Assembly (NCBI RefSeq): GCF_000800455.1
Contig: NZ_CP007456.1
Span: 1,116,001 to 1,180,000, forward strand
Direction of reading: 5' to 3'
Length of the DNA stretch: 64,000 bases
Source of the DNA: Bifidobacterium catenulatum PV20-2
GTDB taxonomy: Bacteria; Actinomycetota; Actinomycetes; Actinomycetales; Bifidobacteriaceae
Each line of letters begins with the position of its first letter. The stretch's first letter is position 1. Of the stretch, positions 1 to 64,000 are shown piece after piece. Below the pieces are notes generated by a model, which ran no database searches, was not told the origin of the DNA, and worked only from the letters and a program-made list of their open reading frames with translations. The position numbers and the translations under genes are program-made.

Positions 1-89
1 GCATACCGGAAATATCCGTCGTCAACGGTATTGCTGTATGCGCACGGCAACGTGATCAGGCTTCGAAGTTTTACGATTTTGACAGTCAT
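1..89 (-). CDS. Partial leftward phage gene, function unknown
   Basis: An ATG at 89-87 on the minus strand is preceded by a GGAGG Shine-Dalgarno seven bases upstream and opens a frame that runs off the left edge of the window. The visible N-terminus reads MTVKIVKLRSLITL, followed by a Cys and aromatic residues. Only 29 codons are visible, so no function can be given. It lies just downstream of the other leftward gene (138-581), and the two probably form one leftward phage transcript. Confidence 0.6.
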   Translation of the reverse strand, partial: MTVKIVKLRSLITLPCAYSNTVDDGYFRY

Positions 90-137
90 TTTTTAACCTC
101 CGCTTGTTTATTGGTTACATTTGTAAAGCTGGACGCG

Positions 138-581
138 TCATACGAGATTGACATAATCACGCACGGCCGTATTCCAACCGGTATCCTCCCAGGCATATGT
201 GCCAACCTTAGCCATGAGGCATGGCGACAGTGAGCCGGAAACGGTGGTATCCCGCAATGGCACGCACACCACCTTGTAGGTATGTCCGGTGTTCGTCTCA
301 CAGTAGACGGCAGTACGGTGCGAACTCACAAGCACGCGCGTAATCCGCACATCAGGTACGAAATCGCTTGCAAGATCGACAACCCTAGGCCGCATTGCCG
401 CAACGCGAAACGCAGCAATAAGCGCATGACGTGCCATCGATTCCGCCGCCAAGGTGCCCTGAAATTCAAGCACCGGCATTTCACGTATCCAAAGATGCGA
501 CACGTAAGACGGTAGGGACTCACGCGCCGTAGTGAGACAGTCGCGAAAGATTTTTACAGCCATTTCTTCGTTGGTATCCAT
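138..581 (-). CDS. Hypothetical phage protein, 147 aa, leftward
   Basis: I do not recognise this family. The start is well supported: AAGGGGG sits six bases before the ATG at 581. The protein is soluble-looking, with no signal peptide or membrane segment. It has an acidic N-terminus (MDTNEEM), a helical first half and a beta-rich second half. It is transcribed away from the late operon and reads into the partial gene at the left edge, so it belongs to a left-arm (probably early or accessory) phage unit. The large non-coding region upstream would hold its promoter. Confidence 0.6.
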   Translation of the reverse strand: MDTNEEMAVKIFRDCLTTARESLPSYVSHLWIREMPVLEFQGTLAAESMARHALIAAFRVAAMRPRVVDLASDFVPDVRITRVLVSSHRTAVYCETNTGHTYKVVCVPLRDTTVSGSLSPCLMAKVGTYAWEDTGWNTAVRDYVNLV

Positions 582-2056
582 AATAAACCCCCTTAAGGTT
601 TAGTGTTAATTGGTTAATTGCGTGCCACTAGAGGGTATCGCGCCCCCTCATGGTCTAAACAGTGGCGAGAGGGGCGCAACCCTTGCGGATTACGCCCATG
701 AAGATTTGTTCTTTGGCTAACGCCACCCGCAAAGTGGCGCAGAGGCGCATACGCACCCCCTATAGACTTTTATTGTCCGCATAACCCCCAAACGTAAGAC
801 GTTTGTGGTCAACCGCTAACGCGACTGATAGGCGCTAAAAACATGTCTGTTCCGCAACCTATTACGCCGTGGTTTACAGCCTATGCCGCCAACCATGCTC
901 ACGCATGGCAAACATAGGCATTGCCGCTTACAAATCGGCCTCCTCATTGGCGATAGTCTCTCACACTACGCCAAACGTCGGCGGTACCCCCCTTACGAGT
1001 TCTCGCGCTCTACATTGTCAATCAAGTTCACGTACACTGCCTAGGCAAAATTGGCACTGCCAACCACGCCCACCTAGTGGGCATTATGCACACACCCCGA
1101 AAAACGCCGCCACCTAACCCCCAAAAGGGGTGAAGCTTAAACTACCGGCCTTCGGTAACACTCTTCTTTTGTCAAACACTCGCAACACTCGCAGACGGGA
1201 CACTGCACCTCGGCACAGTGGCCACCGTTCCACACGTGGCAGTTTTCCGGCGCACACACTCGATACGCCCCCCTAACCGTCTCAGGCTAGGCTATGCGGT
1301 GCCTAGGCACCTGACCACCACGGCTTCATCTGCCGGTTGCTACAGCCGGTTGCGAGTGGTGTGGCGAGAGTGTCGCACCGACCTCGCTAGGCTGACTGCC
1401 TAACCGGTTGATAGCCATCACTATACATACCCAGTTGGATATAATCAAATCAAGGAAACAAACCACATTAAAACGTTGAAATAACACCGTTCTATCGGCG
1501 TGTTGAAATATGGGTAGGGGGTAAAGAAAACGAAAAAAGAGTTTGGATAGCACAAGAAAAAATAAAGTCAAGCAAGATACCAAAATACGGACAAAAAATA
1601 TTGAGCGAGATAGATATAAATAATAAGGGATACGACACAATGACGCGCATACGTACAACTGTACGAACGAACATTTGTACCATCGAACGAACGTTCTAAC
1701 CGGGGCTGGGGGAGGGTCCTCCGGGTGCGCCCGTTGGGGCCGTCGGGTCAATGGTAGAAATAGTGCGCGCCGTCTGAAAAAGTCCGCGCATGAAACGTGA
1801 CATGACAACGACGATGTTGGGTTCACATTGAAATCGTCTTCAGCATACCACGTGACACGCCGTATTCTATGCCGTTTCTATTGCAACGTTGACGCAACGT
1901 TGGGGGTGAGTATGCTGTCGCATGTCGGAATGAATTTTGGAGGACGCGTGGCGTCCTTGTGGGTGTCATTCCGGCTAGCGGTTCGGTGGTGCTCCTTGTC
2001 TCTTGGTTAAGGATTCCGACCGTTGGGACGTTTGCGTTCATAAGGAGCACCGCTAG
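582..2056. other. 1.45-kb non-coding divergent region of the prophage
   Basis: No convincing gene is present. Short frames here lack ribosome sites and have implausible composition. The stretch lies between leftward genes and the rightward tRNA/late unit. It carries several hairpins: CGCCAC/GTGGCG at 721-739, GCCAC/GTGGC at 1221-1240 and ACCG/CGGT near 1144. A related sequence, GTGGCGAGAG, occurs at about 662 and again at about 1361. Bases 1425-1690 are clearly AT-rich compared with the rest of the phage, and 1660-1700 contains repeated CGAACGAAC. It may hold promoters, operators, a replication origin or the packaging site; nothing here decides which. Confidence 0.5.
1889..1916 (+). promoter_or_regulatory. 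Candidate promoter for the tRNA/late unit
   Basis: TTGACG at 1889-1894 and TATGCT at 1911-1916 are separated by 16 bp. A direct repeat GCAACGTTG (1883-1891 and 1894-1902) overlaps the -35 element and would be a natural operator. It points right, toward the tRNAs and late genes. The call is based on pattern only. Confidence 0.35.
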
Positions 2057-2143
2057 GGACAGTTGGCTGAGTCTGGTTTAAGGTAGTCGCCTCGAAAGCG
2101 ACCGACTCTAACGGGTCCGGGAGTTCGAATCTCTCACTGTCCG
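2057..2143 (+). tRNA. tRNA-Ser (CGA), phage-encoded
   Basis: The acceptor arms GGACAGT and ACTGTCC pair fully. The anticodon loop is CTCGAAA (anticodon CGA) closed by GTCGC/GCGAC. There is a long variable arm as expected for serine, and a T arm GGGAG-TTCGAAT-CTCTC. The discriminator is G and CCA is not encoded. It reads UCG codons, which the phage late genes use heavily. Confidence 0.9.
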
Positions 2144-2746
2144 CAGATGGCATCTTCCTAGGTAAGGTGCGATTCGGTTTCAAGTCCAATGCGAGAGGCT
2201 TGTTGGTACCGCCGTTTGATCTCGCACATGGTTCCTATCGCTCTTGTGGGAGTGTTAGTCGCGCGTGGTTTTCTGGCTCTCTTGACCATGCGTGGTGAGA
2301 TGCCGGTTCGAATCCGGCTGGGAGCCCTTTGAGGGTGGATAAATCCCGGAATATAGTGTGTGTTTTTGGATTGTCCGTGAGATTGCGTCCATCCTCGTTT
2401 CTTGTGCCGGCCCCACCCGGTGTCGCCTATATGGCTGCGCCATTTGTTTTTTGGGGCTGACTTGCAATCCTGTTGGCACAGCCTTTTGGTTGTCGGGTTC
2501 GATTCCCGAGGTTTGCTCTAGGTTTCATGGGGGTAGCTGCCTGTGAGACCGATGGCATTGCTCGAATGTCCCCGCTGGAACATGTGGGGATAAGAGGCTC
2601 CCTGCCTTAATCAGGCGGTTGATGACCGAAGGGGAGGCACGGCCAGACGGATGCATATATACATACACGTTCCTTGCCGTTGGTGGTAAAGCCCATTCCA
2701 CCATGCCGAACGTCTTGCCGACTTGGACGTTAACTAAGTCGGGTAT
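2144..2746 (+). other. Region with tRNA-like remnants and hairpins, no gene
   Basis: This stretch between two phage tRNAs has no supported coding sequence. It contains at least two well-formed T arms followed by acceptor-like 3' strands: GCCGG-TTCGAAT-CCGGC at 2302-2318 and TCGGG-TTCGATT-CCCGA at 2493-2509. I could not build a matching anticodon arm for either. There is also a 7-bp stem TGCGAGA/TCTCGCA starting near 2190. The arrangement suggests degenerated phage tRNA genes. Non-canonical functional tRNAs are possible but unproven. Confidence 0.4.
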
Positions 2747-2818
2747 ATGGCATTGGTGCAACTGGTAGCATGGCGGTCTCCAAAACCGTCGATGTTGGTT
2801 CGAGTCCAACATGCTGTG
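2747..2818 (+). tRNA. tRNA-Trp (CCA), phage-encoded
   Basis: The acceptor ATGGCAT pairs with ATGCTGT using two G-U pairs. The D arm is GTGC/GCAT. The anticodon arm is GCGGT-CTCCAAA-ACCGT (anticodon CCA). The T arm is GTTGG-TTCGAGT-CCAAC and the discriminator is G. CCA is not encoded. Length is 72 nt. Confidence 0.9.
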
Positions 2819-2827
2819 CTCAGCCTA

Positions 2828-2940
2828 CCCACAGGTTGTGGGAGAGGTCTTCGGAGTCGTCTTGTGGCGGCTCTAGTTTTAGCTGACCCGCCTAGTCTGC
2901 GGGAACAGTCTCCTGAGTCGCTGCGGCGGCTCTTGCTTTT
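2828..2940 (+). repeat. Four hairpins between phage tRNAs, two nearly identical
   Basis: CCCAC/GTGGG (2828-2842) and CCCGC/GCGGG (2887-2903) alternate with two copies of a GAGTCG/CGGCTC stem (2854-2873 and 2915-2932). Each copy of that stem is followed by a T-rich tail. The repeated stems look like weak intrinsic terminators or processing signals between tRNA-Trp and tRNA-Ser. Confidence 0.45.
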
Positions 2941-3025
2941 GGATGCTTGGCAGAGTGGCTTATTGCACCACCTCGCTAAGGTGGCGACCGGGAACGGTTC
3001 GGGGGTTCGACTCCCTCAGCATCCG
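2941..3025 (+). tRNA. tRNA-Ser (GCT), phage-encoded, C33
   Basis: The acceptor GGATGCT/AGCATCC pairs perfectly. The T arm is GGGGG-TTCGACT-CCCTC and there is a long variable arm typical of serine. The anticodon stem CCACC/GGTGG closes the loop TCGCTAA. This puts GCT at positions 34-36 but C instead of the near-universal U at position 33. The discriminator is G. It would read AGC and AGU. Confidence 0.85.
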
Positions 3026-3149
3026 CGCGCCGTGGCTGGCGGTAAAAAGCCATTTTTTGCCATTGGATTTCCTTATGGCGGTTTGGGTTAGATGACGGGC
3101 AATCCCCATGTTTTGTGGTGAGTGCGGCGTGGGGGTTGTCTGTTCTTTT

Positions 3150-3231
3150 GCTTTGGTGGCGGAATGGTAGACGCGGCGCACTCAAAATGCGTTGTCTTTG
3201 TGGCGTGAGGGTTCGACTCCCTCCTGAAGCA
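3150..3231 (+). tRNA. tRNA-Leu (CAA), phage-encoded
   Basis: The acceptor GCTTTGG pairs with CTGAAGC, with wobbles. The anticodon arm is GCGCA-CTCAAAA-TGCGT (anticodon CAA). There is a long variable arm and a T arm GAGGG-TTCGACT-CCCTC. The discriminator is A. It reads UUG, a codon used very often in the phage late genes. It ends 13 bases before the HNH gene. Confidence 0.9.
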
Positions 3232-3244
3232 CTGAGGAGTGGCG

Positions 3245-3583
3245 ATGACCAACGATTGGAATAAGTCGCATCGTAAGGAACGGTTCAATCCGGGTTGGGA
3301 GCGGACGCGTCGTGAGGTGTTGGATTATTACGGGTGGCGTTGCCAGTATCCGGTGATCGGTGATGATGGCGTGTTGCGTCCGTGTGGCGCTCATGCGAAT
3401 GAGGTCGATCATATCATTCGTGCCGAGGATGGTCAGCCTGATGATGATTCTTGGGATAATCTTCAGGTTCTTTGTCGTGCTCATCATTCTTATAAGACTG
3501 GTTTGGAGTCGGCTGACGCGCGGCGAAGGAAGAGGGTTGAGCGTGAGGAGGCTCGTTGGTACAGGCATCCCGCGTTCGGTTAG
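3245..3583 (+). CDS. HNH endonuclease
   Basis: A 112-residue protein whose core fits a phage HNH nuclease. A Cys and aromatic pair (RCQYP) is followed by C-G-A-H-A-N-E-V-D-H-I, then D-D-D-S-W-D-N-L-Q-V-L-C-R-A-H-H-S-Y-K-T with the DN...L..LC..HH signature. HNH proteins next to terminase genes are commonly needed for cutting concatemers at packaging. The ATG at 3245 is chosen because AGGAG lies five bases upstream; a GTG at 3239 would overlap that ribosome site. It is the first gene of the packaging block. Confidence 0.85.
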   Translation: MTNDWNKSHRKERFNPGWERTRREVLDYYGWRCQYPVIGDDGVLRPCGAHANEVDHIIRAEDGQPDDDSWDNLQVLCRAHHSYKTGLESADARRRKRVEREEARWYRHPAFG

Positions 3584-4089
3584 CTGAGGGTGAGTGCAGT
3601 GTGAATGGGTGTGATGGGCCTGTTCATGCTCATGGGATGTGTAGGTCTCATTATGATCGTTGGCGGCGTAGTGGCAGTGGTGCCCGTAAGCGTCGTATGA
3701 GTCGTGCGTGTCTGGCGTGTGGCTCTTTTTTTGAGACTGAGCGTCGGGACAAGGCTTTTTGTTCGGCTCGTTGTCGTAAGCGTTTCCAGCGTTTGAAGGC
3801 TGAGGGTGCGGCTCCTAATCGTACTCCGCAGCCGTTGAAGTCGGTGTTGTGGGAGCCTCGGTCGAATGCCCGTGTCGGGCGGCGGGGGAGTGTTCCCACT
3901 GGTTTTTGGACTGCCGAGGATGAGTGGAACGCGTGTTCTCATACGTGTCCGGTTTGTGGGTTGCCGCTTGACCGGTCGGTTGATGTTTTGAGTGATGATT
4001 TTCCGGTTGGCGCTTGGCGTGTGTCGTTGGAGCAGGGTGGTGAGAACTCGTTGGCTAATCGGATTGTCGTTCATCGCAGGTGCGCGTAG
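3556..4089 (+). CDS. Zinc-finger / HNH-like phage protein
   Basis: A 177-residue protein with three cysteine clusters. An N-terminal finger reads CSVNGC with HGMCRSHYDRW, a second cluster reads CLACGSFF with CSARCRKRF, and a third reads CSHTCPVCGLPL with a closing VVHRRCA. The layout suggests a zinc-binding nuclease or DNA-binding protein near the packaging genes. The TTG at 3556 follows AGGAGG by four bases and keeps the first Cys of the finger; it overlaps the HNH gene by 28 bp. A GTG at 3601 is the alternative but would remove that Cys. The exact role is unknown. Confidence 0.65.
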   Translation: MVQASRVRLAEGECSVNGCDGPVHAHGMCRSHYDRWRRSGSGARKRRMSRACLACGSFFETERRDKAFCSARCRKRFQRLKAEGAAPNRTPQPLKSVLWEPRSNARVGRRGSVPTGFWTAEDEWNACSHTCPVCGLPLDRSVDVLSDDFPVGAWRVSLEQGGENSLANRIVVHRRCA

Positions 4090-4147
4090 TGCCGTAACGG
4101 GCTTCGCGCTTGTCGTCCCGTAATGGGGCTTTGCGGGGAGTGATGTT

Positions 4148-4573
4148 ATGGGCAGGAAGACGAGTGATTCCGGTAATCAGGTTTTGGAGATTCCTGATGG
4201 GAAGTTGGGGCCTGATCTGCCTCCGGCTAACCAGATTTTTCCCAAGGGTGGGGAGTGGTTGCCGTTGGTTGCTCATTGGTACGAGGAGTATCGGCGTAGT
4301 CCGAATGCTTCGATGTTGCGTTCGGCTCCTTCTTGGATGGCTGTCCAGTTGGGTTTCGCGACGATCAATGAGATGCTTTCGACTCGTCGTTATGCGACGT
4401 TGATGCCGGTCGTGCGTCAGTTGTTTGACGAGTTGGGCTGGACCCCGGCTTCGATGCGCGCGTTGAAGTTCGACGTGCCGGAGGCTGACGACCATGCCGC
4501 TTCGGATGGTTCGAATCATGCTGTGATCCAGGATATCGATGCTTGGCGTCGCAAGATCGAGGCGGCTGGCTGA
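4148..4573 (+). CDS. Terminase small subunit
   Basis: A 141-residue protein directly upstream of the large terminase. It has a charged helical organisation (an N-terminal EWLPLVAHWYEEYRRSP helix, a middle section resembling a small DNA-binding fold, and a C-terminal acidic tail). This matches small terminase subunits, which recognise the packaging site and activate the large subunit. GGGGAG lies a few bases before the ATG. The call rests on position and size more than on motifs. Confidence 0.65.
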   Translation: MGRKTSDSGNQVLEIPDGKLGPDLPPANQIFPKGGEWLPLVAHWYEEYRRSPNASMLRSAPSWMAVQLGFATINEMLSTRRYATLMPVVRQLFDELGWTPASMRALKFDVPEADDHAASDGSNHAVIQDIDAWRRKIEAAG

Positions 4574-4574
4574 C

Positions 4575-6458
4575 ATGCATTTGATGATTCCTAACCTGAC
4601 TTATGAGGATAGGCGTAGGAGTCTTGGACGTTTGGCGTTGTGGTGGGTTGAGACGTTCAGCCTCATCGGTCGCGGTGGTGCGACCGGTAAGCCTGTCACT
4701 CATAGTCCTGAGTATATCCAGTTCTATTTGAACGCCTACGCGTTGAAGCCGAATGGTCGGCGCAGGTTCAATCGTGTGAGCTTGTGGCGTCCGAAGGGTT
4801 GCAACAAGAGTGGCTTGGGCAACGATCTGGCCTTGTTCGAGGCTTTTGGCCCTTGTCGCTTCGACCATTGGGCTAATCCGGGTGAGACGTATACGTTTCT
4901 TGGTCAGGCTTACTATTACCTGCCAGGTGAGCCTGTTGGTCGTCCTGTCCAGCGTCCTGAGATTCTGTGTTTGGCTACGTCCGAGGACCAGTCGGGCAAT
5001 ATCTTCGATTCGATTCACTATAACTGCACTTCCGGCCCGTTGGCCCAGTTGCAGGGTTTCGGCATGGAGGTCACGAAGACCCGTATCGGCTTGCCGGAGG
5101 GTGGGGAGATTATTCCCACGACTTCCGGCGATGCGTCGAAGGATGGTGGTCTTGAGACTTTCGCGTTGATGGATGAGGTGCATCTGTATACGCTGCCGAA
5201 GCATCATTCGATGTATAAGACGGTTCAGCGTAATCTTCCGAAGCGTTCGTTGGATGCCGACCCTTGGGTGTTGGAGATGACGACGTATTTCCGTCCGGGT
5301 CAGAACAGTGTGGCGGAGAACACGTTGAAGATCGCGGAGGATATTCAGGCTGGCCGTTCCAGGCATTATAAGGGCTTGTACTTCGACTATCGGTATTCGA
5401 CGCTTCCTATCGAGGATTTTCCTGATGAGAAGAAGCTTGAGCACGCGTTGTATGAGTCGTATGGCTCTGCCGCCCATTCGGATGATGGTAAGGATTACAT
5501 CATTCTTCCCGATGGGCGTATCGAGGCCGTTGATGCCGATGGCTATTCGGTTGAGGGGTTCTCGCTTCGTGATGATGGCGTCGAGCCGGGGCCGTCGAAG
5601 GATGGTTGGGTTGACATTCATGGTCTGATGGGGCAAATCTACCAGCCTGATTCGGACCCGAATGATTCGATTCGTTATTATTTGAACTCTCGTGCGTCGA
5701 GTGAGGATTCGTGGCTTACGGAGCCTGCGATCCAGTCGCATTTGGCTTACAGGGATTTGTATGGCCGTGCTGTCGGCTCGTCTTCTCGTTTGGATGGGGT
5801 CTGGAAGGATTTCATTGACGAGGATGAGGAGATCACGCTTGGGTTCGATGGTTCGATTCGTAATGATTCGACCGCGTTGGTTGGTTGTCGCGTGTCCGAT
5901 GGTCTGCTGTTTCTTATCAAGTTGCAGCAGCGGCCTGATAATGCGGACCCTGATTGGCGTGTTGACCGAGATGGTTTCGATGCCGCCGTGCGTCGTATGT
6001 TCGAGAATTACAATGTCATCGGCTGTTTCGCCGATGCGCATTTCTTCGAGTCGATGATTGGCGGCTGGGAGGCTGAGTATGGGCGTGGCATGAAGGTGTT
6101 CGCCCGTGGCCAGTCTTCGATGATGAAGTTTTGGACGAATAACTGGTCGCAGGATATGTATCGTGCGTTGCAGTGCGCGCATTCGTCGTTTGAGTATGCT
6201 CCCGAGCCTGTTGAGGAGGGGGAGCCTGACCCGAATAATATTCTTTTGTGTGCCGACCCGCGTCTTGTGTCGCATTTCCGTAACGCGAAGCGGCGTGAGA
6301 AGAGTTGGGGCTATCAGATTCATAAGGAGACGCCTAAGAGTCCGCACAAGATCGATGCGTGCATGGCTGGCGTTTTGGCTTATGCGGCGCGTGAGAAGTA
6401 TTTGGGCCAGTTCGAGGATGAGACTCCGCAGCGGGTGATACCGCAGCGGGTCTGGTGA
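4575..6458 (+). CDS. Terminase large subunit (ATPase-nuclease)
   Basis: This packaging motor translocates DNA into the prohead and cuts it. The ATPase domain has a divergent Walker A, WRPKGCNKSG (about residues 71-80), and Walker B ALMDEVH (about 198). The nuclease half shows the acidic positions GFDGSIRNDS (about 422), CFADAHFF and KIDACMAGVLA (about 590), as expected for an RNase-H-like fold. Length of 627 aa is longer than many phage terminases but within range. The ATG at 4575 starts one base after the small-subunit stop, so the two are translationally coupled. Confidence 0.93.
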   Translation: MHLMIPNLTYEDRRRSLGRLALWWVETFSLIGRGGATGKPVTHSPEYIQFYLNAYALKPNGRRRFNRVSLWRPKGCNKSGLGNDLALFEAFGPCRFDHWANPGETYTFLGQAYYYLPGEPVGRPVQRPEILCLATSEDQSGNIFDSIHYNCTSGPLAQLQGFGMEVTKTRIGLPEGGEIIPTTSGDASKDGGLETFALMDEVHLYTLPKHHSMYKTVQRNLPKRSLDADPWVLEMTTYFRPGQNSVAENTLKIAEDIQAGRSRHYKGLYFDYRYSTLPIEDFPDEKKLEHALYESYGSAAHSDDGKDYIILPDGRIEAVDADGYSVEGFSLRDDGVEPGPSKDGWVDIHGLMGQIYQPDSDPNDSIRYYLNSRASSEDSWLTEPAIQSHLAYRDLYGRAVGSSSRLDGVWKDFIDEDEEITLGFDGSIRNDSTALVGCRVSDGLLFLIKLQQRPDNADPDWRVDRDGFDAAVRRMFENYNVIGCFADAHFFESMIGGWEAEYGRGMKVFARGQSSMMKFWTNNWSQDMYRALQCAHSSFEYAPEPVEEGEPDPNNILLCADPRLVSHFRNAKRREKSWGYQIHKETPKSPHKIDACMAGVLAYAAREKYLGQFEDETPQRVIPQRVW

Positions 6459-6473
6459 TTTTGGGGTGTTCGT

Positions 6474-8126
6474 ATGGCTTCCACATCTTCTAATATGCAG
6501 AGTCTTGTTACTGGCGATGACGAGCCTGATGGTGATGGTCTGGCGTTGACGCGTCTTGCGACGCGTTTGCAGAATCGTATTCCTGACCTGTGTGTGTTGA
6601 AGACGTTTTATGACGGTCGTGAGACGGTTCCGTTGCAGTCCGTGCCGAAGGCGGCGACCACGACGGCCAGTGCCGTGTATAGGCGTTTTGTGGATATCTG
6701 CCCGTTGAATCTGGCTCATACGATTGCGGATGCGGTAATCACGTCGCAGCATCCTACCGGTTTTCGTCTTGTCGCCGACAAGACGATGCGGAGCACGGAT
6801 GCGGATGACATGTGGGATAAGTGCGGCATGGATGTCCGTTCGTTGAACATGTTCATGGATGCGGCGATCTACGGTGCCGCGTATGCGATGGTTCTCGGCA
6901 AGGAGAATCCTTCGTATATCCAACGGTTGAGCCCGTGGAGCACGGTTGTGTCCGACGACAAGGATTCGGCTGTGGTGTATGGGTGGTCCGAGGAAGAGCA
7001 GATCGAACGGTTGACTTTGTATCGCATCGTCCGTAATGATGACGGCGAGATTCAGAGCGTCTATTCGCGTACCGCGAAGCATGAGGTCAAGTCGCGCACG
7101 TTGCCTTCCGATTCGGTCGATGACGAGGATACCGTGTATGACCTTGCCAACGACGATTCGAAGAAGCGTCCAGAGTTCGAGGCGCAGTTCGAGTGGGAGG
7201 GCCAGTCTTCCGGCGATGATTGGAAGTTCGCCCTTGATTGCGGGTGTCTTCCTATCGTGCAGTTGACCACTCCTAACGGCAAGGGCCAGTTCGAGGCTTC
7301 CTTGAAGACGTTGAGGTCCATCGACCAGCAGCGTTTTCAACGGTTCTGCATTCAGGAGATGCAGGCGTTCAAGCAGCGTTGGGTGTCGGGCGACATGCCT
7401 GAGTATTACCAGAAGAGCGACCCTGCGGTCAAGGCCGGTAAGGCTCAGGCCGGTGACAAGATCGACTATTCGGAACTGTTCGAGATGGGTCCCGCCGCGT
7501 TGTGGCTGCTTCCAGCCGATGCGAAGATTGGCGAATCGTCCATTACGGATATCACGCCGGTTGTGAATGCGGCCGCTTCCGATGTGAAGCTTCTGGCAGG
7601 TGCCACTGGCACTCCGTTGTCGATTCTTTCGCCTGATGTGGCTGGTTCCGCCGAGGGTGCGAAGCTGACGACTCGTATGCTGCGGTTGAAGGTCCGTGAC
7701 ATGAACATGAGGGCCAATGACGCTTTCGTGCTCCTGTTGAAGATGGCGTTGACCGCTTCCGGCAGTAATGCTTCGGAGGAGCGTTTCGAGACGACTTGGG
7801 AGCCGTTGGAGCTTCCGTCCGAGTTGGAGCAGTGTCAGGCGGCGGCTCAGGTGAAGGGTGTTCTTCCGTTGAAGACCATCGCCCGTCGTTATCTGCATAT
7901 GACCGAGACGGAGATCGCGGAGATGATTCAGGATGCTCAGGATACGAGTTTCCTGAATGCCATGGCGCGGCAGAACGCGGCTTTGGATTCGTCGGCGAGG
8001 CAGACTGATGCGACGATGAATGATTCGTATCTGGGTGACGGGTCCGGTTTGGATTCGTTCGCGTCCGATTCTGGTTCTATGGGGGCCGATGATTCATATG
8101 GTTCGACCGGTGGCGGTGAGGTCTGA
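6474..8126 (+). CDS. Portal protein
   Basis: A 550-residue protein immediately after the terminase and before the minor head protein, the usual portal position in siphoviruses. Features that fit SPP1-type portals are the N-terminal segment with RFVDICPLNLAHTIADAVI, a central beta-rich stem region, a long helical C-terminal part with ALWLLPADAKIG and a polar low-complexity tail rich in Asp, Ser and Gly. Portals form the ring through which DNA enters and leaves the head. Its stop shares one base with the next start. Confidence 0.88.
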   Translation: MASTSSNMQSLVTGDDEPDGDGLALTRLATRLQNRIPDLCVLKTFYDGRETVPLQSVPKAATTTASAVYRRFVDICPLNLAHTIADAVITSQHPTGFRLVADKTMRSTDADDMWDKCGMDVRSLNMFMDAAIYGAAYAMVLGKENPSYIQRLSPWSTVVSDDKDSAVVYGWSEEEQIERLTLYRIVRNDDGEIQSVYSRTAKHEVKSRTLPSDSVDDEDTVYDLANDDSKKRPEFEAQFEWEGQSSGDDWKFALDCGCLPIVQLTTPNGKGQFEASLKTLRSIDQQRFQRFCIQEMQAFKQRWVSGDMPEYYQKSDPAVKAGKAQAGDKIDYSELFEMGPAALWLLPADAKIGESSITDITPVVNAAASDVKLLAGATGTPLSILSPDVAGSAEGAKLTTRMLRLKVRDMNMRANDAFVLLLKMALTASGSNASEERFETTWEPLELPSELEQCQAAAQVKGVLPLKTIARRYLHMTETEIAEMIQDAQDTSFLNAMARQNAALDSSARQTDATMNDSYLGDGSGLDSFASDSGSMGADDSYGSTGGGEV

Positions 8127-9226
8127 TGGCCGATAGCGCGTTGGCTGCCGTTCAGGCGTTGGATGACCAGCGGTTGAAGCTGGTTGACGAGTTCGTCCGC
8201 AGGGCTTGGAACATGTGGCGTAGCCTGACTCCTTCCGACTGGTGGAATGATGCGGTGGCCGAGGGGGCGGCTGCTTATGTGACGCAGCAGCATATCGCGT
8301 TCGTGAAGGCTATGCGCCAGCAGGGCATCTCGTATGCGGATACGATGCTGCGTCTGGCCGGTGTGAACGGTTTGGGGGATGTCCCACAATATGAGGTTGT
8401 TCGCGCCAATACGGACCCGTGGCAGGTCGCCATGAGGGTCGCGGACGAGTATCGCACTCAGGCCGTGAAGAATCCTGAGATTCGACCTGCTACGTGGGAT
8501 GAGATTCTGAAGGACGCCGACCAGTCCGCCGCCAACCATGTGAAGGCTTGGCTGATGGCCGCGAAAATCCAGTTGGAGAACAATGCGGTCACTGACGGCT
8601 ATGTTGCTCAGAATCGTGCCATACAGTCGCGTTACAGGAGTTCCGGCGTCGAACGGTATCGGCGTGTGATTCATCCCGAACTGTCGAAGACGGGTTCGTG
8701 TGGTTTGTGTGTCGTGGCCGCTACCAACACGTTCACGAAGGCTGATTTGATGCCCATGCACAACAGATGCAAGTGCACAATTTCTCCGATTACCGCATCG
8801 AATGACCCCGGGTTGAAATTGAACTCGGATGATCTGATGACGATATACAAGGCCGCTGGCAAAACGTCGGGCCGTGATTATTCCACGAGCGCGACGGATT
8901 TGACGAAGCTTCGCGTGAAGGTCGTCAACAATAGCGAGCTTGGGCCTGTGCTGCTTCGCAAGGATGCTCCGGTGAATGGGAACGCGCCGGAATGGCATCT
9001 GCCAGACATGAAGATGACCAGTGCGCAGATGGAGCGCATGTTCGCCCGTGCGACCGAGTTCAACGCCCGGTACAAGGAATTGCTGGATGGTGACAAGGAT
9101 TCGGTTCAATTCCGTTTCGATGGGCGTTCGTATGAGTTCAAAAAGACAGTCCACACTAAGCAGGCTTGGCAGTACGTGCGGAGCCTGTTGGCTTATTCTC
9201 GCGGTTTTTTGGGACTGGCCGCTTAA
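8126..9226 (+). CDS. Minor head / head morphogenesis protein
   Basis: A 366-residue protein overlapping the portal stop (TGATG). The N-terminal half is helical. Around residues 190-225 it shows a compact Cys/His pattern: SCGLCVVAATNTFTK, then MHNRCKCTISP. This pattern is characteristic of phage head morphogenesis proteins encoded next to the portal (SPP1 gp7 / Mu F-like group). These proteins enter the prohead in few copies and help genome ejection or assembly. There is no sign of an added toxin domain at the C-terminus. Confidence 0.8.
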   Translation: MADSALAAVQALDDQRLKLVDEFVRRAWNMWRSLTPSDWWNDAVAEGAAAYVTQQHIAFVKAMRQQGISYADTMLRLAGVNGLGDVPQYEVVRANTDPWQVAMRVADEYRTQAVKNPEIRPATWDEILKDADQSAANHVKAWLMAAKIQLENNAVTDGYVAQNRAIQSRYRSSGVERYRRVIHPELSKTGSCGLCVVAATNTFTKADLMPMHNRCKCTISPITASNDPGLKLNSDDLMTIYKAAGKTSGRDYSTSATDLTKLRVKVVNNSELGPVLLRKDAPVNGNAPEWHLPDMKMTSAQMERMFARATEFNARYKELLDGDKDSVQFRFDGRSYEFKKTVHTKQAWQYVRSLLAYSRGFLGLAA

Positions 9227-9247
9227 ACATTAAGGAGATTGGGTCTT

Positions 9248-9832
9248 ATGGCCTCTCAGGATAATGAAGTCGAATCCGAAAAGGACAAGACTGTTGGTCA
9301 GGCCGGAACGGTCGAGGATGCCGTGGAGGATGCTCGGACCACTCCGGTTGACGAACCCGCCGTTGAGCATGACGCTCCGGCTGATGATAAGGGTTCCGAT
9401 GATTCTTCCAAGCCGTCCGATGGTGACGAGCTTGCCAAATGGAAGGCTATGAGCCGTAAGAACGAAGACCGTGCTTCGGCCAATTACAAGGCTTTCCAGT
9501 CCGCCGATGCGGAGCTTAAGGCCGCGAAGACGCAGATTGCGCGTCTTGAGGCCAAGGCTAAGTATCCGCAGATCACGGACGCTGTTCTTTCCGACCTCTG
9601 CCCCGCAACGGAGCCGGAGGCCATCGCGTCGTGGGCTGAGAAGTATGCGGCGTACAACCCGATTGACACTTCCAAGGTGGAGAGGAAACCGCAGCAGACC
9701 GAGGATGCTTTGGCCCGCAAGGTAGCCATGCAGGCCGAGTTCCCGTCCGGCACCTCGCATCCGAAACGTCAGCCGGGCGACGCTTACAAGCGTGTGATGG
9801 AACGTCAGAAGGCACGTAAGCGCAGCAAGTAG
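9248..9832 (+). CDS. Scaffolding protein
   Basis: A 194-residue protein that is very acidic at the N-terminus, has a central predicted coiled coil (KAFQSADAELKAAKTQIARLEAKAK) and a basic C-terminus ending in RKRSK. This charge layout and the position before the decoration and capsid genes are typical of siphovirus scaffolds, whose basic end binds the capsid protein during prohead assembly. The ATG at 9248 has AAGGAG ten bases upstream; a TTG at 9239 lies too close to it. Confidence 0.8.
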   Translation: MASQDNEVESEKDKTVGQAGTVEDAVEDARTTPVDEPAVEHDAPADDKGSDDSSKPSDGDELAKWKAMSRKNEDRASANYKAFQSADAELKAAKTQIARLEAKAKYPQITDAVLSDLCPATEPEAIASWAEKYAAYNPIDTSKVERKPQQTEDALARKVAMQAEFPSGTSHPKRQPGDAYKRVMERQKARKRSK

Positions 9833-9864
9833 TTTCCTACTGATTCTTTGAAAGGATTGAGCGT

Positions 9865-10449
9865 ATGACTCAAGAGATGGTTCATTCCTCCGGTATCGTC
9901 ACCGTTGAGGAGGACAATTCCTGGCGTCATGGCGAGAAGAACACCAATGATTCGGTGTCCGTCACCATCGTGCCTGAATTGTTCAAGACCACTGACAACA
10001 AGTATCTGACCGGTGTGGGTCCGAAGGCCACGACCGTTTACATTCGTTCCGGCATTCCGCTGGCGAAGATCACTTCCGGCGCGAACGTCGGCTCGTATGG
10101 TCCGTATGACAAGCAGGCCACCGATGGCCGTCAGACCAAGATCGCAGGTCTGCTTGAATCCATGGTGGCCGTGAACATCAACCTGTCCGGCTGGGATGTG
10201 GACGACCCGACCGTGGGCATGACCTATCGTGGCGACATCGTGGCCTCGAATCTTCCGGTGAAGCCGGAGTCCGGTGCTGTGTGGGACGGCGAGTTCTACG
10301 ACGTTGAGGATGACGTTGTGAAGCCGTTGTCCGTTTCGACCGGCGTGACCATCACCGCGATCAAGCTGACCAAGGATGGCACCAATGCCATCACCGGTGG
10401 CACAGCCACCCTCTCCAACGGTAAGACCGTGAACATCACAGTTTCCTGA
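9865..10449 (+). CDS. Head decoration protein
   Basis: A 194-residue, beta-rich protein between scaffold and major capsid, in the slot of a lambda gpD-like decoration protein that stabilises the filled head. The last ~45 residues (about 150-194; TGVTITAIKLTKDGTNAITG and the sequence after it) resemble a small Ig-like or immunodominant add-on. A ribosome site GAAAGGA precedes the ATG. A terminator separates it from the capsid gene. Confidence 0.7.
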   Translation: MTQEMVHSSGIVTVEEDNSWRHGEKNTNDSVSVTIVPELFKTTDNKYLTGVGPKATTVYIRSGIPLAKITSGANVGSYGPYDKQATDGRQTKIAGLLESMVAVNINLSGWDVDDPTVGMTYRGDIVASNLPVKPESGAVWDGEFYDVEDDVVKPLSVSTGVTITAIKLTKDGTNAITGGTATLSNGKTVNITVS

Positions 10450-10483
10450 TTGACGGTCTTTTACTTCTAAACATTTTGTGAAA

Positions 10484-10507
10484 CCCACCCATCGCGGTGG
10501 GTTTTTG
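10484..10507 (+). terminator. Intrinsic terminator before the capsid gene
   Basis: The stem ACCCACC/GGTGGGT with a 6-base loop is followed by TTTT. It lies 20 bases upstream of the capsid start and probably tunes capsid expression or marks an mRNA end. Confidence 0.75.
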
Positions 10508-10527
10508 CGTATCTAAGGAGTTTTTCT

Positions 10528-11591
10528 TGGCTATTGACAAGACTATCATCCCGCCATCCGAGGCGACCGAGGTCGCTCAGGCGGGACATGACTATGTGAA
10601 CGGCATCCTTCCATTGTCGAACATCTTCCCGGTCACCTCCAACGGTGGCGACTGGACCGCTTCGTGGACTCCGGTCATTCCGAAGTCGAAGACCCGTGCG
10701 ATGAAGCATCGTGCGTTGGATGCCGAGATCGGGCACACCAAGTCCGAGACCTCGACCGCTGAGATTCATACCGGACTGTTGCCGTTGTCCGGCATGGACC
10801 ATATCTCCGAGCGTGATATCGCCAAGCATCAGGACGATACCGCCTATATCCACGATCAGGCCGAGGCGAAGTTCGAGGCTCTGGGCCAGCAGGCTGGTGT
10901 GACCGAGGAGTTGGAGCGTTTGCAGTGCTTGGTGACCGGCAAGGTGGTCATCAAGGAGAACGGCGTCAATATGACGTATTCGTTCCAGCGTCCGGGCAAC
11001 CAGCAGAATGTGAAGCCTACCACCACTTGGGATAACGACAAGTCGAATCCGTGCGACGACATCGAAGCCTGGGTGAAGATCATGCGCAAGGCTTACGGTC
11101 GTAAGCCGCACGCCGTCGCCACCACCGGTGTGGTCATCGATGCCATGCGTACCAACGAGTTCTTCCGTACGCAGGTGTCCGGCATGGATTTGGAGCATTC
11201 GAAGACCAAGCTGTCCCGTCAGGAGGTGTTGGACGTGCTTCGTGCGCAGTCCGGCATCACCGACGTGCTTCTGGTCGATGAGGCTTACGAGGATTTGAAG
11301 CTCGACAACACCTTCGACATGGATGCCGATGTTTCCGCCGCGTTCCCGGACAAGACCTTCATCCTGCTTCCGTCGTTCAACGATTCGTCTCTTGGCGCTA
11401 CCCTGTCCGGTCCTACCGCAGAGGCCCAGAACTCCGAGTACGAGATCAACAAGAGCGTGAACGATGGTCTTATCGGCGCTATGTTGTCGCATCAGGCTCC
11501 GTTGAACTACGACATTTGGGTCAACGGCAATTATCTGCCGATTCTGAAGGAGGCCGTCTCGACCTTCAAGGCGGACGTGCTGGGCGAGTAG
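10528..11591 (+). CDS. Major capsid protein (lambda gpE-like)
   Basis: A 354-residue protein following scaffold and decoration genes. The N-terminal region has the GILPLSNIFPV stretch, and the central part (VVIDAMRTNEFF ... ITDVLLVDEAY) and C-terminal part (FPDKTFILLPS) follow the pattern of phage major capsid protein E. It forms the shell of the head. The start is TTG at 10528, with a perfect AAGGAG six bases upstream and no ATG nearby in frame, so a rare start is used for a very abundant protein. Confidence 0.85.
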
Positions 11592-11619
11592 CCTTCTTGA
11601 AGCTTAGGGGGTTTCGCTG

Positions 11620-12054
11620 ATGTCGAATGGTGTTACCGATGCCGTCGATTGGGTGGAATGCTTGGAGCTTCATTGCCTTCCCGACGCCGACGTGTTGAAA
11701 CGGTATCCGAACGCTTGGCTCACGTACATGTGCCATCGTGCGGAGACCGTGGCGTCCACTTCGAGCACGAACTGCTTGCCACGGTTGAAGTCCGGCGACC
11801 TTGACCTTGAGGATTACGAGTTCGTCATCTGTTCGATGGTGTGGCGCGTCATCCGCTATTCGGATATCAAGACCGAATCGAACGGCACGTACCAGTTCAC
11901 GCGTTTCGACCCGCAGGACAATCCGCCAGGCAAGGATGCGTCGCCGAATCTGTATCTGTCGAAAAGGGAGAAGCAGATTCTTGACGGCTATGCGAATGGG
12001 CGCGGGCCTATCGGAACCGTTGGCGTCGGCGTGAACCGTATCTATGGAATGTGA
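11620..12054 (+). CDS. Head-tail connector protein (adaptor position)
   Basis: A 144-residue protein in the first slot after the major capsid. It has a helical N-terminal part (CLPDADVLKRYPNAWLTYMCHRAETV) and a mixed C-terminal part ending in a glycine-rich segment. Position and size match gp15/gp6-type adaptors that extend the portal ring. No specific motif was recognised. A GGGGG-type ribosome site precedes the ATG. Confidence 0.6.
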   Translation: MSNGVTDAVDWVECLELHCLPDADVLKRYPNAWLTYMCHRAETVASTSSTNCLPRLKSGDLDLEDYEFVICSMVWRVIRYSDIKTESNGTYQFTRFDPQDNPPGKDASPNLYLSKREKQILDGYANGRGPIGTVGVGVNRIYGM

Positions 12055-12611
12055 TGCCTATGTCTCGTGAAACATGGGATTTGGGGCATCCTTACGATAA
12101 GTCCGGCTCCGATGCCGTTGTGGAGCATCCTTACAAGGATGTCACGGTTCCTTGGGTGAAGCCTGATTCGATTCTGTATCGGGACAAGGTGATCGTCGTG
12201 TTGTACACGGTCCGTCGTGGGCCTCATGGCACGACGTATGTGCCCGGCAAGGCTTACTGGTGCTGGTGTTCCATCGAGGGCCGCGAGCAGCAGGCCGGCA
12301 TGTTTTCCATTTCCGGTGCCGAGGATAAGTCGCCGCAGACTTGGGGTGGTTTGCGTGAGGTCACGCCGTCTCAGGTCGCTGCCGTGGAATGGCATGGCGA
12401 TATCCATACGGAGGTCTGGTATCAGGGCGACTGCTACGACGTTGACGGCGCTCCGACGTTCCGTCAGCATGGCGAGGTTCCACACTATGAGATGCATATT
12501 CGGCGTAACGCCGACTATTCGCAGATTCCTGTGGGGTTGCGTCCGAAGCCTCCCGCACCGGACCCTGACGACCATGTGTGGGGTGAGGCCGATGGCAAGA
12601 GTTTTCATTGA
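12054..12611 (+). CDS. Head-tail joining protein (stopper position)
   Basis: A 185-residue protein whose ATG overlaps the previous stop (TGATG). It is rich in beta strand and Trp (WCWCSIEGREQQAGMFSI ... AAVEWHGDIHTEVWYQGDCYDVDG), which fits small barrel-like head completion or stopper proteins found in this slot. The C-terminus is Pro-rich (GLRPKPPAPDPDD). A second ATG at 12060 is possible. The role is inferred from gene order. Confidence 0.55.
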   Translation: MPMSRETWDLGHPYDKSGSDAVVEHPYKDVTVPWVKPDSILYRDKVIVVLYTVRRGPHGTTYVPGKAYWCWCSIEGREQQAGMFSISGAEDKSPQTWGGLREVTPSQVAAVEWHGDIHTEVWYQGDCYDVDGAPTFRQHGEVPHYEMHIRRNADYSQIPVGLRPKPPAPDPDDHVWGEADGKSFH

Positions 12612-12933
12612 CCGTGATCTGAGCACGAAGGTGGCCGAATGGTTCGGCCCGCAGGCCACGTCGGAGAAGGCCGACGAGGTGCTTGCGGATGCGAGGATGC
12701 TTGCAACCGCGCGCGCCGAGGGCCGCGACCCGGGTATTCCGGTCGCGAAGGACCTGAGTCTTGAGAAGCGTTACCACGGCATCGACACCGACGTGTGCCT
12801 TGACGTGGAGGGGCGTGACGGGTCGAATGTGGCCGTCGAGCATGAGTGGGGCGCATGGAACGTGCAGCGCCGCCATTGGGTCGAGGGCCATCATGTGATG
12901 CGTGACGCGGCCCGTATGAACGGTGGTGTCTGA
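12592..12933 (+). CDS. Small head-tail completion protein
   Basis: A 113-residue protein starting inside the end of the previous gene (20-bp overlap), with GTGAGG just before the ATG. It has an alpha-rich N-terminus (STKVAEWFGPQATSEKADEVLADARML) and a His/Trp-rich end (EWGAWNVQRRHWVEGHHVM). It resembles the short proteins of unknown structure that sit between stopper and tail terminator in actinobacterial siphophages. Function is assigned by order only. Confidence 0.6.
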   Translation: MARVFIDRDLSTKVAEWFGPQATSEKADEVLADARMLATARAEGRDPGIPVAKDLSLEKRYHGIDTDVCLDVEGRDGSNVAVEHEWGAWNVQRRHWVEGHHVMRDAARMNGGV

Positions 12934-13424
12934 TGCCGCTGATTCAGCCTGATTACGAGCGTTACCCGCAGGAGCGTCCGATGGTTGACTTCGATTCGCT
13001 CGTGTACACGCTTCTGACCGCTGGTTTCACTGACAATGCGCATTGGCCTGACGTGCATGTGCTCAACGAGGTCGATGTGGATGTCGATGCGTGGGCCTCG
13101 TTCTCGAACATCGTGTTGTTCCATTCGAACGCTCCGACCATGGCTACCGGCAATCATTCGACCGGCGTGTGGGATTGCGATATCGACATCATCGTCGCCA
13201 CGAACGACGCCGACCGCTCTTTCGGCTTGGCGCAGGAAGTGTACCAGCAGATCATGCAGTGGCCGCGTTACGGACGTACCGATTATGGCCGTGTGATTCG
13301 GATTGTCGGCAATCCCGGTTTTGGCAAGAGCGCCGGTGGCAAGCAGGCCACGGGCAAGAAGGTGAAGCAGTATTCCGCTTCCTCGTTCACCGTCCGCGCG
13401 GAGGATTCGCTTCGCGTTGGATGA
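12933..13424 (+). CDS. Tail terminator / tail completion protein
   Basis: A 163-residue protein overlapping the previous stop by one base (TGATG). An alpha/beta arrangement with DVHVLNEVDVDVDAW and STGVWDCDIDIIVATNDADRSFGLAQEVY is typical of tail terminator proteins (lambda gpU-like position). These cap the tail tube and join it to the head. A terminator and then the major tail gene follow. Confidence 0.65.
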   Translation: MPLIQPDYERYPQERPMVDFDSLVYTLLTAGFTDNAHWPDVHVLNEVDVDVDAWASFSNIVLFHSNAPTMATGNHSTGVWDCDIDIIVATNDADRSFGLAQEVYQQIMQWPRYGRTDYGRVIRIVGNPGFGKSAGGKQATGKKVKQYSASSFTVRAEDSLRVG

Positions 13425-13445
13425 TTTTCCGTTTTTTCGTTTTCA

Positions 13446-13471
13446 AGCCTCGCCATGTGCGGGGCTTTTTT
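13446..13471 (+). terminator. Intrinsic terminator before the major tail gene
   Basis: The stem AGCCTCGC/GCGGGGCT (one G-T pair) is followed by a run of T. It separates connector genes from the major tail gene. Confidence 0.75.
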
Positions 13472-13486
13472 GTAAGGAGATATGAG

Positions 13487-14083
13487 ATGGCGTTTAATGA
13501 CGACGCTACTTTGATTGCCACTTACGGCACTTTGTTCTACGCTCCGGTCGGAACCGCTCTCCCGGCTAACGGCGCTAAGGCGTTCAAGTTGAACTCGGAC
13601 ACCATTCCAGCAGAGGGCAGTGGTGGTGGCGCTTGGAAGAATCTGGGGCATACTTCCGCCGACAACAAGATTTCGTTCTCGTTCGATGGCGGCGACGCGA
13701 CCACGCATAATTCGTGGGCACGTAAGAACCTGCGTACCACTTACGCCGATTCGACCTGCACCATCACCGCGAAATCGTTGCAGTTGGATGGCGACACTCT
13801 GAAGCTGATCTACAACGGCAATGACGAGGATGGCGGCGTCGGCGTGGGCATCACCAAGAAGCCGCAGACGTTCAGCCTGTTCCTGTTGGCTCAGGAGTCC
13901 GCCGATGATGATTCGGACATCCGTTTCGGCGCTTTGTTCCGCAAGGTTTCCGTGACCTTCGATGGCGGTCCTGATTTCTCTGGCGATGATTTCGTCGAGC
14001 AGGGCATGACCGGCGAGGTGGAGACCGTCGCCGGCAAGAAGCCGATTGTGTTCTTCGAGGCTTCGAAGATGAAGCAGTCCTGA
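13487..14083 (+). CDS. Major tail tube protein
   Basis: A 198-residue, beta-rich acidic protein between the tail terminator and the chaperones, the invariant place of the tail tube subunit. It has segments typical of tube proteins: GTLFYAPVGTALP, an N-terminal loop, and TFSLFLLAQESADDDSDIRFGALFRKVSVTFDGG. AAGGAG lies seven bases upstream of the ATG at 13487. The longer upstream frame runs through the tail terminator gene and is not coding. Confidence 0.85.
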   Translation: MAFNDDATLIATYGTLFYAPVGTALPANGAKAFKLNSDTIPAEGSGGGAWKNLGHTSADNKISFSFDGGDATTHNSWARKNLRTTYADSTCTITAKSLQLDGDTLKLIYNGNDEDGGVGVGITKKPQTFSLFLLAQESADDDSDIRFGALFRKVSVTFDGGPDFSGDDFVEQGMTGEVETVAGKKPIVFFEASKMKQS

Positions 14084-14111
14084 TCGAGGCTGTTTCCTCT
14101 TCGCTCTGACG

Positions 14112-14144
14112 CCGGACCCCTGTTTCTCCTATCCGGGGGTTCCG
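14112..14144 (+). terminator. Stem-loop after the major tail gene
   Basis: CCGGACCCC pairs with a GGGGGTTCCGG strand (small bulge) across a 13-base loop and is followed by a pyrimidine-rich tail with few T in a row. It is probably a partial terminator that reduces read-through to the less abundant chaperones. Confidence 0.45.
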
Positions 14145-14208
14145 GTCCTTTCCCGTTCTTCGTTGACGGAAGATAGGAGATTTTCAATGCTTTCAGATAG
14201 GAGAAAAC

Positions 14209-14661
14209 ATGGTTGACGAGACCGTTGAAGAGAATACCGCCACCGGGTCCGATGATTTCCGTATCCCGGAGACTTGGACGGAACTGTGCGAGAACGAGCC
14301 GCTGTTCTCGCTTCTGCCGCCTCTGGCCCCTGCTGAACGCCTCTCGTTCAAGCAGGCCGCACAACTGCGCAAACTGTCCGGCATGGCCGGTTTCACGCTC
14401 AACGCCGACATCAACGGCCCCGAAGCCAAGTCCTTGGACGACATCGAGGCGAAGATCGACGAGCGTATGGAGTTCGTCGGCACGGCTTTGGATTGGGTCA
14501 AGTCGCTGACCGACGAGCCGGACAAGGTTGACGAGTGGACGACCGGCATCGGATTGGATGAACTGTTCTGGCTCATCGAGGCGATTCTCATGTTCTACAC
14601 GGACCAACTGGGAAAATCGCTCGCTTCGAAGCGCAAGTCCGCGTCCACCCGGTCGAACTGA
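14209..14661 (+). CDS. Tail assembly chaperone, short form (G-like)
   Basis: A 150-residue acidic protein (SFKQAAQLRKLSGMAGFTLNADINGPEAK ... GLDELFWLIEAILMFY) in the slot before the tape measure gene. It corresponds to lambda gpG, which coats the tape measure protein during tail assembly. Near its end lies the slippery heptamer GGGAAAA (14610-14616), from which a -1 shift gives the long form. GGAG precedes the ATG. Confidence 0.8.
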   Translation: MVDETVEENTATGSDDFRIPETWTELCENEPLFSLLPPLAPAERLSFKQAAQLRKLSGMAGFTLNADINGPEAKSLDDIEAKIDERMEFVGTALDWVKSLTDEPDKVDEWTTGIGLDELFWLIEAILMFYTDQLGKSLASKRKSASTRSN

Positions 14662-15050
14662 CCTCCGACTTCCAACGTTTCTATGGTCTGGACATAACCG
14701 GCGCGAGACTGAATCCCACCCGCGCCGAACGCCTCACGGCGGGGCTGATGGCAATGCCTGACAGCCTGTACAGGGCACGGATATTGGAAGACGAGCCTCC
14801 AACCACGTCCGATGAATCCAAGACAGACAAGCCGACCGTACTGCCATGGCTTGGATGGGATTCGAAGACGATGGTCGCCGTTGAGGTTCGCAACATGATG
14901 AACGCGGTGATTACCGCGAAATACGGGGGCAAGAATGCCAGACCGCATCCACTGCTCCCTCCCGGCGCTGACAAGGAGCCGCCTCGCCGGGAGAACGAAG
15001 GTACAGCGGAGAACTTCGAACGCATGTTCACGAAGTTCCACATGACCTGA
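14209..15050 (+). CDS. Tail assembly chaperone, frameshifted long form (GT-like)
   Basis: A -1 slip at GGGAAAA (14610-14616) moves ribosomes into a frame that is open from there to 15050. The product is about 280 residues. The new part contains VHPVELTSDFQRFYGLDITG and RAERLTAGLMAMPDSLYRAR, a typical start of the T-like chaperone domain. The T domain recruits tail tube subunits to the tape measure complex. No good ribosome site exists for independent translation of the 3' frame from 14748, which supports frameshifting as the main route. Confidence 0.8.
14610..14616 (+). promoter_or_regulatory. Programmed -1 ribosomal frameshift site
   Basis: GGGAAAA fits the XXXYYYZ slippery pattern and is placed in the reading phase needed for a tandem -1 slip (G GGA AAA to GGG AAA). 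It sits in the tail chaperone gene where such sites are conserved in dsDNA tailed phages. Confidence 0.8.
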
Positions 15051-15061
15051 TTCTGAACAAA

Positions 15062-15085
15062 CCCCCACATTCCAGTGGGGGTTTT
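15062..15085 (+). terminator. Intrinsic terminator before the tape measure gene
   Basis: A perfect CCCCCAC/GTGGGGG stem with a 6-base loop is followed by TTTT. Confidence 0.8.
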
Positions 15086-15116
15086 CTATTTCCGTCTTTC
15101 TTTCTGGGGGTTGCCT

Positions 15117-18100
15117 ATGGCTGGCGAGCATCGCGCCGGTACGGTCGTCGTTCGTGTCACTGCGGATACGAAGGGTTTCCGCCGTCAGGTCGAGGAGGCC
15201 GCACGCGGCATAGGCGACCTCGACGTGAACGCGGCATTCGAACCTGACACCGCCCAGCTTGAACGCGCCTACCGCGAATGGAACGGCAAGAACGCCTCCA
15301 TACAATTCAATTTCAAACCCAATACGAAGAGCATCGACCCGTGGATGAAACGGTTCGAACAGCAGGAGGAACGCCTTCGACGCGGCCTCACGCTCAAACC
15401 GGACTTCGATCCGTCCAAATTGAGCCGTGGCCTGTCCGAGTTCAATTCCCGCACCAACACGGCCCTCCGTGGCAACGGACTGCTGAACTCGAAGCTGATC
15501 GAAAAGAACCTCGACCAGACCGTCAAGGCGTTCGACGCCAAAGGCCGCGAGCTGGCCGACACATCCTTCTTCAAGAAGTCGGCCCTCCAAAAAACCGAAC
15601 AGCTTTCGTTCGCGACAAGCCTCGACAAGACCGTCGATAAGTACCGCGAGAAGAAGATGGACCTGTACCAGCAGGTCCGTGGACTCATCAAAGGCAACGA
15701 ACACCTCTCCAACGAGCAGATACGCCAATTCGAGAAACTGTCCAACCGAATCGTCAAAACCCGCAACGACATTCGCGGACTGAAAGGCGACCTCGCCAAG
15801 GCCACCCGCGAAGTCGAACGCCTCGACGCGCAACGCCTTGAGATGAAGACGAAGAAGCTCCCGACATCCGACCTGTGGAAACAGGAACGCGAAGCCGCGA
15901 AGCAGGCCACAGCAGCCAACAAGGCGCTCGCCGTTCAGGAGAAGGAGCTTGGCAGGCTCCGTAAGGCGCAGTCGTCGCTTGTGGACATCGCGTCCGATGG
16001 TGATGCGAAGCGTGTATCGAAGATGACCCGTCAGGTGCGTGCCCTTGAGGAGAGCATCGTCACCGCTGGCAATTCGCTGTCGAACTTCTCCAAGGCCCGT
16101 GACACGGCTTTGGGGCTGCATCAGAAGCAGGAGACGTATGCCGACTGGTTCAAGGGCCAGCAGGTCGCGTCGTCGCGTTTCGCGAAGGAGATCGACGCGC
16201 AGCAGGCCGAGATGGCCCGCGAGTCGAAGAAGGCTAGGGACGAGTGGTCCCGTCCGGTTGACTCCACGGCCATCGCCCGCGAGCGGTTCGCTGAGTCGCG
16301 GCGTGAGGCCGAGAACCTTATCGACACGTATCGTGGCGTGCGCAAGGAGCTTGAGTCCGACGTGTCCGCCATGAAGCGGAACAACCGGAACTGGTTCGAC
16401 CTTGACGAGTACAAGCGCACCGTCAAGATGCTTGGCGAGATCGACGACCGTATCGAGAAGCTGAAGAAGAGTCCGGTCACAAAGGCGACCCGTCTTGAGG
16501 GTTCCGATTTCCAGAAGCGTCTCGCCGACCTGTATTCGAGGAACGGCGTCCGTAATCGTGAGGATATCCGGCTTCGTTTCGTCGCGGAGAATCTGAACGA
16601 GGTCAGGTCGAAGATCGAGGCGTTCAAACGTCGCGGCGTCGATGTTCCGGTCACGTTGAAGGCCGAACTGCGGGAGATGTACCGTCAGCTGGCCTATTAC
16701 CAGCGTCTTCTGAAGGATAATCCGAAGGCGCGGGTGAAGATCGATGTCGAAGGTGATTTCGCCCGCCTGAACCGTGATATCGAACGGTTCGAGACGCAGC
16801 GTGTGAAGGTCGAGTTCTATGAGGATGGCGCTGACGAGATACGCCGCACCATGCGTGAGCTTGAACATAAGAGGCTCGATGTTCCGGTCACGTTGAAGGC
16901 CGAGTATTCGAACGTCGAAGCCGAGATGCGCCGGTATGCGGAGAAGCTGAAATCCAATCCCGATGCGGAGATTCCGGCGAAGCTCCATATCGACAAGAAG
17001 CACGCCGAGGAGGAGCTGAAGAGGTTCCAAGAAAAGAACGACACCCTTGATATGGATGTCGATCTTGAGACCGCTTTGGCCCGCGCCCATCTCGCTTACT
17101 TCACACGCCCGCGCACGATTGACATTTTCGCGGAGTTCAAAGGCACTGATCTCGGTAAGATCATGAGCGGCATGACCGCTGGTGCCACGGGTGTCCGTGG
17201 CGTGCAGAACGAGTGGCAGAAGCTCGTGAACATGTTCGACAGGTTCGATGAGGTCGTGCCGAAGTGGAGTCTGCTGGGCGCGGTGTTCGCGTCCGCTGGC
17301 GCTGGCGCGTTGAACCTGTCCCGTACCGCTGGCAGTGCCGGCGCTTCTCTGGTGATGATGAGCAAGGCGGCTTTGGCCGCTCCGGGCGCACTGTTGGGTG
17401 TGGCCGCTGCTTTCGGCGCCGGATATTCCGCTGTGAAGAATTACGCGGATTATATCGACGTGTCCACTACGAAGTTGGATGGCTTGCAAAAGAAGCTGTC
17501 CGATTCGTTCTGGTCTGAGGCGAAGCAGCCGGTCATCGACATGATGAACGCCTTGGGTGGCAACGGGTTCGTTGACGGTATGGAGAAGGTTTCTTCCGCC
17601 GAAGGCAAGATAGCCGCGAACGCCGCGAAGATAGTCGCTCAAGGCGAATACGTGTCCCGTATCAATTCGATTCTTGGCAATACGGTCAAGGGCGTGGACG
17701 CGATTGACCCTGGCGTTCAGGCTGTCACCGCTTCCGTTGTGAGGCTTGGCGATAGTAGCAGCTCGTATCTGCCGCGCATGGCTAACTATGTGAGCCGTAA
17801 CGCGACGCTGATGGCGCAGTGGGTCGATGAGGCGGAGCGTACCGGCAAGGTCACCCAGGCCATGGAGAAGGCCATCGAGCAGGGTGGCTATCTCATGTCG
17901 AGCGTCAAGTCGGCTGGTGGCATCCTCAAGGGCACGTTCGGCACGTTGGCCGAGGGCGAGAATGGCATCGAGAAGTTCTCCGACGCTTTGAGTCGTGCAG
18001 ACAGGGCCGTGAACGGCGTGAAGTTCCAAGCCACGTTGGCCGCGTGGGCCGATGGTGCGAAGCAGGCTTCGGGCAAGTTCCATGATTCGTTCCGTGAGGT

Positions 18101-21100
18101 TGGCGACGCTGCCTATGAGCTGCGGGATACCACCAAGCAGGCGTTCGTTGACGCCGGTTCCATGGTATCCACCGGCATCGGCTCGGTGAGCAGTATGCTT
18201 GGCAAGTCGAAGCATGACATCGCTGACTTCAGCAACGGCGTGTCCGAGGGATTCCAGAAGGTGTTCCATGCCGTTGATTCCGCCGCTCCGGCGTTCGGCA
18301 GCCTGCTGTCGATGGTCGGCGAATTGTCCGACACGTTCGGTGGAACGTTGGGGAACACGTTGAAGTCGGCGGCTCCGACGATCAAGGTGTTGGCCGATGG
18401 CGCTGCCGCCATGGCTCAGGCTTTCGGCAAGCTGCCTGCGCCCGTTCAGGCGATGGTAGGCATGTATGCGACGTTCGGCAAGGCCGGCATCAGCGCTTAC
18501 AATTCGTTGAAGCGTGGCATGTTGCAGAACATCGAATCCACGTTGCAGTATCGGAAGACCTTGAGCCAGTTGGGCATCACCTCGCAGGAGACTGCGATCA
18601 GCATGAGCGAGCTGGTTCGGGCGATGGCTCGTCTGAAGTCCGGTCAGACGGCTGGCGTGCTGACCGGCGAGGTTTCGAATATCCGCCAGATGGGAGCCGC
18701 AGCCGACGAGACCACTGCGAAACTGAATCGCATGAATCGCGCGCAGGCCGGCGGTTCCGCCGTCGCAGGCGTTGCCGCTGGCGCTGGTTCCACCGGCTTG
18801 GTTCGTGGTGTCGGCGATGCGGCTGAGGGAGCCGCCCGCAAGACCGGTTTGCTGAAGACCGCCTTGAGCGGCGTGGTCGATTTCCTTGGCGGACCTGTCG
18901 GCATCGCCATTGGCGGCGTGACCACGGCGTTGAGTCTGGCCGGCAGCGCGATCAGCTCGTACAATGATGCCACCGCGCACACACAGACGGTGAACCGGAC
19001 CGTCGCCGACTCGTTCAAGAACGTTCAAAGCGGCGCGGCGGACGCTTCAACGGCTGTTTCCAAAGCCAAGAAAACCGTTTCGAAGAATTGGACCGACAAG
19101 GATTACGGTTGGAAGCTCCCGAACGGCAACGCCATCGAGAAGGGTCTTAGCGGTATTCAGAAGTCGATAAGCCCGTTCAAGGATTCGTCCAAGGCGGCTG
19201 ACGCTCTTGGCATCAGCGTCAAACAATTGAATTCCGCCGCGACCGGAACGAACGACGCCTATGACAAGATGCACAAGAAGCTTGAGGCCATCAAAAACGA
19301 CCAGCAGTGGGTCATGGGCGCGAACGGCCAGATGGTGAACGCCAACGAACAGCAGGCCGAAGCCGCCGAACGTCTGCTTGGCGTGCTTGAGGACTCCCAC
19401 ACCGAATGGGTAAAAGGCATGAGGGTGGCGTCCGATTGGATTGGCAGCGCCGATAGCGTCGCCAACGTTTCGGCATTGGCCGCCGACAAGCTCAGCCTGC
19501 TGTCCGAATCCCTCGCAGCCAACAATTACGAACTGGAAGGCAACAGCAAGAACGCCCAGGCCAACCGCAAGATGATGGCCGATTATGCGGACAGCGCCTT
19601 GCTGGCCGCGAAGAACATCATCTACGCGGGCAACGGCAGCGCCGAAGCGAACCAGAAAGCCAAGAACGCCATCTATTCCGCCCGTCAGGAAATCATTCAG
19701 ATGGCCGAACAATGCGGCATGTCAGCCGAAGCCGCCGCCGCGCTCGCCGACCAGATGGGTCTTGTTCCCGATAACGTGTCCACGAAGTTCGATCTGACGA
19801 ACATGGATTCGGTGAAGGCTCAGGTTCAGGATTATATCGACCAGCTTGAGTTGACCGAAGGTCAGAAGGAAATCATTCTTGATCTCGTCCAGAAGGGTGA
19901 TATAACGAGTTTCGACCAGTTGGCCGGTGCCGTGAAGTCGCTCATGGGCGGTGCGAGCGAGAAGGATTTGATGATTCTTCTTGACGCTCAGGATAACGCT
20001 TCGGATAAGATCAAGAACGCGAAGTCTTTGGCTGAGGGTTTTGGTCTTACGAAGGCTGAGATCAATATTCTTGCCAAGGATGAGGCTGGCCCGGAGTTGG
20101 ATGCCGTCAAGCAGAAGCTTCGTGACGGTGGGTTGACTGACGCTCAGATTCAGATTCTCATCGACGCTTTGGACAAAGCCAGCGACAAGATGGACAAGAC
20201 CAATTCCAAGAAGAATCAGACCGCCAAAGGCGTGAGTTTCAGAATCGACGCCACTGATGATGACGCCAGTGTGAAATTGGCGAAATATCAGGGGCTTAAC
20301 GGTTCCACGCTGGCGACCGCGCACACGTTTGTGATTGGCGATGATTCGAGCGCCCAGAACGCTTTTAACAATACGAGAGCGTATGACGGCGTGACGTTGG
20401 CTCAGCCTTGGGGTCGCGTGTTGGGTGACAACAGTGTGGCGCGTGCCGTGTTCGCTGCCATTCAGGCGTTCAACGGTGTGACCATAGCAAGCCCGTGGGG
20501 TCGTGTGCTGGGCGACAACAGTGGCGCGCGTATGGCGTTCTTGGAAACGAAAGCATATGATGGTACGACGATTTCCCGCCCGTGGGGTCGTGTGCTGGGC
20601 GATGCTTCCGATGCCCAAAGTGTGTTCCGTAGCATCAGCGCGCTGGATGGCACCGTTCTTGCCACTCGTTACGTGGATGTCGTCACTCGTAAGAGCGGTG
20701 ATGGTTCCGCGCGTGCGGCTACCGGTGGCCGTATCAGCGGGCCGGGTACTGGCACGTCCGATTCGATTCCCATGTGGCTGTCGAACGGTGAGCATGTGAT
20801 CAGGGCTGCGTCCGCGAGCAAGCTTGATCGTACTGTCGGCCCGAATTTCCTGAACGTGTTGAACGCGACCGGTGACCTGGACAGGGCGGTGTCGCAGGCT
20901 CGCACGTCGTATGCGCGTAGTGCGGTTGATATGAGTCGTAGCGCGTATGCGGCTGGCGGGCGTGTGGAGAAGATGATGTCCGGCTTGTATGAGGTCAACG
21001 TTCAGGTTCCCGCAAGAACTGGAACGACTGTCAATCAGACGTTCAACACGAAGGTTGTCAGGAGTAATGATGACTTGTATGTTGCCGCGCCGATATTGCA

Positions 21101-21140
21101 TCGTAATGCTTTGGCTGAGGCTAGGAGGTATCAGCGTTGA
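15117..21140 (+). CDS. Tape measure protein
   Basis: A 2,007-residue protein that sets tail length and is ejected with the DNA. The first 700 residues are long charged helices with repeated units (VPVTLKAE occurs twice). Hydrophobic, Ala/Gly-rich stretches near residues 716-775 and 1250-1280 are likely membrane-inserting. Near residues 1740-1850 four ~30-residue repeats carry PWGRVLGD, and the end has the tape-measure-like GRISGPGTGTSDSIPMWLSNGEHVI. The ATG at 15117 follows GGGGG by six bases. Codon style changes at about 15.95, 19.0 and 19.8 kb, suggesting recombined blocks. Confidence 0.93.
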   Translation: MAGEHRAGTVVVRVTADTKGFRRQVEEAARGIGDLDVNAAFEPDTAQLERAYREWNGKNASIQFNFKPNTKSIDPWMKRFEQQEERLRRGLTLKPDFDPSKLSRGLSEFNSRTNTALRGNGLLNSKLIEKNLDQTVKAFDAKGRELADTSFFKKSALQKTEQLSFATSLDKTVDKYREKKMDLYQQVRGLIKGNEHLSNEQIRQFEKLSNRIVKTRNDIRGLKGDLAKATREVERLDAQRLEMKTKKLPTSDLWKQEREAAKQATAANKALAVQEKELGRLRKAQSSLVDIASDGDAKRVSKMTRQVRALEESIVTAGNSLSNFSKARDTALGLHQKQETYADWFKGQQVASSRFAKEIDAQQAEMARESKKARDEWSRPVDSTAIARERFAESRREAENLIDTYRGVRKELESDVSAMKRNNRNWFDLDEYKRTVKMLGEIDDRIEKLKKSPVTKATRLEGSDFQKRLADLYSRNGVRNREDIRLRFVAENLNEVRSKIEAFKRRGVDVPVTLKAELREMYRQLAYYQRLLKDNPKARVKIDVEGDFARLNRDIERFETQRVKVEFYEDGADEIRRTMRELEHKRLDVPVTLKAEYSNVEAEMRRYAEKLKSNPDAEIPAKLHIDKKHAEEELKRFQEKNDTLDMDVDLETALARAHLAYFTRPRTIDIFAEFKGTDLGKIMSGMTAGATGVRGVQNEWQKLVNMFDRFDEVVPKWSLLGAVFASAGAGALNLSRTAGSAGASLVMMSKAALAAPGALLGVAAAFGAGYSAVKNYADYIDVSTTKLDGLQKKLSDSFWSEAKQPVIDMMNALGGNGFVDGMEKVSSAEGKIAANAAKIVAQGEYVSRINSILGNTVKGVDAIDPGVQAVTASVVRLGDSSSSYLPRMANYVSRNATLMAQWVDEAERTGKVTQAMEKAIEQGGYLMSSVKSAGGILKGTFGTLAEGENGIEKFSDALSRADRAVNGVKFQATLAAWADGAKQASGKFHDSFREVGDAAYELRDTTKQAFVDAGSMVSTGIGSVSSMLGKSKHDIADFSNGVSEGFQKVFHAVDSAAPAFGSLLSMVGELSDTFGGTLGNTLKSAAPTIKVLADGAAAMAQAFGKLPAPVQAMVGMYATFGKAGISAYNSLKRGMLQNIESTLQYRKTLSQLGITSQETAISMSELVRAMARLKSGQTAGVLTGEVSNIRQMGAAADETTAKLNRMNRAQAGGSAVAGVAAGAGSTGLVRGVGDAAEGAARKTGLLKTALSGVVDFLGGPVGIAIGGVTTALSLAGSAISSYNDATAHTQTVNRTVADSFKNVQSGAADASTAVSKAKKTVSKNWTDKDYGWKLPNGNAIEKGLSGIQKSISPFKDSSKAADALGISVKQLNSAATGTNDAYDKMHKKLEAIKNDQQWVMGANGQMVNANEQQAEAAERLLGVLEDSHTEWVKGMRVASDWIGSADSVANVSALAADKLSLLSESLAANNYELEGNSKNAQANRKMMADYADSALLAAKNIIYAGNGSAEANQKAKNAIYSARQEIIQMAEQCGMSAEAAAALADQMGLVPDNVSTKFDLTNMDSVKAQVQDYIDQLELTEGQKEIILDLVQKGDITSFDQLAGAVKSLMGGASEKDLMILLDAQDNASDKIKNAKSLAEGFGLTKAEINILAKDEAGPELDAVKQKLRDGGLTDAQIQILIDALDKASDKMDKTNSKKNQTAKGVSFRIDATDDDASVKLAKYQGLNGSTLATAHTFVIGDDSSAQNAFNNTRAYDGVTLAQPWGRVLGDNSVARAVFAAIQAFNGVTIASPWGRVLGDNSGARMAFLETKAYDGTTISRPWGRVLGDASDAQSVFRSISALDGTVLATRYVDVVTRKSGDGSARAATGGRISGPGTGTSDSIPMWLSNGEHVIRAASASKLDRTVGPNFLNVLNATGDLDRAVSQARTSYARSAVDMSRSAYAAGGRVEKMMSGLYEVNVQVPARTGTTVNQTFNTKVVRSNDDLYVAAPILHRNALAEARRYQR

Positions 21141-22111
21141 GTTTTGATCTTCCCGAGCTTGTCGAACTGTCGAATGGTAGTGAAACGCTCACGTTCGATG
21201 GTGGTAGTGGTGTGAGTCCCGATGATGATGTTCTTCTGATTGGGGAGGATGGTGTCGAGGGATGGTTTGAGTCGCCGGATGATAAGACGGTGATGAGCGA
21301 GCGGGGTCAGGGTGATGGCGCGCATGATGTGTGGGCGTCGGATATTCTGTATTCGGCTCGCGTGTTGACGTTGCATTTCATCGTGTCGGCTCATGACCGG
21401 CAGGGTGTTGTCCGGCTTCTCAATAAGGTTCGTCGCGTGTGTGCCCACAGTAGGGTGCGGTTTCGGCTTCGTGATGCTGGCTACGACTGTTATGCGACTG
21501 GTAGGGCGACTGTGAAGGCGTCCGCGAAGTATGCTCAGGATGGATGGTTGGAGGATTGCACGTTGACTGTGACGTGCGAGCGGCCTGAGATTCTGAGCAT
21601 GGACGAGTATACGTGCCAGTTGAGCGCGATGCACGTTTCCGGTGGGGCTGTCGGATTGCGGTATGGGCCGGGCTATTGGACGGAATGGGAGGGGGCACGT
21701 AACGCTTCCCCGAGTCTGATGCATACTGAGTCGAATATTGGTTTGCGTGGATTGGCTTACCCGTTGAATTATGGGTTGAAATTGGATGGCGTCGGGTCGA
21801 ACGTCGGATTGTTGTACAATCGCGGCACTTCCCGCGCATATCCGACGTTCATCGTGCATGGTCCTATGGATGGCGTGCGTTTGGATTTTCCGGGAACCCA
21901 ACAGTCGATTGTGTGCGATCAGACGGTGCGTGATGTGCCGTTGGTTTTGGATTGTCGGAGTCGTACCGCCCAGTTGGGTGGCCAGGATGCGAGTCGGCAA
22001 TTGTCCCGGCGTGGTTTTCCGACGATTCCGGCTGGTGGTTCGCTTCGTGTGGTCTTGTCGAATCTTGGTAATGGTTTCGTTGATTGCAGTGTGCGCGACA
22101 CCTATATGTAA
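21137..22111 (+). CDS. Distal tail protein (Dit-like)
   Basis: A 324-residue protein directly after the tape measure, where the distal tail hub protein is encoded in siphophages of Gram-positive hosts. It has an N-terminal beta-domain (VLTLHFIVSAHDRQGVVRLLNKVRRV ... VTCERPEIL) and a C-terminal galectin-like beta region. The start is TTG at 21137 overlapping the tape measure stop (TTGA), with AGGAGG eight bases upstream, so the rare start is well supported. Confidence 0.75.
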   Translation: MSFDLPELVELSNGSETLTFDGGSGVSPDDDVLLIGEDGVEGWFESPDDKTVMSERGQGDGAHDVWASDILYSARVLTLHFIVSAHDRQGVVRLLNKVRRVCAHSRVRFRLRDAGYDCYATGRATVKASAKYAQDGWLEDCTLTVTCERPEILSMDEYTCQLSAMHVSGGAVGLRYGPGYWTEWEGARNASPSLMHTESNIGLRGLAYPLNYGLKLDGVGSNVGLLYNRGTSRAYPTFIVHGPMDGVRLDFPGTQQSIVCDQTVRDVPLVLDCRSRTAQLGGQDASRQLSRRGFPTIPAGGSLRVVLSNLGNGFVDCSVRDTYM

Positions 22112-22120
22112 GGAGTTTGA

Positions 22121-23053
22121 ATGAGCACGGTTGCTTTGGGAGTGTCACCGGATACGAATGGTGTTGGTGTGACTCCGCTTGTGCATCGTCGTATTTTGGG
22201 TGCCCAGTGGGCTAATACGGGTTTGGTTGACGGGTTGAACGTGACAGGCCGGAGTGACCTGCGGTATAACGTTAGCGCTGGTGTTGCCGTGTGTTCGCGT
22301 GGGTCGGCTGATGGTAAGACGTTGGCTTATTTCGAGGGTGGTCAGACTCCCGCCGTGGCGGCTGGCGACCCTTCCAATCCGCGTATCGACATCGTATGGA
22401 TTCAAGCCCATAATCTGATGGAGTACAAGGATTCGGACAATTACGTGACGGTGGGCGTCACTCAGGGTTCTCCTTCGGCTAGTTTGGCTGAGCCGACCAT
22501 TCCGGCTGGCGCGACGATGTTGAGGAAGATGAAGATGCCAGCCGGAGCCTCTTCCACCGCTTCAGCGGTTCAAATGTGGAGCGCCGACTATGCGATACCG
22601 TATGGCGCGAGTCTCGGCAAGATTGGCGAGAATTGGGATCGGCGTGACATGACCGGCGATTCGACGGTGGGGAGATACTATTTCGAGCAGGAGATCGAGT
22701 TCAGTCTTCCATCTGACCGCATGTTGGAACTGTCGTTCAAATGCAACCTCAGCTCGGCCGGTGCGACTTCGTGGTCTGACATGTCGCATCGCACGGAATG
22801 GGCGGTAGGCTTTCAGATCGATGGCAAGGATCTGGACCACTCGTGCGCGAACTTCGTTTCCTATGGTGCGTGGGAGACGCACGAGACCAGTTACGTGACG
22901 GCGGTGAACAAGGGTCACCACACGGCGCGCCTGCGCACGTGGCTTCAGTACGGCAACGCGCCGGTGTTCCACTACAACGCTTCGCAGGGTGACAATAACG
23001 CCCTGTGGTGCGGCAGGCGATTCATCATCTGGGACAGGGGGCAGGTGGTCTGA
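22121..23053 (+). CDS. Minor tail protein
   Basis: A 310-residue protein after Dit. The N-terminal ~140 residues (GRSDLRYNVSAGVAVCSRGSADGKTLAYFEGG ... DPSNPRIDIVWIQA) resemble the N-terminal domain common to baseplate-attached tail proteins, with the PRIDIV segment. The second part is a beta-sandwich-like region rich in aromatic residues. AAGGAG precedes the ATG. Probably part of the tail tip; the exact role is uncertain. Confidence 0.65.
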   Translation: MSTVALGVSPDTNGVGVTPLVHRRILGAQWANTGLVDGLNVTGRSDLRYNVSAGVAVCSRGSADGKTLAYFEGGQTPAVAAGDPSNPRIDIVWIQAHNLMEYKDSDNYVTVGVTQGSPSASLAEPTIPAGATMLRKMKMPAGASSTASAVQMWSADYAIPYGASLGKIGENWDRRDMTGDSTVGRYYFEQEIEFSLPSDRMLELSFKCNLSSAGATSWSDMSHRTEWAVGFQIDGKDLDHSCANFVSYGAWETHETSYVTAVNKGHHTARLRTWLQYGNAPVFHYNASQGDNNALWCGRRFIIWDRGQVV

Positions 23054-24681
23054 TGGCGTGGAACGCGTTCCTGTATGACACGCTTACTGGGCAGATCGCG
23101 CAGAGCATCGACGTTCCGTCGTTCTCATGGTCGATGACGGTCTCAGATTCGAGCTTCAGCACCACGAGCCAGCATGGCAAGGGCGTGGGCGATGACGAGC
23201 TGACCGGTTTGGAATTGCCGTGGAGTCAGATTCCGGGCACCACGCCCGCCGCGCGTGCAAGCGCGTTGCAGCCGTACAAGCGTGGCATCGCATTGTTCTG
23301 GAAAAGCACGCTCGATGACATAGCCTCGCTGGGTACGCCTGTATTGGCGGGGGCGTTGGGCGTGCGCACGTCCAGTTGGAACGATGTGAGCGTCCCCTAC
23401 GTGTCGATGATGGGATTGCTGGAAGACCGGTATCTAGTGCATGAGGGTTCGTTTGGCATGGATGCTGGGCATACGTCCAGGAAATCGTATCGGTGGGAGA
23501 ATCTGAGCTGGCGCGCTTTGGCGTGCGAGGTGATCCGCCAGTGCACTGAGGTGAAGCCTGGCGGTTCGTTGCCCATCGATCTGCCGTACTTGAACGAGAC
23601 CGGCACGCATTCGCTGCCTTCGGATGGTTCGACGGATGATAAGAACGCGCCGAAGCAGAAAAGCAAGAAGCGTGTGAACACGGCGGACGGGTATGTGGAG
23701 ACCGTGGTGGACGGGGATACGACCACCATCACGGAACAGCATGTGACCAGGAAGACGAAGCAGGTCACGGAGACCAAGCCGTATTCGTATACGACCCGCA
23801 AGGGCACGGTCACGAAGCAGCATACGACCACTAGGACCATCACCGTGGCGCAGACCACGGTGACGAAGAAGACAGTCACGAAGAACTACGCTGACTACAG
23901 CGAGCGGACCGTGACCACCACGACCACGGTGTATTCGTTCGACGGGAACGGCAAGCAGACAGGCAGCGCCACAAGTACGGATGGCCCGCATAAGACGATA
24001 CTGCCCCGTCAGACCGTCGCGGAATACAAGGACTTCAACATCTCGAACCACCGCTGCTCGGATATTCTCAAGAGCATCGCCAACAGCGATGACGGTCCCG
24101 ATATGCAGTTCCGCCCCTATCTGTCGGATTCACAGCACATCCGGTTCCGGTTCCTCGCCGGTTCTGACGGCGACGTGTACCTGAATCAGGACAAGCGCCT
24201 GTCGTTGTCGTGCTCGCCATCCGGGGGAACGTTGGAGAACGTGAAGATAGACCGAGCCGCACCGTTCATGCGCGTGTACGCCACCGGAGCGGGCACCGAC
24301 TCGGGCACGATGTGCTGCCAGAGCGAGGATCTGACTCTGGTGAACCGTGAGGACCCGTACCCGCTGCGTGAGACCACGGTCAGCAGCACCGATTCTAAGA
24401 CCTACGAACTGCTGGCGTCCACGGCCAACGGGTTGTTGAACGCGAACCGCAAGCCCTTGATGCAATTGTCCGGTGAGATCAACGTTGACGATAGTGATGC
24501 GATGGGATTGCCGTTGCATCCGCTTGGGAGTTTCTGGCCGGGGGAGATGTTCGATATTGCGATTGACGGTTTCCCCGACTTGCCGGATGGCGTGTATCCG
24601 ATGCGTTTGATGCAGATGAGCGGTGATGAGACTGGCAAGGTGACTGTGAAGTTCGACCCTGTGGCTGACCCGACCGCCTGA
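23053..24681 (+). CDS. Tail-associated (Tal-like) baseplate hub protein
   Basis: A 542-residue protein whose ATG overlaps the previous stop. The N-terminal ~180 residues and the C-terminal ~200 residues (DGPDMQFRPYLSD ... GEMFDIAIDGFPDLPDGVYPMRLMQMSGD) look like the split hub domain of tail-associated proteins. They are separated by a remarkable Thr/Lys/Val insertion (about residues 205-310) of alternating beta character, for example VTKQHTTTRTITVAQTTVTKK. No cell-wall hydrolase motif was seen. It would form the tail-tip hub that carries the fibres. Confidence 0.65.
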   Translation: MAWNAFLYDTLTGQIAQSIDVPSFSWSMTVSDSSFSTTSQHGKGVGDDELTGLELPWSQIPGTTPAARASALQPYKRGIALFWKSTLDDIASLGTPVLAGALGVRTSSWNDVSVPYVSMMGLLEDRYLVHEGSFGMDAGHTSRKSYRWENLSWRALACEVIRQCTEVKPGGSLPIDLPYLNETGTHSLPSDGSTDDKNAPKQKSKKRVNTADGYVETVVDGDTTTITEQHVTRKTKQVTETKPYSYTTRKGTVTKQHTTTRTITVAQTTVTKKTVTKNYADYSERTVTTTTTVYSFDGNGKQTGSATSTDGPHKTILPRQTVAEYKDFNISNHRCSDILKSIANSDDGPDMQFRPYLSDSQHIRFRFLAGSDGDVYLNQDKRLSLSCSPSGGTLENVKIDRAAPFMRVYATGAGTDSGTMCCQSEDLTLVNREDPYPLRETTVSSTDSKTYELLASTANGLLNANRKPLMQLSGEINVDDSDAMGLPLHPLGSFWPGEMFDIAIDGFPDLPDGVYPMRLMQMSGDETGKVTVKFDPVADPTA

Positions 24682-24692
24682 ATTTTTCATGA

Positions 24693-24748
24693 CCCCACGT
24701 TTTCGTGGGGTTTTCTTGTATGACACCCCACGTTTCTCGTGGGGTTTT
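24693..24748 (+). terminator. Tandem terminators before the tail fibre gene
   Basis: Two successive hairpins with the same CCCCACG/CGTGGGG stem (24693-24710 and 24726-24744) are each followed by TTTTCT. This is a duplicated terminator. Confidence 0.8.
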
Positions 24749-24768
24749 CTGTTTTTGGAGTGTGCGTA

Positions 24769-27700
24769 GTGGCAGACCATGTTGAACTCAGGCCGGATGA
24801 CGCATCCCTTCCGTTGACGTTGGCTGACATAGCGTTGCGGAACAGCAACATGCGGTTGACGTATCTTTCCGGCACCATCGCGGTCGATAACGGGGATGGG
24901 ACGCAGACTTGGATCGGCGGCTCCGATTCGGGCGAAGCATTGCCGGGTTGTAACGGCATCATCCCGTGGGTTGGTGACACGACTCCTCCCGGACGTCCCA
25001 ACGGTATCAGCGCCGTGTGCAGGACGGAATGCGTGTTCGTCCAATGGGATGGCACGTTGGAGGGTGGTATTCCAGCCGACTTCGACCATGTTGAATTGTT
25101 CGCGAAGCCGGATAGTACCGGTGAATCGTTGGATTTGGGCCAGTTGCGTGGTAAGGGCGAGCTTGCGACCGGCGTGCTGCCGGTCGGTGACGTGGTTGAG
25201 GTGTGGGCCATAGCCTATGACAACGCTCATGACGAGAATGGTGTGTCCAAGCCGAACGCCTCGCAGGAGTCGGAACATGCGACCGTCATCATCGCGCCCA
25301 TCGTTTCCCAGAAGGATTTGAATGACGCGGCTTCTGAGATTCTTGCTTCCGCGAAGGATGATGCCGCCGCTCAGGTGAAGAAGGTCAGTGACGGGTTGGA
25401 TGCGGCCCGCAAGGACATCGACGCGAACACCGAAGCGGCAACCGCTTTAAAGAAGCAGCAGACCCAACTGCGTTCCGACTTGGATTCCGCGTCGAAGAAA
25501 ATCGACGAGAACGCTCAGGGTGTTGGTGCCGTCAAGAAACAGCAGGATACCGCTGATGCGGCGTTGAAATCGTTGGGCAAGACCGTTGAGGATAACAAGG
25601 CCGCTCAGGATGCGATTAACGATCAGCAGGCTGAGACGAACAAGACGATTGCCGATAACAAGGCGGCTTTGGCTGATGCGTCGAAACAGTTGGAACAGGC
25701 GAAGGCTGATATCAAGGCTGGCCGGTCTGATTTGGCGAAGGCTCAGGAGACTCTGGCCGACAATACGCAGAAACTGTCTCAGGCGCAGAAGGACATCCAA
25801 GCCACCAAGTCGGCTCAGGATGCCACTGCTAAAGAGCTTGCGTCTGCGAAAGCTGACATCAAGGCTAATCAGGATGGTCTGACCGCCGCGAACAAGACGA
25901 TTGCCGATAACAAGGCGGCTTTGTCTCAGGCGCAGAAGGACATCCAAGCCACCAAGTCGGCTCAGGATGCGACCGCCAAGACGCTCGCTCAGGCGAAGTC
26001 TGACCTGTCTCAGGCCCAGAAGGACATCGCGCAGACCAAGACCGACCTGACCACGGCGAATGGCGAGATTTCGAAGGCCAAGGAGTCTGCGGCTCAAGCG
26101 TATGCGGAAGCGCACAGCAAGAATCACACTTTCCGTGGCCCCGACGAGCCGAAGGACAATCTGATCGTCGGCGACTTGTGGCTCAAGACGCAGAAGTATT
26201 GGACGCGCTGGCAGGGCGAGAAGAATAACTCGCCGTCTCTGCTTGCCGACTTCTACACCTACTGGCAGGGTGAGCCTAATAACAGTCCGTCCGTGCTCGT
26301 GCCGCTCGCTGACCGCGTGATCGACACGCTTGTCTGGGATGGCTCCACGTGGAATCATCTCGGCTATGCCGACGTGGAGAACAATGCGAAGCAGATCGAG
26401 CAGGCGAAGCTCGACATTGCGGACAATGCTGCGAAGACCACGGACGCTCGGAAGGCTGCCGAGAATGCTGCCGCCGCCGCGAAGACCGCTCAAGGCACCG
26501 CCGACAGTGCGACTGGCGCGGCGAAGACCGCGCAGGATACGGCTAATGCGGCTCAGACGGCGGCGAAGAGCGCGACAGCGACTGCCGGTCAGGCTAAGAG
26601 TGCTGCCGATGCGGCGCAGACCGCCGCCGAAACCGCCAAGAAGACCGCGACCAATGCGGAAACATTGGCTGACACGGCGAACAAGTCGGCCAGTGCGGCC
26701 AAGTCTGACGCGGCTTCCGCCAAATCGGATGCGTCCACGGCGAAATCGGATGCCGCCAATGCGAAGACCGCCGCCGCCAATGCGTCGAGTGTGGCGACCC
26801 AGGCCAAGGCTACGGCTGACAGTGCGGCCCAGTCCGCGACTGATGCGGCGACCGCCGCTCGGAAGGCGAATGATGCCGCCGCCGCTGCCGCCGGTGTCGC
26901 GAACGGCAAGGCGGATGTGCTTATCCAATCGTCGGCTCCGGCCACGTCGATGCGCAAGGCTTCGACCTTGTGGATTGATACGACCGGTGGTGCGAACACG
27001 CCGAAACGGTGGAATGGCAGTGCTTGGACGGCTGTGACCGACAAGGCTGCGACTGATGCCGCGAACGCGGCTGTCAAAGCCAACAGTGCGGCGAAGACCG
27101 CGCAGGACACGGCGGACAAGGCCACCACCGCCGCCGCGAATGCCGCATCCCAAGCCAATCAGGCCGAAGCCGCCGCGAAAAAGGCCCAGACCACGGCTGA
27201 CGGCAAGAATCTCATCTACCGTGGCCCCGACGAGCCGAATCATGATGGACTGAAACCGGGTGACATGTGGTGGCGCACCCAGAAGTATTGGACGCGCTGG
27301 CAGGGCGAGAAGAATAACTCGCCGTCTCTGCTTGCCGACTTCTACACCTACTGGACTGGTGAGCCGAACAATTCGCCTAGCGTGCTCGTGCCACTGTCTG
27401 ACCGCGTGATCGAGGTGTTGACTTGGGATGGTACCCGTTTCGAGCCGTTCGATCTCGTGGCGAACAATGTTCTCGCTGCTGGCACGGTTGGGGCGAAAAC
27501 CATCGCCGCAAACGCGATCACCGCCGAGAAATTGGCCGTGAATGCTGTGACCGCCGATAAGATCGCCGCCAACTCAGTGACCACCGAGAAGCTGGTGGCT
27601 GACGCTGTGACCGCCGCCAAACTGGCCGCAAATTCGGTGCAGGCGCGGAATCTCACCGCCTTGTCGGTCACGACCGACAAGCTCGCTGCCAATTCGGTCA

Positions 27701-29967
27701 CTACCGGCAAGCTGAAGGTCACGGAGGATATGACCGTCGCACTGCTCAACGTCCACAAGATTCAAGCGGGCGACATTGTGTCCGGTGCCGTGACCGCGGA
27801 CAAGCTGGCCGCCACTGCCGTGACCGCGGACAAGCTGGCCGCGAACAGTGTGACGGCTGGCAAGGTGCAGGCCGGTGCCATCGGCACTGACAAGGTGGCG
27901 GCGAACGCGATCACGACGGCGAAGCTCAATGTTACCGAGGACATGATGGTGGCCTTGCTCAAGGCTCACCAGATTCAGGCCGGTGACATCACGGCCAACG
28001 CGGTCACGTCCGACAAGATTGCCGCAAACGCCATCGGCACGGACAAATTGGCAGCTAATGCGGTCACTTCGGACAAGATTGTGGCCAACGCGATTACCTC
28101 TGACAAGATTCTCGCCAATTCGGTCACTACCGGCAAGCTGAAGGTCACGGAGGATATGACCGTCGCCTTGCTGAAGGCCCATAAGATTCAGGCCGGCGAG
28201 CTTGACGCCAATAGCGTGACCGGTCAGAACATCAGGGCCGACGCCTTGTATGGCAAGACGATTCAGGGTGGTGTGTTCCGCACGTCCGATGGGCGTATGG
28301 TCATCAATGATGCCGGTATCGTGGCGAAGTCCAAGACGAGTCGGAAACGTCAAGCGTATTACACGTATTGGCAGGGTGAGCCGAACAACAGTCCCAGTGT
28401 TTTGGTGACTGTTGATTTGGATGCGGATGAGACGTTCGTGTTGGATTCGCAGTCTGGCACGGTCGCCTTGTGTGGTGAGATTCTTTCCGGTTCCACGATC
28501 AGTGGCACGTCGATTGTCGGTAGCGAGTTCCGTACCGCTAATTCGCGCATGTTGTTGAACGATAGTGGCTTGGTGTTGCGGAACGTGCAGGGCAAGGCCA
28601 CTGTCACGTTGGATGCCGCTTCAGGTAACGCGACATTCACTGGCACCGTGACCGGTTCCACGATCACTGGCGGCACGGTTTCCGGCGCTGTCATCACGGG
28701 TAGCGCGTTCACGTCTCCGGATGGGAAGACGAAACTGAACTCTTCAGGATTCTACGTGGGCGACAAGCTGGCCTATGATGCTAAGACTGGCTTGCTGTCG
28801 TTGAAGGGTAGCATCCAGTCGGGTTCCGATTTGAGTGGCGTGACCGTGACCGGTTCCACGATTCAAACGTCAAGCGCGGCGAATCGTGGGTTGAAGCTCA
28901 CTTCCGGTGGCCTCGTCGCCTACGACGGGAATGGTAATGCGAAGTTCACGTTGAAGTCTGACGGCACCATTCAGATGAATGGCGCGTTGATGACGAACGG
29001 CAAGCTGACCGCCGCCACGTTGGAGGGTGGCACGATCACCGGTGGCACGATCACTGGTGGAACGATTCAGTCGAGTACCGCCGCCAATACCGGCTTCAAA
29101 CTGACTGGTGGAGCGTTGGACTTCTATGACAAGTCGAACAATCGAACCGTCCATTTGAACGGTACCGATAATCTGCTTTCCGGCACGTTCCAGACCCGCA
29201 CGAGCGGTCATCGCGTGCGCATCAGCCCGGACTACCAGTCGTACATCATCGGAGGTTCGGAGACTTTTACCGGCGACGGATTGGAATTCCCAGCCTACAA
29301 CGGTTCCACCGCCTACTACAGTCATCCGACGGTCGCGTCCGCCATCCAGTCGAATCAGGTCGGCTCGATGAGCGAATTGGACTTGTGGAGCGGACACATC
29401 ACGAAGAACGATCCGGCCGCCTTCCTGCGACTCCAGTCCAAGCCACGCAAGAGGGGCGGCACCGGCAGCGGCGGCGTCACATCCACTGTGAAGGCAACGG
29501 CGAACACGAATTACGACGAGCCCGACATGAGCAAAAAAAGCAGCGCAACGCTCACTTTAACCGGCGACAGTGCGAACGGTTCGGAGTTCTGGCTCCACGC
29601 GCAAGACGCGAACGGTTATGTCGGAATCGGAGCGAACATCGCGACCGGATACCTGTCGTTCGGTGGCTTTCTCAGCGGCATCACGAACCGTCAGACCTTC
29701 CAGTCCACTGCCGCGTGGAAGGCATGGTGGCCGAATCCCGGCCAGCGCATCGCGACCGGCGCAGCGGCGCAGGTCACCTGCACGCTCAGTCCGGCGAAAT
29801 ACGGCCGCTATTTCGTGGTCGCGAACGCGGATTCGGAATGGGCCGGCATCATCGCACATCCGTGCAATACGGGCGGGCAGAGCGGCTTCACAATGAAACT
29901 GTATAACGCCGACCAGCCGTGCCCCGTCGACGTGTATGCGGAATACCTCGCCTATCTGGTCAAATGA
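24769..29967 (+). CDS. Giant repeat-rich tail fibre protein
   Basis: A 1,732-residue fibre. In order it has a beta domain (1-180), a long coiled coil with repeated AQKDIQATKSAQDATAK units (180-450), and two copies of a domain starting RGPDEP with WxGExNNSPS motifs (about 452-520 and 815-880). Ala-rich helical rods flank these domains. Then come ADKLAANSVTTGKLKVTEDM repeats (900-1150), a Gly/Thr beta repeat region (STITGGT) and a C-terminal beta domain. It is probably trimeric and contacts the host. The GTG start follows GGAG by eight bases; the upstream ATG lies inside a terminator and is rejected. Confidence 0.85.
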   Translation: MADHVELRPDDASLPLTLADIALRNSNMRLTYLSGTIAVDNGDGTQTWIGGSDSGEALPGCNGIIPWVGDTTPPGRPNGISAVCRTECVFVQWDGTLEGGIPADFDHVELFAKPDSTGESLDLGQLRGKGELATGVLPVGDVVEVWAIAYDNAHDENGVSKPNASQESEHATVIIAPIVSQKDLNDAASEILASAKDDAAAQVKKVSDGLDAARKDIDANTEAATALKKQQTQLRSDLDSASKKIDENAQGVGAVKKQQDTADAALKSLGKTVEDNKAAQDAINDQQAETNKTIADNKAALADASKQLEQAKADIKAGRSDLAKAQETLADNTQKLSQAQKDIQATKSAQDATAKELASAKADIKANQDGLTAANKTIADNKAALSQAQKDIQATKSAQDATAKTLAQAKSDLSQAQKDIAQTKTDLTTANGEISKAKESAAQAYAEAHSKNHTFRGPDEPKDNLIVGDLWLKTQKYWTRWQGEKNNSPSLLADFYTYWQGEPNNSPSVLVPLADRVIDTLVWDGSTWNHLGYADVENNAKQIEQAKLDIADNAAKTTDARKAAENAAAAAKTAQGTADSATGAAKTAQDTANAAQTAAKSATATAGQAKSAADAAQTAAETAKKTATNAETLADTANKSASAAKSDAASAKSDASTAKSDAANAKTAAANASSVATQAKATADSAAQSATDAATAARKANDAAAAAAGVANGKADVLIQSSAPATSMRKASTLWIDTTGGANTPKRWNGSAWTAVTDKAATDAANAAVKANSAAKTAQDTADKATTAAANAASQANQAEAAAKKAQTTADGKNLIYRGPDEPNHDGLKPGDMWWRTQKYWTRWQGEKNNSPSLLADFYTYWTGEPNNSPSVLVPLSDRVIEVLTWDGTRFEPFDLVANNVLAAGTVGAKTIAANAITAEKLAVNAVTADKIAANSVTTEKLVADAVTAAKLAANSVQARNLTALSVTTDKLAANSVTTGKLKVTEDMTVALLNVHKIQAGDIVSGAVTADKLAATAVTADKLAANSVTAGKVQAGAIGTDKVAANAITTAKLNVTEDMMVALLKAHQIQAGDITANAVTSDKIAANAIGTDKLAANAVTSDKIVANAITSDKILANSVTTGKLKVTEDMTVALLKAHKIQAGELDANSVTGQNIRADALYGKTIQGGVFRTSDGRMVINDAGIVAKSKTSRKRQAYYTYWQGEPNNSPSVLVTVDLDADETFVLDSQSGTVALCGEILSGSTISGTSIVGSEFRTANSRMLLNDSGLVLRNVQGKATVTLDAASGNATFTGTVTGSTITGGTVSGAVITGSAFTSPDGKTKLNSSGFYVGDKLAYDAKTGLLSLKGSIQSGSDLSGVTVTGSTIQTSSAANRGLKLTSGGLVAYDGNGNAKFTLKSDGTIQMNGALMTNGKLTAATLEGGTITGGTITGGTIQSSTAANTGFKLTGGALDFYDKSNNRTVHLNGTDNLLSGTFQTRTSGHRVRISPDYQSYIIGGSETFTGDGLEFPAYNGSTAYYSHPTVASAIQSNQVGSMSELDLWSGHITKNDPAAFLRLQSKPRKRGGTGSGGVTSTVKATANTNYDEPDMSKKSSATLTLTGDSANGSEFWLHAQDANGYVGIGANIATGYLSFGGFLSGITNRQTFQSTAAWKAWWPNPGQRIATGAAAQVTCTLSPAKYGRYFVVANADSEWAGIIAHPCNTGGQSGFTMKLYNADQPCPVDVYAEYLAYLVK
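26191..26265 (+). repeat. 75-bp exact repeat in fibre gene, copy 1
   Basis: Identical to 27280-27354. It encodes the KYWTRWQGEKNNSPSLLADF part of the RGPDEP domain. Identity at the DNA level shows a recent duplication or gene conversion. Confidence 0.9.
27280..27354 (+). repeat. 75-bp exact repeat in fibre gene, copy 2
   Basis: Identical to 26191-26265. The two copies are 1,089 bp apart in direct orientation and in the same reading frame (a multiple of three), so recombination between them would delete 363 residues without a frameshift. Confidence 0.9.
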
Positions 29968-29979
29968 TTGGAGGAAATC

Positions 29980-30546
29980 TTGTCAGCGACTTTTGAAATG
30001 GATGCGAACGGATTGTGCATCATCCGATGCGACCCGCCGGTGAACGGGTCGGACAGTTTCGTATTCCAGCCCGATGTGATCGTCTCGTGGAAGGCGCTGC
30101 TCGGCCTTGCTTCGACCCGTGAGGCGATCGCGGCGATCATGCAGGGCAGGGAGGATACGAGCCGATACGACCCGAAGACCGGCAGGGGCGTGTGGACCGG
30201 AGCGTTCGAAGCGTTGGAATCGGCTTTAACGGATTCCGCGACCAGTGTGAGCATGCTTTCCGCCGATGGGGAAGTGTTGGACGATCCGCTGACAGCCGCA
30301 CGCAATGAGACGCGCGCAGGGATGCGATTGCCTGTCATGTCGAATGAGACCGACGCGCGAATGCGTGCCGCATTGACCTCGGATGCTTCCGGCGTGGAAG
30401 CGTCGAGTGGCATCGACGTGGCCTGTACGCGGGATGTAGACGGATTGGATGATTTCCTCTCGGACGAATCCAGTCAGGCGATGCTGGATGAATGCGAGGA
30501 ACGGTTCTTCGCGTCGCTCATGCCAAGACAAAGCCAACAGAATTAA
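29980..30546 (+). CDS. Hypothetical phage tail-region protein, 188 aa
   Basis: Not recognised. TTG at 29980 is five bases after GGAGG and is preferred over the TTG at 29968, which overlaps that ribosome site. The protein is acidic and has a beta-like first quarter (ATFEMDANGLCIIRCDPP) and helical remainder with DVDGLDDFLSDESSQAMLDECEERFF. It sits between the fibre and a short fibre-like gene, so it is likely a tail-tip or chaperone protein. Confidence 0.65.
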   Translation: MSATFEMDANGLCIIRCDPPVNGSDSFVFQPDVIVSWKALLGLASTREAIAAIMQGREDTSRYDPKTGRGVWTGAFEALESALTDSATSVSMLSADGEVLDDPLTAARNETRAGMRLPVMSNETDARMRAALTSDASGVEASSGIDVACTRDVDGLDDFLSDESSQAMLDECEERFFASLMPRQSQQN

Positions 30547-30557
30547 GGAGATTGATC

Positions 30558-30995
30558 ATGGCTGATGAAAACAATGAGAATGCGACCACGGCGGACAAGA
30601 TCACGGCCAACAGCGTGACGACCGCGAAGCTGACGGCCGACGCTGTGACGGCGGACAAATTGACCGTGGACAGCGTGCAGGCGGGGAACATCACCGCTCT
30701 TGCCGGCACGGCCGGCAAGGACGATTCCGACGTGTCGGCTTCCGGAGTGCTTGACCTGCGTCCGCCGTCCGCGAGCCTGAAGGCGGAACTGTGCCGCCTG
30801 GGACTCGAATATTCCAGCACTGACGCGGCGGGCGTGGAATCATGGCGCGACTACCAGCGCGGCGTGCTCGCCACATTCGACGGGACGGGGGCCAATGTCA
30901 CGATCGCGGACGTGAAGACTAACCTGTCCGCCACCTTGTCTTTGGCCGAGGTGCGGAAGGTTACGCGCATCGACACGATGACCACAGCCGACTAA
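30558..30995 (+). CDS. Short fibre-like protein with TADKL repeats
   Basis: A 145-residue protein whose N-terminal ~45 residues (ADKITANSVTTAKLTADAVT) are the same repeat type seen at residues 900-1150 of the large fibre. The rest (SGVLDLRPPSASLKAEL ... SLAEVRKVTRIDTMTTAD) is globular and unknown. AAGGAG lies nine bases before the ATG. It may trimerise like the big fibre and attach a different tip. Confidence 0.7.
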   Translation: MADENNENATTADKITANSVTTAKLTADAVTADKLTVDSVQAGNITALAGTAGKDDSDVSASGVLDLRPPSASLKAELCRLGLEYSSTDAAGVESWRDYQRGVLATFDGTGANVTIADVKTNLSATLSLAEVRKVTRIDTMTTAD

Positions 30996-31070
30996 TCCGG
31001 CATTCCACATTTTTCAACCCCCTGCAATCCAATCGGATTGTGGGAGTTCCGCATTAAAAGGAGACTTATT

Positions 31071-31244
31071 TTGAATCAGATTCCAGCCGACGCGAACGAC
31101 GTCATCGACACGCTCTCCGCGCAAATCGGCACTCTCAACAAACAAATCGCAATACTGAACAGCCAACTCGCGGCGGCCATGAAACTGATTCCGCAGGATG
31201 TGCGCGACGCAACCAAGGGGGTGGATGATGACAGTGAGGATTAA
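31071..31244 (+). CDS. Small coiled-coil phage protein, 57 aa
   Basis: TTG start with AAAAGGAG seven bases upstream. The core VIDTLSAQIGTLNKQIAILNSQLAAAM is a clear short coiled coil with a heptad pattern of I, L and V. It overlaps the next gene by 17 bp. It is probably an oligomerising stalk for the neighbouring tail-tip proteins, but that is inference. Confidence 0.65.
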   Translation: MNQIPADANDVIDTLSAQIGTLNKQIAILNSQLAAAMKLIPQDVRDATKGVDDDSED

Positions 31245-31729
31245 CTGGTTCCCGGACCCGAATCTGGCTAACACCATTTTCAAATGCATACCAATAAAAT
31301 GCACTGTGGATTTTCCGACCGTCGGCGGCTTCCGGTGGCTGCGTGCCACGACCAGCAGTGGTGGTGACGTATACGCGCAATACGAGCTCACAGGAGTGAA
31401 TCTTCCACCGGCCGGCGCGTATCACATTCACGCAGTCTGCTATGCGCAAGGCACGGGCGCGTTGTTCCGCGTCTATGCGGGCGTCGGCAACGGATTCACC
31501 ATCCTGTACGAGACCGGTGTCGCAGACAATCAGACGAAGATTATTGACGCGGACATCACGATTCCGGCCGGCACGACGCAATTGCTGATCCGTGTCATTC
31601 CACCGTCCACGGTCGGAAAATTCATACTGATTCGCGACATCCTCCTCGAATCCAAGTCCACTTACGACACTGCCATTGGGGGGGGGGCTTCCGGGCTTCT
31701 TCACGGGGGACACGATGCCGCTCGCATAG
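31228..31729 (+). CDS. Tail-tip paralogue A, frame broken by a G10 tract
   Basis: This gene starts at ATG 31228 after AAGGGGG and begins MTVRINWFPDPNLANT. It encodes a beta-sandwich-like protein rich in aromatic residues, with the end DILLESKSTYDTAIGGG. At 31678-31687 lies a run of ten G. With nine G the frame would end FFTGDTMPLA and stop at 31729 (166 aa), matching the ends of the two following paralogues. As written, the zero frame instead runs to 32148 through gene B in a low-quality, His/Arg-rich frame. The protein is probably a carbohydrate-binding receptor module switched by slippage; a sequencing error is the alternative. Confidence 0.7.
31678..31687 (+). repeat. Homopolymer tract of ten G in a tail-tip gene
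   Basis: This is the longest G run noticed in the window. Nine G gives intact gene A. Ten gives a C-terminal out-of-frame extension to 32148. Eleven gives an early stop near 31759. Its place 40 bases before the natural stop is where slippage swaps the C-terminus. Confidence 0.85.
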
Positions 31730-31756
31730 GAGCGTCCGTCGGGCGGGTGATGCCCG

Positions 31757-32125
31757 ATGAGGGTCACGAACCGATGCACGAGCCCAACCTCGACCATCAC
31801 CTTGAGAGCAAACGCGTGGAGGCCCATCACGACCGTTCCGAGCGTGATGGGCATGAACTATTGGGTCAGCGTCTATGTGAACGTCACCGGCGGCACCATC
31901 CGGATAGAAGGAACGAATGCCGACATCAGCAAAAGCCAACGTATCCATTACTCGATGGTCATCAACAATACCGGTCCGGTATCAATGTGTTATCGCGTCA
32001 AGTCAGGCAGTCCGACCGTCACCGTGACAGACATGCTCTTATGCTCGTTCGACGAGTATCAGGCGAACAAGGCTGTGCTCGACAGCCTCCAATATTTCAC
32101 CGGGGATACGATGCCGCTAGCCTAA
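31757..32125 (+). CDS. Tail-tip paralogue B
   Basis: A 122-residue protein beginning MRVTNRCTSPTSTITL. It contains YWVSVYVNVTGGTIRIEG and ends with YFTGDTMPLA. Its last 40 residues align by eye with gene A (D-I/M-L-L-x-S ... Y ... FTGDTMPLA). It appears to be a jelly-roll binding module of a phage tail tip. Its start lies 28 bases after the intact stop of A; no strong ribosome site is visible, so it may depend on coupling. In the ten-G version it is overlapped by the extended reading frame of A. Confidence 0.65.
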   Translation: MRVTNRCTSPTSTITLRANAWRPITTVPSVMGMNYWVSVYVNVTGGTIRIEGTNADISKSQRIHYSMVINNTGPVSMCYRVKSGSPTVTVTDMLLCSFDEYQANKAVLDSLQYFTGDTMPLA

Positions 32126-32144
32126 CCCTCACGGGGGTGGTGGC

Positions 32145-32636
32145 ATGAGCCCGATCACCAACTATTGGCCAGACCCGCGTTTCCGCGACATCGGCAAGCT
32201 CGGCATGCACGGCTGCACCATCGTCAACGCGAACGGCCTGTACGACCCGGCGAGTCAATCATGGCCGGGCGTCACCATCAAAACGACAAACACAAACGGT
32301 ACGGATAACTGGTGTGAGAGGACCGTCAGCCTGCCAGCGGGCGCGAGGCTCGTCATTGCATGCAGTTCGAACGGCAACGCTACCGACACGAACACCAGCA
32401 TCAACTGCTGGAGCGCGACAAATAAGGTGGCGGAATGCCCTTTGAACGGTGGATCGAGCGACGAGTTCACCGTCCCGCCGCAAGGGTGGATAAAAGTCAC
32501 CCTGAGAGCGGCAATGCATGTTGGCGAGAAGCGCACGGTCGTAAACCTGTTCATCGGCACCAAGGCCGACTACGAGGCTTTGATGCGGCTCACCGGCCAT
32601 AGGTTCCTCGCTGGCGACTTAATGCCGATCGCATAG
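32145..32636 (+). CDS. Tail-tip paralogue C
   Basis: A 163-residue protein beginning MSPITNYWPDPRFRDIG and ending FLAGDLMPIA, sharing the start (N-x-x-P-D-P) and end (F-x-G-D-x-M-P-x-A) signatures of gene A. The middle is beta-rich and Thr/Asn-rich. A GGGGGTGG ribosome site precedes the ATG. It is the third in a row of related small tail-tip modules, presumably for sugar recognition on the host surface. Confidence 0.7.
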   Translation: MSPITNYWPDPRFRDIGKLGMHGCTIVNANGLYDPASQSWPGVTIKTTNTNGTDNWCERTVSLPAGARLVIACSSNGNATDTNTSINCWSATNKVAECPLNGGSSDEFTVPPQGWIKVTLRAAMHVGEKRTVVNLFIGTKADYEALMRLTGHRFLAGDLMPIA

Positions 32637-32668
32637 ACCTTTCCTATTTTCCGATTGGAGGAAGTAAT

Positions 32669-33058
32669 GTGTTACAAAATTTTCTAGCTGGTTTCGGGGG
32701 TGTGGGCGGCGCGTGCGCCCTCATCACCTTGCTGCTCAGGATATGGCCGGGCGCTTTGGATACGTTGGCGACCGGCCTGTACGCGCACGTCAGGCCGGAA
32801 CGCCTGCCATACGATTCGCCGCTCTCGCAGCATTTCGCGAAAACGCGAATGCTCGGTGAGCGCACCGAAAAATTCGACGACCGTATGGACGAACTCTGCC
32901 GTGACACGATCAAAAACACGATCATCAGCCTGATCTACGGCGACCAGTCGCACGACCATTCGGAGGCCGTCCGATACGAGTTGGCGAAGCTCGAGAAATT
33001 GGACGCTCAGTGTTGGGTCGTCAACGCCGCCGAAAAATACTTGGAGGACCGGCAATGA
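32669..33058 (+). CDS. Hypothetical phage membrane-anchored protein, 129 aa
   Basis: GTG start seven bases after GGAGG; the overlapping ATG at 32667 leads to a stop after six codons. One N-terminal hydrophobic segment (FLAGFGGVGGACALITLLLRIW) is followed by a charged helical domain. Its position between tail tips and lysis genes suggests a lysis or tail-associated protein. The family is not recognised. Confidence 0.65.
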   Translation: MLQNFLAGFGGVGGACALITLLLRIWPGALDTLATGLYAHVRPERLPYDSPLSQHFAKTRMLGERTEKFDDRMDELCRDTIKNTIISLIYGDQSHDHSEAVRYELAKLEKLDAQCWVVNAAEKYLEDRQ

Positions 33059-33162
33059 CGCATCTCACGATCGCGGGCGGCGCATACCTACTACTGCTCG
33101 CGTTAGTCCTCGTGTTCAATCATGGCGCACACATCGGCGGGGGTGACGGCGATGACGGCTAG
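33055..33162 (+). CDS. Tiny membrane peptide, 35 aa
   Basis: ATG overlaps the previous stop (ATGA) and GGAGG lies a few bases upstream. The peptide has one hydrophobic stretch (AYLLLLALVLVF) flanked by a short N-terminus and a Gly/Asp-rich C-terminus (GGGDGDDG). It fits a small lysis accessory or spanin-like peptide. Too short for homology by eye. Confidence 0.5.
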   Translation: MTHLTIAGGAYLLLLALVLVFNHGAHIGGGDGDDG

Positions 33163-33379
33163 CATGCTCGCGTTGACGTCCATGGCCGTCATGTTCGTCG
33201 CGCTGCTGCTTACGGTGGCGTGGCTGCTGTGGCATGGCCATGACGTGCCGGTATGGCTCGAATGCGTCGTGACGCTGCTTCTGGGCGCGTTCACGCTCGT
33301 CTGCGTCGTCCTGCTCATGCTGCCGCTCCTGCGACTGCTGGAGATGGCCGTCATGATGTGGACGCTCATCTGCTCGTAA
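33152..33379 (+). CDS. Small holin-like membrane protein, 75 aa
   Basis: Three closely spaced hydrophobic segments (MLALTSMAVMFVALLLTVAWLL, VTLLLGAFTLVCVVLL, RLLEMAVMMWTLIC) with very short loops, directly upstream of the endolysin. GGGGG lies eight bases before the ATG at 33152; an earlier in-frame ATG at 33122 has no ribosome site. It may be a holin or antiholin partner of the protein at 34224. Confidence 0.55.
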   Translation: MTASMLALTSMAVMFVALLLTVAWLLWHGHDVPVWLECVVTLLLGAFTLVCVVLLMLPLLRLLEMAVMMWTLICS

Positions 33380-33404
33380 AACCATCAAAAAAGGAGGAAA
33401 ACAT

Positions 33405-34205
33405 ATGAAATCATGGGAGAATCTGGAGGCGGATGAGGATCTCATTCTCTCCACGCACATGACCAAGGGCCGTCAGGGATGCAAGGTCGACAAGATCGTT
33501 TTGCATCATAATGGCGGGAACCTGACCGGCAAGGGCTGCTACGACGTGTGGCAGACCCGTGAGGCTTCCGCGCACTATCAGGTAGCGGCGGACGGCAGGA
33601 TCACGCAGCTCGTCTGGGATACCGATACAGCTTGGCATTCGGGTGACTGGGATGCGAATCTCACGTCCATCGGCGTGGAGCATGCGGATATCTCGTCCGA
33701 CCCGTGGCGGATCTCCGACGCGACGTTGGACAATGGCGCGCATCTGGTGGCCGCGCTCTGCAAGCGTTACGGCCTCGGACGTCCGCAGTGGGGCGTCAAC
33801 GTGTTCCCGCACAGCCATTTCTCCGCGACCGCCTGCCCGGCATCCATCGCAGGAGACCAGCGCGGCGCCTACGTGGCCAAGGCGCAGGAATGGTATGACA
33901 GGATGACCGGCACGACAGTGCCGACGCCCGCCGTACAGCCGACGCAGTCCGCCACGGAATCGTCCGCAAACGTGTTGCAGGGCACGTATCGTGTGGCCGT
34001 GGACGGGCTCAACGTGCGCGACCGTCCGAGTGTTTCCGGCAATGTGGTCGCCACCTATTCCAACGGACAGACCGTCAATCTGGATCATTGGGGCACCGTC
34101 GCGGACGGCTACATCTGGGGCCGTTACACGGCCTACAGCGGAGCCGTGCGCTACGTCGCGCTGGCTCCCGCGGACAAGTCAACCTGGTATCTCGTCAAAG
34201 CCTGA
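33405..34205 (+). CDS. Endolysin: N-acetylmuramoyl-L-alanine amidase with SH3b domain
   Basis: A 266-residue lysin. The N-terminal amidase-2 domain (1-165) has the zinc ligand motif VLHHNGG (His34), the AWHSGDWD segment and HSHFSATACPA (about 136-146). After a Pro/Thr linker (170-190), the C-terminal SH3b-type domain (GTYRVAVDGLNVRDRPSVSG) binds the wall. It cleaves the amide between MurNAc and the stem peptide to release progeny. AGGAGG precedes the ATG. No signal peptide, so it needs a holin. Confidence 0.92.
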   Translation: MKSWENLEADEDLILSTHMTKGRQGCKVDKIVLHHNGGNLTGKGCYDVWQTREASAHYQVAADGRITQLVWDTDTAWHSGDWDANLTSIGVEHADISSDPWRISDATLDNGAHLVAALCKRYGLGRPQWGVNVFPHSHFSATACPASIAGDQRGAYVAKAQEWYDRMTGTTVPTPAVQPTQSATESSANVLQGTYRVAVDGLNVRDRPSVSGNVVATYSNGQTVNLDHWGTVADGYIWGRYTAYSGAVRYVALAPADKSTWYLVKA

Positions 34206-34223
34206 AAGGAAAGGTGGAATTAA

Positions 34224-34505
34224 ATGGCTGAGCATGCAGAAAAGAACACTCTGGAGACAACCATCGCCAATCTCACCGACGAGCGCGGGGCCGGCACCGA
34301 CACTGTGCAGTCCGACAGCGCATACACTCCCGTTTTCAGCAAGCAGGTGCGTACCGTCGTCTACGTGTTGGGCCTGATCGCATCGTGCGTCGGCCTCGGC
34401 TTCATGACCTTCGGAGACGCGGCTGTCGGCGGTTACATTTCGACCGTGGCCGGCTTCATCGCCAGCGGTCTCGGTGTCGCCTACAATCCGCTGCGCAACG
34501 CCTGA
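34224..34505 (+). CDS. Holin
   Basis: A 93-residue protein with a polar N-terminus and two hydrophobic segments (VVYVLGLIASCVGLGFMTFG and YISTVAGFIASGLGVAY) joined by a short turn, a typical two-helix holin next to the endolysin. It would open the membrane for the amidase. GAAAGGA lies before the ATG. Confidence 0.8.
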   Translation: MAEHAEKNTLETTIANLTDERGAGTDTVQSDSAYTPVFSKQVRTVVYVLGLIASCVGLGFMTFGDAAVGGYISTVAGFIASGLGVAYNPLRNA

Positions 34506-34607
34506 CAGTGGAAACTCAACATCGCGCCGGAAACTCAACCTCGAGTGTGGAAAAATTTGCGGAATTATAGTGTCCGTGGAATTTTTTACACCCGTTTTTT
34601 AACATGT

Positions 34608-34645
34608 GCCCCTCTCTCAGCATTGCTGGGGGAGGGGCTTTTCTT
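34608..34645. terminator. Terminator between late operon and integrase unit
   Basis: GCCCCTC and GAGGGGC form the base of a long stem extended by CTCAG/CTGGG and followed by TTTTCTTG. It lies between convergent units, and the gap also has a direct repeat GGAAACTCAAC (34510 and 34529). Confidence 0.75.
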
Positions 34646-34646
34646 G

Positions 34647-34931
34647 TTATTGGATTAGTGTATCGATGTTGTCAAGCGTAATGTACTTAACCAGTAATTC
34701 ACCCCATTTGTCGGCTATCTCTTTCGTGTATACGGATGCCCGATAGATTATTTTGCCGTTTTTGGTGAGCGACACGTCACAAGTGGCATGGTTTTTCACC
34801 ACTGCGAAGTTGCTGTTGTCGGAACTGTCAATCCACGAAAGTTTGCCTTCCCGCGCTAAACGCCACGCATATTTTTTCAGCTGGGCCACGATGTATTCGC
34901 AGAACTGGTCTTCGGTTATTTCAGCCTTCAT
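34647..34931 (-). CDS. Small protein coupled to the integrase, 94 aa
   Basis: Its ATG lies inside the last codons of the integrase gene (11-bp overlap), so it is translated by coupling. The protein has a helical N-terminus (EDQFCEYIVAQLKKYAWRLAREG) and a beta-rich C-terminus. No winged-helix excisionase motif is evident. It could be a recombination directionality factor or unrelated lysogenic protein; only its position supports the former. Confidence 0.65.
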   Translation of the reverse strand: MKAEITEDQFCEYIVAQLKKYAWRLAREGKLSWIDSSDNSNFAVVKNHATCDVSLTKNGKIIYRASVYTKEIADKWGELLVKYITLDNIDTLIQ

Positions 34932-36279
34932 TGTCGCCTAGCTTATACGAGTCGAGTTGCAGCGGCTTGTTCATCGTTTCCATCGCGGCCAACCGTTCCT
35001 TCAATCCGGCGTGACGGTAGTGTTCCACCATTAAGCGGCTGGAATGTCCAACAATCTCTTCCACTAATCCATAATCCACACCCATACTCATGAGTATGGT
35101 CACGACCGTATGGCGTGTTTCGTGGCGGCTACGATGTTCCGCATTGGGTACGCCCGCGTTCTCCAAGAGTTGACGGAAGTTTTCAAGGTCTTCCTCCGGT
35201 TCGATGGGCGTTCCGTCATCATGCCGGAACAACAATCCATACGGGTTCGGTATGTCATCGGTCGCTTCGAGATACGCTTCGAGCGTTTGAGCCAATGCCG
35301 GGATGATCGGCACTTTCCTGCCGCGCTTCGATTTCGGAGGGGTGAGACACCAGCGGCCTGTCAGTTCGATCATGTCGAAGCCGTCTGGAATGCGCCACCG
35401 CCATTGAGGACATGCTGCACCACGTCTGAACCCGCATGGGTAGACGCCATGCTTGTCTGGATTGCCGCATCCATGCTCTTTCTTCAGTTCTTCCAGTTTC
35501 CAGTTGACGGTGTATTCGCCGTATGGCACGCCGTTCATTTGGCCTAGTTCGAGGTCTTGGATGGATGCGCCGAGTATTTCGCCTGGACGCATACCCGTGC
35601 ACAGTCTGAACCATTCCTTTGCGGCGTTTCTCACGCCTAGATCGTTGGCGGCTTTCAGGATGCGTTTCGCTTCATCCACGGTGAATGCGGTACGTTCGTT
35701 GGCTTCGTTCTTGCGACTGTCCACCAAACTGATGTCCTTGTCCTTCGGCGTGGGGACGCCGCCCATCGGGTTGGTTGGGAGGATGCGATCTGACACCGCT
35801 GATTTGCATATCTGGTTCAATGTGGTGTGGACTTGCTTGCGTAGGCTGAGGCTGGCTTTGATACGCTGTTCCTTGCCGTTGACTTTCTTGGTTATGCGTA
35901 GGCCGTTGACGATGCGGTCGCACGCTCCGCTGGTCAGGCTCGCCATTTTCTGCCGGTGGTATGGGAGCAGGTGTTTGCGGACGATGGTCCGGTAGTTGGC
36001 GAATGTTTTCGGGTCCGCGTCGCGTTGTCTGCGTTCGAGCCATTGTTCGGCGTATGCTCCGAGTGTGATGGAGCTGTTGTTGGCGCTGCCGAATCTGGCC
36101 CGTTCCTGTAGTAGTTCCGTCAGTCGCTTGTTGGCGTCAACGTATTTTTTGCAGCTGTATGTTTTGCCGTCAACCTTGAACTCGTAGCTGGTGTAGATTT
36201 TTACGGTTCCGTTGGCTAGTTTCTTCTGGCGTTCAACCCGATATGGGTAGACGATGCCGTTTCTTGCTTTGCGTACCAT
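34921..36279 (-). CDS. int: Tyrosine-type phage integrase
   Basis: A 452-residue recombinase that integrates the phage at tRNA-Asn. The N-terminal arm-binding domain (1-70) is followed by a core-binding domain (70-175). The catalytic domain has R231 (GMRPGEILG), H386-E-T-R389, H412 and the nucleophile Y421 (VEHYRH). A cysteine-bearing insert (C271, C282, C290, with CPQWRW) lies between R231 and the HxxR box, as seen in integrases of actinobacterial phages. AAGGAGG is five bases before the ATG. It is transcribed away from attR. Confidence 0.95.
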   Translation of the reverse strand: MVRKARNGIVYPYRVERQKKLANGTVKIYTSYEFKVDGKTYSCKKYVDANKRLTELLQERARFGSANNSSITLGAYAEQWLERRQRDADPKTFANYRTIVRKHLLPYHRQKMASLTSGACDRIVNGLRITKKVNGKEQRIKASLSLRKQVHTTLNQICKSAVSDRILPTNPMGGVPTPKDKDISLVDSRKNEANERTAFTVDEAKRILKAANDLGVRNAAKEWFRLCTGMRPGEILGASIQDLELGQMNGVPYGEYTVNWKLEELKKEHGCGNPDKHGVYPCGFRRGAACPQWRWRIPDGFDMIELTGRWCLTPPKSKRGRKVPIIPALAQTLEAYLEATDDIPNPYGLLFRHDDGTPIEPEEDLENFRQLLENAGVPNAEHRSRHETRHTVVTILMSMGVDYGLVEEIVGHSSRLMVEHYRHAGLKERLAAMETMNKPLQLDSYKLGDNEG

Positions 36280-36335
36280 GATTACCTCCTTGCCTCTTTA
36301 TATTCTCAGACATTCTCAGACTTCCATTTGACCCG

Positions 36336-36364
36336 CAAGTGATGGTCAAGTAACCCTCAAGTGA
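36336..36364 (+). promoter_or_regulatory. Candidate integrase arm-type sites, 11-bp phased
   Basis: CAAGTGA, CAAGTAA and CAAGTGA start at 36336, 36347 and 36358, exactly 11 bp apart, so all lie on one face of the helix. They sit between int and the core att site. A tandem 10-bp repeat ATTCTCAGAC occurs nearby at about 36302-36321. Confidence 0.6.
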
Positions 36365-36431
36365 GGTTAAACCGTTGAAATAAAGCCGTTTTGCCCAATC
36401 GTTCCAAGGAGTATTCTATCAGACTTTCTAA

Positions 36432-36476
36432 CTGTTAATCGGACGGTCACTGGTTCAAGCCCAGTCGCAGGAGCCA
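36432..36476 (+). other. attR: 3' half of tRNA-Asn (GTT)
   Basis: The sequence starts in an anticodon loop CTGTTAA (GTT) and contains a perfect T arm ACTGG-TTCAAGC-CCAGT, an acceptor strand CGCAGGA, G and an encoded CCA. The expected 5' half (acceptor and D arm) is missing upstream, where phage DNA lies instead. This is the right junction of an integration into a tRNA-Asn gene. The intact gene is expected at attL, outside the window. Confidence 0.85.
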
Positions 36477-36480
36477 TATG

Positions 36481-36508
36481 AAAGCCCTTGGAAATCAAGG
36501 GCTTTTTT
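36481..36508 (+). terminator. Terminator of the interrupted tRNA-Asn locus
   Basis: AAAGCCCTTG/CAAGGGCTTTTTT forms a 10-bp stem with a 5-base loop and T6. It is chromosomal and lies just after attR. Confidence 0.85.
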
Positions 36509-36509
36509 G

Positions 36510-36887
36510 TTACTCCAACGAATCAAGCACGTCATCGATCAGCGTACGCTCGTGCGACCCATCGGCTTTGAGTCGAGGGAAACGTCGCAAGACGTTGGCG
36601 GGACTCGCGCCGGCCGCACGCGCCACATTCGATTTTGACTCGCCATGGGCCAAAGCCGTTTCCGCAAGACGATCCACCAGCGAGTCCGACACCTTGCGAA
36701 TCTGCTCGGCAACCCACAGCTGCGCCAGCTCGGGGGAGAGCGCGTAATCGTCCTGCAATTCGCTTGACGCCTCCTGCACGGCCGCCCACAGCACCATAAA
36801 AGGCTTCTGATAGTACGTGATTCGATCGTGATCGGACTCGCCTTCCAGCTGCTGCAACGCTTTGCGCTGCGACGTGTTATCGCTCAT
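36510..36887 (-). CDS. Hypothetical chromosomal protein with HTH-like C-terminus
   Basis: About 125 residues from MSDNTSQRKALQQL. The N-terminal half is helical and acidic. The segment GESKSNVARAAGASPANVLRRFP looks like a small helix-turn-helix of the type that recognises DNA. The family is not recognised. Upstream ATGs at 36896, 36911 and 36935 are in frame, but the longest version would overlap the repeated intergenic element at 36922. The shortest start is therefore preferred. Confidence 0.6.
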   Translation of the reverse strand: MSDNTSQRKALQQLEGESDHDRITYYQKPFMVLWAAVQEASSELQDDYALSPELAQLWVAEQIRKVSDSLVDRLAETALAHGESKSNVARAAGASPANVLRRFPRLKADGSHERTLIDDVLDSLE

Positions 36888-36921
36888 GCGTTCCATCGTA
36901 TGCCGCGACATGCCCGGAGCC

Positions 36922-36966
36922 TGTGGATAACTCATCCTCCGACCACAGGGCCGTTTCGGCTGGACA
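36922..36966. repeat. Repeated intergenic element, copy 1 (DnaA-box-like)
   Basis: It begins with TGTGGATAACTC and contains ATCCTCCGACCACAGGG, then CGTTTCGGCTGGACA. A near-identical copy lies at 62094. CCTGTGG and CCACAGG form an inverted repeat at its ends. It lies between divergent genes and may be a regulatory or DnaA-bound site. Confidence 0.65.
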
Positions 36967-37062
36967 ATCCCATCACCATACTGTCATGCTGGCAATTCAC
37001 CGCCGCACCGCGCAACAGATCAACAAAGTGACACAGCAATGCAGCAACGCGAAGGAGCCATC

Positions 37063-37674
37063 ATGAACGAACATGAATATCGTCGACGAATCCGACGGAG
37101 CAGAATAGTCCAGGAGGAAAAGAAACGCATTCGCCAGCAGTTGCGCCAAATCATGATCGTATGCGCGCTGGCGTGCGTCATACTGCTCTTGTGCTGCCTA
37201 TGGTCGGCTGAACCGACATATGCGAAAACGAATTCGGGTGGTGTGTCCGGATCCTGCGTAGCCCTGATGCGATGGCCGTTGAACGGCGCGCAGATAGTTG
37301 GCAAGTATGACGCGCCGAAACAACAGTGGCTTCCAGGGCATCGGGGCGTTGACTTGCTCGCCGACCAACAGGAAGCCGTCGTCGCGCCTGCAGACGGCGT
37401 GATCGCCTTCAGTGGCAGCGTGGGAGGCAAAGCCGTGGTCACCATACGGCATGGAGGCAGCCTCTCCGGACTGACCTCGACGTTCGAGCCAGCCAAGGCG
37501 GAACGCGATGTCGGCGCACATGTTGCGCAAGGGGAGCGTTTCGCGCGTGTGGAGGGCGAATCAGACCATTGCGACGATCATTGTCTGCATTGGGGAATCA
37601 AATCGGAAGGACGACAATATACCGATCCGGAAAGCAAAACCCGTACGGTGCGAATCGGATTGAAAGTCTTGTGA
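37063..37674 (+). CDS. M23 family peptidase, membrane-anchored
   Basis: A 203-residue protein. A basic N-terminus is followed by one membrane segment (IMIVCALACVILLLCCLW, about 28-45), then an extracellular LytM/M23 domain. This has GHRGVDLLAD for the first zinc ligands and HCLHWGI for the H-x-H end. These enzymes cut peptide bridges of peptidoglycan or regulate other hydrolases. The motif is complete apart from small deviations, so activity is likely. GAAGGAG precedes the ATG at 37063. Confidence 0.85.
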   Translation: MNEHEYRRRIRRSRIVQEEKKRIRQQLRQIMIVCALACVILLLCCLWSAEPTYAKTNSGGVSGSCVALMRWPLNGAQIVGKYDAPKQQWLPGHRGVDLLADQQEAVVAPADGVIAFSGSVGGKAVVTIRHGGSLSGLTSTFEPAKAERDVGAHVAQGERFARVEGESDHCDDHCLHWGIKSEGRQYTDPESKTRTVRIGLKVL

Positions 37675-37787
37675 AACAGGGGTTGGCAGAACCATCGATT
37701 TTGTCCATACGTCGTGGCCTCGCCGAAAAAGTGAAGCTCTCAGGCTATGATGCTGCATGTACGACGATTACGCAGGGGAGAAATGCC

Positions 37788-39599
37788 ATGTACAAGGAAT
37801 ACACGCGGCCTTTGGAACAGCAGATTGACACAGACAAAAATATTTTCTCGGTGCTTGAGGAACGAGTGAACCGTACTCCGAACGATTCTTTGGTGGAATA
37901 CAAGAATGAGCATGGCGAGTGGGCGTCCTTCAGCGCCACCGAGTTCCGAGACAAGGTCATCGCCATCGCCAAAGGCCTGATCGCCCAGGGCATCATGCCC
38001 GGCGACTCGGTGTCCATCATCTCTCACACCTGCTGGCAGTGGACTGCGCTTGACGTGGCGATCATGTCGATCGGCGCGCTCACCGTTCCCGTGTACGAGA
38101 CGAATTCACCCGCGCAGGTTAAAATGATCTTCAACGACGCCAACGTCAAAATGGCGTTCGCGGAAGACGACGCGCAACGCGACAAGATTGAATCCATCAG
38201 AAGCGAATGTTCCAATCTTGGTGACGTCTATGTCATCGGACTTGGCGCGATTGACACGATGATCGAATACGGCCATGCCGTGTCCGACGCCGAATTCCAG
38301 GAGCGCGAACATGCGGTCAAAGGCTCGGACCTCGCCACCATCGTGTACACGTCCGGTTCCACCGGCACGCCGAAAGGCATTGAGCTCACCCATTCCAATT
38401 TCGTGTTCATCACCTATTCCGGCATCAACTCCATGCCTGATATCGCGATGAAGCCGAACCGTCGTCTGCTGCTGTTCCTTCCGCTGGCACATGTGTTCGC
38501 CCGCTACATGCAGTTCTTCTGCTTCGCCGGCAATGTTTCGCTTGGCCTGTCCGGCAACCTGAAGACGATCCTGGCTGATTTCAAGGCGTTCAAGCCGACA
38601 TTCATCCTTGCCGTGCCGCGTATCTTCGAAAAGATCTACAATGCGGCGTCGCAGAAGGCCGGTGCCGGCCTCAAAGGACGTATTTTCGCAGGTGCCACGC
38701 AGACGGCGCGCGACTGGTCGCACGCACAGCAGTCGGGCGAAGGCATTCCGGTTGTCTTGAATCTCAAGCATGCGTTGTACAACAAGCTGGTGTACTCCTC
38801 GATCATGGACGTGTTCGGCGGTCATGTGGAATACGCGGTTTCCGGAGGCGCTCCGCTTGATTCATCCATCGCGCATTTCTTCAATGGCGTCGGACTGCCG
38901 CTGCTGGAAGGCTACGGCATGACCGAAACCTGCGCTCCGTCAAGCGTCAATCCGACCTCCGGATACAAGATTGGCACCATCGGGCTACCGCTGCAGGGCG
39001 TGACCATGGGCGTCGATGAGGAAGGCGAACTGTGCATCAAGAGCCCGGCCGTATGCGCCGGCTACCACAACAATCCCGACGTCACCAAGCAGCAGATCGT
39101 CGACGGCTGGCTACATACCGGTGATCTTGGTTCCATCGACGACGAAGGCTTCGTCTCCATCGTCGGACGCAAGAAGGACCTCATCATCACCGCCGGTGGT
39201 AAGAACGTCTCTCCAGGCGAAATGGAAGCGTCGATCATGACGTCGCCCGTGGTGAGCCAATGCGTGATGATCGGCGACCGCAAGCCATTCATAGCGGCCA
39301 TCATTTCGTTGGATCTTGGCGAAACGAACGCATGGCTTGCGTCGAAGGGCGCGGAATGCGTGGCATCCCTCGAGGAGGCCTCCCGCAATCCGATCGTGCG
39401 CGCCGAAGTGGAACGTGTCGTCAACAAAGCCAACGAGCTCGCATCCCGTGCCGAATCGATCCGTAAGTTCGAAATCGTGCCGGACGAGTTCACCGAAGAA
39501 AACGGCTTGGTCACGCCGAGCATGAAGGCACGCCGTCAGGCGGTGGTTGATCACTACCGCACGTTGATCGACACCGTCATCTACGTTCCGAAGAAGTAG
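37788..39599 (+). CDS. Long-chain fatty acid-CoA ligase (AMP-forming)
   Basis: A 603-residue member of the ANL superfamily. It has the P-loop VYTSGSTGTPKGIELTHSN, GYGMTETCAPSS, GWLHTGDLG and GRKKDLIITAGGKNVSPGEME, all key motifs of acyl-CoA synthetases. It activates fatty acids to acyl-AMP and then acyl-CoA for membrane lipid use. GGGGAG lies nine bases before the ATG at 37788. It ends before a strong terminator and appears to be a single-gene unit. Confidence 0.9.
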   Translation: MYKEYTRPLEQQIDTDKNIFSVLEERVNRTPNDSLVEYKNEHGEWASFSATEFRDKVIAIAKGLIAQGIMPGDSVSIISHTCWQWTALDVAIMSIGALTVPVYETNSPAQVKMIFNDANVKMAFAEDDAQRDKIESIRSECSNLGDVYVIGLGAIDTMIEYGHAVSDAEFQEREHAVKGSDLATIVYTSGSTGTPKGIELTHSNFVFITYSGINSMPDIAMKPNRRLLLFLPLAHVFARYMQFFCFAGNVSLGLSGNLKTILADFKAFKPTFILAVPRIFEKIYNAASQKAGAGLKGRIFAGATQTARDWSHAQQSGEGIPVVLNLKHALYNKLVYSSIMDVFGGHVEYAVSGGAPLDSSIAHFFNGVGLPLLEGYGMTETCAPSSVNPTSGYKIGTIGLPLQGVTMGVDEEGELCIKSPAVCAGYHNNPDVTKQQIVDGWLHTGDLGSIDDEGFVSIVGRKKDLIITAGGKNVSPGEMEASIMTSPVVSQCVMIGDRKPFIAAIISLDLGETNAWLASKGAECVASLEEASRNPIVRAEVERVVNKANELASRAESIRKFEIVPDEFTEENGLVTPSMKARRQAVVDHYRTLIDTVIYVPKK

Positions 39600-39641
39600 A
39601 ATGCGATGACCGTCGGTAGGAATGTACCGGCCGCAACATAA

Positions 39642-39686
39642 AAGCTGGCTTCCGTCGCAGCGGTTCGACGGAAGCCAGCTTTTTCT
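39642..39686 (+). terminator. Strong intrinsic terminator of the acyl-CoA ligase
   Basis: A 16-bp perfect stem (AAGCTGGCTTCCGTCG and its complement) with an 8-base loop and T5. Confidence 0.92.
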
Positions 39687-39738
39687 ATCTCTTGTCGGAT
39701 TTCCTATGCCGGATAATCCGAATTACCTTGTTGCCGGT

Positions 39739-41271
39739 TTACAAGCCTGCTTCGGCGAGCGAGATATATCCCGGTTCGATCAGCGTTTTCTTCAGATTGC
39801 TGGCACTGACCGCAAGCGCCTCTTCTTGGATGGTCGGCACTTTCTTGTCTTCCATGGCGACGGATGAGATGAACGTCAGCTTCGCAAGTTTGCCCGACGT
39901 GTTGAGCTGCACGCAGGTCTGTGCGATGTCGGATGCCAAGGTCTTGCGCTTTTCCAAAGCGGTCATCCACTGTTTGCCGTTCACGATATTCGGTATGGAA
40001 CTGACATAGGCCCCGTATCCGGTGATGATCGGCCATTGCGAGTTCTGCTCGTCAAGGGAATCGCTGGTATCCTCCGTATCGGAATCGCCGCCATCGGATT
40101 CAGGCGCCTGCGCAGGATCGGGAACGGACTGTTTTTTCAGGTCTTTCTTGCCGGTGATATTATCTACGATGCCGGAAATGGTGATGGATGGGTTGATGTC
40201 GGCCGCCGAACCGGTGTATCCAAGATCGTTGAGCTCTTCGGAAACATAGCCAGCCACATAATCATTGCAGGAGATGATGCCGTCGATGCGGGTATGACGC
40301 GATGTGTCCTTGTCCATGCCGAGACGTTCGGCGAGCGTGGATTTGACCCGCTCGCTTTTCGCCGAGTCGAACGCCACGGACACCCAATCGGATTCCGTGC
40401 TCGACGAGGTCAGCGTTCCGGATGGGGAAACGGCCTTCCCGTCTTTGAAATACGGTCCAAGCACCGACCAAATGCCTTTGAACACGTCTTGCGCGAAAGT
40501 CGCGTCCGCTGTGCTGCCGCTTTCATCGGTGGCATCGTAGGGGAGTAGCACTTCGATATGCTTCGGATTGTCGGAGCTGGTTTTGTCGAGTTCAAGCTTG
40601 CTGACCAACTGCTTGGCCTGCAGTTGGCCCACTTGCTCGGCCGTGGTCATCGGTGCGTACACATCCGGAGTGAAACCCTGCAGCGTGTTCGACACTAACA
40701 CGACTTTCATGCCCTCGTTTTGAGCGAGCTGCAATGCGGAGACCAAACGTTCCGCGGATTGGGCGTAGTCCTGGGTGTCTTCGTCGGAGGAGTTCCCATT
40801 CCACGTGATGGCGTGCGACGCGTAGTCTCCATACTGGCGGTCGGATTCGGTGATGTCGGCCACCGGCGCCACTACCAGAGTGGTTTTGTCGGAGGAATCT
40901 TCATCGTCGCTGGTGTTGTTGACGTGGTCCACCACATAATCCTGCACGCTTTGGCTTTGCTTGTCGAGGCTCGACGCCGTTTTGACGGTGATGTTGGAGC
41001 CTTTGACGTCGTTGTCTTTCAAAGATGAGACTATTTCCGGCACTAATTTTTCCCATTTGCTCAAAGGCGTCTGCTGGGAGATGGTGATGCCATCCGAAGG
41101 GGTGAAGATCACCACGTTACCGGCATCGACGGTAGTGGTGGTGCCGGTGGAGCCCGCTTCATGCGATTGCGTTTCATTGTCGGATGAGCAGGCGCCCATG
41201 GCCATGATGAGTGAGGTCGATGCCAACAGTGCGAACAGACGTTTCGTCACGGTCGTGCGGTGCAGTGTCAT
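39739..41271 (-). CDS. Periplasmic-binding-protein-like lipoprotein
   Basis: A 510-residue lipoprotein: signal peptide with lipobox AMGAC (Cys28), an acidic Ser/Thr linker, then a two-lobe sugar-binding type fold. Typical parts are NEGMKVVLVSNTL, HIEVLLPYDATD, DGIISCNDYVAGYVSEEL and PIITGYGAYVSS. An acidic insertion (about 385-410) is unusual. It probably binds a sugar or similar ligand outside the cell. No permease or ATPase gene is adjacent, so it may serve another transporter or a sensor role. Confidence 0.8.
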   Translation of the reverse strand: MTLHRTTVTKRLFALLASTSLIMAMGACSSDNETQSHEAGSTGTTTTVDAGNVVIFTPSDGITISQQTPLSKWEKLVPEIVSSLKDNDVKGSNITVKTASSLDKQSQSVQDYVVDHVNNTSDDEDSSDKTTLVVAPVADITESDRQYGDYASHAITWNGNSSDEDTQDYAQSAERLVSALQLAQNEGMKVVLVSNTLQGFTPDVYAPMTTAEQVGQLQAKQLVSKLELDKTSSDNPKHIEVLLPYDATDESGSTADATFAQDVFKGIWSVLGPYFKDGKAVSPSGTLTSSSTESDWVSVAFDSAKSERVKSTLAERLGMDKDTSRHTRIDGIISCNDYVAGYVSEELNDLGYTGSAADINPSITISGIVDNITGKKDLKKQSVPDPAQAPESDGGDSDTEDTSDSLDEQNSQWPIITGYGAYVSSIPNIVNGKQWMTALEKRKTLASDIAQTCVQLNTSGKLAKLTFISSVAMEDKKVPTIQEEALAVSASNLKKTLIEPGYISLAEAGL

Positions 41272-41340
41272 GCCGTTTCCTTCATGAAAATCGAATGATG
41301 ATTCCTATGCTGAGCTCCGATTGTAATATCTGGACGTCAA

Positions 41341-41383
41341 AAAGGGCTGGATATGCGTGTGAACCATACATATCCAGCCCTTT
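41341..41383 (-). terminator. Terminator of icd
   Basis: AAAGGGCTGGATATG pairs perfectly with CATATCCAGCCCTTT across a 13-base loop. On the minus strand it is followed by a T run, which fits termination of icd. Confidence 0.88.
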
Positions 41384-41427
41384 GAGCCTGCTGCTGGCCG
41401 TTCAGCCAAAGGTTATTCGGCTAAGAA

Positions 41428-42648
41428 TCATTCGGCCAGAGCCTTGGCGAGATTCTCGTCCAAAGCGTTCATGAAGCCTTCGGTGTCAAGCCAAGCCTGA
41501 TCCGGACCGACGAGCATGGCGAGATCCTTGGTCATCTGGCCGCCTTCAACGGTAGACACGATGACCTTCTCCAATGTTTCGGCGAAATACTTGACTTCCG
41601 GAGTGTTATCCAAGTCGGCGCGGTGCTTGAGACCGCCGGTCCAAGCGAAAATCGATGCGATCGGATTGGTGGAGGTCTTCTCGCCCTTCTGCCAGCGGCG
41701 GTAGTGGCGGGTCACAGTGCCGTGTGCGGCCTCGGCCTCGACGGTCTGGCCGTCAGGTGTCATGAGCACGGAGGTCATGAGGCCGAGAGAGCCGAAGCCT
41801 TGCGCCACGGAATCGGACTGCACATCGCCATCATAGTTCTTGCAGGCCCAAATGTAGCCGCCATGCCACTTGAGGGAGCTGGCCACCATGTCGTCAATCA
41901 AACGATGCTCATAGGTCAGGCCCGCTGCGGCGTACTTGTCTTTGTATTCGTTTTCGAACACTTCGGCGAACGTATCTTTGAATTGGCCGTCGTATGCCTT
42001 GAGAATCGTGTTCTTGGTGGAAAGATACACCGGATAGCCGCGCATCAGACCATAGTTAAAGCAGGCGCGGGCGAAACCACGGATGGAATCGTTCACGTTG
42101 TACTGCACCTGGGCCACGCCGCCGTCGGCACCATAGTTGTACACGACATGTTCGATCGGCTCGGAACCATCTTCCGGAGTGAAGGTGACGGTGAGCGTGC
42201 CTGCCCCCGGAACCTTGAAATCAGTGGCCTTATATTGGTCGCCGAAAGCATGGCGGGCCACTACGATCGGCTTGGTCCAGCCGGGAACCAGGCGCGGAAC
42301 GTTGCTCATCACGATCGGCTCGCGGAAGATGGTTCCGCCGAGAATATTGCGGATGGTGCCATTGGGGGACTTCCACATCTTCTTTAGGCCGAATTCCTTG
42401 ACACGCGCCTCGTCCGGTGTGATGGTGGCGCACTTCACGCCGACATGTTCACGCTGGATGGCCTTCGCCGCGTCGACGGTCACCTGATCGTCGGTGGCAT
42501 CGCGGTTTTCGATGCCGAGATCGTAATATTCGAGATCCACGTCGAGGTATGGAAGGATCAGGCGATTCTTGATGTCTTTCCAGATGACGCGGGTCATTTC
42601 GTCGCCGTCGAGTTCGACGACCTTGCCTTCGACCTTGATTTTGGCCAT
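41428..42648 (-). CDS. icd: NADP-dependent isocitrate dehydrogenase
   Basis: A 406-residue enzyme that oxidises isocitrate to 2-oxoglutarate and supplies NADPH and glutamate precursor. It starts [20 protein letters not shown], has [20 protein letters not shown] for substrate binding, GDQYKATDF, and MLIG-like regions replaced by [16 protein letters not shown]. It belongs to the class that includes eukaryotic cytosolic IDH (about 410 aa). A conserved [25 protein letters not shown] region supplies metal-binding Asp. GGAGG precedes the ATG. Confidence 0.95.
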
Positions 42649-42794
42649 GTGTTGCCCTCCTGTCGGGATTGAAGGTGATAAGTTCCTGTCTTATAACAAA
42701 CGTGTTAACGACACCTGTTAATGTCCAAAAAACTGGGCGATGGCAGGTGACACGCTCTTGCGTACTGTCATTGCTGAGCATTAGCCTTGAGAAC

Positions 42795-43913
42795 ATGTCT
42801 CAGGAAATTGAAATCGGTTTGGGCAAGAAGGGCCGTCTGGCATACTCTCTGGACGACGTTTCCATCGTTCCCTCCCGTCGTACTCGTGATCCGCAGGATG
42901 TGTCTACCTCTTGGCAGGTTGACGCCTATGAATTTGATGTGCCGGTCATCGGTGCGCCGATGGATTCGGTGACCAGCCCGGCCACTGCCATCGCCATGGG
43001 CAAGATGGGCGCGCTCGGTGTGCTCGACCTTGAAGGCCTGTGGACCCGCTACGATGATCCGCAGCCGCTGCTCGACGAAATCGCAGAGCTGCCGGCTGAA
43101 CGCGCGACCGAGCGCATTCAGCAGATCTACGCCGAGCCGATCAAGCCGGAGCTCATTGTCGAGCGACTGCATGAGATTCGCGATGCTGGCGTCACCGTTG
43201 CGGGCGCACTGTCCCCGCAACGCACGCAGGACTATTATTCGACCGTGCTCGAAGCGGGCGTCGACCTGTTCGTCATCCGTGGCACGGTCGTTTCCGCCGA
43301 GCATGTCTCTCAGGATCACGAGCCGTTGAACCTGAAGAAGTTCATCTACGATTTGGATGTGCCCGTCATCGTCGGAGGTGCCGCCAACTACACCGCGGCC
43401 CTGCATCTGATGCGTACCGGCGCGGCCGGTGTGCTTGTCGGCTTCGGCGGCGGCGCAGTATCCGCGAACCGCAACACCATCGGTGTCCACGCTCCGATGG
43501 CCACCGCCATCGCAGATGTGGCGGAAGCACGCCGTGACTACATGGACGAGTCCGGCGGCCGTTACGTCCAAGTGATTGCCGATGGCGGCATGGGCGACTC
43601 CGGCAGCTTCATCAAGGCGTTCGCGCTTGGTGCCGATGCCGTGATGCTTGGCTCCCCGCTGGCTCGTGCCGAGGAAGCTCCGGGCAAGGGCATGCATTGG
43701 GGTGCCGAGGCCCGTCATCAGACGCTTCCGCGCGGCTTCCGCACGAATGTCGGCACCGTCGGCACTCTGGAAGATATCATGTTCGGCCCCAGCCACAATG
43801 CGGACGGCACCACCAATTACATTGGCGCGCTCCGTCGTGCCATGGCAACCACCGGCTATGTCGATCTCAAGAGCTTCCAGCGTTGCCCGGTCACGGTCGC
43901 TCCGACCCGCTGA
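42795..43913 (+). CDS. guaB3: GuaB3-type IMP dehydrogenase family protein
   Basis: A 372-residue TIM-barrel protein lacking CBS domains. It opens with EIEIGLGKKGRLAYSLDDVSIVPSRRTRDP and has VIGAPMDSVTSPATAIAM, ESGGRYVQVIADGGMGDSGS, ADAVMLGSPLARA and NYIGALRRAMATTGY, all typical of actinobacterial GuaB3. The loop that holds the catalytic Cys of IMPDH reads GGGAVSANRNT here, without Cys. The role is linked to guanine nucleotide synthesis but activity on IMP is uncertain. The ATG at 42795 keeps the conserved N-terminus; earlier codons are non-homologous. Confidence 0.85.
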   Translation: MSQEIEIGLGKKGRLAYSLDDVSIVPSRRTRDPQDVSTSWQVDAYEFDVPVIGAPMDSVTSPATAIAMGKMGALGVLDLEGLWTRYDDPQPLLDEIAELPAERATERIQQIYAEPIKPELIVERLHEIRDAGVTVAGALSPQRTQDYYSTVLEAGVDLFVIRGTVVSAEHVSQDHEPLNLKKFIYDLDVPVIVGGAANYTAALHLMRTGAAGVLVGFGGGAVSANRNTIGVHAPMATAIADVAEARRDYMDESGGRYVQVIADGGMGDSGSFIKAFALGADAVMLGSPLARAEEAPGKGMHWGAEARHQTLPRGFRTNVGTVGTLEDIMFGPSHNADGTTNYIGALRRAMATTGYVDLKSFQRCPVTVAPTR

Positions 43914-43950
43914 ACGAGCTTTGCGGTAAAGCCTGAATAACGGTTCATTG

Positions 43951-43984
43951 ATCCTGCAGTGTCATGCTGCAGGATCTTTTTTGT
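43951..43984 (+). terminator. Terminator of guaB3
   Basis: ATCCTGCA/TGCAGGAT stem followed by CTTTTTTG. Confidence 0.85.
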
Positions 43985-44061
43985 TGTGTTTCCCCGGTTA
44001 AGAAAGTCAGGTTGGAATGATTAAGTTATACATCGCAAATGAAGTAGCGGAGGTGAGATGA

Positions 44062-44652
44062 ATGGCAGCGCGTAGAAGTGGCGATCCCCGACGTTTGGAC
44101 CCGTTGTCCGGACGATTCACGGATTACATCGTGATCGATACGGAAACAACCGGATTGAGTGTGCGCAAAGGCGCCAGGCTCATTGAGATCGGCGCGGTCA
44201 AAATTCACAATGATGAGCTGGTCGACGAATTCGACCAGCTCATCAACCCGTTCGAACACGTCCCGTCAAGAATCACTGGTTTGACGGGAATCGACGATGG
44301 CATGCTGCTCGGCAAACCGGATGTGCGTGAAGCCATGGATGAGTTTGCACGCTGGTGTTCGGACACAGCCGTGGTCATGGCGCACAATGCGTCCTTCGAC
44401 ATGTCGTTCCTCGACAATGCTGTACAGCTCGCTTACTCGGAGCGTGACGCGCGCTTTGCGCACCATTTCGTCGACACGTTAGACCTCAGCCGTCGACTGC
44501 ATCCGGAAAAACGAAGCCACAAGGTTTCCACCCTCATCGTCGACTACCACATCGCCGACATGGAGGAGCACCGCGCATTGTCCGACGCCAGGCAGGAGTG
44601 GATGCTGTATCGCGCCATGCGTGACGAGGCCGAGCTGCTCGGCATGCTCTGA
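44062..44652 (+). CDS. DnaQ-like 3'-5' exonuclease
   Basis: A 196-residue DEDDh exonuclease with all three motifs: VIDTETTGLS (Asp26, Glu28), AHNASFDMSFL and HRALSDARQEW. It resembles the epsilon proofreading subunit or the exonuclease domain of PolC/DinG proteins, but stands alone. It may proofread DNA or degrade RNA/DNA ends. GGAGGTGA precedes the ATG. It faces the convergent symporter gene. Confidence 0.88.
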   Translation: MAARRSGDPRRLDPLSGRFTDYIVIDTETTGLSVRKGARLIEIGAVKIHNDELVDEFDQLINPFEHVPSRITGLTGIDDGMLLGKPDVREAMDEFARWCSDTAVVMAHNASFDMSFLDNAVQLAYSERDARFAHHFVDTLDLSRRLHPEKRSHKVSTLIVDYHIADMEEHRALSDARQEWMLYRAMRDEAELLGML

Positions 44653-44720
44653 CAGCCTAACGTCGTTCGAACACTTCGATCCGGTATTCTCCCACAGGTG
44701 TCTGTTGATTTGTGGATGGA

Positions 44721-46253
44721 TTATTTGTTTGGCTTCGTGCCGCAGCAGGCGTCATCTCCGCTGGCGGAGAGCACTGCATTGGGAGCGAAGTTCAGGGTGA
44801 AACCGCTCTGTTGTTGGGAGACGTTGGCTGAATCGGATTTGGCGTCATTCGTGATATTTGCCCTCTGCGAGGGCTCTGTCCCGGTTAGAGCCTGCGTGGC
44901 GGTTTGCCTGAATCGTTCGCCGTCGTTGAGGTCGTCGGAGTATTCTTTGCGCCCATAGTAGAGGTCGGCATCCAGCTGATGCTCGGTCTGCGCGACGATT
45001 ACTGCGGTATTGGCTGCACCTGCGACATTCAGCGCGGTGCGCCCCATGTCGACGATCTGGCTGATCGGCTGGCTGATCGCGATGAATGGAATCGGCAGAC
45101 CAGCTGCGGCGAACAATGAGGTGGCGGTGATGGTGGCAGTGCCGGGCACGCCCACGGTTCCTATTGAGACCAGCAGCGTAAGCACCACGAGGAACAGGTA
45201 TTGTGCGGGGGAGTAGTTCAGCCCTTGCGCATGGACGGCGAACACCGCCAGCAGCATCGGCCATACGCCTGCGCATCCGGGCATGCCGAGGTTAGCTCCC
45301 AGTCCGGCAACGAACGAGGCGATATCTCCTGGAACGCCTGCGCTACGTAACTGACGCACGGTGACTGGAATCGTGCCGATGCTGCTTTCCGAGGTGAACG
45401 CGACCACTCCGGCAGGAAAGAACGCTTTGAAGAAGTGGATTGGATTCAACTTCGTTACGGCCGCGAGGACCAGCGGCTGCACGAGGAACAGCTGCAGAAC
45501 GATTGCGATGTAAGCGACCACCAAGGCGAGGATCAGCGGTAGCAAGGTGGATACGTCGCTACCGCTCACCGCTTCGGCGATAAGGGAAAGCACCGCGTAT
45601 GGAGTGAATCCGACGACGATTTGGGTTGCTTTGGAGAAGACCACATTGCCTGCGTCGATGAAAGTTTTGAACGGAGCGACTGCCGAACGTCCTTTGTCTG
45701 TAGATGCGGCTGCGTTGTATGCAAGGGCCGTCAGGATGGCGAACAGCACGATAGGGACGACTTGGTTGTTAGCCCAGCTGTCCGCGATGTTGTGTGGAAA
45801 CAGGTTGATGATGGTGTCGAGAACGGCAGGAACGTCATGTTGTTTGTAGTCGCTCGGCAAGGTGTAGTGGAAACCACGCCCCAGCTGGAACGCTTGTGAC
45901 AGGATTAGAGTAAGTAGTGAAGCCGTCGCGGTGTTAAGCAGCAGGAAGAATACGGTTTTCGCACCAATATTCTTTAAGCGTATGGATTCTCCAAGGTTCG
46001 TGATGCTGGAGATGATGCTGAACAGCAGCAGCGGAACCACCAGTGCGGTAATTGCGTTGGACCAGATGGAACCTACCGCGCCGACATAATCAGTGTGGCC
46101 TTTGAAAGCGATTCCCAAAATGATACCGAATACCGTTGCAAGCAGCACTCGTGTAGTGAATCCTGCGTTTTTCTTATGTTTGAGGAACGATAGGACGGCG
46201 AACAGGAACGCGGCTACGCCGAGCGCGATCCAATCGTATGCGATATCTGACAT
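44721..46253 (-). CDS. DAACS symporter, likely cystine/amino acid uptake
   Basis: A 510-residue membrane protein of the dicarboxylate/amino acid:cation symporter family, with about eight membrane segments and two hairpins. Signature parts are SNAITALVVPLLLFSIISSI, PAGVVAFTSESSIGTIPVTV and GTVGVPGTATITATSLFAAAGLP. It is closest in look to L-cystine transporters of the TcyP group rather than to glutamate carriers. The C-terminal 85 residues form a hydrophilic tail. The substrate is inferred. Confidence 0.82.
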   Translation of the reverse strand: MSDIAYDWIALGVAAFLFAVLSFLKHKKNAGFTTRVLLATVFGIILGIAFKGHTDYVGAVGSIWSNAITALVVPLLLFSIISSITNLGESIRLKNIGAKTVFFLLLNTATASLLTLILSQAFQLGRGFHYTLPSDYKQHDVPAVLDTIINLFPHNIADSWANNQVVPIVLFAILTALAYNAAASTDKGRSAVAPFKTFIDAGNVVFSKATQIVVGFTPYAVLSLIAEAVSGSDVSTLLPLILALVVAYIAIVLQLFLVQPLVLAAVTKLNPIHFFKAFFPAGVVAFTSESSIGTIPVTVRQLRSAGVPGDIASFVAGLGANLGMPGCAGVWPMLLAVFAVHAQGLNYSPAQYLFLVVLTLLVSIGTVGVPGTATITATSLFAAAGLPIPFIAISQPISQIVDMGRTALNVAGAANTAVIVAQTEHQLDADLYYGRKEYSDDLNDGERFRQTATQALTGTEPSQRANITNDAKSDSANVSQQQSGFTLNFAPNAVLSASGDDACCGTKPNK

Positions 46254-46550
46254 TATTGCTATTCCCTTCCCAAAAATGATGATGCGTTACGTGAGATACC
46301 CCCACGTTCATGTCGGACATCAATCTATCCGCTCGTTCTTCGGCGCAACGCCTTGTGGCTATTGCCGTTTTCTATAGTCGTTTATCACACGGCAGTCATT
46401 CCAAGGCGTACAGGCTGACATTCCAGTGTTCCGTAAGTCGTTCCAAGACGTGGTTGTTTTGCGTTTAGGGAGGGCTCGTTTTAATATGGAGCGTCGGATG
46501 ACTGGCTTCGTGTCTGAATTTGTTAGGTCCTGAGGAATTGGAGATTAGAC
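46254..46550. other. Divergent intergenic region symporter/glmU
   Basis: No gene is seen. It contains the promoter for glmU described separately and must hold the promoter of the leftward symporter gene. No strong hairpin was found. Confidence 0.5.
46459..46487 (+). promoter_or_regulatory. Promoter candidate for the glmU operon
   Basis: TTGCGT (46459-46464) and TAATAT (46482-46487) are separated by exactly 17 bp, about 64 bp before the glmU start. Confidence 0.55.
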
Positions 46551-47933
46551 ATGGCATTAAGCGCCGCGATTATTCTTGCGGCGGGTGAGGGTACCCGCAT
46601 GCGTTCCAACAAGCCGAAAGTGCTGCACACTTTGGCTGGAAAGACGTTTTTGAACCGTGTGATGGATTCCGTGGCAGCGCTCGACCCTGAAACGTTGGCC
46701 GTGGTCGTGCACTACCAGGCGGAACGAGTCGCCGAAGCGGCCCGCTCCTACAATGAGCATGTCACCATTGTCAACCAGGATGACATTCCCGGCACCGGAC
46801 GAGCCGTGCAGTGCGCCATGACGCAGTTGAAGGAGCAAGGCGGTCTTGACGGCTCGGTACTGATCGCAGCTTCGGATATGCCGTTGCTCGACGCCGACAC
46901 GTTGAACCAGCTGCTTGCCTTCCATGAGCAGAGCGGCAATGGTGCCACTGTGCTCACCACCATTCTTGACGATCCTACTGGCTATGGCCGCATCATCCGC
47001 GACAGCGAAGGCAACGTGCTGCGCATTGTGGAACAGAAGGACGCCAACAGTAGCGAACTGGCCGTGCATGAAGTGAACACGTCCGTCTACGTGTTCGACG
47101 CCAAACTGCTGGCTGAAGCGATCGCCAACCTCAAATCCAACAATGCTCAGGGCGAGTTCTACCTGACCGACGCACTCGAAACCGCCAAAGCCAACGGTGC
47201 CGTCGGTGCGTTCGCCGCCCCCGACCCGTTGAGCGTCGAAGGTGTCAATGACCGCGTGCAGCTTGCGGCGCTTGCCAAAGCCCACAACAAGCGTGTCTGC
47301 GAGCGTTGGATGCGTGAAGGCGTGACTATTCTCGACCCTGAAACCACGTGGATCGAAGATGACGTGCGTATCGAACGTGATGCCGTGATCCTTCCCGGAT
47401 GCTTCCTCGAAGGCAATACGGTGATTGGCGAGGGCGCGCAGGTCGGTCCATACACGACGCTTATTAGTGCGGTCATCGATGCCGATGCCCATGTGGAGCG
47501 TTCCCGCGTGCAGGAGAGCCACATTGGCCGCGCCGCCAACATCGGCCCGTGGACGTACTTGCGCCCGGGCAACGATCTTGGTGAAGAATCCAAGGCCGGT
47601 GCCTTCGTGGAAATGAAGAAGGCACACATCGGCAACGGCACCAAGGTGCCGCATCTGAGCTATGTGGGCGACGCCGACTTGGGCGAGCATACCAACATCG
47701 GCGGCGGTACCATCACTGCCAACTATGATGGCGTGCATAAGCACCACACCACCATCGGATCGAACGTGCACGTCGGTGCCGGCAACCTGTTCGTGGCTCC
47801 TGTCGAAGTCGGCAACGGCGTCACTACCGGCGCTGGTTCCGTGGTCCGCCACGATGTTCCGGACGATTCCATGGTTTATTCCGAAAATACACAACATGTA
47901 GTAGAGGGCTGGAAGCCCGAATGGGAGCGCTGA
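46551..47933 (+). CDS. glmU: Bifunctional GlmU (GlcNAc-1-P uridyltransferase / GlcN-1-P acetyltransferase)
   Basis: A 460-residue enzyme that makes UDP-GlcNAc for the cell wall. The N-terminal pyrophosphorylase has AIILAAGEGTRMRSNKPKVLH and GTGRAVQCAM. The C-terminal left-handed beta-helix has hexapeptide repeats (AFVEMKKAHIGNGTKVPHLS, GGGTITANYDGVHKHHTTIG). Length is normal for the family. It is followed two bases later by rsfS, so the two are cotranscribed. Confidence 0.96.
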   Translation: MALSAAIILAAGEGTRMRSNKPKVLHTLAGKTFLNRVMDSVAALDPETLAVVVHYQAERVAEAARSYNEHVTIVNQDDIPGTGRAVQCAMTQLKEQGGLDGSVLIAASDMPLLDADTLNQLLAFHEQSGNGATVLTTILDDPTGYGRIIRDSEGNVLRIVEQKDANSSELAVHEVNTSVYVFDAKLLAEAIANLKSNNAQGEFYLTDALETAKANGAVGAFAAPDPLSVEGVNDRVQLAALAKAHNKRVCERWMREGVTILDPETTWIEDDVRIERDAVILPGCFLEGNTVIGEGAQVGPYTTLISAVIDADAHVERSRVQESHIGRAANIGPWTYLRPGNDLGEESKAGAFVEMKKAHIGNGTKVPHLSYVGDADLGEHTNIGGGTITANYDGVHKHHTTIGSNVHVGAGNLFVAPVEVGNGVTTGAGSVVRHDVPDDSMVYSENTQHVVEGWKPEWER

Positions 47934-47935
47934 AT

Positions 47936-48343
47936 ATGCCGGCAGTACAAGATTCCATCGACGCCATCCGCATCGCCGCAGCCGCGGCTGACCGTATGAA
48001 GGCCACGGACCTTATAGCCTTCGACGTCACCGAACCATTGGCCATTACCGACGCGATGCTCGTCGCCACCGCTTCGAACGAACGTCAGGTGTTGGCCGTC
48101 GCCGAAGAAATCGAAAAGGACCTGTATCTCAAAAGCGGTAAGCGCCAGCCGCGTTCCCGCGAAGGCCTGACCGAAGGCCAGTGGGTGCTGCTCGACTACG
48201 GTGATTTCGTGATTCACGTCATGCATCAGGAATCTCGTGACTTCTACCGTCTCGAACGCCTGTGGAAGGATTGCCCAAGCATCGATCTGCAGCTCGAACA
48301 TCCTGAAACCTCCGACGAAGAGACCACGGAAACCGCGGAATAA
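47936..48343 (+). CDS. rsfS: Ribosome silencing factor RsfS
   Basis: A 135-residue protein of the DUF143/RsfS family that binds ribosomal protein uL14 and blocks subunit joining in poor conditions. Conserved parts are AFDVTEPLAITDAMLVATASNERQV, WVLLDYGDFVIHVMHQESRDFYRLERLW. The start ATG at 47936 is two bases after the glmU stop. An acidic C-terminal tail (SDEETTETAE) is present. Confidence 0.94.
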   Translation: MPAVQDSIDAIRIAAAAADRMKATDLIAFDVTEPLAITDAMLVATASNERQVLAVAEEIEKDLYLKSGKRQPRSREGLTEGQWVLLDYGDFVIHVMHQESRDFYRLERLWKDCPSIDLQLEHPETSDEETTETAE

Positions 48344-48449
48344 CACGTACGAACATGCCTTCACGTTTGGATGCGGAAGGCATGTTTTCATATCAAGCGA
48401 AATAGTATTCGCAAATTCCATAATCGAGAAAGCAACGGAGAACAGCAGT

Positions 48450-49181
48450 ATGCCTCGAAACGTTGAACTTGAGCATAACAGCGCAGTACCGGAACATGTG
48501 CACGCCATCACGCTGGTGCGTCACGGGCGCACTGCCTACAATGCGCAACATCGTCTGCAAGGCCAGATCGACATTCCCCTCGACGAAGTAGGCCAGTGGC
48601 AGGTTCGTCAAACAGCGGTCGCATTGCGTGAACTGTATGTTGACCGTCGCCCCGATATTCCGAACCGGCTGGTCGTATGCTCTGATCTGGGGCGTGCCTC
48701 TGCCACGGCGCATGCGTTTGCCGATCCGCTCGGGCTGGAGGTGCATCCGGACGCCCGCGTGCGCGAACGCAGCTTCGGAGACTGGGAAGGCATTCCCGTC
48801 GAGGAGCTTGCGCAGCGGTATCCGGAAGACTATCGCTCCTGGGCCGAGTTCCGCGGCGGTGAACTTAAATACGGTGCGGAACCCAAGGAAGAGGTGGGGC
48901 GTCGTGGCGTTGAAGCGTTGAACGATTGGGCGTTCCGTGCCGGATCCGACACGGATCTGTACGTGTTCTCGCATGGTGCATGGATTTCCCAAACGTTGCA
49001 GACGCTGCTGGGAATGGCGGATGTGCATAGCGATTTCGCCGACATTTTGTCGATGCGCAACGCTCACTGGGTACGGCTCATTCCATTGGAGATCGGTTCC
49101 ACATTGCGTTGGCGTTTGATGGACTACAACCATGGTCCCGCCATTGCCGATTCCGAGGAATGGGAACATCCCAACCTGTAG
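48450..49181 (+). CDS. Histidine phosphatase family protein (PGM-like), paralogue 1
   Basis: A 243-residue protein with the phosphohistidine motif LVRHGRTAYN (His25), RERSFGDWEG and a second His in VFSHGAWI. These fit branch 1 histidine phosphatases such as cofactor-dependent mutase-like phosphatases. Substrate unknown; next to rsfS in many actinobacteria such a gene is annotated as a phosphoglycerate mutase, but it lacks features needed to claim glycolytic activity. The ATG at 48450 follows GGAG by nine bases. Confidence 0.85.
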   Translation: MPRNVELEHNSAVPEHVHAITLVRHGRTAYNAQHRLQGQIDIPLDEVGQWQVRQTAVALRELYVDRRPDIPNRLVVCSDLGRASATAHAFADPLGLEVHPDARVRERSFGDWEGIPVEELAQRYPEDYRSWAEFRGGELKYGAEPKEEVGRRGVEALNDWAFRAGSDTDLYVFSHGAWISQTLQTLLGMADVHSDFADILSMRNAHWVRLIPLEIGSTLRWRLMDYNHGPAIADSEEWEHPNL

Positions 49182-49283
49182 CCAGTCTGCAAGCGTCGTC
49201 ATGTAATAGCTGGTCGCTGTTTTTTCAAGCTTTTCACAGAATCGCCAGTACTTTCATAGCGAAATTAGCTATCGTCATGGCTT

Positions 49284-50399
49284 GTGAAAAACTTTTTTAA
49301 GGGAATCTCTTTTTCGTCGATTTGCGCGGGCGCGCTGGCGGCGGTCACGTCATTCCTACTTTCTGCGAAAATCGGTATCGCGGGATCGGTGATTGGCGTG
49401 GCTGCGGGCTCGGTTGTTTCCGCGGTTGCCACGCAGGTGTACAAGAACGTTTTGAAGGCGTCGGGGGAGAAGATCCAACAGGCCGTGCCGTTACCGTCAA
49501 GTAGTGATGCGGCTGCGGATGAAACGCAGGTGCTTGGCTCTTCTACGAAGGGTGACGAGACGAGGATTATCGGATCGTCTCCTGTTGCGTTGGATGCCAC
49601 GATGGTATTGTCCAATGATGCGACTGCGGTAGCGCCGTCCCTCTCGCAGCGTGTCATTTCCTCCGAGCAGGAGGATGAGGATGCTACCCGCGCGCTTGGT
49701 GATATTGCCGGAGCGGGGGAAACTTCCGTATTCCCGAACGGGCAACGTGGTGTTGGTAGCGCTAGCATCGCCAACGAAAAATCCACTGCTCGTAACGCGC
49801 GTGATGTCCGAGTGCAGCATGCGGGACAGCGTTCCTCGAATTGGTTGCATAGCAAACACGCTCCGGCGATCATCGCATTCGTCAGCGCTTTGGTTGGTGT
49901 TGGAGTGAGCGCGGGATTGATTCTCGCTTTCACCGGCGGTCAGGGAACGGATACCGTGGTGCGTAATGTGGTACATGAAAAGGTTGTGCCTTCGCATGAA
50001 AACACTGGCGATTCCGGATTCGGTAATGAGCAGGCTCCTGCGCAGAAGCCCAAGTCCGATTCCACGGATTCGAATGATGAAACCACCACGGGAGGCAGCG
50101 ACAAGACCACCAGCGGTTCCACCGACTCGTCCACTTCCAATGGCACGTCAAGCAATACCACCAATGGTTCCACGTCCGGAAACAGCGGATCGTCATCTGA
50201 TAATTCCAGCAACGGTCCCAGCCAGACCGGGACGGACACGTCCAACGGTACCAGCTCGAACGGAGGCACGTCAGGCACCACTGGTGATGGTTCATCATCG
50301 GGAACTGGAAGTAGTGGCACTGACGGATCGACAGGTACTGGCACATCGGGATCCACCAACGGTACTACCGGTTCTACAGGAGACGCAAGCAGCAACTAG
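49284..50399 (+). CDS. Membrane protein with Ser/Thr/Gly-rich extracellular tail
   Basis: A 371-residue protein starting at GTG. Hydrophobic segments are near residues 8-48 (two) and 195-215 (HAPAIIAFVSALVGVGVSAGLILAF). The cytoplasmic middle part is acidic and contains DATMVLSN and ETQVLGS-type repeats that look like phospho-threonine sites recognised by FHA proteins. The last 130 residues are almost only Ser, Thr, Gly, Asn and Asp, probably an exposed and possibly glycosylated stalk. Function unknown. Confidence 0.75.
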   Translation: MKNFFKGISFSSICAGALAAVTSFLLSAKIGIAGSVIGVAAGSVVSAVATQVYKNVLKASGEKIQQAVPLPSSSDAAADETQVLGSSTKGDETRIIGSSPVALDATMVLSNDATAVAPSLSQRVISSEQEDEDATRALGDIAGAGETSVFPNGQRGVGSASIANEKSTARNARDVRVQHAGQRSSNWLHSKHAPAIIAFVSALVGVGVSAGLILAFTGGQGTDTVVRNVVHEKVVPSHENTGDSGFGNEQAPAQKPKSDSTDSNDETTTGGSDKTTSGSTDSSTSNGTSSNTTNGSTSGNSGSSSDNSSNGPSQTGTDTSNGTSSNGGTSGTTGDGSSSGTGSSGTDGSTGTGTSGSTNGTTGSTGDASSN

Positions 50400-50536
50400 C
50401 ATTACTGGTGTTGCACATTCCATGTCGCCCGCATAGTGTGATTGCATATGACGTTTTCCCCAAGCGGACGACACGCCGGAAGTTGCATGGCTCATGTCTG
50501 TGATGTACCTTATATGAGGTTTGCAGAGCAGACTTC

Positions 50537-50609
50537 GGGGCTATGGCGCAGCTGGTAGCGCATCTCCATGGCATGGAGAGGGTCAGGGGTTCGAATCCCC
50601 TTAGCTCCA
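50537..50609 (+). tRNA. tRNA-Ala (GGC)
   Basis: Acceptor GGGGCTA/TAGCTCC, anticodon arm TCTCC-ATGGCAT-GGAGA (GGC), T arm AGGGG-TTCGAAT-CCCCT, discriminator A. It is chromosomal and followed by a terminator. Confidence 0.95.
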
Positions 50610-50622
50610 CCCATCATCGAGG

Positions 50623-50648
50623 GCCACTCCGTAAGGGGTGGCTTTTTT
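50623..50648 (+). terminator. Terminator of tRNA-Ala
   Basis: GCCACTCC/GGGGTGGC stem with loop GTAA and six T. Confidence 0.9.
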
Positions 50649-50970
50649 CATTGAGACGCTGTTTCGCGGAAGTGCTTGCCGAACCTCAAAAACGTCTTAA
50701 GGTGGTGGAAACCGGTTATAAGGTGGTACGAAGGTGGTAAAGAAGCGGGCCTTCCGCGACGATGCAGCGAACCTTCGGCAAGGATCGTATACAAGCCGAA
50801 CAAGCAGACGCATGAACGACCCGCGTCGGCAGAGGCGTTAGTGACGGACGGTAGAGCCGACATGGGCTTATTGTTGATTTTCATTCATAGATGCTCTGTC
50901 TTGTCTTCTGAGTGCTTCTAATTTATAATTCTCATAAAATATAAATAACTTTTTGAAAGCAGTGACCGTC
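50649..50970. other. Intergenic region with AAGGTGGT repeats
   Basis: No supported gene. Three direct copies of AAGGTGGT start at 50699, 50720 and 50731. The last 70 bases before the Fic gene are very AT-rich (TTTATAATTCTCATAAAATATAAATAA), which could hold a promoter. It lies between a tRNA and a gene of different composition, a common place for integrated DNA. Confidence 0.45.
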
Positions 50971-52233
50971 ATGAGCATGGAATACAGGACTTTGGCGCGG
51001 CTGTTCCACGCCGACAGGAGTACGGACTCCTACGCCAACCACGACCGGCTCGTCAGACAACGCCTCGAAGCGGACTCCACATTCACAACCGGAATCGGCA
51101 CACCCTTGGGCGAACTGTTCATCGCCACGCCGCGCTGCGTGTGCATGCTCACACAGAAGGTGCTCCTCGCCGAACGCCGGGTATCGGCCATGTGGCGGAG
51201 TATCCCAGGAGTCATGCGGTGGAACTACATCTACCACGCCATATCCGAGGAATTGCTCGCCACCAACGAGATGGAGGGGGTCAGGTCGACGCGGAAGGAG
51301 ACGGAAGCCGCCGTGGCCGCAGCCCGGCAGGCCAGGACCGAGGGCGACATGGAGAAGGCCAGGTTCGGCGAGTTCGCGAAACTGTATCTCAACCTCACCA
51401 ATCGCGACGTTGAACTGCCCAAGACTCTCGAAGACATCAGGGACATCTACGATAAGATAGCCCTCGACGAGATCGACGACAAGGACAGGCCCGACGGGGA
51501 GCTGTTCAGGAAAGGTGATGTCGAGGTCCAAGGACCGCACGGCACCGTCATCCACAGCGGCGTCAGCAGCGAGGCGCGGATATCAGCGCTGCTCGCACAG
51601 ATGATGGACCTCGCCCGGTCGGATACCATACCATTCTTGCAGCGGGCGATAGCCAGCCACTTCCTGTTCGAATACATCCACCCGTTCTACGACGGCAACG
51701 GCAGGACAGGCAGGTATCTGCTCGCGCTCTATCTCAGCCACGACCTCACTCTGCCCACCGTGCTGTCCCTCTCCAGGACGATCGCGGAGAACAAGAACGA
51801 ATACTACAAGGCGTTCACTGAGGCCGAGGGCAAACTCAACAGCGGGGAACTCACGTTCTTCGTATACACCATCCTCGGACTCATCGAACGGGCGCAGGAA
51901 TCCCTGATTGAGGAGCTCGGCATCAAAATCGACCAGCTCGACAAGGCGACCGTCCTGCGTGATGAGCTACGGAGGGAACATGCGCTGTCCACGAACGCGA
52001 CCCTGCTTCTCTACGCAGTCATGCAGGAGGAGCTGTTCGACACCACCAAGTCCATGATGCTCGAAGATGCAGGCGGCGACCTTATGCTGACGAAACAGAC
52101 GATCCGCAAATACGTGGACGAGCTGGCGGGCGCGAGCCTCATCGAGTTCACAGGAAGACGCCCTCTCAGATTCAGGGCCTCCGAAGCGCTGCGCACGCGC
52201 ATACAAGCAAAGCGAGAATGGGGGATGGAATGA
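50971..52233 (+). CDS. Fic family protein (AMPylation-type)
   Basis: A 420-residue protein with the full Fic core HPFYDGNGRTGRYLL (His about 237), which transfers AMP or related groups to target proteins. An N-terminal inhibitory helix with T-N-E-M-E-G (about 98-103) matches the S/T-x-x-x-E-G motif of class II, self-inhibited Fic enzymes. The C-terminal ~70 residues form a winged-helix-like domain (MLTKQTIRKYVDELAGASLIEFTGRRPLRF). No antitoxin gene is adjacent. Codon use is C-rich while the flanks are AT-rich, suggesting transfer. Confidence 0.9.
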   Translation: MSMEYRTLARLFHADRSTDSYANHDRLVRQRLEADSTFTTGIGTPLGELFIATPRCVCMLTQKVLLAERRVSAMWRSIPGVMRWNYIYHAISEELLATNEMEGVRSTRKETEAAVAAARQARTEGDMEKARFGEFAKLYLNLTNRDVELPKTLEDIRDIYDKIALDEIDDKDRPDGELFRKGDVEVQGPHGTVIHSGVSSEARISALLAQMMDLARSDTIPFLQRAIASHFLFEYIHPFYDGNGRTGRYLLALYLSHDLTLPTVLSLSRTIAENKNEYYKAFTEAEGKLNSGELTFFVYTILGLIERAQESLIEELGIKIDQLDKATVLRDELRREHALSTNATLLLYAVMQEELFDTTKSMMLEDAGGDLMLTKQTIRKYVDELAGASLIEFTGRRPLRFRASEALRTRIQAKREWGME

Positions 52234-52279
52234 AATGCCTTTGTACTTTCTCTGTCAGATACTGTCTGACATATCTAAG

Positions 52280-52525
52280 TCAGCAAACAAGAATTGCCAC
52301 ATCGCAAAAAGCCCAGGCTAAATCGGAAATGTCTGAATCTGCATAAATTCTTTTGAGAGAAAAACCATCAATGGAATAAAGAAATTCACACACAATATCT
52401 AAACCGAGTACGAATAGCGGCATGCCGTAGGCTTTGTCTTTGAACCCATTGCGAATCAACTTGACGTGCATATCGTCTGGCAGATACTGCTGATGCCAAT
52501 CCAAAATCAATCCTTTCTTTTCCAT
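52280..52525 (-). CDS. Possible small gene or remnant, 81 aa
   Basis: The frame encodes MEKKGLILDWHQQYLPDD and a hydrophobic, aromatic-rich C-terminus. An AAAGGA motif lies inside the first codons, so the actual start may be the TTG at about 52504. No family was recognised. It lies in AT-rich DNA between the Fic gene and an oxidase-like gene. It could be a gene fragment; support is weak. Confidence 0.3.
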   Translation of the reverse strand: MEKKGLILDWHQQYLPDDMHVKLIRNGFKDKAYGMPLFVLGLDIVCEFLYSIDGFSLKRIYADSDISDLAWAFCDVAILVC

Positions 52526-52722
52526 GATTGATTGGATAGCGGATGATCGTGGTTTGACGCCTCAGCAAAGTGCGGAACAGGTGCTATCTCTCCTAAATGT
52601 GTTTTCAGATGAGGCACGTATGTGATGTTATTCACGTTGGGCGAACATGCGTTGTGGGGTTTCTTGCCGTAATCTGAAAGTATGTCCGCATTCCATGGGC
52701 ATGCAAACGAAAGGACGGCATC

Positions 52723-53127
52723 ATGGCAGATCTCACCGATGAGATGAAGGAATTTCTCAACAGCAACCTCGCATGGGTGGCCACCATCAGCAAAGAAGGC
52801 CAGGTTGATCTCGGACCGAAAATGAGCATGTTTATCATCGACAGCAACCATATCGGCTACCACGAGCGCACCGCGGGCCAAACATACCGTAACCTGCTTG
52901 ACGGCAGCGATCTGGTCGTCGCGGTCGCCAATCTTGAACAGAAGAAAGGCTACCGCTTCCGTGGCAACGTCGTGCTTCATTCCGACGATGCGATCTATGA
53001 CGAGCAGGTCAAGGTCGCTGAGGAACGCGGTACGAAAAAGCCGGTGACCATTCCGGTTCTGGAGATCACGGAAATTCAGGATCTCACCCCGGGCGCTACG
53101 GCAGGCAAAACCATCGTCAAGGACTGA
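52723..53127 (+). CDS. Pyridoxamine 5'-phosphate oxidase-like flavin-binding protein
   Basis: A 134-residue split-barrel protein: MKEFLNSNLAWVATISKEGQVDLGPKMSMFIID is the classic first half of the FMN-binding fold (PNPOx-like, pfam putative PNPOx). YHERTAGQTYRNLLDGSDLVVAVA covers the second half. Substrate unknown; related proteins bind FMN, F420 or heme. GAAAGGA precedes the ATG. A single-gene unit. Confidence 0.82.
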   Translation: MADLTDEMKEFLNSNLAWVATISKEGQVDLGPKMSMFIIDSNHIGYHERTAGQTYRNLLDGSDLVVAVANLEQKKGYRFRGNVVLHSDDAIYDEQVKVAEERGTKKPVTIPVLEITEIQDLTPGATAGKTIVKD

Positions 53128-53166
53128 TCAGTTCCATACTGAACCAGTCGAAACGACAATATCGGA

Positions 53167-53203
53167 GAACCGCAGACGGGACTGTATGTCCGGTCTGCGG
53201 TTC
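53167..53203 (+). terminator. Stem-loop after the oxidase-like gene
   Basis: GAACCGCAGAC/GTCTGCGGTTC, 11-bp perfect stem with a 15-base loop, no clear T run. Possible terminator. Confidence 0.5.
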
Positions 53204-53294
53204 GCTGTTATCGGAACGGAAGATCGCGAATCTGCAGCATATCGTTCGCGGCGGTTCGATCATGGATTCCTATACGGCAGCTGCATGCATGGGT

Positions 53295-53338
53295 TGTGGA
53301 TAAGTGTGGATAAGTGTTCGCTCATCCACTTATCCACA
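53295..53338. promoter_or_regulatory. Three DnaA-box-like nonamers upstream of the pilin gene
   Basis: TGTGGATAA at 53295 and 53305 (10-bp spacing) and TTATCCACA at 53330 all match the DnaA-box consensus. GTGGATAAGTG (53306-53316) also pairs with CACTTATCCAC (53327-53337), so transcripts would form an 11-bp stem. It may be a DnaA-regulated site or a 5' leader hairpin for the pilin gene at 53443. Confidence 0.6.
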
Positions 53339-53442
53339 GATTTTCTTAAGGAGGTGGCGGGCGAATATTGGTTTCTGCCATGCTGGCTGCACGCATAAGC
53401 GAAGACGCCTATGCGACAACCAACAACCAAAGAAGGTGAACC

Positions 53443-55122
53443 ATGACACAACGCATCATACGCCGCCGATGTGCAGCATTCCTCGCCATTGGCGCGATGT
53501 TGGCTCTCGCTATGCCGAGCACGGCCCAAGCTGCTCCACAATTGGCCGATCTGGACGTCAAACAGTCCATGAGCGTGAAAGCAAGCAGCGGGGAAAGCCT
53601 TGAAGGCAAGGACCTCCGCGCCATCCAACTCGCCACATACACTGCGGCAAGCGTGGACGGCAACACGATCGTCGGCTATGATCTGACCACGAACACGGCA
53701 TTGGCGTCAGATATCACCGCGGCGGCCAAAACAGCCGGAGCCACCGACGCGAATCTCACCGTCAACGGCAAAAACGATCCGATGGTGTGGGTGGTGAAAA
53801 ATCTGACCGACTCACGCAGCGATCCGTGGAGCGGAAAGCTACGCAACTTCTGCAATAGTCTCGCCAAACAAACCAACTTCGCCAAACAGGAGGGAACGGC
53901 GGTCTCCACGCTCAGCCAAGACAAAACCACCATGTCGACCGGCAACGTGCTCGTGCCGGGAATCTACGCCATCGTGGACCGTACACCGGCAACAACCACG
54001 CCAAGCAGTGGAACCGCCGTCAAAACAACCGCGTCCATCATGATGATGAACGGCACCGCGGTCAACGGCATCAGCCAACTGCGCACGGCCAATGGCACGA
54101 CCTTGACGCTCGGACAGGTGATCTACAAGGTATCCAGCGTGGAAACACCCGATAAAAAAGTCAATGTCGGCAGCACGTGGAAAGACAGCGCATCCGAAGC
54201 GATAGGCAAGAACCTGACCTACCGCGTGACGCAGAAAATACCCAACTGGACAGGCTACGACCACTACTATCTCGCGTTGAACGACAAGCTCGGCGCAGGC
54301 CTCGACTATGGTTCGCTCACTTCAATCACCGTCGGCGGCAAAACATTGGCAAGCACGTTCTACAAGGAAAACGTCAACGGCAAAACCGTCAGCTGGCTGT
54401 TCGGCGTCAACGGAGACATCCTCGCCTCGGACGCATCAAAGGCAGCCCTACCGGTCGGCGCGACGATCACCGTCACCTACACGGCCCGCCTCAACGGCAA
54501 CGCGGTCATCGGAAGCCCCTGCAACGTCAACTCCATCGACCTGGAATACTCCCACAACCCCAACGCATGGCAGGACCACAACAACCAGCCCGGCAACGAG
54601 GTCAAAGTCTGCACCGGTGAAATCGCATTGCGCAAGGTCGACGCCAAAAACCAAAAGCTCACCGGCGCGAAATTCACCATCGCCCAGGGCACCAACGACA
54701 AAACACCTTTGAAACTCGTGTCACTCGGCGACGGCAGCTACCGCCTCGCCACCAATGGCGACACCACAACCACCACCACGTTCGAAGCCGGAGAAACCAA
54801 AATCCAAGGACTCAAAGGCACATACACCATCACCGAAACACAAGCGCCCCAAGACTACTCGTCGCTCATGCTGCCCAGCGCAGTCGTCACCGTCAACGTT
54901 GATGACGCCACCATGACGTGGAGCATCGACGTCAAATCCGATCCCAACAACCTCATCAAAAAAGATGACAGCCACACCGTGGCCGTCACCAACATCCGCA
55001 CTATCACCGAAATACCGTTGACCGGCGCCGCAGGATTGACCATGCTTTTCAGCATCGCAGCGCTCCTCTTCATAGGAGGCATCGTAATGCTGCGCATGTG
55101 CAAATCAGCCGACGACCGCTAA
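53443..55122 (+). CDS. Sortase-anchored major pilin / fimbrial subunit
   Basis: A 559-residue surface protein. A signal peptide (about 1-28) ends AQAA. The body has isopeptide-type domains. GEIALRKVDAKNQKLTGAKFTIA begins a SpaA-like C-terminal domain. TYTITETQAPQDYSS is the E-box. The C-terminus has the sorting signal IPLTG (about 524-528), a hydrophobic segment and a positively charged tail. It is polymerised by the class C sortase encoded next to it and probably mediates adhesion to the gut surface. GAAGGTG precedes the ATG. Confidence 0.88.
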   Translation: MTQRIIRRRCAAFLAIGAMLALAMPSTAQAAPQLADLDVKQSMSVKASSGESLEGKDLRAIQLATYTAASVDGNTIVGYDLTTNTALASDITAAAKTAGATDANLTVNGKNDPMVWVVKNLTDSRSDPWSGKLRNFCNSLAKQTNFAKQEGTAVSTLSQDKTTMSTGNVLVPGIYAIVDRTPATTTPSSGTAVKTTASIMMMNGTAVNGISQLRTANGTTLTLGQVIYKVSSVETPDKKVNVGSTWKDSASEAIGKNLTYRVTQKIPNWTGYDHYYLALNDKLGAGLDYGSLTSITVGGKTLASTFYKENVNGKTVSWLFGVNGDILASDASKAALPVGATITVTYTARLNGNAVIGSPCNVNSIDLEYSHNPNAWQDHNNQPGNEVKVCTGEIALRKVDAKNQKLTGAKFTIAQGTNDKTPLKLVSLGDGSYRLATNGDTTTTTTFEAGETKIQGLKGTYTITETQAPQDYSSLMLPSAVVTVNVDDATMTWSIDVKSDPNNLIKKDDSHTVAVTNIRTITEIPLTGAAGLTMLFSIAALLFIGGIVMLRMCKSADDR

Positions 55123-55146
55123 CCGGCATCCAACGATAGGAAACAC

Positions 55147-56151
55147 ATGACGGTTCCCACACACGGCAAACCCCGACACAAAAGCACGTCGGCAAAACAC
55201 AACATCATCCGATGGTGCGTGGGAACCGTCATGCTCACCGCAACGGCACTCATCATCAGCATCCCCCTGATCATGCGCACCGAAGACAACATCCAACAAG
55301 CAGCCAACGTCAAAGCGTACGCAGCCACCGTCACCAACACCACAGACACGGCAATCCAAGAAAGCAAACGGCAGGCGAAACTCTACAACGCACGCCTCGC
55401 CAGCCGAACCGACAATCAAACCGACAACCAGACAAAACATGAAGCCCCAACACAAAACCCCATCGAATACAACCAACAACTCGTCATCCCGCCCAGCGAC
55501 ATCATGGCAACCATCAACTACCCAAAACTCGGCATCAACCTACCCATACGCCACGGAACAAGCGAACAAACGCTCGCCATCGGCGCCGGACACTGGGCGG
55601 GAACATCACTGCCGATCGGGGGAGTAGGAACCCACACCGTCATCACCGCACATCGAGGACTCGCCGACAAACTCATGTTCACCAAACTCGACCAAGCCCG
55701 CGAAGGCGATGAATTCACCATCACCACCCTCGGTGAAACCCTCACCTACCAAGTGCAAACCATCCGCACCATCACCCCAGACGATTTCACTTGGATAAAC
55801 AAGCGCGACAACACCGCCGATCGGGCCACGCTCATGACCTGCACCCCATACGGCATCAACACACACCGACTCCTCGTCACAGGAACACGCATCCCAAACC
55901 ACGACGAATGCCTGCCCGAAACAGGCTGCCTCACCGACGGAACACTCGCCATCACAGCGTTCGCGCTCACCACCGTATGGGCAATCATCATCGCGCTCGC
56001 ACGCCACAGTTACAATGAGATGCATGATCGACGAAGTATTGTTCCTACGCCACGGACGCACCGCCTACAACCTCGCAAGACGGCTACAAGGCCAAATCGA
56101 CATTCCCCTCGACATCGTCGGCAGGTGGCAGGCCGACCAAAGCGCTTATGA
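55147..56151 (+). CDS. Class C sortase (pilus polymerase)
   Basis: A 334-residue sortase: N-terminal membrane segment (VMLTATALIISIPLIM), the catalytic His in VITAHRG (about 169), the nucleophile in TLMTCTPYGINTHRLLVTGTR (Cys about 232) and a second membrane segment near the C-terminus. That layout is class C, which joins pilin subunits. It lies 24 bases after the pilin stop. The last ~45 residues are His/Arg-rich and are read through the start of the next gene in another frame. Confidence 0.88.
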   Translation: MTVPTHGKPRHKSTSAKHNIIRWCVGTVMLTATALIISIPLIMRTEDNIQQAANVKAYAATVTNTTDTAIQESKRQAKLYNARLASRTDNQTDNQTKHEAPTQNPIEYNQQLVIPPSDIMATINYPKLGINLPIRHGTSEQTLAIGAGHWAGTSLPIGGVGTHTVITAHRGLADKLMFTKLDQAREGDEFTITTLGETLTYQVQTIRTITPDDFTWINKRDNTADRATLMTCTPYGINTHRLLVTGTRIPNHDECLPETGCLTDGTLAITAFALTTVWAIIIALARHSYNEMHDRRSIVPTPRTHRLQPRKTATRPNRHSPRHRRQVAGRPKRL

Positions 56152-56866
56152 ACTCGCCAAAACATACTATTGGGCGAAGGTCGCGCACCTCGCCGGCCAT
56201 AATGACGAACTCGCCCAACCCGCATACGAGGGCGCGTATCTCGCTGATCTCAACGAAATCAACGAGGCGCCGGCCGCAAGACGACGCATGGTCGTCGTGT
56301 CGTCAGACCTTTTCCGCGCCCAACAGACCGCTCACGCCATCGCCGACCTTCTCGGACTTGACGTAGCCCTCGACCCACGCCTGCGCGAACGCAGCTTCGG
56401 CGAATGGGAGGGCATGACCCGTGAGGAGATTCTCGAACAGTACGCCGACGACTACCATTCATGGCGTGCCCACACCGGAGGCGAAACCAAGCATGGCGTC
56501 GAAAGCCGTCGGCATACCGGCCAGCGTGGCGTCCAAGCCATCCGAAGCATCATCGCCGAACATGTCGGCGATACCACGCCAACCACGCTGCTCGTCGTCG
56601 GCCACGGATCATGGATCGTGGCTACCGTCGCCGTGTTGCTCGACATGGATCCGGATGATCTCAACAATCTCGGCGCCATGCGCAACGCCTTCTGGACGCG
56701 GATGAGCGTCGATGCAAGCCGTGGCCCCGCCGAACCCGACACATGGCAGTGGAAGCTCGACACCTTCAACCAAGGTCCGGCCATCGCCGCGCTTACGGAC
56801 TGGGAAAACGGGCCGAAGGAATTGCGCGGCCCGAACATGCCGTTATGGAAGCCCATCAGGCAGTGA
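56024..56866 (+). CDS. Histidine phosphatase family protein, paralogue 2
   Basis: A 280-residue protein with LFLRHGRTAYN (catalytic His10), RERSFGEWEG and VVGHGSWI. It shares with the protein at 48450 the stretch RLQGQIDIPLD and overall order of motifs. An insertion (about 45-75) is unique here. It begins within the sortase gene, giving an overlap of 128 bp (or 137 bp from ATG 56015). Substrate unknown. Confidence 0.83.
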   Translation: MIDEVLFLRHGRTAYNLARRLQGQIDIPLDIVGRWQADQSAYELAKTYYWAKVAHLAGHNDELAQPAYEGAYLADLNEINEAPAARRRMVVVSSDLFRAQQTAHAIADLLGLDVALDPRLRERSFGEWEGMTREEILEQYADDYHSWRAHTGGETKHGVESRRHTGQRGVQAIRSIIAEHVGDTTPTTLLVVGHGSWIVATVAVLLDMDPDDLNNLGAMRNAFWTRMSVDASRGPAEPDTWQWKLDTFNQGPAIAALTDWENGPKELRGPNMPLWKPIRQ

Positions 56867-56886
56867 TATGCAGTGGCATGCGGTAA

Positions 56887-56913
56887 CCCACGGTGGCCGT
56901 TACTCACCGTGGG
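56887..56913 (+). terminator. Stem-loop after the phosphatase
   Basis: CCCACGGTG/CACCGTGGG, 9-bp perfect stem, without T run. Confidence 0.5.
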
Positions 56914-57109
56914 CGCATGCAGCGAACATGAATTCTCGATGAAATCTCCGGCTCGTGGTCCGCTAGCTCTCAAGGTTGGACTATCCTAAATAAGGTTGTT
57001 TGCCCGAATGGTCCACGAACGGTCTCAAAAGACTGATTGCAGGAGACGTTGGATTCGGGCTGCCGTACAGCGATAGAACGTTGGAAAGCGCGAAAGGCGG
57101 GTGAGAGAC

Positions 57110-58060
57110 ATGTTGAGAATGTTCAGAACGATTAACGGTCAGGTGGAGCAGATTCAAAAACCCGAAAACGGATCCTGGTTATGCCTTTCGGATCCGACCG
57201 ATGTGGAGCTCGCCAACGTTTCCATGGAAACCGGCGTCGATCTCGCCGACTTGCGCGCCCCGCTTGATGACGAGGAACGGTCCCGTGTGGACGTGGAAGA
57301 CGATTACACGATGATCATCGTCGACATTCCAACCGTCGAGGAGCGTGGCGGGCGAGACTGGTACGAGACCATCCCGTTGTCGATCATCATCACGCAGTCG
57401 TCCATCATCACCGTCTGCATGCAGGACACTCCGGTGCTGCACCCGTTCATGGAAGGCACGATCCGCGGTTTCAACACGTATATGAAAACGCGTTTCATCC
57501 TGCAGATCCTGTACCGCAACGCCACCATGTATCTGCGGTATTTGCGCATCATTGACCGTGAAAGCGACAAGCTCGAACTCAAACTGCGCCATTCCATGCA
57601 GAATCGTGAGATTCTCATGCTGCTCGAATTGAGTAAGACGTTGGTCTACTTCACCACGTCGCTCAAGTCGAACGAAATCGTGATGGAAAAGCTGACCACG
57701 CTGCCGCGCATCAAGCAGTATCCGGAAGACGAGGATCTGCTCGACGACGTCATCACCGAAAACAAGCAGGCTATCGAGATGGCCAACATCTACAGCGGCG
57801 TTCTTGCCAACATGACCGACGCGTTCGCGTCGATCGTGTCGAACAATCTGAACAACGTGATGCGCATCTTCACGATCATCTCCATCACGCTGTCGATTCC
57901 GACATTGATCTTCTCGATGTACGGCATGAATTTCCAGGAGGGCATGCTGGGCATGCCGTTGACAGACAAGCCGTGGGGCTTCGCCGTGATCATCGGAATC
58001 TCGCTGGTCGTTTCGGCCATCGTCACCTGGTTCCTGACACGTTCACGCATGTTCAAGTAG
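57110..58060 (+). CDS. CorA family divalent cation transporter
   Basis: A 316-residue protein with a large N-terminal cytoplasmic domain, a long helix, then two C-terminal membrane segments. The signature YGMNF (about 270-274) ends the first segment. CorA proteins form pentamers that import Mg2+ and sometimes Co2+. Length is normal. The ATG at 57110 is nine bases after AGGCGGG; a GTG at 57101 is possible but too close to the ribosome site. Confidence 0.9.
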   Translation: MLRMFRTINGQVEQIQKPENGSWLCLSDPTDVELANVSMETGVDLADLRAPLDDEERSRVDVEDDYTMIIVDIPTVEERGGRDWYETIPLSIIITQSSIITVCMQDTPVLHPFMEGTIRGFNTYMKTRFILQILYRNATMYLRYLRIIDRESDKLELKLRHSMQNREILMLLELSKTLVYFTTSLKSNEIVMEKLTTLPRIKQYPEDEDLLDDVITENKQAIEMANIYSGVLANMTDAFASIVSNNLNNVMRIFTIISITLSIPTLIFSMYGMNFQEGMLGMPLTDKPWGFAVIIGISLVVSAIVTWFLTRSRMFK

Positions 58061-58080
58061 AATCGCGTAGAATCACGCGT

Positions 58081-58938
58081 ATGCTGCGTCTGTCACGAAA
58101 CATTTCCGCGTTGGTATGTGCCGCTTCGGTCGTATTGGGTACGAGCGCGTGCGGCACTTCCATTTCCGTCGTCACCAATGGTCTTGCCCAAGGGCCGACC
58201 ATTTCGATTGGCGTGGCCGCGGACCAGCCTGGTTTGGGTTTTCTGCATGGGGGAGAGTATTCGGGTTTCGATGTTTCCGTGGCGCAATACGTGGCGAACA
58301 CGTTGGGATTCGCGCAAAAACAGATCGTGTTCAAACAGGTGCTGCCGTCAACGCGCGTTTCGTCGCTTGAAGACGGCACTGTGGACATGGTGGTCGATGC
58401 TTTCGCCGCTGATGACGTTCAGGATGGTGAGGTTGAGCTTGCAGGACCGTATCTGACCGTGCATGCGGCATTGCTGGTGCGTTCCGACAGTGCAGGAACC
58501 ATCACAGGAACCGACGATCTTGCCGGAAAAACGGTATGCGTGGCCAAAGGCGGAATGCCCGCCGATGGCGTGCGAAATCTTGCGGAAGATGTGACCGTGA
58601 GCGAACGCGACACGTATCCGCAGTGCGAAACGGCATTGATGATCGGACAGGCGGACGCCATTGCAGCCGACGACGCCATAGCGGCGGGCCTCGCATCCAA
58701 CAGGGGAGGCGGGTACCTTAAGGTCGTAGGCGAAACGTTCGGCGAACGCTCGTATGCGATCGCAGTCAAATCCGGCCAATCCACGCTTGCCGAACAGGTC
58801 GACGCCGCATTGCAGTCCATGATGGACGACGGCTCATGGAGGCAGACCATAGATGAGATGAAACAGTCGATTGGCTACGTTCCCGACATGTCGATCAACC
58901 CTCCCGCGATAACGCGCTCGGCGGCGTCGGAAGGCTGA
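58081..58938 (+). CDS. Amino-acid-binding lipoprotein (SBP family 3)
   Basis: A 285-residue lipoprotein: lipobox LGTSAC (Cys24), then the family 3 fold with ISIGVAADQPGLGF, GFDVSVAQYVANTLGF, SLEDGTVDMVVDAF and DDLAGKTVCVAKGG. This resembles glutamate/glutamine binders of ABC importers. No permease or ATPase gene lies nearby, so it acts with components encoded elsewhere or has lost them. Confidence 0.85.
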   Translation: MLRLSRNISALVCAASVVLGTSACGTSISVVTNGLAQGPTISIGVAADQPGLGFLHGGEYSGFDVSVAQYVANTLGFAQKQIVFKQVLPSTRVSSLEDGTVDMVVDAFAADDVQDGEVELAGPYLTVHAALLVRSDSAGTITGTDDLAGKTVCVAKGGMPADGVRNLAEDVTVSERDTYPQCETALMIGQADAIAADDAIAAGLASNRGGGYLKVVGETFGERSYAIAVKSGQSTLAEQVDAALQSMMDDGSWRQTIDEMKQSIGYVPDMSINPPAITRSAASEG

Positions 58939-59032
58939 CGGTCCTCGCCTTGCATGACGCTTTGCCAAACGCTTCTTGCATAATGATTGACGCCTTGCGA
59001 AGTGTCCAGTTGCGCGGCTAGTTTCATGCATT

Positions 59033-62005
59033 ATGAGTGACATTGAGAAAAGCGCGCAGGCGCAGTCGAACGAACCAGCCGAGCCGTCGTTCCGTTACAA
59101 TGCGGATCTGGCTCAGGGCATTGAGGAAAAATGGCAGAAGATTTGGGATGACGAAGGCACTTTCTGGGCTGCCAACGTCAACGGCGATCTGAAGGACGGC
59201 AAGGGACGTAACGCCGAAGGGCGTCCGTCGTATTTCGCGATGGACATGTTCCCGTATCCATCGGGCAAGGGCCTGCATGTGGGCCACCCGTTGGGCTACC
59301 TTGCCACCGATGTGGTCAGCCGCTACCACCGCATGAAGGGCGAGAACGTGCTGCACGCCATGGGCTATGACGCCTTCGGTCTGCCGGCCGAGCAGTATGC
59401 GGTCCAGACCGGCCAGCATCCGCGCATCACCACCGAGCAGAACATCGCCAACATGCGCCGTCAGCTGCACCGCATGGGCCTGAGCTTCGACAACCGTCGT
59501 TCCTTCGCCACCATCGATCCTGGCTACGTGCGTTGGACCCAGTGGATCTTCTCCCGCATCTATGATTCCTGGTACGACGAGGATGCCACCAATCCGTCTG
59601 GTTCCAAGGGCTGCGCACGCCCGATCAGCACACTGGTGGAGCAGTTCGAATCCGGAGAGCGTGAGATTCCGGGATTCGCAGGCAAGCAGTGGGGAGACCT
59701 GAGCGAAGCCGAACAGGCCGACGTGCTCAACGACTTCCGTTTGGCCTACATCTCTAAGTCCCCGGTGAACTGGTGCCCGGGCCTGGGCACGGTGCTCGCC
59801 AACGAGGAGGTCACCGCCGAAGGCAAGTCCGAACGTGGCAACTTTCCGGTGTTCCAGCGTGAGCTGCGCCAGTGGTCCATGCGCATCACCGCATACGGCC
59901 ACCGTCTGATCGAAGATCTTGATGGCATCGACTGGCCGGAGAAGGTCAAGCTCATGCAGCGCAATTGGATCGGCGAATCCCACGGTGCTTCCGTGCATTT
60001 CGAGGTCGAAACCCCGAACGGCGTCAAAGACATGGAGATCTACACTACCCGTCCCGATACCCTGTTCGGCACCACGTTCGCCGTAGTCTCCCCGGAGCAT
60101 CACCTGCTCGAAGACGTTCCCGCCGAATGGCCGGCCGAGACTCCGGAAGACTGGAAGGGTGGCTATGCCACTCCGGTCGAGGCAGTGAAGGCCTACCGTT
60201 TGGCTGCGGAATCCAAGACTTCCAAGGACCGTGTTGACGAGGCTGGCGAGAAGACTGGCCTGTTCACCGGCCTGTACGCCAGCAACCCGATCACCGGAGC
60301 CAAGCTGCCGCTGTTCACTGCGGATTACGTGCTCATGGACTACGGCACCGGCGCCATCATGGCCGTGCCGGGCGGCGACCAGCGCGATTACGATTTCGCG
60401 CTCAAGTTCGGCCTGCCGGTCATCTACACCGTGCAGCCGCTGGCCGAATCCGGCGACGATCTGGCCAACTATGAAGGCAAGGCGCCGTTCGTCTCCCACG
60501 ATGGCATCGTCATCAACTCCTCCGTGGACGCCACCCGCGCCAAGGGCGACGCGTTGAGCCTCAACGGCCTGCGCGTGGACGAGGCCATCGACAAGGTGAA
60601 CGCATGGCTGGAAGAGGCCGGTGTCGGCAAGGGCACGGTCAGCTACCGTCTGCGCGACTGGCTGTTCAGCCGTCAGCGTTATTGGGGGGAACCGTTCCCG
60701 ATCGTTTATGGCGAGGACGGCACTCCGCACCTGCTGCCGGACGACCAGCTGCCGATCAACCTGCCGGACGTGCCGGACTACAGTCCGAAGACCTTCGATC
60801 CGGAAGACGCCGAATCCAATCCTGAAGCTCCGCTGAGTCGCAACGAGGATTGGGTGAAGGTCGAACTCGACTTGGGCGACGGCAAGAAGACCTACTATCG
60901 CGACACTAACACCATGCCGAACTGGGCCGGCTCCTGCTGGTACTACATGCGCTACCTCGATCCGACCGACACCGAACACATGGTCGAGAAGAGCGAGTTC
61001 GACTATTGGATGGGTCCGAACCACAATGAGACCACCGGCAAGTCCGGCGGCGTGGATCTGTACATCGGTGGTGTGGAACATGCCGTGTTGCACTTGCTGT
61101 ACTCCCGTTTCTGGCACAAGGTGCTGTTCGACCTCGGTTTCGTCGATTCCGCGGAACCATTCCACAAACTGTTCAACCAGGGCATGATCCAGGCGTACGC
61201 CTACACCGATGACCGTGGCCAGTACGTGCCGGCCGCCGAAGTGGTGGAAGGACCGGCCGATGCCAACGGCGAGCCGACCTTCACTTGGAACGGCGAACAT
61301 GCCAACCGTGAGTTCGGCAAGATGGGCAAGAGCCTGAAGAACATCATCACGCCGGACGACATGTACTCGAACTACGGTGCCGACACTTTCCGCCTGTACG
61401 AGATGGGCATGGGCCCGCTGGCCGAATCCCGCCCGTGGAACACGCGCAACGTGGTCGGGTCCATGCGTTTCCTGCAGCGCCTGTGGCGTAACGTCGTCGA
61501 CGAGAACACCGGCGAAGTGCACGTCACCGATGGCGAACTCGACACGAAGACGCTGAAGCTGCTGAACAACACGATCGCCGATGTGACCGTGGAAATGGAA
61601 GCGATGCGTCCGAACACGGCCATCGCCAAGCTCATCGTGCTCAACAATCACTTGACCAGCCTCAACGAGGTGCCGCGCGCAGCCGTCGAACCGCTGATTC
61701 TGATGCTTTCCCCGATCGCCCCGCACGTCTGCGAGGAACTGTGGAGCAAGCTCGGACACGGCGAATCGCTGGCGCACGCCGAATGGCCGAAGGCTGATGA
61801 ACGCTATGTCGGACAGGACACCGTCACCGCGGTCGTGCAGATCAAGGGCAAGGTTCGTGCCAAGCTTGAGGTTTCGCCCGACATCGACCCGAAGGAACTT
61901 GAGAAGATGGCGTTGGAAGCCGTTGCCGACCGTCTGGACGGCAAGGAACCGCGTAAGGTCATCGTCAAAGCTCCGAAGATCGTGTCCATCGTTCCCGCGG
62001 AATGA
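59033..62005 (+). CDS. leuS: Leucyl-tRNA synthetase
   Basis: A 990-residue class I enzyme that charges tRNA-Leu. The HIGH-type motif is FPYPSGKGLHVGHPLGYLATDV, and the KMSKS-type motif is GKMGKSLKNIITPDDM. The editing domain has TTRPDTLFGTTFAVVSPEH. The LeuRS-typical WYYMRYLDP and C-terminal anticodon-binding and tail domains are present. Length is typical of actinobacteria. It is followed by the competence genes. Confidence 0.97.
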   Translation: MSDIEKSAQAQSNEPAEPSFRYNADLAQGIEEKWQKIWDDEGTFWAANVNGDLKDGKGRNAEGRPSYFAMDMFPYPSGKGLHVGHPLGYLATDVVSRYHRMKGENVLHAMGYDAFGLPAEQYAVQTGQHPRITTEQNIANMRRQLHRMGLSFDNRRSFATIDPGYVRWTQWIFSRIYDSWYDEDATNPSGSKGCARPISTLVEQFESGEREIPGFAGKQWGDLSEAEQADVLNDFRLAYISKSPVNWCPGLGTVLANEEVTAEGKSERGNFPVFQRELRQWSMRITAYGHRLIEDLDGIDWPEKVKLMQRNWIGESHGASVHFEVETPNGVKDMEIYTTRPDTLFGTTFAVVSPEHHLLEDVPAEWPAETPEDWKGGYATPVEAVKAYRLAAESKTSKDRVDEAGEKTGLFTGLYASNPITGAKLPLFTADYVLMDYGTGAIMAVPGGDQRDYDFALKFGLPVIYTVQPLAESGDDLANYEGKAPFVSHDGIVINSSVDATRAKGDALSLNGLRVDEAIDKVNAWLEEAGVGKGTVSYRLRDWLFSRQRYWGEPFPIVYGEDGTPHLLPDDQLPINLPDVPDYSPKTFDPEDAESNPEAPLSRNEDWVKVELDLGDGKKTYYRDTNTMPNWAGSCWYYMRYLDPTDTEHMVEKSEFDYWMGPNHNETTGKSGGVDLYIGGVEHAVLHLLYSRFWHKVLFDLGFVDSAEPFHKLFNQGMIQAYAYTDDRGQYVPAAEVVEGPADANGEPTFTWNGEHANREFGKMGKSLKNIITPDDMYSNYGADTFRLYEMGMGPLAESRPWNTRNVVGSMRFLQRLWRNVVDENTGEVHVTDGELDTKTLKLLNNTIADVTVEMEAMRPNTAIAKLIVLNNHLTSLNEVPRAAVEPLILMLSPIAPHVCEELWSKLGHGESLAHAEWPKADERYVGQDTVTAVVQIKGKVRAKLEVSPDIDPKELEKMALEAVADRLDGKEPRKVIVKAPKIVSIVPAE

Positions 62006-62093
62006 TATTTCGAAAAACTTTTGAAACCAACGGCCGCTGACGAGGTTTCCAACAGGATGTGAACCGTTCCTGCATAAGGCGACACGCCGAATA

Positions 62094-62141
62094 TGTGGAT
62101 AACTCGCATCCTCCGACCACAGGGGTCGTTTCGACTGGACA
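62094..62141. repeat. Repeated intergenic element, copy 2 (DnaA-box-like)
   Basis: TGTGGATAACTC is followed by GCATCCTCCGACCACAGGGG and CGTTTCGACTGGACA. It differs from copy 1 (36922) by a two-base insertion, one further base and one substitution. It sits between leuS and comEA. Confidence 0.65.
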
Positions 62142-62171
62142 GTATGCCCGTGCATCCTCCAATTTGGATGC

Positions 62172-62948
62172 ATGGGCATTACTATTACCCCGCCAAGCAG
62201 GCGGAACAGGCAGGTCGAGACCACATCGCCGGCTACGCGGCGGCTGCGTGGACTTGGCGTGCCCGAAATGCATGAAAGGAACGCGCGCGGGCAAAACGTT
62301 CGCAGCGAACATGCTCCTTCCGCAACCCCTGAAGCATCTGTGGCAATCGCGGTAACTGCAACGCCTGAAATATCCCGTGAACAAACGTCGGAACTTGCGA
62401 AACCTTCATTGCGGGATCTGGCCGGGGTCAAACCTGCCGACAAGCCGATGGAACAGGGCGGGCCCAAACGTGATCGTCCACGACTCGTCTTTCAGCCAAT
62501 CCACGCGGTCATCGCCATACTCACCCTGTCGTGCGCGCTGTGCGCAAGTCTGACCATGCTTGTGCAACAAGCCATCCACTACAGCGCGCTCCAACAGACG
62601 CAGATCACGCAATCCGAACAATCTCAGGCGAACGGAACCACGAAAGACGGGACGTCATCTGCGGCGACAACACCAAACCAGCAGCCCTCCATGGAACAAA
62701 ACGGCCAGAACAAGCAAACATCCGAACCAACGGAACCTTCCGATCCGGCTGACGATCTGCTGAACATCAACACCGCTGAATCCGACGAACTGCAAACCTT
62801 GAAAGGCGTAGGCCCGGTGACCGCGCAACGCATCATCGACTACCGCAATCAGATCGGCCGTTTCGACAATGTCGACCAATTGTTGGAAGTCAAAGGCATC
62901 GGCGAGAAAACGCTGGCGAAATTCCGAGACCAGGTGTGCGCACGATGA
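62172..62948 (+). CDS. comEA: ComEA-type DNA-binding competence protein
   Basis: Up to 258 residues. A membrane segment (PIHAVIAILTLSCALCASLTML, about 116-137) is followed by a polar Gln/Ser/Thr linker. The C-terminal helix-hairpin-helix domain has LLNINTAESDELQTLKGVGPVTAQRIIDYR and VKGIGEKTLAKF. It binds incoming DNA at the outer membrane face. The ATG at 62172 lies in a hairpin (TGCATCC/GGATGCA) with little ribosome site, so the start may be at 62268. It overlaps comEC by four bases. Confidence 0.88.
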   Translation: MGITITPPSRRNRQVETTSPATRRLRGLGVPEMHERNARGQNVRSEHAPSATPEASVAIAVTATPEISREQTSELAKPSLRDLAGVKPADKPMEQGGPKRDRPRLVFQPIHAVIAILTLSCALCASLTMLVQQAIHYSALQQTQITQSEQSQANGTTKDGTSSAATTPNQQPSMEQNGQNKQTSEPTEPSDPADDLLNINTAESDELQTLKGVGPVTAQRIIDYRNQIGRFDNVDQLLEVKGIGEKTLAKFRDQVCAR

Positions 62949-64000
62949 GAGGAAACACGTACGAATGGCGGGATAGGGAGCAGGGGAGCGGGGATTGGCG
63001 TCTGCTGCCAGCCACCCTATGCGGGTGGGCGGCAAGTCTGGCCACGCATGCTGTATTCGACTACTGCGTCGAACAGGAAGGCAGGCTCGGCGTGCTGCCG
63101 CTCGTTTTAGTGCTGACTGTGCCATTGCTGGCATTGTTAGGATTACCATTCATGCGGTCGCCTATCCTGCGATTGCCGGTTGGCATGCGGCGGGCGGTCG
63201 CGGCATGGCATTTCAGCATTATCGTATGCGTGGTCGCGGCGATGGCATGCGCGTCTTCCGCGTTGACCTACGACGTATTGCAATGGAGGGATGCGGCCTC
63301 GTACGCGGCCAGAAAGGGCGAAAGCGACGTTGTCGCGCTGATACGTACGACATCCCCTGCAGTGAATTCGAACAGACGTACGAACGATTGTCAGATCGAT
63401 GCGACGATTTCGACGATCACGGCAAGCCGGGTCACGCAACCAAGCATGATGCGGGTGCGCGTTTATGCGGACCGGCCGGACTGCGGCACGCTCAAACAAG
63501 GCGGCGAATACCGGATGCGGGGCACGCTCGCCATATCGCAATACGGTGCCATGCCACTATGGCTGACGGACATCGCCTCCGTGGAATGCATACGGGCGTC
63601 CAATCCCGCATTGCGTGTGATCGATATGATGCAGCAGGCGTTCTTCGAACAGACGTCACGGCTTTCCGACCAAGGGAAAGTACTTGTTCCCGGACTGACA
63701 TTAGGCATTCTCGGACAGGATTACATTCCTTCAGACAGCGGCAATGGCAAAACCGGCACCGGCATTGATTCCACATACGCCAATCTGCTTGAAAACGCCT
63801 TCCAACGTTCGGGCATACTGCATCTGATGGCAGTCAGCGGCGGGCATCTCGCGGTCGTTGCCACCATAGTGCGCGCCGCCTGCTCGTTCCTGCTACTGCC
63901 AAGGCGTGTCACGGCCATCGTCATCGGCATGTCATACATCATGCTGGCAATGTGCGTGTTCCCATCCGATTCAGTGTCACGCGCCCTGCTGATGGGGTTG
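62945..64000 (+). CDS. comEC: ComEC/Rec2 competence channel, partial
   Basis: ATG at 62945 overlaps the comEA stop (ATGA), showing coupling. The 352 visible residues begin MRGNTYEWRDREQGSGDWR and include several membrane segments. The OB-like middle part is followed by LVPGLTLGILGQD, then ILHLMAVSGGHLAVVA and FPSDSVSRALLMG, all hallmarks of ComEC, the channel that carries single-stranded DNA into the cell. The gene continues past the right edge. Confidence 0.93.
   Translation, partial: MRGNTYEWRDREQGSGDWRLLPATLCGWAASLATHAVFDYCVEQEGRLGVLPLVLVLTVPLLALLGLPFMRSPILRLPVGMRRAVAAWHFSIIVCVVAAMACASSALTYDVLQWRDAASYAARKGESDVVALIRTTSPAVNSNRRTNDCQIDATISTITASRVTQPSMMRVRVYADRPDCGTLKQGGEYRMRGTLAISQYGAMPLWLTDIASVECIRASNPALRVIDMMQQAFFEQTSRLSDQGKVLVPGLTLGILGQDYIPSDSGNGKTGTGIDSTYANLLENAFQRSGILHLMAVSGGHLAVVATIVRAACSFLLLPRRVTAIVIGMSYIMLAMCVFPSDSVSRALLMGL

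What the first reader, a model, noticed from the sequence alone, without database searches (positions are those of the whole stretch)
31678..31687. G10 tract flips the C-terminus of a phage tail-tip gene: candidate phase-variable receptor-binding module
Removing one G restores a frame that closes with FFTGDTMPLA and a stop, matching the ends of the two downstream paralogues (YFTGDTMPLA, FLAGDLMPIA). With ten G the frame runs 419 bases further through gene B as His/Arg-rich nonsense. With eleven it stops early. Slippage in long G tracts is an established phase-variation mechanism. Here it would switch a probable receptor-binding module of a Bifidobacterium prophage.
Basis: partly seen in the sequence, partly recalled or inferred. 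Interest (0 to 1): 0.8.

Follow-up and report, generated by a model that had tools for sequence, protein, structure and literature searches.

The report
Slippery G-runs steer phage tail genes
In prophages of gut Bifidobacterium, rows of small tail genes (probably sugar-binding) carry slippery runs of Gs at the ends of some genes, and the run length may decide which neighbouring gene is translated next, a simple way for a phage to vary its attachment proteins.

Summary
The G10 run is real and is the only G or C run of 7 or more in the window. It is not an isolated assembly slip. Related Bifidobacterium prophages carry runs, mostly 7-11 G, at the same site or at the 3' end of equivalent modules, in all three reading phases. 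Modules A, B, C lie between tail-fibre and endolysin genes; a relative of A is predicted to fold like a carbohydrate-binding module.

In 36 of 37 tracts one frame ends on the NTGA start of the next ORF. In 27 of 36 rows another stays open through that whole ORF and ends on the NTGA start of the one after; where the partner seems to be the last module it closes early. The openness exceeds a synonymous-shuffle control, and downstream starts tend to sit in RNA hairpins.

Best reading: a three-way, slippage-driven translational router giving a receptor-binding array a phase-variable composition. Frames, conservation and length variation are shown; switching, coupling and effects on attachment are inferred. 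The hairpin at the window's own B start is not significant. New variant of a known kind (G-tract contingency locus).

The parts
31228..31677 (+). Module A (module n): tail-tip module body before the tract, 150 codons
   Evidence: tail context; relative L006 folds as beta-sandwich, CBM-like
31678..31687 (+). G10 tract at the 3' end of A; deposited phase is the read-through frame (P2)
31688..31729 (+). Frame P0 after the tract: 13 codons LPGFFTGDTMPLA and TAG
31689..31760 (+). Frame P1 after the tract: 23 codons, stop TGA inside B's ATGA start
31690..32148 (+). Frame P2 after the tract: 152 codons open through all of B, stop TGA inside C's ATGA start
   Evidence: predicted unfolded
31737..31759 (+). 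Predicted small hairpin over B's start (Shine-Dalgarno-like GGGTGA in the loop); weak, not significant for this class
31757..32125 (+). Module B (n+1, partner), 122 aa, ATGA start; frame +2 has no stop
32111..32146 (+). Predicted hairpin over C's Shine-Dalgarno-like sequence and start; B's own stop lies in its 5' arm
   Evidence: (z -1.76), class result
32145..32636 (+). Module C (n+2), 163 aa, ATGA start, last module of this array
24739..29967 (+). Upstream tail fibre-like protein, 1742 aa (context)
   Evidence: phrog_892 tail fiber protein E 1.1e-20
33405..34205 (+). Downstream endolysin, amidase (context)
   Evidence: phrog_14048, PF01510

Best explanation
The tract is a slippage-prone contingency element at the 3' end of a receptor-binding-type tail module, and it works mainly as a three-way translational router. 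Replication slippage changes the G number and so the frame in which ribosomes leave module n. In P0 they stop soon after the tract. In P1 they stop on the NTGA start of module n+1 and can reinitiate there. In P2 they read across n+1 in a frame kept free of stops and stop on the NTGA start of n+2, skipping n+1. Downstream starts tend to lie in RNA hairpins that a translating ribosome would open. Arrays with several tracts would give a clonal prophage population a mixture of tail-tip compositions. SHOWN by computation: tract position, variable length, the three frames, stop-free P2, NTGA overlaps, excess hairpins at class II n+1 starts and at n+2 starts, tail context, CBM-like predicted fold of a relative. 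INFERRED: slippage in vivo (by analogy with Penno et al. 2022), coupling and skipping, sugar binding, effect on attachment.
For: Same-site tracts of differing length and phase in relatives. In 10 records (9 IMG/VR, 1 phage; 310,721 bases) 7 of 10 G>=8 runs are at this junction. In the table (36 rows from 25 loci; one further tract, L057, failed) P2 ends on the NTGA of the next-but-one ORF in 27 rows (26 sites) and directly before it (TGAATGA) in 1 (L113). 17 partner clusters (40% identity) in which P2 reaches n+2 have zero +2 stops; product of shuffle probabilities 8.8e-19, Fisher-combined 5.3e-6 (clusters picked by outcome, see against). Clusters with n+2 against last partners: 17 of 17 and 0 of 6, p 1e-5; 5e-5 if L018 counts as a failure. 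Hairpins: class II n+1 starts (15) mean z -2.87, Shine-Dalgarno stretch unpaired 0.14; 27 control starts -0.07 and 0.47 (p about 2e-6); n+2 starts (16) z -1.70, p 8e-5; first-module starts (7) z 0.31. n+1 starts are NTGA in all 22 clusters (detection required it; 1 of 37 tracts failed it), controls in 8 of 27. The deposited P2 tail is predicted unfolded (residues 144-306 pLDDT under 50). G-tract replication slippage switches pili in B. breve (PMC9187656: abstract, passages, sections 15 and 21).
Against: No reads, proteome or switching experiment. For the window's junction class the n+1 hairpin is not significant (6 starts, z -0.79, p 0.11), and P0 there leaves a gap to B (27 nt) within the range of ordinary module ends (19-31 nt), so P0 may also permit B. 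A first, hand-picked control of 16 starts was less favourable (mean z -0.79, one at -6.4). Downstream modules have their own G-rich Shine-Dalgarno-like sequences and may start alone. The 17 clusters were chosen because P2 reaches n+2, and ordinary window genes also have fewer +2 stops than shuffled (640 seen, 803.4 expected), so the shuffle probabilities overstate the case. In L018 P2 stops inside the partner, 5 bases before the contig ends, so its n+2 is unknown. The last-partner grouping was made by eye after the frames were seen. Array members are related. One relative has an interrupted tract (L001). Homopolymer lengths in assemblies can be wrong.
Confidence: 0.58

Rival explanations
1. 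Simple C-terminal ON/OFF phase variation of module A: slippage replaces A's conserved end with other tails, and effects on downstream genes are incidental.
For: The GDTMP end motif follows the tract in the window-type junction and is shared by B and C.
Against: In the 16 class II junctions one frame stops at once after the tract; the fold of the relative is complete before the tract; it does not explain the stop-free P2 where a further module follows.
Confidence: 0.2
2. P2 is kept open only to avoid polarity: when the tract is out of phase, an early stop would expose untranslated mRNA to termination and silence the lysis genes downstream. No module is selected.
For: Polarity downstream of out-of-frame G-tract stops is described in B. 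breve (PMC9187656 section 15). The alternative frame is hardly conserved as protein and predicted unfolded.
Against: P1 and P0 also stop before n+1. P2 closes within 3-13 codons in the six junctions where the partner seems last (L015, L044:7444, L122, L123:1692, L153, L155), although lysis genes follow at least in L123 and L153. It does not explain the NTGA end points.
Confidence: 0.13
3. Transcriptional slippage or ribosomal frameshifting at the G-run yields all three products at once; DNA length changes only bias the ratio.
For: Long homopolymers are slippery for polymerases in general (general knowledge). The predicted tract hairpin could assist.
Against: Length varies across relatives over all three phases, with 8 versus 9 G in flanks 93-96% identical, as expected of DNA slippage; this does not exclude it.
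Confidence: 0.12
4. Assembly or sequencing error in a homopolymer, no biology.
For: G-tract lengths in databases can be unreliable (PMC9187656 passage). L057 has a further indel nearby. L012's G16 is at a contig end.
Against: The tract recurs at the same place in many genomes, two or three per array in several, and cannot itself be an error.
Confidence: 0.03

Closest known systems
G-tract replication-slippage switch of sortase pili in Bifidobacterium breve (Penno et al. 2022, PMC9187656)
   Same: Same genus, G-tracts of about 9-12 inside a gene, frame-dependent output, effect on downstream genes of the cluster.
   Different: There the tract lies early in the gene and joins two ORFs of one pilin. 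Here it is at the 3' end of phage tail modules, often several per array, and the frames end on the starts of the next or next-but-one gene. The term 'phage' has no hit in that paper's main text.
Rin shufflon of bifidobacterial prophages (Mavrich et al. 2018, PMC6109161; passages and section 8 read)
   Same: Diversifies receptor-binding proteins of Bifidobacterium prophages; several small variable modules in a row.
   Different: DNA inversion at 11-bp rix sites by a tyrosine invertase. No rix match with up to 1 mismatch in the window. 'G-tract', 'homopolymer' and 'slippage' have no hits in that main text.
Classical translational coupling by termination-reinitiation (ATGA overlaps, start-sequestering hairpins; recalled)
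   Same: Stop-start overlaps and hairpins over downstream starts.
   Different: Here a slippery tract would choose between two successive overlap sites. I recall no described case; the one paper search on it listed 1 paper, a review of restriction-modification, which I did not open.
Carbohydrate-binding modules of the beta-sandwich type (CBM4, 6, 16, 22, 29)
   Different: No Pfam match for A, B, C and no PDB match by A profile; ligand unknown. Other proteins sharing this common fold also rank high.

Membership tests
Simple-sequence contingency locus (phase-variable homopolymer) | Homopolymer long enough to slip, inside or overlapping a coding frame | tested here: met
   G10; mostly G7-G11 in relatives
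Simple-sequence contingency locus (phase-variable homopolymer) | Length differs between related isolates and changes frame | tested here: met
   all three phases seen in deposited sequences
Simple-sequence contingency locus (phase-variable homopolymer) | Reversible switching within a clonal population | not testable with these tools
   needs deep reads; none held
Termination-reinitiation translational coupling | Upstream stop overlaps or adjoins downstream start | tested here: met
Termination-reinitiation translational coupling | Downstream start sequestered unless translated through | tested here: inconclusive
   strong for class II n+1 and for n+2 starts, not significant for the window's class I n+1; in silico only
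Termination-reinitiation translational coupling | Downstream yield depends on upstream translation | not testable with these tools
   needs reporters or ribosome profiling
Rin-type shufflon | Repeated 11-bp rix crossover sites TTCCCTAACCC | tested here: not met
   0 matches with up to 1 mismatch in the window
Carbohydrate-binding module | CBM beta-sandwich fold | tested here: met
   on a single-sequence model of the relative L006 A (mean pLDDT 67.8), not of A itself
Carbohydrate-binding module | Binds a carbohydrate | not testable with these tools
   no assay
Diversity-generating retroelement target | Adjacent reverse transcriptase and template repeat with adenine-specific changes | not tested
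   considered because of the substitution pattern; no search made

The most novel reading that the evidence does not exclude
Bifidobacterium prophages carry arrays in which each slippery G-tract is a three-position translational router: stop, hand over to the next receptor-binding module, or skip it through a stop-free corridor and hand over to the one after. With k tracts, up to 3^k tail-tip translation programmes come from one operon without recombinase or transcription control.
Probability: 0.48. Interest if true: 0.9.

Novelty: new variant of a known kind. Interest (0 to 1): 0.76.

Why it matters
Plaque-forming bifidophages are hard to find, and Mavrich et al. (PMC6109161, section 8 read) suggest that variability of phage and host surface parts may contribute. 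A second, recombinase-free variation system in the same tail region, found here in several genomes of the genus, would be directly testable by tract sequencing of induced lysogens. It would also show that homopolymer slippage can choose between downstream genes rather than only switch one gene on or off.

Tried and rejected
Rejected: (1) assembly artefact as the whole story (recurrence). (2) The read-through tail as a second conserved, folded protein: the alternative frame of B is only mildly better conserved than expected (mean z 1.67 over 45 related pairs; the window's own pairs 1.6-3.0), differences do not favour codon position 2 as such a constraint would predict, the deposited 306-aa frame has no Pfam match and its tail is predicted unfolded (a weak model: mean pLDDT 41.5, 2 sequences). 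(3) Rin-type inversion in this array. (4) A raw excess of G-runs: none by shuffling.

Ten paper searches (listings) showed no report of a G-tract switch in phage tail modules; most subscription journals are not held. Besides the two papers cited, passages only were seen of PMC10877375, PMC9863714 and PMC7264901; none bears on the point. Folds not listed by fold search are not excluded.

Rows dropped: L057 (indel nearby, failed); L055:1173 and L113:3512 from the phase count as not typical junctions (L113:3512 did count in the 27 rows and the 17 clusters); L152's two adjacent runs are one site. L005 equals the window and L010 equals L014 over the compared stretches; L045 and L059 are the same contig region as L010. 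Of 16 regions fetched, 8 had a junction tract and 8 had none. The hairpin test used 15 of 16 class II starts, 6 class I starts and 16 n+2 starts, leaving out near-duplicates.

Full report
What is there. The G10 tract lies at 31678-31687. It is the only G or C run of 7 or more in the window, although a run of 8 is not statistically surprising there. The own genome has 11 runs of 9 G or more, counting both strands. The region is a prophage: terminase, portal, tape measure, Dit-like and tail-fibre-like genes upstream, an endolysin and an integrase downstream. The tract ends the body of a 150-codon module A. B (122 aa) and C (163 aa) follow. None of the three matches Pfam (E up to 0.1) or PHROGs (E up to 0.01).

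Three frames. Reading the pieces apart: P0 gives 13 residues ending GDTMPLA and stops at 31727-31729. P1 gives 23 residues and stops on the TGA inside B's ATGA start (31757-31760). P2 stays open 152 codons through all of B and stops on the TGA inside C's ATGA start (32145-32148). The deposited sequence is in P2.

Relatives. The viral scan with A gave 4 loci, and a degenerate tract pattern gave 8. The same site carries tracts of 7, 8, 9 and 10 G, one contig ends in 16, and one relative (L001) has an interrupted tract. Whole-record counts in 10 records (310,721 bases) found 10 runs of 8 G or more, 7 of them at this junction. Profile searches of 112 genomes of the genus found A-type modules in 12 and C-type in 18. 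Arrays with two or three tracts were found: G056 has seven modules with tracts in the first, third and fifth; G005, G010:C18, G046 (two contigs) and G054 have two each; IMG/VR 2645727643 (L055) has two at junctions. A pattern fitted to class II junctions (G8, 40-70 bases, TGGYSGCATGA) matched 9 of 112 genomes at 15 tracts; the same pattern read backwards matched 0 of 112 (the pattern was made after seeing examples). Of the 16 regions fetched, 8 had no junction tract, so not every module of this kind has one.

Phases. tabulates 36 tract rows in 25 loci; one more (L057) failed. Taking the upstream frame where the script chose wrongly (L015, L018), and leaving out L012, L055:1173, L113:3512, L122 and the duplicate L152 row, the deposited phases of 31 are 10 P0 (one of them the interrupted L001), 13 P1 and 8 P2. 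Two prophages with flanks 93-96% identical differ by one G (L119 and L055). This is what a hypermutable tract should look like, though individual lengths may be misassembled.

The P2 rule. In 27 of the 36 rows (26 sites) P2 passes through the partner and ends on the NTGA of the next-but-one ORF. In L113 (2924) it ends directly before that start (TGAATGA). In L018 it stops inside the partner, 5 bases before the contig ends, so whether a further module exists is unknown. In 7 rows it closes early. Six of those seven are junctions where, judging by the next ORF, the partner is the last module (L015, L044:7444, L122, L123:1692, L153, L155; P2 of 3-13 codons); the seventh (L055:1173) is not a junction. 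In L015 the labels are shifted: the canonical 13-residue end falls in the frame labelled P2 and the remaining frame runs into the partner in its own frame. Synonymous shuffling gave zero +2 stops in all 17 partner clusters in which P2 reaches n+2, product of probabilities 8.8e-19, Fisher 5.3e-6. Cautions: those 17 were picked by that outcome; ordinary window genes also have about 20% fewer +2 stops than shuffled (640 against 803.4 in 46 genes), and 1 of 19 small genes had none (0.11 expected). The contrast between clusters with n+2 (17 of 17 open) and last partners (0 of 6) gives p 1e-5, or 5e-5 with L018 counted as a failure. That grouping was made by me after seeing the frames; one cluster (8) has a member on each side.

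Probably not a second protein. The alternative frame of B is only slightly better kept than expected (mean z 1.67 over 45 related pairs). The deposited 306-aa frame, folded with one relative in the same phase, gave a tail with pLDDT under 50 from residue 144 on (a weak model, mean pLDDT 41.5). The modules differ more at codon positions 1-2 relative to 3 than their neighbours do: B of window and L006 is 63% identical with 16% of conserved codons changed (positions 34, 28, 23), while the gene after the array is 92% identical with 30% changed (14, 6, 39). In the 7 of 28 B pairs that include L045, position 3 is at least about as high as position 1. The pattern suggests diversifying selection, as expected of receptor-binding proteins.

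Starts and hairpins. In 15 class II junctions the start of n+1 lies in a predicted hairpin (mean z -2.87; Shine-Dalgarno stretch unpaired 0.14) compared with 27 control starts of the window (z -0.07; 0.47), p about 2e-6. For 16 n+2 starts z is -1.70, p 8e-5. For 7 first-module starts z is 0.31. For 6 class I starts, which include B of the window, z is -0.79, p 0.11 (structures). An earlier control of 16 hand-picked window starts gave z -0.79 and 0.43, less favourable, with one value of -6.4. So the router mechanism rests mainly on relatives, and on C rather than B in the window.

Context of other arrays. Tail-fibre or tail matches and endolysins were found beside arrays in L112 and L119 (both kinds), endolysins beside L043, L123 and L153, a minor-tail match beside L114, and in L155 the tract is near the end of a long frame matching a tail protein; the long ORF of L154 had no match. 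L055 has a GH25 lysozyme downstream.

Interpretation. Slippage would set the exit frame from module n and so whether ribosomes stop early, reach the start of n+1, or skip to n+2. In the window's class P0 still leaves a 27-nt gap to B, within the 19-31 nt of ordinary module ends, so only P2 is clearly different for B there. The idea that slippage happens in Bifidobacterium rests on Penno et al. (PMC9187656; abstract, passages and sections 15 and 21 read), who measured mixed G-tract lengths in B. breve and describe polarity behind the out-of-frame stop. Mavrich et al. (PMC6109161; passages and section 8 read) describe a different, inversion-based system in bifidobacterial prophages. Ten full-text searches showed no report of the present arrangement. 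That does not prove absence, since most subscription journals are not held.

Verdict. On re-checking, confidence was lowered slightly (0.60 to 0.58; novel case 0.50 to 0.48) because L018 turned out to be a possible exception rather than a run-off, and because the 17 clusters were chosen by outcome.

Noticed in passing
G000:C1:271136 (L022), 1923847 minus (L034), 1941042 (L035): Other long G tracts of the same genome: G15 before a 498-codon open frame, and G9 and G10 inside long open frames with hydrophobic stretches that look like membrane proteins.
   Followed up: partly
L047 (G056:C16), minus strand 2452-2461 and 8731-8740: Two G10 tracts just before hydrophobic signal-peptide-like stretches of long open frames, reminiscent of the pilus switch of Penno et al.
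   Followed up: no
L046 (G010:C46) 2495-2504 and 4941-4950: G10 tracts near the C-terminal end (MPxTG-like, recalled motif) of two surface-protein-like frames.
   Followed up: no
L122 minus 3192 and L046 minus 219: Closely similar ORF ends ('...QALQRSLEPAT', perhaps a mobile element) abut a G10 tract in two places of one genome, as if the element inserts at G tracts.
   Followed up: no
L155 (G075:C1:89500-97500) minus 4214: A G8 tract near the end of a long frame matching a tail protein (phrog_28673); one exit frame ends on the start of the next ORF, so the design may not be confined to small modules.
   Followed up: partly
window 31228-32636 and relatives: Modules show many amino-acid changes and few synonymous ones compared with neighbours; a retroelement-type mechanism was not tested.
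   Followed up: partly
L048 (G113:C1:8315): A G10 tract inside a different gene of a related prophage.
   Followed up: no
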